Source: Tubulanus polymorphus
Lineage: Eukaryota; Nemertea; Palaeonemertea; Tubulaniformes; Tubulanidae
Reading direction: 5' to 3'
Assembly: GCF_964204645.1 (NCBI RefSeq)
Contig: NC_134026.1
Coordinates: 1,612,001-1,676,000 of the forward strand
DNA: 64,000 bases
Shown: piece after piece, positions 1-64,000 of the stretch
How the letters are laid out: every line of letters starts with the position of its first letter
Position numbering within the stretch: position 1 is the stretch's first letter
Program-made: the position numbers and the translations under genes
The notes under the pieces: generated by a model
What the model saw: the letters and a program-made list of their open reading frames with translations, nothing else
Databases searched by the model: none
What the model was told of the DNA's origin: nothing

Positions 1-2353
1 TTAAAGTGATATGAATTATCAGCTCATTTATTCAGCTATACATTATTTGATGAGGGTAACAACCTTGATAATTAGCCTCTTCTTTTATTCGTCAAACTTC
101 AGAAGCTTCATTCATGAGATTCTTCCCATTAAGACTAAGGAGAGAGGTCCAGGACTCTGAGAACTAGATTGAAAATTACCAACAAGATCCGTTCTGAAGA
201 TTGAAACCATTTTTACTGTGCAGAAATCTTAAACGATTCAATAGTCCATCGATCAAGCTCATGCAGCTATCGTCCCAACATCCGATGACGTCAATACTAT
301 CGCCTGCGCTCACGGATTCAAGCAACTAAATCATACCAAGTTGATGAATTAAATGAAATGTTTTATGGCTTTTAGGCAGAGGAAGTGAAGTACAGCCGAT
401 AGCGCAAATTATAGTCGAATGGAAATTAATGCAATTGAGTATAATACGACAAACTCAGAGACGATGACGACATAGAAAGAGTTGGGTATTTCACTTCACA
501 CACCAAACATCTCAGACTGAATAATGCTTTCACATCACTATATAACTGAATATAATCATAGACGTACATAAAGTATATACCATGATTTTTGTTATAGCAT
601 AGATGAATTGATGCTACACCAGCATATACTCATATGTAATAAATTGATTCATCATTTATAGCATGAATTTATATCTGAATAAGAGATGCATTAATTGGAT
701 AAACTATTCTTCCTACAAATTTATATTTAAAAAAAATCAACAGGCCCAGTGAGTGGACATGTTGATAAATAATGTGCTATATCAAATCATTCAGATTAGA
801 GAAAATGGACCGAAGTGATGACAATGAAAACCCAGATAGATATTTAGGATACATCAGACAAATCAATTCTGACGTAAGGGTATCATAAAAAACCAGGTCC
901 AAATTCATTCCTAGTACATGATGTTAAAGGCCCATTTTGCAGCATCAGAAAATGCATTGATCAGTGCTGCACTTTGTTGGGTTGAGAACAGACTTTGATG
1001 TTACATTACGAAAGTTACCGGTTATGCAGAATTTCAAAACTTACCGCTACAAGATACTGAACAAGTACGTTTCTGCAATCAGTCTCCCATACACAAGCCC
1101 CAATGACAAAACGAATCTGATTCAAGCATTCATTTGTATAGATCAATACAAGTTCTCAACCGCTGGCAACATCGCTAGTTTACATTCTAAACCTAACAGC
1201 ATTTTATTGATCTGGTTCAGCCACAGCAGCAGCAGCACTGTCATAGTCAGGACCTATAAAAGCTTGCTCCTCTGTGTCATTGAGTTATGTAAATATTTAG
1301 TCTTCTCTATAATGGTTCACACTAAGATTGTCGAGTAGACTTATCAATAAGGATCCTATTTACTTTTCGTACAGAGATGCAATAACGAAGTTTACATAGA
1401 CCTTCTATATTCTCGTATAGCTCATATATAGAACAGTCCAGATACAAACATAGATAGATAATTCATAAAATCGATTTCAAATTTTGAAAACCGATTCGAA
1501 AACAGAATCATAGAGCGAAAAGAGATTAGTAAGTAAGAAGGAACCATTGGCAATAATTCTCAAACGGTAGTAGATTTAAGTGACACGACGGAGAAGTCAA
1601 CCTGAACAAACACATTTAGACACACAGCATCCCCTAGGCATCAATTAAAGCGAAGCATAACGGTGGCCATCATCCGATGTTGACAATAATAATGACACTT
1701 TGCCTGAGAAAAACAGCTGCTTCCACAAACATCAAATCTCATAAAACACATCCGCAGGAGCAAAACAAAAAGTCGCTTCTTGTTTGGACAAGAGGATTCA
1801 ATGGAAAGGGGATATAGAAACCTGCTGTTCAAATGTTACACGCAAAATCAAATCTTCGCACCTTGAATTCAGATTATGTTTTCTTCACAGATAATTAGAT
1901 TTCACCGAGAGATGAATTTGCCCTGACAGACTGCCACCAGCAGCAGGAATCTAACACGGATTTTTGAATCAATATTCAGTTGACACTAATTGTTTACACC
2001 ACAGGGGTCCCATTTTATTAGAAGAGCTCGTCAAATTTTCCGATGGTCCCAAATTCGAAAAGTGTCGGACATAAACACATCCAGAATCGAACGTCACATT
2101 TTCGAGAAAGTAATTTTTCATTATAATAGAAAATAACATAAACGTGACATATTTGCGTGCGTAATTGTGAGAATTGTCGAGATGGAATCCTGTGATTTAC
2201 GACTGATTGAATTGAAAATGTTACAACGAACAGAAACGTAATCACATAAATCTAGTTATAACTGCATTCTTTACATTCTCTCCAAAACCTCATTTACATC
2301 AACTGTTCAATTTTCTGTTACATTCATTTATTGTTACACAATCATAACATATA

Positions 2354-2384
<31 letters not shown>

Positions 2385-4650
2385 CTATAAATATATTTCA
2401 AATCGTGCTTCGCCTTCCAATTGAGGTTGCCCTTTTCATCACTTATCTTCTTGGAATTTAAATCTTTTAAGTTGTATTTCTTCAAAGATATCTAAACGCT
2501 GTGTGTGACCCCGTAATTTTTCTTTCATTCTGGACCCTGACCTCCAATTTTCATGGATGCGCCCCTAATCTAAAATTTATGTATTACGTGAAATGTTTCA
2601 CGTTGTCATATTTTAAATGCAACCCTTAAATAAAGCCGCGCCCAAATAAACGCACAGATATACAATCATCACTTCTAACAATGTAAATCCTTTGTCCTTG
2701 GTACACAATCCTTGCAGTGATTGGCAACAGACAATTATTAAGCAAGGTATTTATGAAAGAAGCTATCTATGACATAGTGCCTGGATCTCACTGAATAACA
2801 GTCGTCTAATTTCCATAACATTTACAGGGAAGCAATTTATTACCAGGGCGAGATAGTCCAAGTTCTACATGTAATCTGAACTTGCCGGTTACTGCGAACA
2901 AAACAAATTGATGTATAAAGATGAGAGAAGTCCTTTTTTTATTATCAAGTAGAACATATGTGTGATGAAAAGTATCATATCACTAAAAGCTCAATATTAA
3001 TTAGATACAAGATATCAACTCATTATACCAATATCAGGCAGACCGAAAAAGATGTTGTCTCGTTCCAGGAACATCAAACTAATGGAAGGACTTGAGACTA
3101 AAAAAGTTCCGTTTTAATAAGGCACTCAAATCATCAATACATCAGATCTAAAACTAACGGATTTGCGATTGAAAAAGTTCAGTTTTGATGATGAGGAGTT
3201 CCCATCTGTCGATACAACAGCTCCATATTAATTTTTCCTAGTTTATAACTTTATAGCTAAAAAGCAGATCTACGAAACATGACCCGATATTACAATTCAC
3301 GCTCTCTTTAAACATATAATATGGGCCGACAGAAATAATGAAACAAATGAAGCTTAACAATGCAAAACCTAAAATGTACTGACCTCAACACTGAACAGAA
3401 ATCCAACTGAAGAAAAACTGGTTTATAGCATACACACAGTAGTGAGCTGCTGAATGTTATAAGCAGAATGGATCGAAGTGACTCTTCCACCCTTAATCGT
3501 CCCAGCAGAACATGAATAATTAATCAGACACACAGACCAGCGAATACATACCACTCAATACATCGGTGATTGCACCTAAATGATTAAGGTACATGTATGA
3601 TCCCTACCCGATTATTAATACATGTACACACAGCACACACACATACACATAGAATACAAGATGAAATTAATTGCAACGAAAAGCGATGAAATGAATTAAT
3701 AATTCATAACAGTCTGAAACTCAAGGGATATTGATGATAATACTACGGAAAATGAATCAATACTAGGCCTACAGGCCTATACGAGTGATCTTACGACCTC
3801 TTAAGAGTCATTTCGAATTCAAGAAGCAAAAAGTAAAGAAAAATTGATCGATTTCAATCATAATTTTGCAGAGGAATGAATAATGTAATCGTGGTATTTG
3901 CATATCATAATTATTTGCACCATGAAATCAACATTCTTCTGAAGTCTCAGGATTGATAGCTATTCACAATCATCTATCCACAATCATCTATCCATCTATT
4001 CAACCTTGTTAGCAGGAAACATTGAAAACACAGCTGAATATGAACATAGATTTACTGATTCGCATTGAAACATCAGCATCGCATACTCCATCTATCACTA
4101 TTAATATGATTAATATAAGGATGTAAACCTTAGAAACTACTGTTGCTGATATCATATCTTTGGTGCCTGAATATACCTCAACAAGGGGTTGGCCTAGTCT
4201 ATGAATATGCATGTAATAAATGCTACTTCAACTTAGGTATACTAGGCCGCAAAAAAGTTAAAAATGTTGTAGACTAGGCCCCTAATTAATAACAAATAAA
4301 TAAGCGATATGCAAACAAAAGGCCTTAATAATGAAGAAGTGACAAAATAAATGAGTAACATCAAAATACAAAAAGAGTGACAGCAAATAGAGCAAATATG
4401 GGGGTCAGAATGGAGGAAAGAAGATAACTTAGACCGAGCCAATGTATATCAATAAAATATTTAATTGAATTGAATAAATGTCAATGCAAAATATGCACAT
4501 AATGATTATCAAAAAAAGGTTTTACCAAATTCACGAAATACTACAACAAGGACTCCGTCACACCTTGATCTATATCTCAATATTTTGCTCCCTATGAACT
4601 GCTTATCGACAGAAAATTAATTATTTAGTTTCTTTTTGACAGATTTTCGA
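1..4650. other. AT-rich DNA with no recognised gene
   Basis: I found no exon with coding character on either strand here. The open frames present are short, low in CpG and rich in Phe, Ile and Cys, unlike the real exons further along. The stretch could be intergenic DNA, a long 3' UTR, or an intron of a minus-strand gene that starts near 4.7 kb; the sequence does not decide between these. The only clear structure is an alternating TA run at about 2349-2396. Confidence 0.5.
2349..2396. repeat. (TA)n microsatellite
   Basis: Nearly pure alternating T and A, interrupted once by a C and once by a short TCTATAA stretch. It lies in non-coding AT-rich DNA. Confidence 0.9.
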
Positions 4651-5001
4651 TTTCATTTCCGGGTCCACGTAACCTTCAGCTTGAAGAACGCGCGAAACTG
4701 AATTTATTAAATTCAATATTGTTTATTCAATATAACTTCAGCCCGTTCAAATATTACGAAATCATATAAAATAATCTGAACGATACTTTATTGTAACTAG
4801 TTATTCATTCAGATTCATGAGTAATATTCATATCTAATAAAATTTGATTGAGTCTAATCACGCACTGCGCATGCGCCGCAGAACAGGAAACGGTCATCGA
4901 GAAAATCAAAATTTCAATGAATTTTTTTAGAAGCGACGATGAATTTTTCTCTTTTTAACTCACGACTGGGCTTGTAACAAGTCAGATTACAGATTCTGAC
5001 T
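4650..5001 (+). promoter_or_regulatory. Candidate TACC promoter and non-coding first exon, possibly bidirectional
   Basis: The palindrome TGCGCATGCGCC at 4866-4877 fits the NRF1 consensus. A strong donor, GACT|GTAAGT, follows at 5002. The first coding exon of TACC begins at an acceptor (6646-6647), so a non-coding exon 1 ending at 5001 is expected. About 200 bp upstream, the minus strand reads TTTCGCGCG (E2F-like) and CCGGAAATG (ETS-like) near 4660-4700, which could drive a divergent minus-strand transcript. The motifs are seen; promoter activity and the exon are inferred. Confidence 0.4.
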
Positions 5002-6659
5002 GTAAGTGTTCTGTTCATCAACTGTTAAACGTTCGTTAACAAATATTAAATGCTTCATATTTCAACTTAGATTGTCATTCAATCAATGTAAGAGATTTGA
5101 AAATTGAACTGGTCTGTGGACTTCGTTGGAGAGGTGATTTTCAATTCAAACCATTTTTCACGAATGGTCTTTTGGCGAGAGCTTTCTCTGAGATTTATTT
5201 TGATCGCCTATGTCTAGGATAGGTAATTAGGCCTAATATATATTCAAAATCATGATTTGCGTAGTAGAAGGCTGACTAAGTGTCGAGATCCAGTCGAGCG
5301 TGGGAGTGAATAGCCCATCCTCTGATCCTTGTTGCAGCAATTTTGCAATTGATTAGAATTTACTCGGATAAAACAGTCATCCTCTTAGTATGATGGTAAA
5401 TCTGCAGTTGGAAAGCATTTAAGCAGCAGATAGTCTTTTTTTTAATTGAAGAAGAGGTGTACATCTTTTCATGTATTAGTAGCCTATATGAAATATTCTT
5501 TCATCTTAACATTATTTATGTAAACACCTCTGTGTTAATGTGTTGAGTTATATTACCTACTTATTGCGTGCTATTTAGAATCTTCCCCAGTTACTCTGTG
5601 AAGTCTTCTCAGTGAACTGACTGTTGAATCCCGTGTGATATGTACCCCCTATCTGAGGTATCTGTCCAATATAGGCCTATCAAATAATAACCAATTCGCT
5701 GGAAGTGATTTCAGCTTTAAGGATTTTTAACCAAAATCCAAAGGAATGTGCTGTAATAATCAGTAAGCGCGACTTGTTTAACAACATATTATTAGACTTG
5801 TTTTGTTTAAGCATGAATCCCGCACTCAATTGACACTTGGCTAAAATATTTTCTGGATGAGTGATATTTCTGAGTGTGAATTAATAGGGCCTGATATCGA
5901 GGCAATGTTTTAAATCTCGTTAACAATGTTTCGGGATGCCCTTCATTTGAAGAAAGCTAACTTAACCTTAAATTTTAAAACTCTGCTTAGGTATTAAGCT
6001 CTTTTGCTGAAATTGAATTGAAAATTGAGGCAATATTTAATTATTTTCTGGCAGTGTCTAGGAATAAGTAAAAGAAAAATTAACCTTTTCTCAAATTAAA
6101 AAGCTCTGGTTATTTTGCCTATTGAATTAAAAACTCTCCACATTTCCCGAGTGAGGCCTCTATGCCCTTAGCATGTGATTACTGAATTAGCCATATAGCC
6201 AATGCAAGCAGTTAACCTTAATTAGGTATGAACTATTCATGATGTTTGGCTGTAACTGTAGGTTTTTCCTGATCTGCTAATTTGACGTCTTCACCATATA
6301 CCGAAACTACTGCCGTGAAGGCCTAACAAATTCATTTTCTGTTTAAATTCAGTGTTTTTTGCAAGAGAACTTAGAGGGGCGATTATTCTTGTCAATTTAA
6401 ATCCACCCCTATGCTAAGAATCAGCCCCCCAGTAGTGAGTTATTGTGATTGAGAGATTATACCAGAATGAAGCTTTAGCCTATTTTCAATGTTTCAAAAG
6501 CTTCTTAGCATTTGGAGTCCATAATGTTATACTATAGAATGATTGCAGTCCCTCTAAAATACTAGCATGTGGAGAACATATTATTAAAAGTCTCTGTGAA
6601 TACAGTGATAAATTTATAATCGTCTTCGTTGTTTTTATTTTCTATAGGAATGTTTTATA

Positions 6660-9600
6660 ATGTATGGAGAAAACGTCGAGAATATTCCACCAGAAACGTT
6701 TAAAGTACCAACCGTTCCAAACATCCAAACACCGCCATCATCAGTAGAGAGCTCAATTCTAAAACATTCTACTAAAGATAACCTCATAGCTTTCTCACCA
6801 GCTCCTAAACACTTGAAGGTATGCCACAGTTTTTCAAAAGTCGGTTAAAATCGACCATCAGTGACCATCAAAACTTCACTATTTGCAGACAAAGCAGTTT
6901 AACAGTCCTGAATTGAGATAAATTCATTCCAACTCTGAATTGTGAAACTGGGTCCCGAGTTACTTTAACCAACTTTTAAGCGACTATCCCTCGCGTGATT
7001 CTAATGTTATGTGATAGAGAATGTATTCTCCGGAAACCATGTCTATACGGTTGAAATTTCGGATAATTTTCAGGTCCATTTTTTGACGCCGAAGCAAAAT
7101 TCCGTGAGACGATATTCGCCGGAAAAACCTGCGTCGGAATTATCGACGATAGATTCACCGGATTGGTATAATTTCATCCGTGAGATCGACGATCAAGAGA
7201 AGTGGTGCGAACGCACGGAAGTAGTTACAAAACGGGATCATACTGAAAACGTTGTTATTGCTCAATCAGTAATTCAAGAGATTATTGATAATTTACCTTT
7301 AAGGTATTATTTTACGATTATTTGAAGCTTTTATTATAAAATCTCAACCTAATCGGCAAAACCAACAGTTGATGATTTAACAATTTATTTTCTGACAGTT
7401 TCAAAGTTTTGACTAAACTTCATAATCAGAGAAATGAAAATAACACAATACACTGTACTGATATACAGCAATTTAAAAATGTAGATATTACTAAGGAAGG
7501 AAACTGTTATATCTTCAACTATAGGTTTTGCTCATTAACTTGGAAACACTAAGATTATCGTAATAACAGTCTACCTGTCAAAGCTCAACTAGTACTAAGA
7601 CTACATTATGTTATATCAGAAAATCTATTATTATGATTATAATTAGAAGCATGTATCTCCAAAGTTTTGGTTTATTTTCAGAGATTCAGCGAATAAAACC
7701 GGTCGTTTAAGTGATTTGAGTAACGACAATTGTGACACAACAATGGCCGACGATGACGAAATCATTCCGCCGAAAGCTTCGTATAATTTCAACTTCGACG
7801 ACATCGATTCGATCGATCCGTTCACGTCGAGTAAAGGTTTAGCTAATTCTCCGCCGGCGTCGTCTGCCGCGATAATCGAGAATCCGTTCCAGACGAAATC
7901 GAAGGTGTCGTCATCGCCACCGCCGGACGCCGGGTTTCACGACGATAATATAAATCCGTTCGCGAGCAGAAGACAATTACCGAACTCGCCGCCGCCGCCG
8001 ACGATGAAGGGTGATATTACGAGCGAAGAAATGTCGAATTCAAACGTTGAGAATTCTTCGTCGTCCTCGTTGAAAGGTTTTCAAAATGTAACCGATATAA
8101 ACGATAATGAGAACGGTAATAAAAACGGAGCCGCAGCCGGAATGGATACGAGTTGCACCGGTTCGGATTTATCAGTGAAATCTGACGACAGTAAAGCCAG
8201 TTCTACCGGATCTGAGTAAGTATCGTTAACACGATAATCTGAGGCAATCGGTGGCAATCTGTCTACTGTACTGACATTTTATTGGACTTGGTACAGGGTG
8301 GCCACGTACCTGGAAATCAGGGAATTTTGTATAAAGAAAAAAGTGAAAAATCAGGGATAAATCGGGGAAATTTCATTGCCAGGAGATTGCTAGAATTGAT
8401 TGGATTCTTAGCAGATCAAGTCAGGGAAAACAACGTGCAGTCAGGGAAAAGTCAAATCAGGCCATCCTGTTTTATGTTCATACCAGTGCATGGTATATTA
8501 TTCTTGTCTGTTATGCATGGGATTATTATTTTGATATTACGGAAATAATGTAGTCCACATTTAGGCTAAAAAATCTGATACCTTGTTTCTCCTAATTGGC
8601 CAATAAACGACAATAAAAATTAGTAATCAGTTCATTTCTAAAGCTGCCGGTCTATTATGGTTAGCTTGATCATGATTGCAGAGGGTAGATAGGCGGCCGG
8701 ATGGTTAAACTTTTAAGCTCAGCAGATGGAGAAACGAGATATCAATTTTTTTTAAGCCTTAGCATAGATGTTTTTCAGGGAGCAATGATCATGTAGTAGG
8801 TCATTTTGTATTATTAGGTTCTAGTGATTCTTTTTAATTTGTATCAACATTTCACTCGATGTCTCATATTTGTGGTGCCGTGTTTTTTGCATTGTAGAAA
8901 AGTTGTCAAAAAGAAATCACCACCGAAAAAGAAGGGCCCTCCGAAGAGATTCCTACAAGCAAATAAGGTGATTATTGATTATCGGACACAACTGAAAAAA
9001 ATAATACTGGAAATAAGATGCCATGGTACATGACATAGACAGGGTTCTTAAAGATCAGGGAATTTCGACTCTATTTCTTGAAAGTCGGGGAATTTGTATT
9101 TTTGGTTCCTTGTTGTTCTTATTGGTGATGAGCATTACAAGAAATAACCAGGGAAATTATCCATCAAAGGTCAGAGTAATATCAGGGGATTTTGGATTCC
9201 CAAAAACTAAATGATTCCTTGTTTCTCCTAATCGACTGGGTCACTTTAGTAAACTGAATTGCGAATTTGACCCGGCCTGAATAAATTATATTGCTAATCA
9301 GGCCGGGTCAACTTTTAAGCTCAGCAGAAATGAGAAGGTGTCAATTGTCAGTTTCAGCCTAATCTGTTAAATCCCTTCATAGACGTTTGAATATTAATTT
9401 ATGTGGAATTATTTCAGAATTTTCTCGCTGCGAATCAAGCAAACGACGATGTCATCATATTCGATCCGAAGTCGAAGCGTTCTTCGGCCGCGGCATCTGA
9501 TCGAATGGAAACGTCGAGTACGGCATCGGTTGCGTCCGATGCCGCGTCGGAGACCGGTGAATTACCGAGCTGTACCGCGGCGTCGACCGTCGCGAAGGAG

Positions 9601-12600
9601 ATCGTTTGCGACGATTTCGACGCGTTGCTACGACCGACTAAAGACGTACAAATAGCCTCGATGACCGAGTTCGATACAGCTGGCATTTCCGTGTTCTCCA
9701 GTACAGTGATGAGTCAGGAGGGATTGGGATCTTTTTCCGAAGACGAATTCAAGTCTGCGACGGAAGGTAAGCATCGTAATATGTGAACGGACCCCGTGCT
9801 GCACCAGCTATCCTGATCCTGCTAGATGATGCGTGTATCAATAGGACAAATCAGTTTTGAGGAATTTTCATCTATTAGCCTTGCACCTTAGAAATAAGAC
9901 AAATCATGTCTCTTCAAAGACTCGCGTTCAATGTTTATTGCGCAATTGTTATCTGTTATATGTACGTATTGAATTAAAAAAATCATTGATAGATTTTGAT
10001 TGAATCTGAGAAGAAATCCAGGCGTCACTTTGAGCATGTACCTGGTAGATCCTCGCTTGCCTCACACAGAATCCTCAACTGCCACAGTCAACCGTAGAGT
10101 CCTCATTGAAGTGAATTAAATTCTTGCAATCGCGGTCGTTCGATGTTGTTACAAAGGTAGAAATTATTAGTAGCAGCTATCTGGTGCAAAATGCTTCCTG
10201 GTTGTGTGAGTGTCATGTTTGTGTGTGCTGGTTCTCTTTCAATTGTTCAGTCATGGTTTGTTGATTATTTGATGGCAATATTTCATGAAATCAAATCACT
10301 ATCTATTATAGCCTTACGTAGTGTGTTTGCTGTTGATGTGTCTACTCAACTCTTAGGCAGTTACTGTCTACGAATATCAAACCAGGTCAACTGCCTACGA
10401 ATTCCACGAAAAACAAATATCATTAACGCTTTAAAAGGGATATATGTATGAATCATATATAAATACTAGTTATGTATGGTAGTTGTCTCCGTTGTGAGGG
10501 CATCATTAGGATTGTAATGAGATTAAATAAATGGATTATCTCCGTGGATTATCTCGATATGTAGAAGAGACAGGTGCTGTTTCGTACTGATGTCCGATAT
10601 ATTTATACATCGATAACCGACAGCTGTGAAAACTCTTGTGCCCCTTCGTTAGTTTTTTACGTGTTATCAATGGCGGTCACAGTTTTAAGCTGGTTTTCTT
10701 CGCTGATCTATCCTTCATTGCTCACGTCTATAGTAGCCGTGTTGGTCGTATTAGGAATCAATGCTGTGAAATGGATTTCAAAAGGTACGTAGGCGATTTT
10801 ATAAAAATAGATACGACATTGAACTGAGCTGATGAGTGATCTCATAGAAGGGGGTTGTGGGCGTACAAGGATATGCCATTAGTTTAGTTGTTTGGTAGTT
10901 TACTCGATGATATGATAGGCTTCAGAAGTTTTCTAGTTCATGATCATTTGTCAGTCTTTAGTTTCTGATTTGAACTAAAGGTGGCGGTCGGTGTTGCGTA
11001 TGATTACCACCAGTTGAGTTGTTTTGATGGCGTCAATGCTCGAGTGCATTATTGTATAAGTCCGTGACACGATTGTATTGATTTTCTGTTGAAGAATATC
11101 AATGAGTTTTGTTTTCTGAAATGACTGATATTTATTTGTACATGATTGATACTGTCGTTGTGACATTGTATCGGAAATCATCAGCCTGTGACTCGAAGCA
11201 GTTTCAACGGTCTACCGCTTCTAAGTAGTATTATTGTCCATGGTTTGAATTTCACTCAATTTCTCATGTTGTCATTGTACCCATGCCAGTGTTACTGTAC
11301 TTGTGAAGTGTTATTAGCGAACCTTTTTGAGAAACACAAATTCATGGCTTTGATAACAAGTAAGTCATTTGACCGCTGAAAGAAGTTTCATGTTATCACC
11401 GTTGATAAAACACTATATCCTTGTTGTGACGATAATATACATAGAATCCCACAACGATATGAAACGAAAAACAAAGTCCAAAAATGTTGTCTAGAGCCAG
11501 TAGTTGATTCAACGTTTTGACTATATTCTAATAGTATTCCTAGTATTAATATTAGTGGTATATCGGTATAAACTACTAACCCTAGGATACATTTCCAGAC
11601 ATATTGTCTTTCGATACAATTGTGGGATTCTTTCTATACTAGGTTAGATATATCTACCTTTCCCTGTCTTGTTCAAATTTTCATCTGAAGGGATCCCATT
11701 CTTAGGTCAGACTTCAGGCGCTATGTGGCGCTAGTGTTATTATGGTTAGGTTAGTTAAACCTATATTCGAACATATAAACTGTAGTTGCTGTATAGTAGC
11801 CGTTGAAATAGATGAATGTCGATTGTCTGTTTGTTATTCTCATTGACGATGCAGAAACTGTCATCTCTCCGATCAGAGAATGCCTGAATATCTATCGTTA
11901 GGCGTTTAGTTAAAATTCTGGCGTCAGTAAGATATGTTTGATAGCGCTGGGCTGCGTGGAGTAGCTGCCGTACTCTGATTGGTATTCTATCGAGATAAAC
12001 CCGATCTAATCTGATATCGTGTTGTAAACGTTCTCCGGCGAGGATGATAAAGAAATTTTTCTCACGTAGAAAGAACATTCTGCCCGACAACAAAGCAATA
12101 AGTGATAATTCAGTGTTTTTATCAGTTGTTGCATTGCGAAATCATTAATAATCTCTACAAGCGAAGGGGACTCGTCAGACCATTTGTGTTCACGCAGTAA
12201 CTTTGTTTATAGCTTCAATTGAGAACAATTTTTTATGTGCATTTATTTTTTTATTGAAGTTCCCGGCGAGAAAAAAAGGTAAAGATCGAAATGATATCGG
12301 ATTGTGATCGCAGTTCTACGGATCAAGGAATTTCGAATTTACCATTTCTTACACGGACAATCAGGGAAACTTGACTCTTTCCTTGAAAATCAGGGAATTT
12401 GAATTGTGATGACTTGTACTTGCCGGTGATGAGTGGCACAAGGATCCTCTTGATAAGAAACTTCCCCTGCTCTGAGGATATCTTAATTTAATCAGGGACT
12501 TTTGGTCTTGTGTTAGGGAAATATCTGAGAATATTGGATTCTCTGATCCATAAGAAGCGTAGATGTAAAGTTTCTCTGGCATAAAGATCGAAATGAAAGC

Positions 12601-12706
12601 TGATTATAATCCACAGCGTTTGGTAGTTATAATTCTCTAGAGTGGATGTTGTATGTTGTACATTGTCGGGTGTTTAACCACTGTGTGTTGAGATCGTTGG
12701 ACTGGT

Positions 12707-12774
<68 letters not shown>

Positions 12775-15700
12775 CGCTCTCTGTCTCGTTGTTGCGGTTA
12801 ATGCGCGATGATCGTTGAAACTACTCGCGGAATCGAACCTTGTTTAGATGGATACATCCCTCACGGTGGTGACAACGATGAAACGTCATCTCTACGTTTG
12901 ATAACGGTTCGCCCCCCTGCGTCTCGTCCTGCGGCGATCTGTAGAATGGATTTACGCGGTTTCTGCGACTGTTTACTGTCATCAACGTGTATGATTTTGA
13001 TGGTTCTATCGTTTATGTCGCCGGTTTTACTGTATATGATAATCGTACTGGTACGGTGGGCGTAGTAACGATGATAAACACCGGCTATTGTTCGGTGAGG
13101 CCCGCGCCGTGCCGCTCTCGTTTCACAGGTCGTCCTCGCTCGTTCCGGTTTCAAGCAATTGTGGATAACGCGCGGTTGAAAGGAAAGACGCGAGACGCGC
13201 CGATGAAGTCCACCCAGCCCTGATATCGTGATATCGTCGAGTTTTATTCGATTTTTATGCGTCTCCTCTCGAGTGTTTACAGCATCATTAGTTCGTTCGT
13301 GTAGTTATTCCCCGACGGCCGTCTTCGTTTCATCGAAATGAAAAATTTATGCATTCGCACTTTTTGTTTCTGTAGATAGAGTTTAATTACGTGTATTTAT
13401 TTTCATAAAATGATTCTTCAGTTTTTCGTTAACTTTTTTGACGAAACGATCGAATCTATTCGAGAGAATTGATTTAAAAAGATTCAATTCGTTATTATCA
13501 AAATCCACGGAAACTGATTGCGATCGATCTACGCGGCTTGACAAGCGGAAAGTACGCGTGGTCCTCGTGATTGCGTGATCGGTGAATCACCCGTGATCAG
13601 ATTGATGTGAATCGTTGAATTGATCGGCGGACAGTGTTTAATCAGTGTTGTATTCTCAGTGAAGATAAAGCGATGGATTTTCATGCGTTCTGCGACTGTT
13701 TGTTATCTTCTACTTGTATGATATTGATGGTTCTATCGTTCATGTCCCCGGTTTTGTTATATATGATTATTGTGCTCGTTCGATGGGGTTGAGACGACGA
13801 TCTCCGCGCGTTTATATCAAACAGGTGAATATAATAAATACATCGAGTTCTCATTTCCGATCTAGAATCGACCAAGCGCTTCGAGTCTGCGCTTAATTGG
13901 TCCGTTTCATTTTTTAACAGACCGGTTTAAACCGATCCAGATCCATTCTAAATTTTAGAATCGACAATTTCTTAATGTATGAATAAAAAGTCGTCAGTGT
14001 TTAATCTTGGATCGGTGATGAAAGCGGATTTAAAAACAAAGTGTCAACGCACAGCATTGATTTGGTCTGTTCTAGATCGATTATTAAATTCAGGTACGGG
14101 CCGAATCGGAATGGACTAATTACCGAATCTGAATCTGACTTGTAAGTGTTGTTTCATGCTTTTTTTTCAAGGAACTGTTGTCCTTTATATTTAGAAGCTG
14201 GCTTTTGAGCTTCTTTGTACAACTGGATTGGTGTTTATCCGATCAAATCTGTACATCAGTTATGATTGTGGCATTTGTTTCTTAATCCAGTCTTGATTGC
14301 GATTTCATATTTCAAATGCTGAAATTGTAAAATATGTAGTTTGTTAGTTCAGGTAAATCAGGTTTGACCAGTCCAATTAGATCTCATTTCCCACTGAGAA
14401 GATGAATCCCGGTGTTTCAAAATTCATAATTCACATTAATGTCAGGATACAATAATAGGCATCTACCGTTTGGACAGATACGTCTCTGTGTATGGATAGC
14501 TAGTGATATTTGGTATTGCGTATGTCAGACAAAGTGACGTTATTCAGGAAATCATTCTGTCACCGAATGAGTTCGATACAAATAGTCATCGTAATGAGAA
14601 TGTGGAGTCACGCGGCCGAGCATTATTACTGATCACCAAATCAAATATAGACGCTTCACTAAGTACTGTTTACGTATGCATGGGGAAAAATATATACCGC
14701 GCATAATTCCCCGGGCTAATTCACTTAGCATCGCCTTCATCGGTCAGCAGCACATTCATCGGTCAGTCATCTAGCAGCACATTCACTGGTCAGTCATTTA
14801 GCAGCAGGTTCACTGGTCAGTCATCTAGCAGCACATTCACTGGTCAGTCATTTAGCAGCACGTTCACTGGTCAGTCATTTAGCAGCACGTTCACTGGTCA
14901 GTCATCTAGCAGCAGGTTCACTGGTCAGTCATTTAGCAGCACGTTCACTGGTCAGTCATCTAGCAGCACGTTCAATGGTCAGTCATCTAGCAGCACGTTC
15001 ACTGGTCAGTCATTTAGCAGCACGTTCACTGGTCAGTCATCTAGCAGCACGTTCACTGGTCAGTCATTTAGCAGCACGTTCACTGGTCAGTCATCTAGCA
15101 GCAGGTTCACTGGTCAGTCATCTAGCAGCACGTTCACTGGTCAGTCATTTAGCAGCACGTTCACTGGTCAGTCATCTAGCAGCAGGTTCACTGGTCAGTC
15201 ATTTAGCAGCACATTCACTGGTCAGTCATCTAGCAGCACGTTCAATGGTCAGTCATCTAGCAGCACGTTCACTGGTCAGTCATTTAGCAGCACATTCACT
15301 GGTCAGTCATTTAGCAGCACGTTCACTGGTCAGTCATTTAGCAGCACGTTCACTGGTCAGTCATTTAGCAGCAAGTTCACTGGTCAGTCATCTAGCAGCA
15401 CTTTCACATTGGTGAAAAGTGCAGTTAAAGTCCTACCTGAATTGGTCCTGTCCATTTTAGAATAGAAGACAAACAAAGAATTCTGATCCAGGTTTATTCA
15501 ACAATTTTGAAATTATCATGTATGGATAGTGCAGGTCTGGTTTGGTTCATTCTAAATTGGTCCATTCCTGATGCGGCCCGAATTAGAACATACTAACATC
15601 ATGTTCTTTACTATTTCATCATCAATTGAAAGGAATGCACAGAATCAGTATATTGATGATAGGGACATGTGAACAGTGCCTGTATAGGCTGTACGATCGC

Positions 15701-18700
15701 TGGGACTTCAGACTCCTTAAGAGTTACAGTGAGGAATTGTGTGAACGTGGTTCATGATTATAGGGCTTTATTCTAATTGTAGTGTTATGAAATGGGGTAT
15801 TTTACATAGATAGTCAAAAATATATCTTATTATTATATGTAAAATACCCCATTATGAACTTGCAGGAGCCTCCAGTGTCTGGTATATTCATCGCTCATTC
15901 CATATACTAGTAGTTAGTTAATAAGGCAAAATAAAGAGCGGCAGTTCACAGTAAACGCACCTCCGTGTGATGATTGGCGTTGATTGAATGAGGAAATGAA
16001 ACAATTATTAAGAATACATCGCGGTGTTGGTCGGGTTTGCTGGTGATGTATTCTCGCTCAACATTACCGCTCATCTATACTCTGCCTGATACAATGTATT
16101 GTCAGAGAGAGACACAGAAAGACAGAGAGTTGTGCAATTCAATATTTTGATTAATGATGATGTTAAATCCACCAGTTGTGGCGATGCTCGATTGATTTTA
16201 TTTTTCTCGTCGCCGCGCGTTACATTACTCGAAGGGGATACGCGCTTATGAAAATTTATTCATTCGATTTCGAAAACTGATAAAACTGTCGGTGGTCGGG
16301 TTTTTATTTCAAATTAACTTTGTCTAATCAAATCTATAGCAGTGTGAGTCTGAGTGTGTGTCTTCATCCGCGGTGTTTTTATAAAGCATGCATTGCATGC
16401 GGTATTTCTCGAAAAAATATTTATTAGCTATCATCAGGGGGCTGTGTTCGTTGATTAGGACATTAAGCCTGTCACAAAATATCTCATTTGGACGAAGCAA
16501 ACATCGCTGTCAAGTATTCCCTCGACTATTGTAGTGAAATGCTGCCCGGTAATTTGCTTTTAAGTAATAAAGTGTCCTTCAATAGCTGAATAACTGCTGA
16601 CCGTCGATTAAGTATCGGAAGCTTTTATATCGTGAATCAGTTGTGAATTCTCGCACAAGTGTCTATTTGTATGAATTCAAATCAACACTTCACTCACATC
16701 AGATGAATTGGTTGTTTGTCCGGTGTAACAGTGTCGCTGTATCAGACATTGAATCTAGAGGATCCGATGAAACTGGTGGCGTCTTGGAGTTATCAGGTAT
16801 CAGAGAATCGCTATGGTTACTGTCTCAGGGTATTGCCACGTTAACTAGACCTGTATCAGGGTATCATCGTGGTGTTTATCAGGGAATCGTCATAGTAACT
16901 GGCTGTATCAGGGAATTGTCATGGTAACTGGCTGTGTCGGGGATCAAATCTGCCATCATTGAGTTAGATGATTATTGTATTACTCGTTTTCGTAGAATAT
17001 AAAAATTATCGGAGTGTGATCAATAATTATCTGATCTGAGTGTGATCAATGATTTATTCCGGTTTATCCAACACGCGAATGATATTTACTATCATCATCA
17101 TCATCATCGTCATCGTCATCGCTGGCAATCGTGACTGAAATATAGCGAGTCGAGTGAGTGAATGATTCCTCGTTGTCGGTCTCTAAATGAAATATTGTAT
17201 CGTCGACTCTTGTTACATTCGATAGGCTCATCAGCTGAGTAGAGGCAAGAGGCGCGCACAAGAGACGTTTTGATTGCTGAGGTACGCGAATCATCGAACG
17301 TCTTCCGTTTAACTCCTCGTCTATATCCTCGTGTATATCCTCGTGTGTATGTGTGCAGAATTGCGACTTGTTCATGTGCAGGTGATTGATGATAGAAATA
17401 AAGCTGTGTTCGGATTCGTTGACAGTCGACAAACAGACGACTGTAGCACGCGAGCACGCAGACACTGAAATGGATTCAGTATCAGGAGACAATGTGTCTA
17501 TATCTACAGGTGACTCAACCCGGTTTAATCCGTGAATGATGACTGAACTATTTTATCCCGACGGAATCATAAACATCATAAACATCCCGTGGCTAATTTA
17601 CGCTCTCTCTGTCGATAGTTGAGCCGAAAGCCGGTCGTTTGCGATGCCGTATTTTTCTAATGATTGTAGCTACACGGCGACGTTTCTCGTCGACGGACAT
17701 CGTTGTCGATCTCGGCGGTCGTTTCGGATTTGACGCTGTTTCGATACCGACGTCGGTTCGACGACGGCGGGTAATAGACAATCATCGCTAACTTTTGGCC
17801 CGGTCGACTCGTCCCTTCTGGGACTAGTTCGCTGCTGCTCGAGGATAACAGCTCCGAAGATCCGGAAAGCGTGGAACTGTTCGAGTTTAGTTCATGCGGT
17901 GATATGCCGACAGGATCGGACTCGGTTCACGTGTTAGTCCCTAGTCGGACTAGCGATTGTTTATACGGACGGTATAGTCCGTATATCTGTTTGCGTAGTA
18001 GTTTACAGTTAACATGTACCTGTGTGTTAGTGTTATCGTTCATGGCTCCTATAATTCTCTATATTACGTTGGCTTTCCTCAACTGGCCGTAGGTAAGCCG
18101 GTGTGTATGTTTGTCACTTTTATCTTTCGTCAATCTTGATTGTCTTTTGTAAAAACTGTTACCCGTACATAATGCGGTTATCTAATGCTGAGTAGTCGAT
18201 GTACATTACGTAAGTCATCAATATTGGTGTTTCAAAATAACGATAACAATTGCGTGTATAAGCATTTATTATGTAATTTGATAAATGACTCTCTATTTCC
18301 TAATTATTGAATTTTCATGTTTTTTAACCCTTTCAGTGCGTCTACACTGCAGTGCAGTGTATTAGTCGGTGATGGACTAGTACTCCGCACTGCGTTGATA
18401 TAATTAATAATGCTTAATTACTCATCACCGAAAGGGTTTTAATAGCAAGGTTATATATGTAATATAATTTATATATTCATTCTTTCATTTTGCAGTGTTC
18501 AGCGATCCGTCAGCATGGGATATGCTAGAGAAGTTTGGTGAGGGTAATTCTGATGTACGTATATTCGGTATTCAGTGTGAGTTCGCTGTGTTCGGTGTGA
18601 TTTCCATCCATCGAAATAAAAACCCACAATACGAAATAACATGATTTTCATCGCTCGAAATGTTGCCTGTATTTATGCGTTGATACAGAAAATGCCGTTG

Positions 18701-21700
18701 ATGAATTCGACTTATGGATAAAGCCATGCGTTGAAATGTCTCGGGAATGACGACTATTAACTCGCATTAGGGATTTCTGTAATTCAATTGTAGACAAATG
18801 ATCGTGATGAAATTGCGTTATTGATTGCGCTTTATACGAGTCTGCGGGATTAGCTCGCATCGAAAATTTATGAAGACGGCCAAATCATATTTACTTGAGA
18901 CTGCCGATTTATTCTAAAGTTTATACAAAGCTGAAATTTGATATTCAATCGGTTGTTAAATTACTGTGTTCCTCATGTCATAATCTTCAGTAGAAACACA
19001 AATATCATTGCTTTGTATTTGAATTTGTTGTCCAAAATCACGGTTATGCCACTCAGACTGCGATGTTTATTTTGTGGGTTTGTTAATCGTGTCTTATTGT
19101 GTTTTTTTGGGGTTATTTTTCTTTGCAGAATCCCGATTCCGCTCTTACCCGGCAATCGCTGTACGTAAAGTTCGATCCATTAGTCCAGGGAGATGATAAA
19201 AGTCCCGGCAATGTCGGCGTTCTTCCAAATCCAAGAGTACAAGGTAAAGTCCCTCGTGTAACCTTGTGGATAACTTAGATTCTTAAAGAATTGGCCAAAT
19301 ATCGAAAGGAAACATTTTGCTCCTTACGTCAAACATTTTATGTTTGTAATAATGATCACATTCGTTTGCATATAGACTCCATATAAACTACTAGACTGTC
19401 TTGTTAAAGAGAACATAATAAGCATGATGAATTTTATCAATTTTACTAAGAGAGAATCTCTGAAAAGTGACGAAATTTACATAAGGGAAAGATAACGACA
19501 AAGGCCTACTAACGATAGGCCTAGTAAAAATTGGCAATGAATATTGAATGATGTGTTACTTTCAGGACTGGCGAAGAAGACAAGTAACAGCCAACTGGCT
19601 TCACTTGCAGAAAAGTAAGTATCATTAAGGGACGTAACTGTGGTCATAGTCTTAAACTATTAGTTTTATGGTCTCGTAGCTCCTCATTTATCTAATTGGA
19701 TAACAGTTGTTGATCGTATCAGTTGTCCGAGTGGTCAGTTATATCTGAGAGGGGGGCCGACCTTGCCGGTTATATATCGACTTCATTTACACAGTATGAC
19801 GACGACGCAATGGTATATATCTCATCTCGTTTCAGCCCGAATGCATCGGTTTATAGCGAGGATCTTCTATTGATGAATACACCACCTCCTAATAAACCAC
19901 TATCGCGTCTTAAACAACTGCAAATGGGTCAATCGAGACTCGCCCCTCAACAGCCGGCCAGCGATCTAGATAATATTTTGACGTGTAGTCCAAAACTCGA
20001 TGAAGAGGTATGTATATTAAAGCGTCATACATGTATTCGCAACAAAAATCAATTTTATCTTCCCCGAAACTATCCGCTGACTGCACACGCGCGCACAGAG
20101 TACCGGTATATGGTAGGAATAATAGTAGGAATAAATCTCTGAATCTGGCGTGTGAATAGTGCTTGTTTTATTTCACATGACTGCGTGTTGTCATATAAAA
20201 TCCTCTTATGTATGTCTGACTTATATATTCCCCTAGATCATTATTACACGGAGATTATCATCCGTCCGTCTGTCTGTAAATCATAGAGAAGATTTCTATT
20301 ACTTTTCTAAAACACAAAACTCATATGAGAATCATTAAGTTTTATGCTGTTTTTAGTGTTTTATCTGGTAGAAAAATTCAGGCTTCAAGTCGCAGTTTTG
20401 TCTTAACTGCTGAAGGAAAACATATTTTGCTTATTCGATCTGATTTATTTCACCTGACCGTCATAACATAAACTTATTTCATTCTAAATCGTTGATGTTA
20501 CCGTCAATGTTGTTTTCTTCAACGGAACCACCGGGGCACTCTATATACATATTTGTTTGTTTTTACCTCATGTGCATCAGACATGCCATTCTGATTTAGC
20601 GATCGTAGAACCGCCCGAGTATTCAACTCGCGCCGCCGCAGCCGCCGACGAGTGGGTCGAACAGATCAACAGTTTTTCCGAGCTCGAGGATTCCGCCGCT
20701 TTGTCGCAAGATTCGCTCGAGTGTATATCGTGTACGTGGGGCACGGAGACCGGCCGACCGGATAGTCCTCTACAATTCGACCACGACGAAGTCGTACATA
20801 TAGACGTCTGTGATAGCATTAGCGAATTGAGAGATGACACAGATGTAGGTTTACGCTCTACTAACGGCATTCATCCTCGTAATTCTAGACGTTTTGATAA
20901 ACAGCCGACTACGATTGGTTCACATCGTTCTTATACGCGTCAAACCCATTAATCATACATAACGTTTGTAGTAAAATAGCTACGATCAGACGTTGAACGC
21001 GTTATATACAAATTCAAAAGATTTAAGTAGAAATTTATGTATCAAGAATTAAGATCAGAAGTGATAACGTTTCTGACTTTCACTAGAGACCTGTGTCGGG
21101 TCCGAAATGTTGTGCGTATCTTCTCATTTTAATTCTTGATAATCGATTTTTGATTTCAATCTTTTACAATGTATACAGTGGATTTTAACCGTATCATTGA
21201 TTATTTATATTTATCGCTAGCTTGAATTCGACGAGAATAATGTTTTGGGGTTGATATTCCTTCCTCGTGCTTAATGGCTGAAAAATGTGCTCCAAAAGCA
21301 GACGGCTGTTTCACTGGATTTTATGTTCACACCTCTGGCATGGTTGTTAGTTCTTCGACTGCATGGTTTCCATATTCGTCTGACCCGCTCTCTCTACCTC
21401 TACCTCTTATTTCGAGCTACGTTCATTATTTTTGTATGTCTGATGCTGTCGTCGTTTTCGTTTTCTTTCACATTCATTTTGTTGAAATCATGGTCTCGGA
21501 ATATCAAATGTTCTTACGTGTAGCGTGTTTAAACAATCGGTTCCATTTCCTCAGATGTGTAAAATTTTACTCTCTAACGCGTTTCTGTCAACTACGAGAT
21601 ATCTCGTAGTTCCATTTCAGCCATCATTGTCACTATGAGTTGTTGTAGGTGATCCTTCTTATTCACGGTTTGATATGAGCTCTCTGGTAATCGGAATGAC

Positions 21701-24207
21701 ACATCTCCCGATTGACTGGCAATGTGAATAAAATCTGCTTCATTTTCAATACTCATTGATCAACTTATGAAAATGGCTGACTATGAGATAACTTGTAGTA
21801 GTGACTGGGAAGAAAGATGGTGGCAGTGAACGTGTTGAACAGAGTTAAACCCGTTCATATCAATTTGACCCTCAAGTCAAACTGCCGAACTGATCTCACG
21901 ATTCTTACGCAACATTTCTCAAACATCACAACCCATCTGTTGATTCGATAGGTTAATTTAGAAATGTTTCATCGTGGTATGACATTGATTTAGTCATTAC
22001 AACTCCATAACGGCACATGTTGTAATAATAAATCAAGAATCTGCGTGAAATCGAATTAGACAATGCCTGAATTAGTTTCGTATATTCGTAACAAACTGAA
22101 ATATTGTTGATCATATATTGATTATATGTATATATCTAACAGTGTTTAAACTAGTACATGTATACTCAGGGATCAGTTATACTGATTTATTCCTAAAACC
22201 TGGAAATCTATCTATGTGGTATGTTTTTCTATCATTTATACATCTAAAGGGGTACATTGTAAACTACTTTGAATTAATCTTTATGTATAAATGTAAACAC
22301 TCATTGCTTTAGTTTGTAAGGGTTCTAATCAAATATTTTAAGTTTCATTTCATTTATCATAGTTTTGATTTGCAATCCCTTTTATATTCTCTCTATTAAA
22401 TGCTTTGGTGTTATGTTAGTTAAAGGATGTTGTTAATTATTTGTGACTGGGTCAATCAATTCTGGTTTTCAGTGCTATGTGGAGGCCATTTATGAGTAAA
22501 ATGTGTTTTTTCAAATGTCGCAATCAACAAAGCGTAAGATATCAGATTTTCTGAAATCCTTTTTTGGCCTGTCTTTGCTGCATTTTTGTAACAAGTATTT
22601 TCCAGGTGAAGTTCTAGTTTCATGGTACTTCTGTGTCAGTATTCTATTCCTGCCAAAATGCACAATGCTCTTCTGTGCCTTATGATAAAGAAAATTCACA
22701 TCTTTCATCCACAACCATATCGCTGGGAACAAGTTATTATTTTTATTGAACTATTCATAAATCATTGGATCATACAGAGTTGATAGTTGTCCGTGAAGTA
22801 CATATTCACCACTAATAATCTTTATAAAGTTTACTTGTTTTGAATATTACAGAACCAAACAGACAGTGGTCGTCCAGAGAGTGAGACGCCTTCTAAACAT
22901 GATTCCGTCGAGCCATCGAGAGCGGGAACCGGTATTGTTGAGGTATGTAACCCCGGTAACCAATAGTGGCTTCAATTGTGCGACCAAAATAGAGGAATTA
23001 CTATCTAATATAACGTGTATGCTTCAGGTCTTGAAATACACAGAATCCGACTTCAAAAAATTAAAGCAACAAATGGAGATGGACTTCCAAGCGCAGTTAT
23101 TGGCTAAAGAACGTTCGTGCTACAAGAAAGTGCAAGATTTGCAGCAGGAAATTGCTAAACTTACTGAAGAAAATAAAGCATTGTCAGAATCAGTTGATAA
23201 CATGACGTAAGTAGCTTTATTTCTATCGATAGACTTCGCTACCGAGTCGCCATCTACCGAGAAAAATGAGTAGCTTTAAAGTAAAATGTGTTTTCTTTTC
23301 GTTTTACAGAAAAGTGGTCGCTGAATATGAGAAAACTATATCCCAAGTTATTGGTAAGTTAAGGGTAAATGATACGAGTTATCAGTTATGTCGTGTTTAT
23401 AAGTCTAATAACTGTATTTTTTCAATAGCTGATAAAGAAACGGTCAGCGCTTCTTCGGCTGAATCAATGACAGAATTAATTCAGGAACGAAATCATCTGA
23501 TGGAAAGTTTACAGTCGATGGAAAAAGCATTTTCAGATATGTTGAAACGACACGACAGGTCGAAGGAGGTCGTTGAGAGTCAAAAGAAGGTCGGTTTATA
23601 ATAACTCTCATTGTGTACTGGTTTCCCACCGCTGTTCGATGCGTTCCTATTTCAAGTATCAATGTTTAATGTTTTTAGAATGAAGAACAACTGAAGAAAT
23701 GTATTACTGATTATCAAGAGAAGATGAAGAAAGCAGAAACGAAATACCAGGCGCTTAAACGGCATGCTGAAGAGAAATTAGTAGCGTAAGTACAGAGCTT
23801 GTCGTTAATGGAAATTTGAGCATTTTTAACCGCATTTGGATGGATTTACTAACCTCATCAGGTTCATAGATTAGTTTAAACAACGTTCTTTGCCTCAATA
23901 TTTATGGCCTATCTGTGTATGTTGTTTTTAGGGCAAGTGAAGAAATAGAAAAAGTGACAAAAAGTAAAGATAACGAATTGACGCGGTTACAATTAGCCGT
24001 GAAGAAATCCGAGGTTCAAATTAAGAGCTTAGAAACAGCTGTCGCTCAGAAGGTAAATTCACCGTCTGCCGTGCGGCATCAAATACTGAGCTGTTTCAAG
24101 CGGACATATTTTTACTGTATTGCTTTCGATTTCAGACGAAAGAAAACGAAGAACTGACTTCAATCTGTGATGACTTGATTTCACAAGTAGGAGGTGGTGG
24201 AAGCTAG
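6660..24207 (+). CDS. TACC: TACC family protein (transforming acidic coiled-coil containing)
   Basis: Centrosome and spindle microtubule regulator; family members bind XMAP215/chTOG through the C-terminal coiled coil and are regulated by Aurora A. Coding exons, phases all agreeing: 6660-6818, 7074-7303, 7682-8215, 8898-8967, 9418-9766, 18496-18554, 19129-19243, 19566-19614, 19836-20007, 20581-20844, 22853-22942, 23028-23206, 23310-23353, 23429-23589, 23679-23785, 23932-24052, 24136-24207; 2,775 nt, 924 aa. Residues about 697-924 form the TACC domain, with [20 protein letters not shown] and ICDDLISQ as in vertebrate TACCs. Upstream are SDP/SPIM-like motifs ([23 protein letters not shown]), a basic KKK patch (exon 4) and the family motif [11 protein letters not shown] (exon 7). 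The N-terminal half is acidic and Ser/Pro-rich. I chose the ATG at 6660; an upstream ATG at 6650 is out of frame and soon stops. Intron 5 (8.7 kb) holds candidate alternative first exons. Confidence 0.93.
8294..8471. mobile_element. CAGGGTGGCC-ended MITE
   Basis: Short inverted termini CAGGGTGGCC and GGCCATCCTG bound a segment with several internal TCAGGGAAAA-type motifs. It lies in TACC intron 3 between exons 3 and 4. Related sequence rich in TCAGGGAATTT recurs near 9035-9200 and 12,350-12,560, with less clear ends. The open frame running through it is a by-product. Confidence 0.55.
8561..8762. mobile_element. MITE family A, copy 1
   Basis: Inverted ends of about 33 bp (left: TTAGGCT...GATACC-TTGTTTCTCC; right: GGAGAAACGAGATATC...AAGCC) enclose a middle containing GGGTAGATAGGCGGCCGG and AACTTTTAAGCTCAGCAGA. 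The same element recurs at 9202-9362 and 30854-31061. No coding capacity. Confidence 0.6.
9023..9200. repeat. Relative of the CAGGG-rich repeat
   Basis: Contains ACAGGGTTCTTAAAGATCAGGGAATTT and further CAGGGAAATT and TCAGGGGATTT motifs, as in the element at 8294-8471. The termini are not clear. It lies in TACC intron 4, directly upstream of MITE family A copy 2. Confidence 0.4.
9202..9362. mobile_element. MITE family A, copy 2
   Basis: Shares the left end CCTTGTTTCTCCTAATCGAC, the internal GGGTCAACTTTTAAGCTCAG and the right AGAAATGAGAA with the copies at 8561-8762 and 30854-31061, with a middle deletion. It lies just upstream of TACC coding exon 5. Confidence 0.55.
10670..10784 (+). CDS. Candidate alternative first exon of TACC encoding a membrane anchor
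   Basis: An ATG opens 38 codons, then a good donor AAAG|GTACGT follows in phase 1. TACC exon 6 (18496) needs exactly a phase-1 partner, so this exon could replace exons 1-5. The peptide is hydrophobic from about residue 3 to 33, with Leu/Val/Ile runs and a terminal AVKWISK, which would make a signal-anchor in front of the [14 protein letters not shown] segment. A TATA-like TATTTATA lies about 65 bp upstream. Phase and donor are seen; transcription is inferred. Confidence 0.4.
11443..11631. mobile_element. Foldback element with degenerate hammerhead-like core
   Basis: Imperfect inverted arms begin AGAATCCCACAA on the left and end TTGTGGGATTCT on the right, about 25 bp each. The minus strand of the centre reads TATAGTCAAAACGTTGAAT, the same block seen at about 37,046-37,081. 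It lies in TACC intron 5. Confidence 0.5.
12335..12560. repeat. CAGGG-rich dispersed repeat
   Basis: Contains ACAATCAGGGAAACTTGAC, AAATCAGGGAATTTG and AATCAGGGACTTTTG, resembling the element at 8294-8471. The termini are unclear. It lies in TACC intron 5. Confidence 0.4.
12709..12775. repeat. (TC)n microsatellite
   Basis: About 31 uninterrupted TC dinucleotides, then CTCTCGCTCTCTG. It lies about 35 bp upstream of the open frame that contains micro-ORF A, so it may belong to a polypyrimidine promoter or 5' UTR. Confidence 0.95.
12946..13065 (+). CDS. Micro-ORF A: 39-aa hydrophobic peptide in a TACC intron
   Basis: An open frame of 39 codons plus TAG. A polar start with CDC and SSTC is followed by a hydrophobic segment of about 20 residues with [11 protein letters not shown], ending in RW-Ala-stop. 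The frame is open further upstream to an ATG at 12808, which would give 85 aa. Micro-ORF B at 13673 encodes 35 of the same 39 residues although about 17 codons differ silently, so the peptide is probably translated and conserved. The flanks of A and B do not align. It may be a stand-alone membrane micropeptide, or an alternative terminal exon adding a membrane anchor to TACC. I do not recognise the family. Confidence 0.6.
   Translation: MDLRGFCDCLLSSTCMILMVLSFMSPVLLYMIIVLVRWA
13673..13792 (+). CDS. Micro-ORF B: paralogue of the 39-aa hydrophobic peptide
   Basis: It has 39 codons and TGA and differs from micro-ORF A at residues 3, 4, 5 and 39 only, while most other differing codons are synonymous. 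The stop is at the same place but uses a different codon (TGA against TAG). A possible acceptor, TATTCTCAG, lies 13 nt before the ATG and leaves the frame open. A weak phase-1 donor, TGGG|GTTGAG, lies at the end. Predicted topology: short polar N-terminus, one transmembrane helix, one to three residues after it. Function unknown. Confidence 0.6.
   Translation: MDFHAFCDCLLSSTCMILMVLSFMSPVLLYMIIVLVRWG
14735..15410. repeat. 27-bp tandem minisatellite, about 25 copies
   Basis: The unit is roughly TTCACTGGTCAGTCATCT then AGCAGCACG, alternating between ATCT and ATTT variants and ACG, AGG or ACA endings. Because 27 is divisible by three, one frame stays open for 146 codons as a 9-residue repeat, but there is no other sign of coding. 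It lies in TACC intron 5. Confidence 0.95.
15791..15853. repeat. Perfect 17-bp inverted repeat hairpin
   Basis: AATGGGGTATTTTACAT (15791-15807) and its exact reverse complement (15837-15853) are separated by 29 bp of AT-rich sequence. TACC intron 5. Confidence 0.9.
16780..16935. repeat. Degenerate tandem repeat, about 29 bp
   Basis: Repeated phrases of the form TATCAGGGAATYGTCAT then AGTAACTGGCTG occur about five times with drift. TACC intron 5. Confidence 0.6.
17389..17509 (+). CDS. Possible alternative first exon, 40 codons
   Basis: An ATG is followed by 40 open codons and a donor CTACAG|GTGACT in phase 1, matching TACC exon 6. The end of the peptide is acidic and Ser-rich ([13 protein letters not shown]), like other TACC N-termini. 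An in-frame stop just upstream means it can only be a first exon. Evidence is frame and donor only. Confidence 0.2.
17904..18092 (+). CDS. Micro-ORF C: diverged third copy of the hydrophobic peptide
   Basis: The frame is open from at least 17778; the first ATG gives 62 aa. The last 30 residues match the micro-ORF A/B pattern: TC[14 protein letters not shown], then hydrophobic residues, Trp, one residue and a stop. TAG is followed directly by a strong donor, CCGTAG|GTAAGC. The upstream part is polar, with Ser, Glu and Asp ([11 protein letters not shown]). It lies 400 bp before TACC exon 6 in CpG-rich sequence typical of exons here. It could be an alternative exon or a separate small membrane protein; the start is uncertain. 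Confidence 0.45.
   Translation: MPTGSDSVHVLVPSRTSDCLYGRYSPYICLRSSLQLTCTCVLVLSFMAPIILYITLAFLNWP
18326..18440. mobile_element. MITE family B, copy 1
   Basis: Starts AACCCTTTCAGTGCGTCTAC and ends CACCGAAAGGGTTTT, so the ends are inverted. The motif CTACACTGCAGTGC is shared with the copy at 42028-42164. It lies in TACC intron 5 about 55 bp before exon 6. Confidence 0.6.
20845..22852 (+). other. TACC intron 10, no further exon seen
   Basis: A 2-kb intron between phase-0 exons. Apart from the foldback at 21041-21140 I see no coding signal; the open frames around 21.3 and 22.2 kb are Phe/Leu-rich and lack splice context. Confidence 0.5.
21041..21140. mobile_element. Foldback element with GGGTCCGAAATGTT core
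   Basis: Left arm ATCAAGAATTAAGATCAGAAG pairs imperfectly with right arm CTTCTCATTTTAATTCTTGAT. The loop holds a small GACC/GGTC stem followed by CGAAATGTTG, resembling the cores of the elements at 39.2 and 56.7 kb. TACC intron 10. Confidence 0.45.
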
Positions 24208-25840
24208 TATTTATGTGAAAACCGATGACTTAAATAAATGAACTACCTATCAGCATATGCATTTCCCGAAACACTGTCAAAAGCAGATATATATATATAC
24301 ACGAGGCTAGATGAAAATGCTTTTAGAGATCCGCTTTAGTGCTTGGATAATTTCTAGACGAACAAACGGTCATTATGTTGTATAATGACGATGGGAAAAA
24401 ACATAATTGACTCAGGGCCGAAATAGGAATGCAAAATGATTTTCGAACCTAGACACAAAAGTAATACCGGTATACCATTTACATTCAAATGTACATGTAT
24501 TAAATTTCGAAGACTGATTAGTTTATCTCTGCTTGTCCAAGAGCAGTCATCTCATATTGTTTTCCCGAGAAAGAGAGCAGAATATTGTTTTACAAACAAA
24601 ATATTTATTCGATGCCGTTTGGCCTGGTCTTGAAATCGTAGAATAAGCCGCTTGATGGCAATTTATATTTGACTGGGCGCATTTGTTGTTGATGTGAGAC
24701 TTTCGCTGTGTAGGGAATGAAACCAAATGTAAATATTTCTATGAACAAGTGCCAAGCTTGTGTGATAACGCTTGTAATTGTTTATTCCGTGTTGATGATT
24801 CTATTTGTCGGTCCAATATGAAGTATGTTCATTAATCCGTATGTCCGTGATGAGCTCGTCGTCATACACTAAGTCGGTACATGAAGTGAATTGTATTTGA
24901 ATATTGCACAACCTGCCAGATATTAAGAGCTAAATGAATATGTATCAGAAATGTTAAGATTGAAAGTGAAATATATTGTGTTGAACTTAAATTAATTATT
25001 TTTGTGTTGAGTACAACAGGCTATAATTGTAACTAATAAATTAATGTTCGTTTTTGGTTAAGCTTCAAGAAGTGATGTTTGTCTGTATATTTGTGCTGCT
25101 TTCATTCGAAGATTTAAAGATTAACTCGTTCAAAGTTTGATATACGCTCGATTCTAATGTGAATAGAATGTTAGTTTAAAAACTTATAGTTATGTTGTCA
25201 ATTCTGGGTTGTTTTTTCACAGCCATAATAATGATGAAGATTGTACATATATCAGTTTAAACATATTGTAATTATGTACAGTTAACTTGTTATTATGATC
25301 GCCTTTTTGAGTACTGATGTTTCAGTGCTATAGTAGTGTAAATGGCTTGTCTATTTGTGCTCATGTTTTCTCAATTTATTGCACCTGCTGACGGACACGG
25401 ATGATTGTCAGTTTCTCCGTACCGGGGTATGTAGAACTAGAAATTGGACGATAACAAAACAATGCTATGAATTCATCTTATTGAATAATGATACATATAG
25501 GGTATTATAACATGTAGTATGAATTCACGGTGGTTTATTTGATACAATTTGACGAAGGTTTTTAGAATCACTAATCTTATCTGAATCTTTTATGGAGTTA
25601 CAATCAGTTGATTGCATAATAAATACTTTGTTAATGAGTAAGAAATCTATATATTCCAGGTTTAATGACATTGACACCTTTCATGATTCCATTAGTTTGC
25701 CTGAATTTCAGATAAATGATGTTTTTGTGCCTTGTTTAACTTGCTGTTTTTCTTATGATTACTTGTAACATGCATGTACTAAAAATCCAATTATTTTTGG
25801 TGCTCAATAAAAATTAGGCATGATCATACAATAAATAGAA
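24208..25840 (+). other. TACC 3' UTR
   Basis: AT-rich non-coding sequence after the TACC stop. AATAAA occurs at 25806-25811 and again about 25 bp later, giving a plausible polyadenylation region at about 25,830-25,860. Confidence 0.5.
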
Positions 25841-26050
25841 TGTGGTTCTGGTTTTTCTAAATTTTTCTTGTGTTGAACCTGATTTGTTTATGGTTTTTGA
25901 TAATTCTACACTTCGTTTTTACAAACTCTAGGATTCATATATTTGGATTGAAATGCAAGCATAGTTAAAGCGCATAGTCATTAATTTGCGGCTCGAACAT
26001 AGGCGGTTATTAAGCCGTGTACCAGATGCCATGAGCGAGTGCCCCTCTGG

Positions 26051-26119
26051 TAGACTGGTTACCGGTCTCTATCTTCAATTAGAGATAATCCATATTGAAT
26101 GGGACAGGCAACCAGTCTA
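26051..26119. mobile_element. MITE family C, copy 1
   Basis: Inverted ends TAGACTGGTTACCGG and GGCAACCAGTCTA. The internal TCTCTATCTTC is shared with the copy at 28286-28387. Confidence 0.55.
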
Positions 26120-26540
26120 TACCGTGGCAATCTCGATGCCATCAGCCAATGATCATGATCGCCAGGAGAATCCACGGAAGCATGTTCACAGTGTGAGTTA
26201 GCCGAGGTGAATGAATGGTTTCCTATGCTTAATACATACTGTGGTCAGCCGGTGTCGTATTCAATGGGGCGTGTGAATATACCGCTATTGTGTCTCTTTG
26301 ACTCTATTGTTGAATGGGTTTACATTGAGCGAGAGCTTATAATAATACTAATAGAGCCGACGAGTTGAACACGCGCCAGTAGCCAGCTGAACAATATCGT
26401 AGAACTTTAATAAGGCCACTGGAGATAAATTACTTGATTCTCCTCAACAACTCCTCTCCGAATTTAGCGCCGCCTGTTTTTAGGCGTTTCGTGTGGCCGA
26501 TAGATCGAGGGTAGATAAGCAGTGATACTGATAGGTCATC

Positions 26541-26662
26541 GTGCACAGTGAATTATATGGAAGACCTGGAGGGACATGCCAGTTGCTAGTTGCTAGTTGC
26601 CAAATACCATTTGATAATTGTTCTCCGCCCGCTAGCGCCACCTCGGTATATACCTTTTGTTA
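26541..26662. repeat. Left member of a divergent inverted repeat pair
   Basis: Holds ATGGAAGAC, CATGCCAGTTGCTAGTTGC, GCTAGCGCCACCTC and GGTATATACC in that order. The same phrases occur in reverse complement and reverse order at 27886-28050. The AACTAGCAA/TTGCTAGTT motif is locally repeated. Confidence 0.6.
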
Positions 26663-27414
26663 TTCATTGCCGCGAAATTGCATGATCAAAAGTATGATCA
26701 TGAACCCTATAAAACCAAAGGCATAATACATCGATAAGCTCCTGGCATAATACATCGATAAAATGCAAAAATATCTCATTCAATCAGAATCATATTTTTA
26801 ATGATTATTTTTGGATGACACCTGGACCGGACCAGGCCAAGAAGAGCACTGCTGATCGACCAGACTGAGGCGCGTCGTATCCATGACGACTCGGAGCTGT
26901 CGCCCGCCCAGCGGCAGTGCTCGTTTCAATTTCATTGATTTCTTAAACTGAAGAAAGTGTTGAAATTTGGCCGATACGTCGGTCTCACACGTTCACTGAA
27001 GTTCGACTCGAGCTGCAGTTTTCGTATAACTAGTGCGCTTGCCGCGTTTCGGCGACCGCCCGGTCCACATTTGACTTAAATCATCGTTCCTGTTTTGAAA
27101 AAAGGGGACAGTCACTTAACCCGTTGAATGACTAAAACGTAATTTGCGACTGTGCCCGAGTGACGCGTGTGTGCCCGAGTAAAATTCCATGACTATTTAA
27201 TCAATGATTATGGGTACTACCATGAGTGCAATGGTGTTAGATGTCTACAATCATAGTCTTAACCATTCCCCACTTTCATCTCTGAGTCAGGGGTCTGCCT
27301 ATAAAAAATTTCATGCATTCTCAGTCCGCAGATCGGTGGGGAGTTTTACAGAACCTAGTGGATGACAGCAATAAAATCACGACCACCGTTGATACAATGC
27401 CGGACTGCCACAAT

Positions 27415-27528
27415 TTGTCACAATTAATTTTGATGGAGGATGGATGATAGGCCAATATCCCTATATAAACAAGAATCTTTTTATATAGGGATACTGGTAT
27501 CATCCGCTCCTCCATCAAATTGTGACAA
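27415..27528. repeat. Strong imperfect hairpin, arms about 50 bp
   Basis: TTGTCACAATT...GATGGAGGATGGATGAT...ATCCCTATATAAA pairs with TTTATATAGGGATAC...ATCATCCGCTCCTCCATC...AATTGTGACAA around a loop of about 12 bp. Non-coding. Confidence 0.75.
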
Positions 27529-27885
27529 GCCCGTCTGAACCCGAGCCCGACCCCGACCCGCGTTGATATTATTGTTTGCGAATTTATCTGGTCAAATCAG
27601 ATTTGATTTGCCTAATTATAATTTGCTAGTCACGTGTAATCTAATCAAATAAGATTTGCACAACACGATGAATTTGACGTCTTGTTCCAAACAGCTGACA
27701 AGAAAATACTGTCCCACTTTTCAAAATATTATTTCCCATGAATGGGTTTCAGGTTTCTCTTTCAGTTTTGACATTAATATCAGTTTTTCGACAAAAAATT
27801 TGTGAGTCCACCATCTTCAAATCGTATCAAATCGCCTCCGGTGGTGATTTGATATATTTGTGAGTCCACCATCTTCATTCAAATC

Positions 27886-28050
27886 GTATATACCTTTAAG
27901 GAAACATATATTGAGGTGGCGCTAGCGTGAACGGATCGAAAAAAATCTTCAACTAGCAAGTGGCATTTGACAACTAGCAATTGGCAACAAGCCCAACTAG
28001 CAAATGGCAACTAGCAACTGGGAACTGGCATGCCGTCTTCCATAGTAGAA
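27886..28050. repeat. Right member of the inverted repeat pair
   Basis: Reverse-complement relative of 26541-26662. It contains GAGGTGGCGCTAGCG, several AACTAGCAA-type repeats, AACTGGCATG and GTCTTCCAT. Confidence 0.6.
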
Positions 28051-28285
28051 TTGTCCATTGCACCTATTGTCAGTCATACTCCGTGTCACATGGAAGCGAA
28101 TGCGTTCACGGCTTTAAACTGATTAAAATCTTTATTTGCCGAAAAAAATGTCTAGCGTGTGAGAATTACAAGTGGAAGGTAAAGGCTACTTCATGTATTT
28201 CTAGTCAATGGGGCAAAGCCATTAGGTTAGTATTGACAAGAAGCTCCAACCCGGAGCGCTTCCCTGTTAGCGTCCAAACATTGTG

Positions 28286-28387
28286 TAGACTCGTTACCGG
28301 TCTCTATCTTCATTTTAGACTGGTTGCCAGTCTCTACCTTCTGACTGCGAATGCAGGTGGCGCAGAATTTGACAGGCGACCAGTCTA
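28286..28387. mobile_element. MITE family C, copy 2
   Basis: Begins TAGACTCGTTACCGGTCTC and ends GACCAGTCTA, with an internal TAGACTGGTTGCCAG, suggesting a nested or duplicated end. Related to 26051-26119. Confidence 0.5.
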
Positions 28388-28565
28388 ACGCCACCGCGGA
28401 ATAACTCTTTGATCTCCTCGGCACCGGGAGGTATCGCCATCTGCTGGCCAATGCCTACAACTATAAGAAAATATTGACATGGCGTCGAGCTGTCAGAATG
28501 TTGCAGTCTTTCATTTGGAATAAAAGTGAATTATGAATTAGATCGTATCGTCATATTGGACTAGG

Positions 28566-31500
28566 ATGGCTCTGGTGACAGTCCAGAGGTCACCGAGCCC
28601 AAGCAACACGCCAGAATCGGTAAGATTCATTTTAAAATATCGTAGATTTCTATTTCACTTTGAGTTGTGGTGTTGTCTCCCCGACCTCCCCAGTCACGAG
28701 TCAGTGGAATGGAAGTGGCTCCAGTCTCTGGCCGGCACGGGCCACACCACTTACTACTGCCACACATTCGCCAGGAGCAGAGCCAAGGAACCAACACACA
28801 CACATTCGTAACATATAGATTTCAATACACGAAATAGGCTATTTGGCCGGACTATGTCTTTCAACAAGTTCATAAATTTCATGCAGCTTTTGGCCAAAAA
28901 ACCCACCCTTCTCAATCTCATTTTGATTTTGTCTGCGAGGATCTTTCTGTTATATCTTGTTATGTATCTTTTCAGGATGTGGTCGAATCGTCTTCGGCTG
29001 AATTATTGGACAGCCCTCAGGGTAAATCACGAAGGTAAAGCTAATCTAATTCAAATGAAACAAAAAAAAACTCAATATCTTTTACTATGCGTAGATATAG
29101 ACTAAAGACCCCCTTTCTGCTTATCTATCAAAGCAAGCATCCATTATTAGAATATAAAGGGCGACCCTGGTGAATTCATTATCCGGGTGTTTTTGTTTGT
29201 GCGGTAGGCGTACCCCTAGTCTTATAGTATTTATCTGGCATTTGAGGCCTTAATTATAAATTGCCTATGGTATAATGATACAATTGCATTAGGCCTATAT
29301 GTGGAGGGAACAATATTCGATTATTTGGTATCTGTTTTTCTAGAACGGATCGTTTATCTAATCAAACACTTCATCTCTTGTTAAAATATCAGTAGATACT
29401 AGGCCTATACATATCATACCCTACTATTGTGTGTACTATGGAAATCTATGATCCAAATATTCATGAAGGCTAAAATTACATGGTGATTCTTTAATCAATT
29501 TATCGACTAATTTCTGGATCAAATACGATGTACTATTATCATGAAAAAAACTGTATATGCGCCAGGAAGAATTTCTGGGTTAAGCCACCTGAAAATGTTA
29601 ACTACATCTACAACTATGTTAAAACCTGGCTTCGACTGGTATAAAAAACCATTCAGCTGAATTGACACAATACCAATAGTGAAAGGTTTTGTAATTCTTT
29701 CACCGGATATCATGGTTACTGCCTGGTTCGTTTGGTACCAAGTTTAGAGGAAGTCTATTGTACTTTTTACCACATTGTGTATAATTCATCATTTGACTCC
29801 AATTCGCCTTTTAGGACTATATCGATTTGATATGATTGAAAAGTTTCTCGACAAAGAAGTTTATAGAACTAGCTAGAAATATCAAAATTACTCTATCCCT
29901 TACCCTTGATTGTGGTAGGTTGGTGCTACCCAGGAAGCTGTAATAGGGAAGTAATTATGAGATCGATTATATAATTTGATCCATTCTAGGCCTATAGGGG
30001 CCTTCATACATACAACATAATACATGTTGTTTTCAATTTTTACAATTAAAAATTAAAAATTGTTCACGTTGGTCCCGTTGTTGACTTTTTATTGATAATG
30101 TAAGTGAAAAACCAGTTTTCATTTTGTCAGAATGGGCAAAACAGCCAGGGTACATTATACATTTACAATAAGCCTGTATTTCCGCCAAACACTATTGATT
30201 GTATCCGACCTGGTGATGTTTGATACTATTTCTAAATTTGAACTGAGCTAGAACGTCGGACCAGACCCGTGCCAAATTTTAGCGCAGGTCATTTAAATTA
30301 TTGCGAGTGAATGCTTACTGGTTCTGGAAGTGATTCACTTCGTTTTGTGACAGTATCGAGTGAGTGATTTACATGTGAACGCGATGTCTTATTAAGCAAG
30401 GGCCAAATTTGACTCGGGTCTAGTCCGGACCAAATCATCTCCCCGAACAACTCCAGCAAGAGAGAGAGAGTGCGTGTGGTAGTTGATCGGGCTAAAAATA
30501 CTGTCATGTTTTATGTTCGAACAGGTCAAAAACTGCTTTAAGTAAGCTGAGAAAACTGTGTCATACGGTCAGATTTGTGAACCGACTGCGGTGAGCGGCA
30601 CGTTCTCTCCTCTAAACCCGTTTCTTTATTTTTATTTCTAAAAAAAACAGACGAATCGTCGACTTTCGACCGTTGACTGAATTATTCATAGATTTATTAA
30701 TTCGCGAAGCTAGCAACGCGTTAATGCTTTGAGAAAAGCCTCCTCAAAATCCCCTCAGGCAGATCTGGATGGTCTACCAAAACTTTCTTTACAATGAAAA
30801 TTTGCAGTGCCCCCCCCCTGAGATAGAAAGGATTTGGTGAAAAGGGGCGCAATCTTAGGCTAAACAAGATACCTCATTTCTCCTTATCGACCGGGTCATT
30901 TTTTAAACCGCTATGAAATTTGTAATCAGTTCATTCCTATTGCTGCTAGACATGTTTACCCTGATCATTATTTTAAAAAGAAGTAATGTACAGGGTAGAT
31001 AGGCAGCCGGTCGGGTCAACTTTTAAGCTCAGCAGAAATGAGAAACAAGGTATCAATTGTTCTAGAACAACAGATTTAATTTTGTCAGAAATTCTGAAAA
31101 ATGGTCGTAAAGGGCGCTTTTGTTAATTTGCTCTTAGAATATTTGGTAAACCCTCAGATCTTGCTTGTGGATGCTCCTTTCACGTCTATCTCGTGTGTTA
31201 TTCACACTGATTACGTGTGCGACAGTGAGTAAAAGATTCCACTGAAATAATGCATCATCCGTCAACCGTAACAAGTTTCCTGTCATCAAAATAATTTGAC
31301 GGCGATTTTCTGTAGCATTCGCTCGAATTGCGAGATGCTGACTAAATAATGAAAACTCGTGATTCATTCTCTGTTGATTCGATAGATTCTCTGGAATCAG
31401 ATTGAGAATCACGCGAGTGTACAGTCGGTGAAGGATAAATCTTTGATTACTCAGTCGATCGGTCGTGTATTTCTACTATCGATACACCATGCATATTAAA

Positions 31501-34500
31501 ATGATCGAATACGATTCTTGAATTCGAAAGGTTTCGTTGTCATCATCTCTTATTTCTACGCGAGATCGTTAAGTGTTTGGATTTGAAGAGTTTCACCACG
31601 AAAATACTATTATACGAACCAGCACAAATACATATATAACACTTTATCTATTTCACAGGTGAACAATTTATATTTGTGTAGATAAAATATTTTGATTTAT
31701 TTAGTTCAAGTGACAATTTTATCTCTTATTCACACATAACGATTTAGTTGGGGATTTTGAATGTCTGATAAATGGATCTGATGATACCCGGGGAGTCTCG
31801 AGGGGATGTCTCGTCAGTCAGTCCCGGAATAGGAGATATATTATAGGATTAATAATATGCATGTTTATTGTATAAACATAATTACGATAGATCCCTCATA
31901 TCTATATTAGCATGTTATATTTGAACACTAGCCTGTGTTGATTTCCTGAAAAACCAGTTCAGTGAGGACAGGAAATTTATCCCCGTAACTCGCTGCAATA
32001 GTTACTGAACTTTATTTTCTTATTCTGATAAATGAATATAAATCATTTACATCTTATCAACAAGATTAATGATGTCAGTATACCCGGGTGTAGCTGACCT
32101 CGAACCCTCATTCAATCAATCTACAATCAATGATCTCTTTTGTTTCCTTGTCTTGCAACATCTTCTATATTTCATAGTGCTACATTCAGTAGCTACACTC
32201 ATATAGTGCTTGAATTCTTCCAATAGATGGTTTTCTAGTTTAGATAGATAGTTCGACCTAAAATCTTTAAACTCGATTTCGAGATTTCCAGATCGGGGAG
32301 GGAATTTACCGATCAGCTGTTTAAAAAAAAAACATTCCGATCAAAAATTTGATATAATCGCAAACTTTGTACAGTGTGAAATCAATGGTGCTTTGTTTTG
32401 ATGAATGTCCGATTACATTTGGTTCAAAATCGATACAACAAAGAGATGTTTTCAATAAGTCTTCAAAGTGCATTGTGTATCAATATGAACAAAAAAAAGA
32501 TAGAAATTCATGATTGTGATGATATTTTTATTGATTTCGATCATGGATATCTTTATTATAATAACATTATTCTAACCAAGCTGACGGTGAATGCATGTTC
32601 TTTATTAATCTTTAGTAGTGGTGCTAGTCGCTAACTAACTATACTATTTAAAAAAAATGGCCAGTTTTATTTTGGCTTTGGGCGCTTTTTCATCTAATTT
32701 GCACAGCGCAAATAATGCTTGGATAAACCAACTGCTTGCCCTATGATAAAGCCAGCATGTCCCATTAGTGTGTCCCATTGTTTTAAAAGTCATAGAACTC
32801 AATTAAAGTTAGATTATGATGTATGTTATGGCTATGATTATTTTCACAGCAAACAGACAAGTGTTTCACCATAAGATGTAAAGCATTATGCTCAGTCTCA
32901 TGATGATTAATAGTATATACCAGTTGCGTATACCTCAGCAGTGGTAAATCCTCCAGGGGATTAAAGCGTGAAACCTGTTATAACGGTTTTCAGATTTGAT
33001 CATAAAAGAAACCAATTCAGTTTTTGCGCAGTGACAGCCACTCAATGGTGGATGGATTAGAGCAGGTTTCGATTAAACGTATTCCGGTTTGAGAATATCA
33101 ATTGCGGCTTGCGAACTCTCTACCGGCCTGCTGTAGAGCGTATTCTGGTCGAAGCAGACGCGCCAAGCAGAAGAGTAGAAACCAATTGAAACCTGCATTA
33201 TTCTCTGCGCCATTGTTCCATGAAAAAAATATAAAATGCACTGTTCATAGTGATAACATTTTAAGAATAGGACAACAATCACCGGTAGAATTGATAAAAT
33301 AATGAATATTTATCGTGATAATACCTGATTTGATAACTAGAATATGTTATTTTAGATTTCTAATTCTTGGTTATTTCCTGATTAACATTGCTTTGAAAAA
33401 TGTAGCCCCAGTTCTTTATCTAAATACTACTCAGATATTGCAGTAGTTTAGATTTCCCCTATGTTTTGTGATACTGGTTTGTCCTATCTCGATGTGTGTT
33501 CGTCTCGTTTTTTCTGTTACGTTGATATATTTCAGTTATAAACAATTGCTGTGTATGGAAATTGTCTCGTCAGGAAATACCATATAGCAAAAATATTCAG
33601 TAATTTCAGTGTAATACATCTGAATAGGGATAAAGCTGCTTCTGAACTCGCACAAACTAATCCATATCTATAATACACTCACTCTTATATAGCATCAAAT
33701 ATGGCTTGATTTTCACTTTCTGTCTATAATCAACAGAAATGAGGTTTGGGTTTGGAAGAATAGATATCGGGTAATTATTTATTTCTTCAATTCATATTTT
33801 CAGCTCGGGGAACTATACAACTATATATATATATATATATTTAATTATTATTTGAAGGATTATTTTACGTTTCGAAATGTTTGAAAAAGCTGTCATTTTC
33901 TAAATGATGATTTTTACGTATTTTGAATTACAGCCTGAGTGAGAGTTATTTGACAGTGAAAGGTGCAGCGTTAATTCTACCGCAGTCAGAATGTCACAGA
34001 CGTATTACAAAAGGAACCCACGCAGGTTTGTTACATCTTTCACAGTACATGAAATCCCGAACCCGGTTCTGCAGTTTTCGCAATTGAAACTTGAATAAAA
34101 CATTTGAAATTGAAACTGATTTTAATTCAAATTTAGCCTAAGGACTGTGGAACTGGGTCGTATGGTTAGTTACTGAGTAAAATATTGTGATAGGTCATTT
34201 CTGATTAGGTAGAATATTTGGTCAGATGATTTTCCAATCTATCAATGTTGTTGTTGTTTGTTTATTCAGGGGATATGCAGAACCACCTGCAGGCCATGTT
34301 CCATTTATTGCGGCCTCAAGATACAATCAAACTGGTAGGTCTTTACTTAAAGTCGCTATCAAACTATTTTTGATCAACCATTCACATTGGTGGCTTATGG
34401 ACCCATGCTTGTTTGACACATGCCACACGTGGCCTGACCAAAAACAACGGGTCAAATTATTCCAAATGAATGTCGACTGGTACTGGAAGTGATTCACCTC

Positions 34501-37500
34501 ACTTGCCATGACAATTTGAGTGAGTGATTTACGTCTTGTCCAAGACTTGTCTAAATCATCTCTTGTGTGATCGCCGATTTTAATTTCATTGATTGATCTA
34601 TCGGAATATTTGCCCAATCATTCTGTAGTTTGTCATCAGTAAGTTTTAAGTTTATTGTTTTTTAGGCGGTGAAATTAGAGAGTGGAAATCTGGAAGTGAA
34701 TCGTTATTTAACGGTTGTAACATGTATCGGTCGTCAGGACACTGAGGAATGTTTATTACTCGGTATAGATATCAATGAACGCACGACTATCGGTCTGGTG
34801 TTACCGGTATGGGCTGATACTAAAATCAGACTCGACGGAGACGGGTATGACCTACGAAATAATTCTCATTTTACATCTGCAGGAAGCTTTTTCGATACGA
34901 TTTTAATCTATAAACTTAAGAGAGAAGCCAAAAAGTCACCTTAATTGAGTCTGAACCATTTTCAGTTGAAAAATTCAGATTTTCTGGCTTTCGATTGTCA
35001 ATTTTCTTTCATATGAACACAGACAGTCGCAATCATGCGTCATAGTAGAAAACTATTGAATATTTCATATTTTCGAGAGATAATTATTGATTAGTTTTCG
35101 CTGTATTCAATCGGTATTTAATCGTTTGTGTTGTTGACTTTCAGCGGGTTTATCATCGATATCGAAGAGAAATGTCACATCTTCAAACCGGTATCAGTAC
35201 AGGCTATGTGGTAAATAACCGTCCATTATATTCGCTACATACAATTTGAGATAATGCTATAACCAGAAACCATCGATTTATTCTCATCAAATTACGCGCG
35301 CTGATGATCAGATTGCACAACTGCTCTTTATTTATATTCTAGTCTAGCACCTGTCGGCTTCGAACAACAATACGAGCTTCTTATTATTATTATCACAAGT
35401 GAATAGCATATATTTCTTGAAAAATAACGGTTAAAAATTTATATTTGACTCGTTGATATTTTAGGTCGGCGTTACAAAGTTTATATAAGGTCACCGATGT
35501 GGCTATGAAGAATTATTACTACCCCGGTGGTCTAACGCACACGTGGATGTGTTATTATGAAAGTCGTATAAAATCCGATCGTGCTTCGATTAATGAATGG
35601 CATCTGATGGAAGATGTGACGTCACATCGTTCTGATTCACCTATCTTCTACGGTGAAAGGTAAACTATTGATTATGTGTCTACGTTGATCGGGGAATCGG
35701 GAGAGCCTGTTCAACTAGCAGGGTTCCTATGGGTCCTTACATTCCTTAATTACGTGAAAATGTAGGAAATGTACCCTAAGGTTTTGAAAAAAAATTCCTG
35801 AAATGTTAAGTTGACTGATCCGTAGAAACCCTGACTATGGTTTGATAAAAACACCTAACAAGATAAAAGTAATTCTTTTCAAACTATTTATTATTGGTCC
35901 GTATTGATTAAGGAACTTGGAACCTTTTAAACTAGATTTTCATTCAAACTAGACATTACGTATATACATGATAATTTAGTAGTTTCTGTAAGTTTCAGAG
36001 AATATACCAGAGAACAAGATAATTTTATGATAGGTATCGATTACGTGTGTGATGAATTGAGCGCCATGGTTCCTACAGCACTGGGAAATCGGGAGAAATT
36101 TGGCAATTTGGCTGTTTGGAAATATTTCAAAATTGGATCGATTGCCCAAAATCAACTTTCTTCAGCAATGTTTCTTGGAAATCACCTCTATCAACCAGAC
36201 ACTTCTAAAATGTTGACGTCCCTGTGGTTTATTACTAGGGAAAGTTGAGAAATATCCCATGAAATACTTGGGAAGAACTTCGAATTCGTGTTACTTCCTT
36301 AAATTGATTACCGGTCATTCTTTCAGCGCTGTTACCGACCAAGAGAAACTTCACTGTCTCATCAAGAACAAACTCAGAGAGATTATGTTACAAGTAGATT
36401 TAGAAGAGGTCACAAGTAAATACGTAAGTTTACTTTAATTATGAAATACTACCTGTAATTAAGTATAAAATAATAATATAGAATTCATTACAATTACTGA
36501 TCCATCTCATATTACAGTTAAGACTCAGAGTTGAAGAGGAATTAGGAATGAGTTTGAAGGAATATCGTAGTTATATCGACAATGAAATGCTCATTATTCT
36601 CGGACAAATGGATTCGGCCTCTGAAATATTAGACTTTCTGTATCTCGGTTCTGAGTGGAATGCTTCTAATTTGGAAGAACTCAGACAAAGAGGGTAAGAA
36701 CCAATTCATCTTATGCCTAAACATAGATTTCTAGAATTATCTTGAGTTTTGTTACGACTCAATTATTTTTTTATTTTCAGTATTGGTTATATTTTAAACG
36801 TCACTCGTGAAATCGACAATTTCTTTCCTGGAATGTTTGAATATATGAACATTCGTTTGTTCGACGAGAAGGAGTCCGATCTGTTGAAATATTGGGAGAA
36901 AACGCACCGTTTTATATCAAGAGCTAGGTATGATATATGAATAATGATACAAAACTACGCTTTGTCGTGATATAGGATAAAAGATATAAGATTGCTCCCA
37001 CAAATGAGAAAGAAAACCAAATCCAAAATGAGCTGATATTTAATTCAATGTTTTGACTATATCCTATTTGTCATCTCCAGGAATATTTAAGTTAATACAA
37101 AATTATGAGATATATACATTCAATCCAGATCGTAGAGACTAATAAATACTTTGTGTTGTGTTTGGGCAATAGGTTTTGGCTGTTCAGTTTGTAAAACGGT
37201 GCATGAATGATATTTTTGTAGAGATCGTGGATCTAAATGTCTTGTACATTGTAAGATGGGAATAAGTCGTTCTGCTTCTACTGTAAGTTAGTTTTCTAGT
37301 TCCACAGTTCCTCACAACTCAAGAGTTGAAGAAGAACTCATTCTAACTGCTGATTAACTCTGGAACTGGATCTTGTATTTCTTTCGTAGAATTTTTCCGC
37401 ATTATTCATTTTTGCGTTGCTGGTTTATTTGAATAGGTGATTGCATTCGCGATGAAGGAGTACAGCTGGTCGTTAAAAGAGGCTTTGAAATTTGTGAAGG

Positions 37501-40500
37501 ACAAACGCGGCTGCGTTCGACCTAATCCTGGATTTATGGCTCAACTTGAAACGTATCAGGGTATTCTTGATGCCAGGTACATACAGTAGAACCCAATATT
37601 GACTAGAAATAACTAATATTCAGTTTCATTCATATTTTGGATAGATTACTTCTATCCACAATGAGAATTATTTTTAAAAGTTTTACCTATGTCATACATA
37701 GTCTAATTTGATTTTGACCTGCTGAAACTTTTTGGATTCAGAGATTTGGAAAATCTATGATCTAAATACTGAATCAATCATCAATGTTACTGTTGTTCGT
37801 ATGATGCATTTTATTTTCTTATATTGCAGCAATCAGAGGCACAATAAACTGTGGAAATCAATGTCGGATACAGATTTGAATAAAGATCAGGAGGGTGGAG
37901 GAATGTTCGGCGATGAAAACGAAACGCCGGAATATACCTTACCATTAACACCGCAACCGGGCAGACGTAGACTTCTGAAACGTCCGAAATCATGGTGTTC
38001 AAAACAGGACGGTTCCACTAGTTTTATAGTAGTTACTGATACAATGGGTAAAATTCATTTCTCTGTTTCCCACTCCGAATGAATTTATAGTTGTAAATCT
38101 TGTATTGATGCACTAATTGAATTTCAAATTTTGAAAAATCAATCTTTACTTTAATGATTGATGATATCTTAGACTCATCAGTCTATATTCTGTGATATTT
38201 CACTTTTTATGCAAAACTTATTTCTGTTCAATATTCAGTAACAATTATTTTCACTTTCACAGATGTTGACGACAATATGGGCGAAGATCTGATCACGTAT
38301 CACTTTGATACGGCTGGATACACCGACCTACACGGTATCCACGAGGAAGAATTCGACGCTATGGAAGAATGTTATCCGGATATTCCGTCGCCGATGCAGG
38401 TCGATCCTCCGGTTTACGCGGACGGCGAGGGCGTCGAATTGATCGCTTATAATAAACTATTAGATCGTTGTTACGCCAAGGCTTTGTTAGAGGCTGTAAC
38501 TATAGCGACCGGCGGTTCGTCCAGCAGTTCGTCGGAAACGTCCGATATGACGGCAGGGTTTTATAACTGTTTGAGATTACATGACATGGTTTACTCGGAA
38601 CAATCTGGTGCTATTTATCAACGCGAAGCCGACCAGCAGCTCAGTTTTGTGAAATTACGTCCAGATGGTAGTTGGATCAAAGCGGTTCCGCCTTCACCCG
38701 AACCGAGCGTGATGTTTACGATCACCGGTATCGATGGTTCCGTAAGTAACACCGATAATAATAACGCCCGTATCCAGGACGACAACGACGACGACGACGA
38801 ACTGGATGAAGTGATCACCAGTCACCCGGTCGATTGGAAAGATGAGATCGCTCTCAGCGCGGGAACCGTACGAAAACAAACCAAACACATCGAACAACGT
38901 ATTAAACAAGTCGATCGTATTCGCACGGAGTCGATGAGTTCAATGGATTCAATGGATGAAACGTGTTCAGATCCGGGAACGATGGAAACAGTTACAGCAG
39001 ATGATTCACCGCAGTCAACGACTAGTCCAAAAAAACAACAAAATACAACAGATTCACAGCAACAACAACCACAACAACGCGCGTCATCGGTGATTTACGA
39101 AACAGAGAATATTCAACTGAGCCCCGGACTCGTTAAACGTACTAAAGATCAGATAGAAAGAAGAAGAGTGTAAGTTAGATGAGCTTTTCTTTACTGATAC
39201 ACGAATGAAAATTATTTTTCTCATAACGAGAGAAATCCCACAATAACGAAGCCAAGATTGAAAAATTCTACAACACGCCTGATGATGGCTAACAGTTGTT
39301 AGCTGAAACGTCGCTCCTCAAATATAATCACTCTGATATAGAATTTTTCAATCTTGGTTTCGTTATTGTGGGATTTCTCTTGTTACCATCATACACGGAT
39401 ATTGTGTATCTTCTTGATTTTCCTCATGATTCTCTATTTTCGAAGTATGTCACTTCATGCCTCAATACTGATTTCAAACTCAATCAACTAGTATCCCTCA
39501 CATATACCTCTCCTTTTAGTTACGATGATGGTCTATAGACTTTTGAATTTTGATTTTGTTTTTAATCTTTTATATAATGGGTTTTCAACCTTATTCTTTA
39601 TTCCCCACATCTGAGTGTACAGACTATTCTATGTATAGACTATATTTACTCTTTAGATTACATCGATTTAATGCAATTTTTGAATAAGATTTATGTTTTC
39701 TTTTCAGAGATGAAAAGGCAGGCGTCGGTCGATCATCGAGTATGCGAGAAAACCGAGTTACGGCAAAAGTTGAAATCGCCAGCAGACGCATGACAACAAC
39801 CGAACGACCTTCATTCGACGATCAAACCGATAATTTTACCCTCCTCCCCGCTGCCCCCACCGCTGCTGCTGCTGCTGCTGATAGTGATTCTACTGCTGCT
39901 GCACAATCATCATCCATCACTGATGACTTCGTGCTCGATCAACGTTCAAGTTCTGACGACGACGATTCAAAATCGGCGCCAACTTCGCCGGTCGTATCGC
40001 GGCGTAAAAAACAGAAGACTTCATCCGCACGAACGGACGAAGAGGACAGTTTGATGGTTTATAGAATTGGCGACGCTGAAGTTGTCGTTCACGTCGGGAA
40101 AGTGAAACGTCGAACGATGGGTAAGTACGATATCAAACTCGAGTATGAAAGTATCAGGTTTGTGACGATTGTATAAAAACCCACTGTAAGAATGAAAAAA
40201 GAGTCCGAAATGTTCCTTTCCTTGAGCGTGTCCTGGTTGAGCTGGTTATTTATTCAGCGTTTCACACATTGAATAAACTACTATACTCAAGGAAACATTT
40301 CCTTCTTTTCTAAGTGTGGGATTTTATGTTACCCGATGTATTATATTTTTTACTTCGTATTGTTTCGTTTTTCGATAGATTTCGAGCAGCTTAAACATGA
40401 CACTGAAACCATGGAATCGGACGATGCAAGTAAACAACAATCGGAAGAAAGCGGCGAAGAGTTCGTCGGAGCAGACGCTAAATTAAGAGAAATCGAGGCT

Positions 40501-41445
40501 GAATGTCCTCTGATGCCGGGAACCGTTAAACTACAAAAGGAGGTGATTGAGAATCGAATGGTAGGAGAAGGTACATCTGGTTTAACATCGCCAGTCTCGC
40601 CGGAATCCGTGCCTTCGCGTGGTTCGATATTTTCACCCGGAAGTCCTATCGAATCGCTACTTATACCCGTGGACGGCGAGCCGGTCGTTACGAATACCGA
40701 ACAAGGCGGCGGTAGCTCCCCGACGACGAGTAGTTTATTGCTAGTCGATGAATTGCCGAATCCGGGTGTCGTTAGAGAAAAAATGGAAAAGATCGAGAAT
40801 AAGCGTCAAAGAGTCGGCGACGTTAGTTCGAATCGTATGAGTAAACAGACTTTACAGCTTATATGTGACGTCGGGGAAAGTTTACAGAGCATTCCAAAGG
40901 GAGAAGTCGGAGACGACGATGAATTAGTTCGAAAAGGCTTCGTGAAACTGATAACGAAAGCGATTGAATGCACGACGCCCGAAGATGTTCAATCACCGGA
41001 TGTGGAACCGGAAGAAGAGACGATTCGACGACCGAATTCATTGTCTATAAACACCGTAGATTCGATAGAACGCAGAGCTCATAGCGATAGTAGTGTGACA
41101 ACTACTCCGGAACTATTAGAACTACCGGCGCGTCCGAGTAGTGACGGGTCCGGCGATCACGCCAAACATTGCGAAAAGGTAGCCGTGAAAAACTTAGTCG
41201 GTAAATTCGAGTCTCAAACAGCTTGCAGCGATAGCGCTGCATCGGCCACTGAAAATATGGACACAGAGTATAGAAAGGAGACCTGTAATAGCAGCGCAGA
41301 ACGTAGTTATTCAACTCCTGTTTCTCCGATGAAAACTAACGAATTATCATCTCGTAAAGTACGTAAACTACACGGCAAAACGCATCCACTTGAGCGATTG
41401 AATACAGAACCACAGCTTAAAGGTCCATTCTATAATACTATGTAA
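28566..41445 (+). CDS. SSH: Slingshot protein phosphatase (cofilin phosphatase)
   Basis: Dephosphorylates and activates ADF/cofilin, promoting actin turnover. Coding exons: 28566-28619, 28976-29034, 33934-34025, 34270-34334, 34666-34844, 35145-35210, 35465-35659, 36327-36423, 36518-36693, 36781-36927, 37222-37282, 37437-37576, 37830-38047, 38263-39169, 39708-40120, 40379-41445; 3,936 nt, 1,311 aa, all phases agreeing. It starts MALVTVQRSPSPS as in vertebrate SSH. Then come the SSH-N region (KGAALIL, HIFKPVSVQAMW), a DEK_C-like helix segment at about 255-300 (EVTSKYLRLRVEEEL) and the dual-specificity phosphatase domain with HCKMGISRSAS, catalytic Cys about residue 387 and general-acid region YDE replaced by FDE. 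The tail of about 850 residues is acidic and Ser-rich. It carries four G-x-V...IE-x-R repeats and ends near LHGKTHPLERL. The join of exon 2 (donor GAAG|GTAAAG) to exon 3 is chosen by phase. Paralogue level (SSH1/2/3) is not resolvable; invertebrates usually have one. Confidence 0.95.
30298..30450. repeat. Dispersed repeat, copy 1
   Basis: Contains ACTGGTTCTGGAAGTGATTC then GAGTGAGTGATTTAC and AAATCATCTC. The same order recurs at 34405-34565. Both are in SSH introns. Confidence 0.5.
30854..31061. mobile_element. MITE family A, copy 3
   Basis: Fullest copy: left TTAGGCTAAACAAGATACC-TCATTTCTCC, internal GGGTAGATAGGCAGCCGGTC and GTCAACTTTTAAGCTCAGC, right GAGAAACAAGGTATCAATTG. The ends are inverted. 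Confidence 0.65.
33062..33196. mobile_element. Small inverted-end element
   Basis: Ends GCAGGTTTCGATT and AATTGAAACCTGC are inverted copies with one mismatch; 135 bp, no coding capacity, in SSH intron 2. Confidence 0.5.
34405..34565. repeat. Dispersed repeat, copy 2
   Basis: Shares ACTGGTACTGGAAGTGATTC, GAGTGAGTGATTTACG and AAATCATCTC with 30298-30450. It lies in SSH intron 4. Confidence 0.5.
35717..35836. mobile_element. CAGGGTTYCTA-ended MITE
   Basis: Ends CAGGGTTCCTATGGGTC and GATCCGTAGAAACCCTG are inverted with few mismatches, flanked by TAG and CTA. The interior is rich in short GTAGGAAATGT-like stretches. SSH intron 7. Confidence 0.6.
37046..37081 (-). repeat. Hammerhead-like core relic
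   Basis: The minus strand reads CTGGAGATGAC, a 12-nt spacer, then GTCAAAACATTG. This matches the core layout of the foldbacks at 39.2 and 56.7 kb, but the long arms are degraded. SSH intron 10. Confidence 0.35.
39229..39380. mobile_element. Foldback element, 42-bp arms, with hammerhead-like core
   Basis: Arms 39229-39270 and 39339-39380 are reverse complements with one mismatch (C to T). The 68-bp loop contains CTGATGA (39279-39285), a T, a 6-bp GCTAAC/GTTAGC stem with an AGTT loop, and then GAAACGTCG. It lies in SSH intron 14. Confidence 0.75.
40176..40323. mobile_element. Imperfect foldback element
   Basis: AACCCACTGTAAGAATG...GTCCGAAATGTTCC...TTCCTTGAG pairs loosely with CTCAAGGAAACATTTCC...TCTAAGTGTGGG. 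The loop has a second small inverted repeat (TTATTTATTCA with TGAATAAACTA). SSH intron 15. Confidence 0.45.
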
Positions 41446-43600
41446 ACTGTTAGAAATACCGTATTGAATACATGGAAGTCGCTCGCCGTAATCATATCCA
41501 ATGTTTATACCGGTAAAACTGTTCTAAATTATCCAAATACACAAAATAGATGAATATTCGTATATAAGGTATGCAAAATGTTTTAAACTTGTTTGGATTG
41601 TGTTTTGTAATGCGCATGTCTTCAGCACCATATTACTACTCGATATACTAACTAAACGCTGTGTTTGTATGAGTATTTTTATATACGTATTTTGAGGAAG
41701 AACTTGACGTATTTTTTCGGTAATTTACAGGAATTTTCGTATCGCTGAGAAATGGATGATGAAGGTTGTAATTTGAATTAGAAACTGCGCGACTGAGCAG
41801 GGTTAAAATAACTTCATTAATGATGATAGATTTATAAACATGTATATACCGGTATGAATAATGTATGTACAAGTAGAGTTGATAAATACATTTTGATGTT
41901 TGGATGTATGGTATATTTGTTGTGCATGGTATGTACCTCTAATTAACAAGGTTCAAAGTGGGATGTAAATCATTTATTATATTTTCAACATTTGAGTAAT
42001 GTATGTAGCTGGTATCTTTATTACCATAACCCTTTCAGTGTGTCTACACTGCAGTGCGGTGTTTGAATCGATTTAGCCGGTTAACCGCGTAACCCGGTAT
42101 TTAAAAATTCTCAAATTATCTCAAGCACTTTCGGGCATTAATTAGTCAGCGATGAAAGAGTTAACTGTCTCTTGTGATACTAAAGTTTCTGATTTTTCGT
42201 GAAAATTGATATTCAATAATTTTCAGATGAAACTATTTGTTCTAGAAATCCAGTCGGAATATCAGGCTAAATAGTAGCAAAGCTTCGCTCAGAAAGTTAC
42301 ATAAGGTAATATTTAATATTCCACTGATTATGGTATTCACATAGTCATGCATCTTGAACATTAAAGTATGTGTAAAGATTGATTACTCAAGGCTTTCAGA
42401 GACTTTATACAGTCTATTCAATACTAGATTTTAAACCAATTGATCGATAAAATGTGATGTCTTTATATTGGCTTTCCGATATTAAAAATCAAGGCTGCCT
42501 AGTTGTATATATGTAGTATGTACTAACTAGCGATTACTCAAGTATGAATCGTAATTTATAACAGATAATTGTATGGTTTAACCACGATATATTTGCTGTA
42601 TTAACAAGTATTTGTAAATTTGCGCAAGGCTCTTGGACATTCCATGGTAAAGCAGTAGAAACAGACCGATTATTTTCTTTTCAAAGTAGATTTCTTCCAC
42701 CTATCGAAAATACTGTATATTGGTTGTTGTGATCATGTAAAATGAATTCAGTGAATATGTATGTGCGTGTATCTATTTGTTTGTAGTGATACCTAAACTA
42801 AGTGCCTAAAAAACCTGGCTTTTAATAGTGCCTAGCACAATGAGGAATACTTCAATTAAAATCTGTGTCTGAAATGGGAAGATAACTCGATGCTACTATT
42901 GTCAAAATCATTATCACGGTCACACCAGACGTGTATATAGTAATTTATGATCATTTGTACATTTTGCCAATTATGATGAAATGCCAAATATTCACTCAGT
43001 GGTATTTTACAGAGCATATTTGGTGGTTAATGTATTTGTAGTTTAAAGATTTTGTTTATAGAATGTGCTTCATTTAATTGAAATGTTTGTATATGATTAT
43101 CATGTGCTACAGATGTTTTTAGCATGTTGTTTTTGAAAGAAATCAGATTTTATCAGAGAATACTCGATCGTTTTCTAGTTCTTCGTATCATTCCATTTCC
43201 ATGGGCTGAAGATCCATCCATAAACATGTTATCCTCTCACTATGATATGTTCTTAGGATCACATCATTGGGTTTAGGTCTAGGGCGCATGGCTCCATCTA
43301 ATTTGTTGAAAATTGGATTCCGCAAACATTTTGTTTCATATCACCGAGACCACCTATGACTGACAAAACTATAATTTTTTATGAAACATAATTTCTTTTA
43401 TTTTAGTCAATGATACGCGAGTGACAACGATATAAGATTATGCTAAAAGGGAAACTTGTGAACTTCATTGAAGTGACTAAGAATTAGGTACAACTAAATA
43501 TCCGATAAAAGCAAATGTGACCCAGTAATTGTATTTCTGTGTAAACTTCACATACAGTGTGCAACCAATTTTGTGTTAGTAATAAATAAAACAAACATTT
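41446..43600 (+). other. SSH 3' UTR
   Basis: AT-rich non-coding sequence after the SSH stop. It includes a MITE family B copy at 42028-42164. Overlapping AATAAATAAA at 43581-43590 is the best distal polyadenylation signal; an earlier end is possible. The minus-strand gene ending at 44031 has a TTTATT (AATAAA on its strand) near 43,396, so the two 3' ends may overlap. Confidence 0.4.
42028..42164. mobile_element. MITE family B, copy 2
   Basis: Starts AACCCTTTCAGTGTGTCTAC, has ACTGCAGTGCGGTGTTTGA, and ends TCAGCGATGAAAGAGTTAA. It matches 18326-18440 and lies in the probable SSH 3' UTR. Confidence 0.6.
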
Positions 43601-44030
43601 GTGCGTAAACAAATGATGCTTGTTGGCACATCATAGCGAAACCAATTTATTAAAACAAAGTCCTAAGATAGAAAGCCACATTATAGTTCGATGTGTCATT
43701 TTAGTTTGAATTGGAATGCATATATGAGCCCAATAACAATTGAATTAGATCTAATTATGTGTATAGTACGTATTGAGCAGAACATTATTTTCTCATGAGA
43801 AAGTCCCACCCACAAGTCCCTGATCCAGAAAGCTGCCTATATATACCCGGTATATATATATTGTGAAGAACACCTTGTAGCACCATTATAAGATAAAATT
43901 CAACTCATTCAAAAAAATTCAACCGTTCATTGTTAAAACATTGAAGTAGTAGTACTTTACTTTGCGCTAGAGTATATAAATTGGGACCTTCAAATGCAGC
44001 ATGTTTCTAAGCCTTCGAATGTAAATTAAA

Positions 44031-45827
44031 TCAAATGGAGTGAAAATCCTCAGAATCCGTGTCCGAATTCATCAGTGCCATATATTCCGGTGATTTCGAT
44101 TTTTTCTTCTTGAGGGTCGCCTTTTTATCTTTTATTTTGAGTGATAATTTTGGAAGATACTTTCGTTTACTCTTGAGCACATCTACGAAACAGAAAAAAC
44201 AAAAGCTATGAACTGGCTACAAAAATAGTTTCAATTGTAGACGTATCAAATTAGATGCCGTTTCTAAAGTGAATAATTTTGGTAAATTTTATACCTGATA
44301 CACTTAGATTATCAGTTCTCTTATAATCTGGTCGGTCGTGTAACCAGCTCTGTTGATACGGATCTCTCCATGGTTTACTGCAGAATAACGCTATCACCAG
44401 CAGACATAGAATGAATCCCAAACAAAGAGCAGCCCATACAGCATCTTTAGACCTACAACATTCAAATACAAATATATTCATGCAGATCCAGTTTCCAGAA
44501 ATTCCGGGTTGGAGTCCTCAAAGCCGAGTGTTAAGCATTTGAATATTCCTAAATATCGGTTGTTGCAAGGTTTTTTACCTGCGGCCCATCATTTTCTGCA
44601 CGAAATTATTATCGAGTAGATTCTGTAAGAGTTGATCAATAGTGGAATTAGATATCACAGTAGAAAGTACAGTGGCAGGATGATCAGTAGTCCGGTTGTG
44701 TGAGAGATGATCAGTAGTCCGGTTGTGTGATGGATGACCAGCGGTTTGGTTCACCATCTGCGAGGAATGATTGCTAGTCCGGTTTAGTGTCTGTAAGAGA
44801 TGACCACTGGTCTGGTTGACCAACTGCGAGGGATGACTGCTAGTCTCATTGACTAACTGAAAGAGATGACCAGTGGTCTGGTTGTGTGACAGATGACTGC
44901 TAGTCCAGTTGACTGACTGTGAGAGATGACCACTAGTCTGGTTCACGAATTGTGTCATGAGATGACCACTAGTCCGGTTGACAGTTTGAAATGTTGATAT
45001 GTTCAGATTAGCAGTATTATTATCAATACCATCATTACTTATATTACTAACACTAATACTGTTCGTCACATTCTGAGAATGATATAAATTTGGCACATGC
45101 TGATTTGCTCCAAATGAATTTTTAGTTGTTGCGTCTTCATCATCGTCATTAGAAGAATCCAGTTCCTTTTTACTGTCGGCATCAATTATTTCAGTTGGTA
45201 GTTTCTTCAGTGTTTTGTTATTTTCAAGAAGCCCGTGAATGTTGTCAACTTGCTGCTTTGCAATATGCGATTTCAAATGATTTTGACGATTGAACTTATT
45301 TACACCTTTAGACCTTCCCTGAAACATATAATAAAACAAACTAACAGACCTTGGGTACAAAAATAGGGGCCAAACACAAATCGTTTAAAAAGAATTCTTT
45401 CTTAGTATCAGGGATACACTACAATTCACCCCCAAACTTCAATCAAATGAAATATGGTACTCAATTTAGCCCCTAGATATTGGGGCGAAAGTTTTCCTGC
45501 GCTTTTGGGTGCTTACATTAAGGATGTTGTAAAAAATGTTAATTTCTTTGAAAAGCAGTGCATTTGACTATCTATTGACTAAATCGAATAAGCCTTGCCG
45601 GCCTTAATATATACATGAAATATTTTTGTCCGACATTCGATTCACTGACAGTTCTTCAACTCAAAACAACAAGTTTGGTTGTCACACCTATCTATGGGCT
45701 CAACTTGATGAATAAAATCTATAAAGAGCTATCAATATATTCTACGTACATGGTTGAGTGGTTTAGCCAGTGTTAATAAAGGATAAACAAGAAAATAGCT
45801 TTTGAAAAGTAAAATATTCGGCTTCAT
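44031..45827 (-). CDS. Unrecognised type I membrane protein with N-glycosylation-sequon repeats
   Basis: Minus-strand exons 45750-45827, 44579-45318, 44295-44452 and 44031-44182; 1,128 nt, 375 aa, phases 0, 2 and 1 agreeing. Exon 1 begins MKPNILLFKSYFLVYPLLTL, a signal peptide. The ectodomain is Asn/Ser/Thr-rich, and residues about 138-244 form about ten units of roughly 11 residues of the type VNxTSxHLSQ, each with an N-x-T sequon. A helix at about 277-297 (AALCLGFILCLLVIALF) is followed by a basic tail of about 78 residues (KKKKSKSPEYMALM) ending in acidic SDTDSED. YMAL could be an endocytic YxxΦ signal. A heavily glycosylated, mucin-like surface protein is inferred. I do not recognise the family; the repeats are probably lineage-specific. 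Confidence 0.72.
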
Positions 45828-46133
45828 GTTATCATTTTATTTCATATGAGTTAAACTGCAACGTTCCGTGAGAGGTACTGGCCTGTACGGGACAAATGTA
45901 GAATTGTAGAATTCTTACATGAAACGTCGATTCCGATGTTAGCGGTTTCGAGTCCCAATATTTCTATGTATTCTGCACTTATTAACGATTATAAATAAAT
46001 AAATTCAACTATCGATTGTAATTATTACATTTACCATTTGGATTTCATTTATAAATATATAAAGGCCTACCGATAAATTCTTATTGACTGCAGGGCCAGG
46101 GGGACATGAGGATATGAATTCACCACCAAGTTT

Positions 46134-46200
46134 ACAGTCCCGTGGGAGAGGACCCGATTTTAAATCAGTGCCCCGTGGGAGCACCCGATTTTAAATACTG
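46134..46200. repeat. Two-unit direct repeat, about 33 bp
   Basis: CCCGTGGGAG then ACCCGATTTTAAAT occurs twice in tandem with small differences. Confidence 0.7.
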
Positions 46201-46423
46201 TCCAGTAGAAATGAAATATCTCATATTTGTTTACAGTTCTTGTCTTTCCAGAACGAATAGATTTAATGACATCCGAATTTTAAAAAGAACTACCAGTATT
46301 TTTGTTTCCTTACAGTACATGCAATGTACTACAAGGCAATCTGTTTTGATCATGGACGAATAATTTGACTAGATTAGTTTCCCAAAATCATAATAAACTC
46401 ACCAATGTTTTAACTTAAAAAAA

Positions 46424-46795
46424 CCGAATAGTGAGCTCACCGAGTCTGGGGTCTATCAGATACCCTGTAAAGATTGTAACGTGATGTACATCGGTGAAAC
46501 GGGTCGCAATCTTATTCAGCGTATAAAGGTCACATAGAGTAGATATCCGTAATCAAAAGCCTGAAAGTGGGGATAGCAAATCATGTTTTTACAACCAACC
46601 ACCAATTTGGCTTTCAGAATTCTAAACTCATTATCCTCATGCTTTCGAAATCCAACTTATCTACCATCTCCAGCCACATAATGAATCATTATCTAGAGAT
46701 ATCAATACTCTCTACTAGATTTTGGTTAATGTCACACTGCGCGATGAATTATCTTATAGTAAACCACCAAGACATGCTGGAATATATTTGAACAT
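46424..46795 (+). mobile_element. Penelope-like retroelement remnant (GIY-YIG endonuclease end)
   Basis: Frames on the plus strand read ESGVYQIPCKDCNVMYIGET then GRNLIQRI, the usual start of a Penelope-like element GIY-YIG endonuclease. After a stop or frame change they continue with RNQKPESGIANHVFTTNHQF, the expected downstream block. The reverse transcriptase upstream is mostly gone, with only vague matches from about 46,380. Broken by frameshifts and stops, so inactive. Confidence 0.75.
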
Positions 46796-47133
46796 ATTCA
46801 GTTCATTCCCTGGGGTCAGAAAAATGCCTTGATATATGCTTAGGCCAGTAGCCTAGCATCAGACGAGACGGAATAGTACTGCGATTTGAGGATGTGAGAG
46901 ATACTCGTGGCAGTTTCCCAACAATTCCCTAACTGGATGTCCCTTGATCGAACCATATATTCTCGTACATTAAAGTTAAGTATTTGCAAATTACGATATA
47001 TTCTTCAATAGAATATTTGATGTAGTTTGATTACAATATTTGATATCAATACAAATAATTATATATCTTATTTCATAAATCTGTCAGAAATCTATAATTT
47101 TTCAAACGTGTAAATCAAATTTGAAATCACTGG

Positions 47134-48090
47134 TTATTTGTCTGAATTTCTACCACAGATTTTTGCACAGAAATATTCACGTATTTCTCGTCCCAGTAAG
47201 AGATATATGTAAAAATTCATGGCATAATTACAAACATGGAACTGAAGGAATACATCATGAAGAAATTCTTTCTGTTCCGTGGAGATTGGTAAGAATACGG
47301 TAATAGTGGATGGAAGTGTAAATATTGCAAATGCGAGTGAAACTGTTACCAGCATTATTGTCGTACGTTTTGATTTGATAGTTTTCTGATCGGACGAAAT
47401 CATTTTTGAACCCCTGAATAACTGAACTATTATAACAGAATTTGATGTAATGATTGTAGTTAAGGGCAGGAAATAAACATAGACAACAAATGTCATGAAA
47501 TATTTAAGTTGTTCAATCAATTTATAGTAACATCCAAAAGCCTGGTCGGAAAAGTATATTGACATAGTTGGTAAAAGATTTAGAAGCAATGCATTCATCC
47601 CCATAATAACTAATATAACAATTCTCGCGAATGTAGGTGTGCACACCAAACGAGATGTGAACGGGAAGAGAACAACTGCCGCACGTTCTAGAGATATCGC
47701 TACTATTAACCAGGAACTGTTGCAGGACGTAAATGCCATTACAAATTCATAGATTTGACAACTGATCCGTGAATCCATCATGAATATTGCATCATCTTTA
47801 ACGTGCAAGAGAACAAACTGTAAAACCGGCACCAGCGTAAAATTGATGCAAAACGTACAATCACTGACGGACAAAACGATCAGATAGTTAGCGTAAGATA
47901 AACTCCGAAATCTGCGACTTATCATTATCAGGAAAGTAGCCGAATTTCCGAAAGCTCCTAACAGGAACAAGACAGGAAGAGTGGCTAATGAAAGCTTACG
48001 GTAGCTACCAGACCTGTTAACTACAGACATCAAGACGATGTAACTGTTATAAGTTCGAACAATCTGCATCTGAGTAGAATTCATGATCAA
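47134..48090 (-). CDS. Rhodopsin-like (class A) G-protein-coupled receptor, intronless
   Basis: 318 aa, single exon. A short N-terminus with an N-S-T sequon is followed by seven hydrophobic segments. TM1 has GAFGNSATFLI (conserved Asn), TM2 LSVSDC (conserved Asp), TM3 ends SLERAAVVLFP (ERA instead of DRY), ICL3 has KRTTIMLVTVSLAF, TM6 lacks the usual CWxP Trp (AIFTLP), and TM7 has NFYIYLLLG in place of NPxxY. The Cys pair is present (ISC in TM3, FGCYY in ECL2). This fits a divergent, lineage-expanded peptide- or chemosensory-type receptor; ligand unknown. MNSTQ two codons in is an equally good start. A broken paralogue lies next to it. Confidence 0.8.
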   Translation of the reverse strand: MIMNSTQMQIVRTYNSYIVLMSVVNRSGSYRKLSLATLPVLFLLGAFGNSATFLIMISRRFRSLSYANYLIVLSVSDCTFCINFTLVPVLQFVLLHVKDDAIFMMDSRISCQIYEFVMAFTSCNSSWLIVAISLERAAVVLFPFTSRLVCTPTFARIVILVIMGMNALLLNLLPTMSIYFSDQAFGCYYKLIEQLKYFMTFVVYVYFLPLTTIITSNSVIIVQLFRGSKMISSDQKTIKSKRTTIMLVTVSLAFAIFTLPSTITVFLPISTEQKEFLHDVFLQFHVCNYAMNFYIYLLLGREIREYFCAKICGRNSDK

Positions 48091-49061
48091 GTGAGACCGT
48101 AGTGAGTGTTGGGCGCGTCTATACTGACGATCTGAGAATATAATGGGACTGGATCCTCTACTCGTATATCGGAAAACTCATTTAGCGTGAAAGAGAAATA
48201 ACAGAAATAAGGTTTTTTTTATCATATTATCTATTGCTTTTCATTTGTAAAGATCTATCGTTGACAACGAATGGAAATCTAACATGATTAAATCGAATTT
48301 ATGAAACCTTACATTTGTGAAATACAAATATAACTAAATTAGATATATAAATCTCCAACAAAATGATTCTACATTGCGAAAATTAAACCTCCCAACAGAA
48401 TAGCAAAAATGCTTGCACTAAAGCAATTCGTTCCCAGAGGACAGGAAAATATCAGGAACTCGTTCATGCAGTATAATGTACAGTGAACCCCCGATATACC
48501 GCCCTCCCATTTACCGCCACCCCCGCCTGCCGCCAGGTTTTCTCAATGTACATTCTCTATACAAATACTAAAACACCCCGATATATCACCAAACTCTCTA
48601 TCGTTCTGCACCGATGTGGGCGGTATATCGGTGGTTGAATTTTAGTAACTTCCGAAGAACTGTTCAAAACTTGGTTCTTTGAAGCGGTGGACCTGAAAAT
48701 TGGAATTGGCTCTTAATTTGAAAAAGGTAGATTTAAAAATACGAGAGCTGCAAGCGGGAAGCATTGGTGGGGCTCTGATGGCCCTAAAACAGAAAATCAA
48801 AAATGGACTTTTGGTCCTTTATTTTGATTTATATTTTGTGTTCGTAAAATGATCTTCGCAAAAATGGTTTTAAGACTTTTCGGAGGGCACATTCAATTTG
48901 CCCTAAATCCGTCCTTGAAATTGAAACTCTATTTATTTCTTACCGCCATAGTTCAAAAACCTAATATCCATCGTCAGCATTTCCTGCACGTTGGACTATG
49001 AATAATCATAGAACTCGAGTTCTATGGAATAATCCATGGTCAAACTTAGAAGAATCAATGG
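48091..49061. other. Intergenic region between the two GPCR copies
   Basis: No gene seen. It holds the pogo/Tigger-like MITE at 48481-48645 and otherwise AT-rich sequence. It should contain the promoter of the intact receptor. Confidence 0.5.
48481..48645. mobile_element. Pogo/Tigger-like MITE
   Basis: Left end CAGTGAACCCCCGATATACC-GCC and right GGGCGGTATATCGGTGGTTGA are inverted with few mismatches. Termini of the form CAGT...GATATACCG are typical of pogo/Tigger-type elements, which is family knowledge. It is too short to encode a transposase. Confidence 0.6.
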
Positions 49062-50001
49062 TTATTTGTCTGTATTCCTACAGCAGATTTTCGCATAGAA
49101 ATATTCACGTATTTCTCGTCCCAATAAAAGATATATGTAGAAATTAATGACATAGTTACAGCATTGGAATTGAGTGAAAATATCATATAGAAAATCTCTC
49201 TGTTCCGTAGATATTGTCAAGAACGAAGTAATTGTGGTCGGAAAGGTAAATATTGCAAATGCGAGTGAAACTGTTACAAGCATTATTGTCGTACGTTTTG
49301 ATTTTGCCGTTTTCTTATCGGACGTAACCATTTTTGAACCTCTGAATAACTGAAATATTATAGCGGAATTTGATGTTATAATGAACGTCAAAGGAAGAAG
49401 ATTAACGTGGATGACAATAATGATGAAAAACGTTAATTGGTCAAATAATTCATAAAAACATCCGAAAAACTCATCAGGAAAATGAATCGATACAGTAGGA
49501 ATAAGATAAAGAAACAAACCATTCACTCCAATAATTAACGATGTAGAAATTCTTGCGAATTTCGGTGTACATATCAAACGAGATGTGAACGGGAAGAGAA
49601 CAACTGCCGCACGTTCTAGAGATATCGCTACTATTAACCATGAACTAGTACAGGCTGCCAGTGCCATTATAAATTCATGGATTTTACAACTGATGAGTGA
49701 ATTCATCAGGAATATTGGGCCGATATCCACATTCAAGAGAACAAACTGTAAGACAGGCATCAAAGTTAGATTTATGCAGTACATAAGATCACCGAGACAT
49801 AAAACGATGAGATAGTTGATAAACTGCGGAATCTGCGACTTGTCATAATCAGGAAAGTAGCTGAATTTCCGAAGGCTCCTAACATAAATAAGATAAGCAG
49901 AATGACCAATGAAAGTGTACGGTAGCTTCCCGACTTGTTTGCTAAAGACATGAGAACGATGTAACTACTATATGTTCGACCAATCTTTGAGTAAAATTCA
50001 T
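49062..50001 (-). pseudogene. Class A GPCR pseudogene, paralogue of 47134-48090
   Basis: The sequence aligns with its neighbour over the whole length, including GAFGNSATFLI, SLERAAVVLFP, KRTTIMLVTVSLAF and NFYIYLLLG. The frame breaks twice relative to the intact copy. Near the N-terminus (about 49,985-49,995) about 4 nt are missing after the MNFTQ start. Just after TM1 (about 49,812-49,823) about 7 nt are missing between RRFRSL and NYLIV. The two open pieces are 49062-49784 and 49772-50083. With two indels a pseudogene is likelier than an assembly error, though low-coverage sequence could mimic it. Confidence 0.75.
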
Positions 50002-50579
50002 GATTGCACAGGATCAAAATGCGCCGTGTGCAGAGCTGGCTCCTCGAATATTGGAAAATTAATTTTAAGTGATAGAAATCCACATAGATGTTATCGCCGA
50101 GTACATTTATTATTCATTTGTAAGATATGGTATTATCGACACGCTGCTCCGCTTGTTCATATTAATAATCAATTCTTTGAAAGTTATCACAAAAGTCTGA
50201 TTCATCAAATTTGTGAATGTTTTGTAAAGAAATCAAATGAAACGAAATGAAATAATTGATTGCTATCATGGACGTAGTCCGGTCTGATTTAAAGTGTGTA
50301 GTCTTTCACCCAGAGAACAACCAGAGAAAATTGAGAAGAGATCTAGCCCACAGGTTCAGTAGTGTTGATTGTACTATAAAATATTCTATTCTATTGATTT
50401 CCTGACGGTGTTTAGTATAAGCCGTGAGTTCATGGCGGTGCCAGCGGTCATCCCTGACGGTTTCTGACGGTTCCTAGCGGTGTCTGACGGTATTTAGTAT
50501 GACCGATCAGCCGTGACCGTGATCCGTAGATCAGGAACATGCTAATGGCTCAAGGTCGTTGAGCTGACAATCTGCAAAA
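50002..50579 (+). promoter_or_regulatory. Upstream region of TFB1M with CGGT repeats
   Basis: Between the GPCR pseudogene and TFB1M. From 50,405 to 50,517 the phrases CTGACGGT, TAGCGGT and GGCGGT recur, and a longer phrase (CTGACGGTRTTTAGTATR then CCGTGA) occurs at both ends as a direct repeat. It probably contains the TFB1M promoter; no TATA box is obvious. Confidence 0.35.
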
Positions 50580-52281
<1,702 letters not shown>

Positions 52282-52590
52282 AATTCATTATTACGCGTTC
52301 TATTAAACTGTATTAAAACTAAACACTTTCATACCTAACTATGTCTTAGATCTCTTCATTCATTTAGCAAATTGGGTCAAGTTGTCCTAATTTGATGGCA
52401 TAGCTATTCATAATAATCATACACAACTATTAATAATATTCCTTTTATAAACTATTTATTAAACCAACTATAGACGAACTACAATATTAGCATACATTTA
52501 CATGTATATAAAGGAACAAAGCAACTATTAGAGTACATCGATGATCTCAAACATATTCGGTGGACGGAGTTGACATCTACTATAGACTGA
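52282..52590. other. Convergent 3' ends of TFB1M and IFT172
   Basis: Only 309 bp separate the two stop codons. On the minus strand an AATAAA lies at about 52,453-52,458. On the plus strand an ATTAAA lies near 52,311. The two 3' UTRs are therefore short or overlap. Confidence 0.5.
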
Positions 52591-55500
52591 TTATTGGAAT
52601 GAGTAACTCGGATTAGGTGTTGAACCGCACCACTGACCAATGAACTTCAAGACATCTTGCAGTTCGGGGCTATGTGACATCTGAAATTGAAAAGGTTGAT
52701 GTGTCATGAAGCTATATCAAATACTCGCATTTATTTGATCGGATTTATTGAGAAGGAATAATTACCTTGGTTGCCATCAGTATCTTATTCCAGTCATCTT
52801 TATTCGCTACCTTTCCTGGACGTTTGAATTCCAGTTTATTTCTCAATACGGGATAACCTAAAATTACAAACATCGGAACATTTTACGCTGATCGAAGTTG
52901 AAAAAAATCCGAAATGTGATCGAAAGTGTACAGACCAGTAATAACGCAAGGCAGTGAACGAATGCCTGTACTGCTAGCTACTAGTGATGCTTCGTACGTA
53001 TCTCTCTCATCACTCGGTAAAATCTGTTCAACTTTCTGATCCATTGATACCGCTAAAACCCATTCTTTTAAATCTTCATGTTCGCTTTCCTAGAAATATA
53101 ATCATTATTCTTAAGTCAGTAGTGATGAAATTGTAAGATTTTCACTGATGGACCGGGTACTTACCGAGAGGTGGGCTTTTTCAGGAAGTGGTATTTCAAA
53201 TGGTATATCTGTATCCTGGAAGTCACTATTGTCCACTAGGTCCATTGATCCTTCTTCTATAGCCTAAAACAGAGCAAACTCATGTTTTTATTCAGTCGGG
53301 TTTTAATTCGAATTCTAGATTGTAGCAGTTTTTTTGCCTTTTAGTTCAATTTTATCAAATTTTCTACCGCTAGCATTCCCTAGGAGTGCTAGTGTATTCA
53401 AATGACTGTAAGACATCTCTGAGCAGCCAGGTTTGACTAGTTTATCGCCATCTAATGGAAATTAAAGTTGTGAGTTATCAGTCACGTGTCATTGACAACA
53501 GCCAAACCTAACGGATAACCTATTTGTGACAGTGTTAAGTAGCTTACTGAGATGAATGAATAATCTTACCTCAACAAGATCCAAATACCGATTCAAAAAC
53601 ACAAACGCCATATTTTCCCATCCGATGTTCTATAAGATCAGAAATTTTCATTAATAAAAAATTGAAAACTTTACATAATCTTGAAAATCACTTATGAAAA
53701 GAAATTGCTGAACATACCTTACACATTGTACCAGCCTCGTAGAAAGCCTTATCAGCAGGTATTATATCGGTATGCCTTAATAAAGCCACCGATAATTTGG
53801 CCGCCACGTTGTCTAATGACTGTTGACCCATCGTCGCCGAGCGTATAGCGTAGTAATGCGCAATGAGCAACATTGTTTCAAACTCTTCGTGTAGAGGGGT
53901 GTTTGCATCTGGCGATTTCACTAAATTCTCGCACTACAAAAGCAACGGGTTATTAATAAATTCTGATGAAACTCGTAGCGAGTTGTGAAGCCTATGACCA
54001 ACATTGATTTACGTACCAGATCACAAAGCATGTCTCGAAGATCAGCCCAGACACGATAGGCCTCGGAACGATTGAGGTTCTTAGTGCACAATACATCGGA
54101 AACAATTCTTTTATAGATATTGAAATTCTACAAAATAAATAGGAATAAGTTTCATATAAAGAAAAGAATTCTAGTCGATCTTCCATCAATGATTAGACAG
54201 CGTGTACCTGTTTGTTAGCCGGTGCGCCATGTTTCACATATAGATCTAATGCAGCATTAGTTCGATCTTCTTTGATCAGATTTGTCGCGTACAACGCTAC
54301 GTACTTGTGTAACACTTTATAATTCTACAAATCGAGAACAAAATGTTGAGTTCATTTCAATAACCGACCAATTACTGATTAACAGCTGTTTACTGAATTT
54401 CAGTGAAGCAGAAAGTTATACGGTATTCCCCAAGACAGGTAAGTTTGTATTCTATCTACCTGCTGTTCAGCGACTTCAAGACATTTCTCCCATTGTCCAC
54501 GCTCGACGTACATATCCAGCGCTGAGATCACATCAACATTCACCAACTTAATGAATAGAAAGTACAGATAAGGTATTTAAAACAATAATATCTGAGCATG
54601 CTTTCAGTGATTGTTTACTTACAGCCTCTGCTTTGCCCTGGTTTCTCAGATATTCCTTGTATTTCTCATCCACATAGCTCTCATACCTGTAATAAATAAA
54701 AATATTTCCTGTCAGTAATAATCATATTTCTTCTCTACTCTTTCACGTCTTCTCGTGCTTGTAAAAAAAAAAATATCAAACACTGTTCTTTACTTGTTCA
54801 TTTCATACCTCGGTTCAAGTTCTTTAGCCACTTTTTTAGCTTTATTCCACTCCTCACCGTCCATAAATGTATCAATCGCTTCTTTGATCAGATCAACGCT
54901 AAGATATAATTCAGCTGCCTGAAATTGAAGAAACCCAAGTCATTCAAAGTCAACCTGATTGATAGTTTTCCAGAGCCTGGGTATGTTATATACTTACTGC
55001 TGTGTATTTCTTTATTTCTGAAAGTCTAGGACAAACAACTTGTATGATGTCAACAGCTTTCTCCTGAACTAAGAACTTTGCTCCTAACTCACCAGCCTAA
55101 AACGAATAAAGGGAAAGCATTTTTAAGAATATTTCAATTTTACATTTTTGAATAATTGGCGAGTTGGTGTATCATACCTTAATCCAGCATTTTTCCAGTA
55201 TGCTTGTATCTGAAGTGTGTTTTGGAGTAACTTTCATGTAGCAATCAATAGCACGGACGTATTCACCAGATGATTCCCATTCGCGAGCTTGTTGTACCAA
55301 AGCATCAGCTCCCCTATACACAATCATATCACATTATAATGAACTTAACGCACTTATTAAGATTTAAAACCCACTACATTCAAATCTAAATGATTGAAAA
55401 GGAAATTCATTTATGAAGAATGAAAATCAAAAGTTAAAAGACGCAGCAATTCAATTTTTTTTAGCAAAAGTTAAAAGTCATGTCTAATAGCGGGGTTTCA

Positions 55501-58500
55501 ATCATCCATTCTCCATGTCTAAATGAAGTAATCATATTTAATTGAAAATCAGCATTTTTAGATCAGTTATATTTATTTACCTGGTTGATTTGTCCATCAT
55601 TTCTCTATCGTATTCATCCTGTAGAATCTGCAGTTTATGTGGTATATACTCCTTACATACGCGTAACGCATCCTGCCACATTCCTGCATCCTACAAACAA
55701 TTACATAACATCATTTATGTCAATTCACTTCAGTTACAAAACAGAAAGGGGTCCTTTATAATGTACCGGTATGTATGTATGTATGCATGTAAATTTTGCT
55801 AATATTCAACTCCATTAACCGATATACGCGATCTAAGTATCCCTTTGGATGCAGACCCGTAAGCATTTTATGATCACTCACTCTGTAATATTTGATGGCT
55901 AATTCAGGTCGCTGAGCTCTCAGTAGATACGATTCAGCCTTCTGGAATTCTTTCTCTTCGAACGCGTATCGAGCTTGTCCTACGAGAACATCACCCACAG
56001 AATCAGGATCATGTTCCTCTGCTACTCTCTGAGCTGAATCCCAGTCTTGATTGTGGACGTACCTAAAAAGTAAATCGGCTTAACTTTCAAGACCCTTTCA
56101 ATGGTGAATATGTCTACAATTTGAGATGAGTGAAAATTGTAATAAGCTTAAAGGACAAGACAATGTCTTTGTATTTACTTACATTAGAACTGCTTCTTTT
56201 GGTCGACTGCCTTTGATAAACTGAGCTTCTGCCTCCTTGAATTTGCCTTCATCTTCCAGATACATCGCAAACTTTAAGTGAATATCAGGCATTTTGTTCT
56301 TCATTGCCGTCCGAGCCAAATCAAAGGCAAATTCAAACGTACTGAAACAAAAGGACAAATTGTTTCAACGACTGACTATATCATGAGTAACACTTTTACT
56401 AACGATGTGAGAGTTTTAAAATACCAGTTCTCTGTAGCATAATCTATAGCAGCTTCGAGTAAACCAAACTTAGTTAATAGTTTTACAGCAGAATCTCCAC
56501 CAAGACTTTTTGCCCATAGATAAGCCACTTGTTTGGAAGCGTTTGCACCTCCGTGCGCTTTAGCGACCTAAATTCACAAAGTAACAGTACATGAGAAATA
56601 TGGGTGTTAAAATAATGCAGTTCATTATGGATATTGTTTATACATGGTACAATAACCACACTCAAACGTGGTGAACAGATGATAAGATAAAAACCCACTA
56701 TTTACAAATTAAAAGAATTCTAAAATTGCGAATTTATTTATTGAAACAATCTAAAATATAAGAACACAATGTTTCGATCTCACACTAGAGATCATCGTCA
56801 GGTGGATCATCGTCGTGTCCTTATATTTTAGATTGTTGCAATTAGTAAATTCTCGATTTTAGATTTCTTTTAATTTTTGAATAGTGGGTTTTTATCTTAT
56901 CATTGTTTATACATACTCGGTACGATTCATCCCACATATCTGCGTTCCGGTACATATTCACCGCTCCCTTCCAATCTTTAGCTTCCATGAAGTGATGTTC
57001 AGCTTGGCGCATATTGCCTTCATTCATTAACGCCTAAAATTGATTAATTAATATTTGAAGATTTGCAAGTCTTTGATCTTTAAACGAAATGAGCTTAGCC
57101 TGGTCTTAAAAGTCAGGATATTCAAAACTGATTAGAAGTATTGTAAATAATGTACAAACATGAGCGAGATGTATATGAGTATCAGACAGTAGATCGGGAT
57201 GATGCTGCTTCACGAGGCGAATCATGTCCGAATACATTTTCTCTTTCTTGTACATCGTTATAGCTAAATCGGGTTCCTCCACAGCAACGAATAATCTACA
57301 AATACAAAACAATTCATGAATAGTTTCTAATATTTGCTTAACTATAAAAACATGGAAAGAATGTTAGCTGCAAAGACGAACCTCTCAGCTTCCTTAAATT
57401 TGCCTTGCGATTCTAGTTGTCGAGCCTGAGCGATGTACATATTTGAGACATCATCCATTTTCATACAAGACGAGGCTAATCTATGAGCGTCTTCCCATCT
57501 ACCGGCACTGTTATACATATCTATAGCTTCCCGCGTACAATCACACGCGATGTAATATCGTTCAGCTCTCTGTTTGTATAAATATAAATACAACAAAATA
57601 GTAGAAACATGGGTGAATTCAGCCTACTGCCGTTACCGCTTAAGTGCGATACTCGTGGATAAACAAAGCTCAAATATGAGAGGATCCCCTTATTTCTGAT
57701 GTGTAGAAAATCAAATTTTCCACAAATGTTCAGATTGCATCTGGCAGTAAAATTTTAAAACCCCACAACTGAACTGTACTCATGACTAGAGGCTGGATAC
57801 GTCCCTGAGAAATTGAAATCACAATACATTCTTCGATTGAATATACAATATATACCTCGTATTCACCAACAGATGCGTAGTGACTAGCGATTTTACGGTA
57901 GTATTTTACGGCCCAATTCGCGTCTTGTTGTAACTCTAATATTTGAACTGCTTTGTGCCACTGACGGGACGTTATAGCCGCTTCTACTGCCTTCTGGTTC
58001 GCTCTATTCATCAAAATAATAACATGTTTATTATATCGAGTGGGCATTCATCGAAAATACATCGTATTCTCATCTTAAATGAAACGTACCCAGCTTCGAT
58101 GAAGTGATTTATAGCGGCATCGAGTTGTTTTGATGAAACCAAGAAATCTCCCCATTCTTCTTCCAGTTTCACTACATCAGCCGGGAATGCGTACCGTGCC
58201 ATTTCAACAGCTTGAATATAATGAGAAATTTATATCAGACTACGCCTCAACTCTGAGAATTTAGATCATTGGTTGAGATAATTGCAATAGTTACCTCTTC
58301 TGTAGGCTTTGCCTTTCCTGTAGCATTCCATAGCTCGAGCACTATTACGAATCTTTTCAAATAAATCGCCGGCCTAATAAAAAGATTTCATTTAATTACT
58401 GAAAACATCACTTAATACGAGATAAAACCTTGAATGAAGTTATGAACTTACTCTCTCGTAGAATTCTCCCTTCAATAGAGCTGATGCAACACGATTGATA

Positions 58501-61500
58501 AGTTCCGAATTGTTCATTAATTCCTGAAAATATGGAACGGCAATATCTTCTAAGTATAAATCAATACTATTGATTATTACGTCATATGGCTGTGTAGCTT
58601 TGAGCGCAATACCATTGTTGTACAATGGTTTGGTAAAAGAGTTCTGAACATTATGGAAATATGATAGTAGTCATTTATAAATGCCAGGACTCAGAACAGA
58701 TCCCAGGACACGCCCCAATAACATGCATACAACCACACAAACCTCGTGACTGGTAGCAACTCGTGCAGCTCTAGCCGGTAAACCTGCTTTCAAATACAGA
58801 TTAATAGCAGCCATGAAATCATCCTCTTGTTCTTTGACCTCTCCGGCTTTCTCTTCCTGTCCTGTTTCGAGTAACCACTGGTAATAATGACGTTTCAGAT
58901 TCTCTAACTCGGGATGAGCCTGTAATCATTCATACAGAGAGTCTATAAACTCCAGAGTGTTCACAAAATATTACAACAACTAGAAACTAAATTCTATTAC
59001 CTTCAATTCAGCGACGACAATAGCATTTTCCCATTTATGTAATTCTTGATACATTTCCATAGCTTCGTCAATGTTATTCTATACAAAACAAAAATTTGAA
59101 CATTGCTTTTGATTTGATTTTAACAAATCTTTAAAAGACATAGTGCCTAAAACGGTACCTGTTCCAGGTAGATCCCTTCGGCTTGTTTGAACTTCTTATC
59201 CAAAATAGCCATTCGCGCCCGTACTTTATAATGATCAAAACCATTACCTCCCATAGTTTTTGCTGCTTCAGCCGCTATTTTGTTAGTTTCCTGAAGATAC
59301 TTAGCTTTGCTTACGTCACCCAGCGCCGCGAAACACCTGAATCAAACACGCATCGGTTGAGCATTTTTGCAAGAAAAAATTATTCAAATTTGACTTATAA
59401 ACGATACAAACCTTTCAGCAATGTGTAACTGCTGCGATTCCAGAGATAATTTACTCAACGTTTTCCACATGGCTTCGGTTTCCGGTGACATTTCCAATGT
59501 TTCCAAGAACGCGACAGCTCTTTAAGAAAAAGAAATTGCTAGTTCTCCGCGCAGGAAAAAATGTTTCATTTAGATATTTCAGGATATCACAAACCTAGCA
59601 TAATCCCCGTCATCGATGGCCGTACCAAACTCAATCAGTCCTTCGTCTAATGTGTATGATACAGTCTGTACACCTTCGTTTACTATCACATCCGTTTTAC
59701 CTTCATTTCTCTCTATTCCCATTACTTCTCCCTATAATAGAATCAATTCTTAATGCTTGATATAGACTGATGAAACTTTAACTCTTTCCCTCATTTATAA
59801 ATTCCCTAGCTTTCCCTGAGTGAATCTGTGGCAGGTGAATGGAGAAATTTCTTCGGTTAAAATTTCATGATTCATTGCTTTTTCACGAATTACCGGTATG
59901 TATTGATAAAGAAATATATCTAATTCCCTAAGTTTCAGGTTTTTTGGCAGATTTTTCTGACTCCCAGTGGCTGACCTGTCTTTGACTTTATGATGAACTC
60001 TACATTAAACTGACCTTCATAGGAAACATGGTCACACGTTCTGGAGCATCGATATTATACCAGACGCACAGATTATCTCTATTCTGTGCTACGACTACAT
60101 CACTACCAGGAATCCACTGTACGTATGTGCAATAGTTCAGAATGGTCGTCTTTCCTTCGGTAGTTATATCGTAGAGATGTAACTGAAATGCGTATAAAAA
60201 CACAGCTAGAAACATATAGACTATATATTTGTGTTGATGTTTCTCAGTAAGTTCCAGTCATTCTTACCCTCAGCCTTTTATCACGGAATAACAATTTCTG
60301 CCCGGTTTCGTTCAGTTCTAACCAGTCGATCTTCGAATCATGAGAAATTTGGCCCAAATTCATACCAGACATCAAATCAACTATCAAATAAATTGAGATA
60401 TCGAAATAAACAATTGAAATGTGATATTCTAGTGATACTGTGCAGCAGTTTCGAAACACTTACTGATAGCGATAGTCTTCAAATCAATCAAATAAGCGAG
60501 TTTCTTGTTCATATCGACATCTTTTTGCTTTCTTTCGTTCAAACGCACACTAGTAACACAATCACTACGATTAGATTCTGTACATCTATAAAATCATGTA
60601 CAATATGAGAATGATTTTACCTGATGAGGTGAGGATTTGTGAATTCTGTTCGGACGCAACCGAGAACTTCGTTAGTCCCGTATTCGACTAATGACATTTC
60701 ACCAGCGTTTGAAATAAGACACACCTATAAACAGTAGAATATTATTAATCATCAGATTGTAAACACAGGTCGACATTAATTTCAAGACAATGATTCGACT
60801 TACATTGTCGTATTCGAATATGTAATCTTCATTACCGCCGGATTGCCAGGGAACTTCAGACAGTCTGTTCTCAACGAGATCTCCTAACATCAGCGTATCC
60901 GATGTATGAGCCACTAAATATCGATCATTGCCTTTTATTTTCACCTCGTCGATTTCATATCCGTAATAAGATTTCAGTACAACTCGGGTTCCAGTCGATA
61001 AATTCTTTACGATCACCTACAGTAAATACATACACTTACAGTAGAATTACCTGTACTACATTCAGACTCAGATCATATAATTATAACACCCTAAATACAG
61101 ATTTATAAGATTCGAAGTGAAATCTATTATTCAAGAATTCAAAATGAAAATTAAGACACTTAACTCTAATTCAGACTTATCTAGAGACCATTGTCAGGTA
61201 TGTCAATAATGGGTGACTTGATGTCAGTTGTGACCTCCATCTTCCGTAAGTTATTTGTCAATTTTCAGTGAGAAAGATTTTCGATTTGATTGTGTAACTA
61301 TGTAACTACCTGACTCAATCCGACGTAAGTCATTTCAAATTTGTTCTTATAAATGGCTCTCTTCAGACAGCAGTCGAACAGCTCGACGCCACCGCACAAC
61401 GTACCCTGAAATATCAATCATAGAATTCACTGATTGTTTGAATCAACGCGAACAAAACTATATTATACTTACAGCGGTTAATCTGGATCCATCACGTTTC

Positions 61501-63631
61501 CACGCCATAGCAGTAATCGTATACAAATTTGGAATGTCTTTTGATTTTGCTTCGTCCCAACAGCCTTTACGTGGACTCCAATTAAACACTCGTAGCCTGG
61601 ATAAAATACACCAGATAGATGTGTAATCGATCAATACCCTGATCAAAAGACAGTTCTCGTCTATCGTCAGAAGATAAGCTGTACGTAACATCTTTTTATC
61701 CCATAAAATATGACATTTACTCCAAAAGAGAACTGACTAGGAATTGTTTAACTGTTCTAGTGACTCTTTTGAAGTGAAATGCTACATACCTATCAAAACT
61801 GCCGACTACTATAGACTGACCACTAGGACTACAGACAGCTATAGTGAACTCGTGTTCGTCGTCATCGCGACTATAATCGAACTGTTGTAAAACACGACCC
61901 TCTCGAGTGTACGCGTAAATACGTTTATCACAACCAGCCGCGAGTATTGAATTAGTCGCCCAACCTAAAGCATACGGTGGACATGGATGCGTGCAGATCT
62001 TACCCTAGATAATGAAAAATTAATTTTATGAAGTCAACCGTTTTTATTAAGTTCACACTATTAGACCTGACTTTCTGGTATTTCCATTTCTGAGTAGTTT
62101 TCACCACACAAATCAATAGAATTACAAGGAATGATTTTTCACTGGAGCAGACCTGACTATCTGGTATTTCCATTTACAAGTATTTTTACCACTTATGGCA
62201 GTAATTTGTCACAAAAATATTAATCTGATCGAAAATTAACTAGAAATTATTCTGATTTTGAGAGTATTTTGATAATTTTGGGAGTAAATGAACTCTTAAA
62301 AGAGTAAAAACCACTTCTCTCAGATAGTAATGGTATTCAGGGCTTCTCTTAAAGATAAAACCATGATGCAACGATGGCTTAAATTCAAGACCGATCTAAG
62401 ACCATCCTAGTCCTGAACTTAAAGTTCAAGATCACTTTTGACCATGACTGTACAAGACTGGCCGAGACTTGCAGAAAAATCTAAAATGTACCTGCGCATC
62501 GCCAGAGCCTTCATCATCGAAAAAATATCGTACAATATTTCCGTTTGCGTGACCAGACAAGAATCCTTTACCAGACGGACTAAAAATAGAGGAATATGGA
62601 TCGTTATATTTCTCATTATTTCGAATATTAAGTGCCATAAATTTGGATTTAAAACTGACTTAGAAGTCAACGAAACGACGTATGAATCAGCGCTGTATAA
62701 TGTCGATGATTTGTTCGTTTTTGTATTCGCAGCTCGAACCTGAAACATAAATAAACTCATTGATTGATATTCGGACAAATTCAATAGAATTTCATTAATG
62801 AAGAAGTGATTATTAGAGGAATTTACCTTTCCATCCGATAAGCCAATAATGATCGGCTGATCGAGAGGCCATATCATACAGGTTACTGCACTTTGTAGGA
62901 CAAACTTATTACATATGGTTTTCTTGTCGCCCCTGCAGAAAAAAAAATTAAGTTTTCTAGTTTTAGAAGCATTAAGTGTAACATTGTAAAGAATTTTCTT
63001 TTTTTTTTCTAACTTACCATTCGTCGCCAATTTTGTAGACAAAAACGATATTATCAGTTTGTCCAACCGCAACTTTAGTCGAATCACTGGAGAAAGCCAA
63101 ACCTTTAACTATATAACTCTTCTTTCCATACTACAGAATAATTATTACACATAAAAAACATTTGACAATTAGAATCTAGGCTAAAATAGAACTCATGATA
63201 TAGATTCGATATCACAGCCAAAATATAGATTAATATACAGAGAGTAGAATTGATGGGTCAAACTTATGGCGAGACTGACCTTTGCATCAGCAGGTTTTGT
63301 CGAAAACTTGTCACGTTTTTCTCCGTTTTCATCATACATTAGTATTACCCTATCGGCCGTACAAACTGCAAGCTTTAGATTGTTCGGCGCCCAGGCCATA
63401 GCAGTAATCTTCATAGCACCATCCTGAATTGCAAAATCGTATCATTGGATAATACAACATACAGATGATACTCTGGTAAGTAAGTGTCTGTCGGCGCAGT
63501 GTCAGAAGCTGGAGTGAGTTGAAGAAGTGAAAGAAGGGTTTATCATCATAGATTATTTCATACAGGACTATTTGGAATAGAATCTTTACCTGTGGTGGAA
63601 GAAGTGTTTTCATATGCTTCAGCTGCATCAT
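52591..63631 (-). CDS. IFT172: Intraflagellar transport protein 172 (IFT-B)
   Basis: IFT-B subunit needed for ciliary assembly and tip turnaround. 43 coding exons, 5,259 nt, 1,752 aa (human 1,749), all phases agreeing. Exons 5'-3': 63631-63590, 63423-63280, 63130-63018, 62932-62827, 62739-62660, 62579-62492, 62004-61790, 61596-61473, 61405-61310, 61016-60804, 60724-60621, 60549-60464, 60380-60268, 60182-60015, 59731-59595, 59519-59412, 59336-59159, 59078-59001, 58919-58743, 58523-58452, 58373-58295, 58210-58090, 58003-57856, 57569-57382, 57295-57160, 57033-56917, 56567-56425, 56341-56183, 56062-55882, 55690-55581, 55313-55178, 55096-54998, 54918-54809, 54686-54623, 54546-54460, 54324-54208, 54127-54017, 53933-53718, 53629-53570, 53263-53165, 53089-52936, 52857-52766, 52680-52591. 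WD40 propellers fill about residues 1-600 ([28 protein letters not shown]); TPR-like helices follow to the end ([28 protein letters not shown]). MM start: the second Met (63628) aligns with family starts. Confidence 0.97.
56681..56901. mobile_element. Foldback element, 87-bp arms, with hammerhead-like core
   Basis: Arms 56681-56767 and 56815-56901 are close reverse complements, starting GATAAGATAAAAACCCACTA. The minus strand of the 47-bp loop reads CTGACGA, T, GATCTC, a TAGTGT loop, GAGATC and GAAACATTG. This is the same layout as at 39229-39380. It lies between IFT172 coding exons 26 and 27. Confidence 0.75.
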
Positions 63632-64000
63632 GAAGTTTCAATTGAAAACCAAATTGACAGAAATTACGCGAATTTTACGAAAAAAATGACATTTGTTTAC
63701 ACTGGTTACTTCACTCAGGAATTTCTGCGTTCAAGCGCCGTCTATGCAGCAATACAGAGGGCGCCACAGTACGGAATAGTTTTGTCCGGTCAATTAAACT
63801 GACTTTGTTCTGAAACGGGGTTTCTTGTTATATTATTGATGAATTAAATTTCAAGCGTGGCAAAGTGTTCTTCCAGTTTAATTCTAATACTTTGAATTGT
63901 TTTTGAAAAAAAATTTTCATCAGGACTCGAATCCATATTCCGTGTGAGCGACTGCACGCGCCTCTACGTCATTGCAGCCCCTGCCGAGCGTGTGACTTCA
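63632..64000 (-). promoter_or_regulatory. IFT172 upstream region with a possible RFX X-box
   Basis: At 63695-63709 the minus strand reads GTAACCAGTGTAAAC. The left half fits the X-box half-site (GTNRCC) exactly, with a 3-nt spacer; the right half departs from RGYAAC. It lies about 65-80 bp upstream of the IFT172 ATG, the usual place for X-boxes in ciliary genes. No other gene is seen to the window end; the last 60 bp are GC-richer. Confidence 0.3.

Follow-up and report, generated by a model that had tools for sequence, protein, structure and literature searches.

The window analysed here, 64,000 nucleotides of the nemertean Tubulanus polymorphus (contig NC_134026.1, positions 1,612,001 to 1,676,000), carries a TACC gene on its forward strand, recognized by Pfam TACC_C matches at 23425-23589 and 23679-23780. 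As we interpret the junctions, its upstream exons lie at 7682-8215, 8898-8967, 9418-9766, 18496-18554 and 19129-19243; the fourth of these, on the forward strand like the others, codes for 19 residues and has an acceptor score of 6.7. Splice sites were scored with an approximate matrix that was not trained on this genome. The accepted TACC donors ranged from 0.6 to 7.0 and one accepted acceptor reached only −0.1, so that the matrix cannot exclude low-scoring sites. A candidate alternative first coding exon of 40 bases, beginning with ATG and comprising 13 residues plus one base, was located at 17470-17509 on the forward strand. Its donor (score 4.9) is in the phase of the exon ending at 9766 and matches the exon starting at 18496, and its use would give a short TACC form. 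Neither RNA families nor tRNAs were found in the window. Two similar long frames that by eye resemble rhodopsin-type receptors, in tandem and apparently intronless, were seen on the minus strand at 47134-50113. Elsewhere in the genome, a second TACC_C match above the cut-off was obtained at G000:C7:740659-741024 (E 6.5e-6), which may be another coiled coil.

The TACC intron between 9767 and 18495 contains, in sense orientation, two micro-ORFs of 39 amino acids each, here called the twins. Twin 1 occupies 12946-13065 (start context agaATGG, stop codon TAG) and twin 2 occupies 13673-13792 (start context gcgATGG, stop codon TGA), both on the forward strand and separated by 607 bases. In twin 1 a further in-frame ATG at 12808 would give an 85-amino-acid form, the extra part of which lies outside the conserved region. 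An earlier sequence-only reading of this DNA had given these coordinates, lengths and frames, which were correct on recheck, and had placed the ORFs in a TACC intron, in agreement with the flanking exons and with the TACC_C matches downstream.

The twin peptides are identical at 35 of their 39 residues, as the sequence-only reading had counted, with differences at residues 3, 4, 5 and 39; codons 6-38 specify the same residues in both. That reading had put the synonymously different codons at about 17. The synonymous divergence stands, and the exact count is 16 of 39, with four further codons that alter the residue. The 117 nucleotides compared differ at 25 sites, distributed as 2, 3, and 20 over the first, second and third codon positions, respectively. 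When the same 25 base changes were placed at random, at least seven residue changes resulted in each of 200,000 trials, compared with the four observed. Since none of the 200,000 placements gave as few residue changes, the pattern is not attributable to chance. By the Nei-Gojobori method pS was 0.82 (saturated) and pN 0.044, and a pairwise codon model fitted by maximum likelihood gave an omega of 0.014, far from 1 (2dlnL 54.2 vs. omega = 1). Codon-model tests on more distant pairs of the family described below also favoured omega below 1 (2dlnL 7.9 to 31.8), the omega values beyond the twin pair being rough because synonymous sites are saturated. Purifying selection on the short twin peptide, which had been proposed from the twins alone, is thus strongly supported by the low omega, the saturated synonymous sites and the two further paralogues.

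The similarity of the twins at the DNA level is confined to the ORFs. With both placed in register, 20-25 of 30 bases match in blocks within the ORF and 6-12 of 30 beyond it. In addition, blastn returned a single strong alignment between the two regions (12946-13075 vs. 13673-13801, 78%), whose first base is that of the ATG and which ends about 10 bases beyond the stop codon. The 500-base flanks, compared upstream with upstream and downstream with downstream, had no common run of more than 15 bases (best E 0.03), which bears out the statement that they do not align. The stop codons lie at the same position and differ in sequence, as had also been noted. A recent DNA duplication had been rejected for these ORFs, and that view, too, is strongly supported. 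Judged from their sequences, the twins are old coding paralogues whose protein core was frozen while the DNA drifted apart.

Two explanations that would deprive the sense peptide of its role are nearly excluded by these comparisons. According to the first, the least probable of all the readings considered, the conserved product would be an antisense protein. One antisense frame is indeed open across twin 1 (147 codons), with 28 of 38 residues similar in twin 2, but this frame has a stop in twin 2, the sense frame retains 35 of 39 residues, 20 of the 25 changes fall at sense third positions and the alignment starts exactly at the sense ATG. All the other frames are less conserved than the sense frame (19/38 in each of the two other forward frames and 19/39, 28/38, and 20/38 in the reverse ones). 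According to the second, only barely more credible, the twins would be functionless remnants of a mobile element or a dead gene. It takes its support from a dispersed repeat at about 13855-14128, right behind twin 2, which has 21 other matches in the genome with 68-100% identity over up to 190 bases. However, the frames are intact with an omega of 0.014, and only four copies of the micro-ORF were found genome-wide. Moreover, a DNA search with 12600-14200, in which simple repeats and very common words were skipped, did not detect the DNA of the ORFs themselves in any other place. A long tandem repeat is also present in the same intron at 14707-15465, about 0.9 kb past twin 2; it is CpG-poor, was seen in translation and is open in two frames, one with a 10-residue unit and the other with RSLVSHLAA.

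The genome of the organism (267.8 Mb in 77 contigs, in an assembly that includes stretches of N) was searched for relatives, only the best candidates being scored, and the four members reported here are therefore the number found and not a proven total. The sequence-only reading had described a pair. With twin 2 as the query four matches were obtained: twin 2 itself (1.5e-19), twin 1 (2.8e-16), a stretch at C2:24361122-24361208 with 66% identity over 29 amino acids (E 1.4e-4), hereafter the fourth copy, and a stretch within the window at 18000-18086 with 41% over 29 amino acids (E 0.09), hereafter the third copy. The fourth copy used as query recovered the twins at 1.1e-5 and 3.2e-4, the third copy being absent from the matches; the third copy recovered the twins alone (E 0.21 and 0.28) and missed the fourth copy. 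Its ungapped identity is 12 of 33 residues with the twins and 9 of 33 with the fourth copy. The membership of the third copy is weak by E-value alone; it is favoured by its location in the same intron and on the same strand and by a stop codon at the homologous place. By simple arithmetic, the chance of a match of E 0.09 falling on the forward strand of that 8.7-kb intron is about 1.5 in a million.

All four copies carry the motif FM[SA]PxxLY within one hydrophobic helix interrupted by the proline. As a DNA pattern this motif gave six forward and no reverse matches in the 267.8 Mb, four of the six being the family members. The other two (L014 and L015) were rejected as members. They lie in frames of 24 and 31 codons with no ATG before the motif and with polar or charged residues close by, and they were counted as chance given that the reversed-pattern control yielded 2 and 2 matches. 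In the four-way alignment nine columns are invariant (C9, S12, C15, V20, F23, M24, P26, L29, and Y30), the invariance of C9 and S12 depending on a three-residue gap. The twins and the fourth copy, of 39-41 residues, have a well-defined start: the peptide opens with M-D or M-E-D, the base at −3 is A or G and that at +4 is G (aaaATGG in the fourth copy). They share a short acidic Cys-rich N-terminus, a predicted C-terminal transmembrane helix and the proline in FMSP. Within 250 bases before the start there are four upstream ATGs in twin 1, four in the fourth copy and one in twin 2.

No relative was recognized outside this genome in the collections searched, among which it was the only animal genome. 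Pfam gave nothing for the twins or for the 85-amino-acid form, and the values for the remaining copies were far under the cut-off (for the fourth copy DUF5345, E 0.69; for the third CENP-F, E 0.16). The prokaryotic library NCBIfam had no match for the family. In the PDB, twin 1 reached only DAD1 at E 5.8 and the family profile nothing at E up to 10. In viral contigs the pattern search picked up 12 stretches, none of them a relative. Among 11 pattern stretches of genome contigs, one from a Clostridia MAG (L009) showed 45% identity and E 8e-5, a value calculated for the candidate stretches only; this match falls in a bacterial frame of 325 codons, at codon 60, and was counted as chance. The peptide strings were not found in the literature searched, nor was anything relevant joining micropeptides with TACC, and within that literature the family seems to be undescribed.

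The third copy differs from the others in its setting. Read from an in-frame ATG it comprises 62 amino acids (17904-18092, forward strand), of which the core at about 18000-18089 is homologous to the twins, and it lacks the conserved start. Its frame is open from 17778 over 104 codons and ends with the helix and the stop. The stop codon, TAG, directly abuts a donor, GTAAGC at 18093, with a score of 5.4, a value of at least which is reached by 10 GT sites on the forward strand of the window. In these respects it resembles a spliced exon, and the contact between stop codon and donor makes this plausible. The sequence-only reading had offered a membrane-tail exon as one possibility. In a model of this kind, alternative terminal exons would equip TACC, or some other ORF upstream, with a membrane anchor at the C-terminus. 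The long open frame of the third copy and the adjacent donor are in line with it, and the candidate acceptors 17914 and 17938 would, by arithmetic, keep the phase of the exon ending at 9766 or of that at 17470; these acceptors, however, score only −0.5 and −1.2. In the twins and the fourth copy the ATG has a good start context, and the similarity of the twins begins there. Within the open frame of each twin there is a single acceptor-like site above −2 (12945, score 0.4; 13660, score 1.5), which by the same arithmetic would not match the phase-1 donor at 9766 in phase. Strong acceptor-like sites do exist upstream of twin 2, at 13129 (6.4) and 13376 (4.0), but there the frame is closed until 13619. 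Furthermore, the fourth copy lies 22.7 Mb from TACC, and a stop ahead of many later exons would invite nonsense-mediated decay. A membrane tail is disfavoured for the twins and unlikely as an explanation of the family, and what survives of the proposal is that the third copy is plausibly a spliced exon.

The surroundings of the twins offer signals for more than one kind of transcript. Both twins lie in a CpG-rich island at 12801-14000 (observed/expected about 1.8-2.0) on which fall three of the four highest values among 318 overlapping 600-base windows. A second CpG-rich island of the intron, at 17201-18200 (about 1.7), includes the third copy and the candidate exon at 17470. CpG-rich peaks were also found over TACC coding exons, at 7.4-8.4 and 9.2-10.0 kb, and are therefore not specific to promoters. 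An AATAAA at 13833-13838 on the forward strand, 40 bases past the stop of twin 2, may serve as a poly(A) signal if the twins are transcribed separately; after twin 1 there is no AATAAA and only weaker variants. A donor-like GT at 13825-13826 on the forward strand behind twin 2 (score 4.9) could be spliced to 18496. The two elements behind twin 2 would suit a separate transcript as well as a leader exon. Neither the poly(A) signal at 13982 nor the donor at 14094 was accepted as a gene boundary: both lie inside the dispersed repeat at about 13855-14128, and signals there carry little weight for that reason.

The fourth copy (C2:24361101-24361223, or positions 1480-1605 of L003 including the stop codon) follows a SOCS-box exon (E 1.3e-11) and precedes a Lyase_1 gene (E 1.4e-21); this gene we take to be argininosuccinate lyase from its GRSRNDQVATD stretch. 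Its ATG precedes by 817 bases the lyase ATG that we place at L003 2297. A 5' exon that contains the micro-ORF could be formed between the acceptors identified at L003 1247 (6.3) and 1377 (4.2) on one side and, on the other, a donor at 2234 (6.6), 63 bases before that ATG. The acceptor needed for that exon, at L003 2284, is below the cut-off of 2. A possible mini-intron of 50 bases was observed at L003 2234-2283, just before the presumed lyase start, its acceptor scoring less than 2. No CpG island was detected at this locus (0.38-0.76), and before the ATG of the neighbour there is no AATAAA, AATACA at most. Since the fourth copy adjoins a different gene, the peptide is not bound to the TACC locus.

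The third and fourth copies give the best support to the chief rival of a micropeptide acting in trans, which is that of a leader ORF acting in cis. The micro-ORFs would then belong to alternative 5' exons spliced to the TACC exon at 18496 and to the first coding exon of the lyase, and the nascent peptide, or its translation, would control the main ORF. All four copies are in sense orientation and upstream of a coding exon of the host, with donor 18093 at the stop of the third copy and a strong acceptor at 18496. The donor-like 13825 falls within the range of the accepted TACC donors, the acceptors and donor flanking the fourth copy are suitably placed, and CpG islands suit alternative promoters. 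Against it, the host genes are two and unrelated, the whole helix is conserved, the acceptor required at L003 2284 scores poorly and the highest-scoring donor in the vicinity of the twins (14094, 5.7) is the one inside the dispersed repeat. In addition, if the third copy is spliced to 18496, the first ATG encountered (18515) is not in the TACC frame, and the AATAAA lies within 40 bases of the stop of twin 2. With conserved peptide-encoding upstream ORFs the family shares a small sense ORF located upstream of a host coding exon and possibly on the same transcript; unlike them, related peptides stand beside two unrelated genes. We consider the leader ORF a serious rival, though one that is more probably wrong than right.

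As far as the structure of the peptide is concerned, mean hydropathy over 19 residues is 2.5-2.7 in all four copies. An AlphaFold model of twin 2, built on four aligned sequences only, has helices at 3-11 and 13-38 with a mean pLDDT of 84.6. These data uphold the single hydrophobic helix of the sequence-only reading, interrupted by the proline at FMSP, and correct the position of its tryptophan, which had been called C-terminal and is the penultimate residue, W38. Insertion of the predicted helix into a membrane would be consistent with hydropathy and model.

The micropeptides that act on SERCA, namely sarcolamban, phospholamban, sarcolipin, myoregulin, and DWORF, are very short and have one C-terminal membrane helix. 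The twins are likewise very short and have one predicted C-terminal helix; no credible PDB or Pfam match was obtained for them, in searches whose power is limited by such short sequences. More generally, the twins are ORFs of fewer than 100 codons under selection on the peptide and with a single predicted hydrophobic membrane-spanning helix, as in transmembrane micropeptides.

The nearest parallels are adjacent paralogous micropeptides. Sloth1 and Sloth2 of Drosophila (human SMIM4 and C12orf73) come from neighbouring small ORFs of the same strand that are paralogues, and a single transmembrane helix is predicted for each; they have 79 and 61 amino acids, are 27% alike, lie 5 bases apart on one transcript and are mitochondrial (PMC9681215). 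The sarcolamban locus also has paralogous small ORFs on one transcript (PMC9681215). As compared with Sloth1/2, the twins are similarly adjacent, paralogous and on the same strand, with one predicted helix, but have 39 amino acids, are 90% alike and lie 607 bases apart. Purriato, the Drosophila CG9034 family of Protostomia, comprises single-pass transmembrane micropeptides of arthropods, nematodes, annelids, and molluscs; the fly peptide has 77 amino acids, with its conserved stretches C-terminal and outside the helix (PMC10036370). The twins resemble this family in being micropeptides with a single predicted transmembrane helix. They are set apart from it by their 39 amino acids and by a helix that, in the model of twin 2, extends to residue 38, at the C-terminus. 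Tandem paralogous transmembrane micropeptides are a kind already known, within which this family seems to be new.

On balance, the twins are probably old tandem micropeptide genes nested in a TACC intron, whose predicted membrane peptides would act in trans. This reading is favoured given the coding selection on the helix, the two unrelated host genes, the good start codons and the hydrophobic C-terminal helix. Against it count the upstream ATGs, the AATAAA seen behind twin 2 only, the CpG-rich peaks over TACC coding exons and their absence at the fourth copy, the exon-like third copy with no conserved start, and the splice sites around twin 2 and the fourth copy that would suit a leader exon. 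Transcription of each twin would probably begin in a CpG-rich region of its own within the intron and yield either a short transcript for the twin alone or an alternative 5' exon. By analogy with known transmembrane micropeptides, the peptide may enter a cell membrane and pack against a membrane protein partner, and the fixed helix of codons 6-38 is in keeping with a surface that faces this partner. Two loci might provide an extra dose or separate regulation. Of the regulatory micropeptide suggested by the sequence-only reading, the micropeptide is favoured and the regulatory role is one that we infer.

A bolder and improbable proposal is that this is an undescribed, strongly conserved family of proline-kinked membrane micropeptides, for which two unrelated genes, TACC (centrosome/microtubule) and argininosuccinate lyase (urea cycle), provide alternative 5' exons. 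A promoter switch would then shorten the host protein and at the same time make a membrane regulator from one mRNA. If copies do sit in the 5' leaders of TACC and the lyase, this would be a micropeptide moving between host transcripts. Returning to the preferred reading of trans-acting membrane micropeptides, it must be considered that genes this short tend to be missed by standard annotation. A helix that stays fixed next to saturated synonymous sites, in a family for which Pfam, NCBIfam and the PDB gave no credible match, suggests a strict membrane partner.
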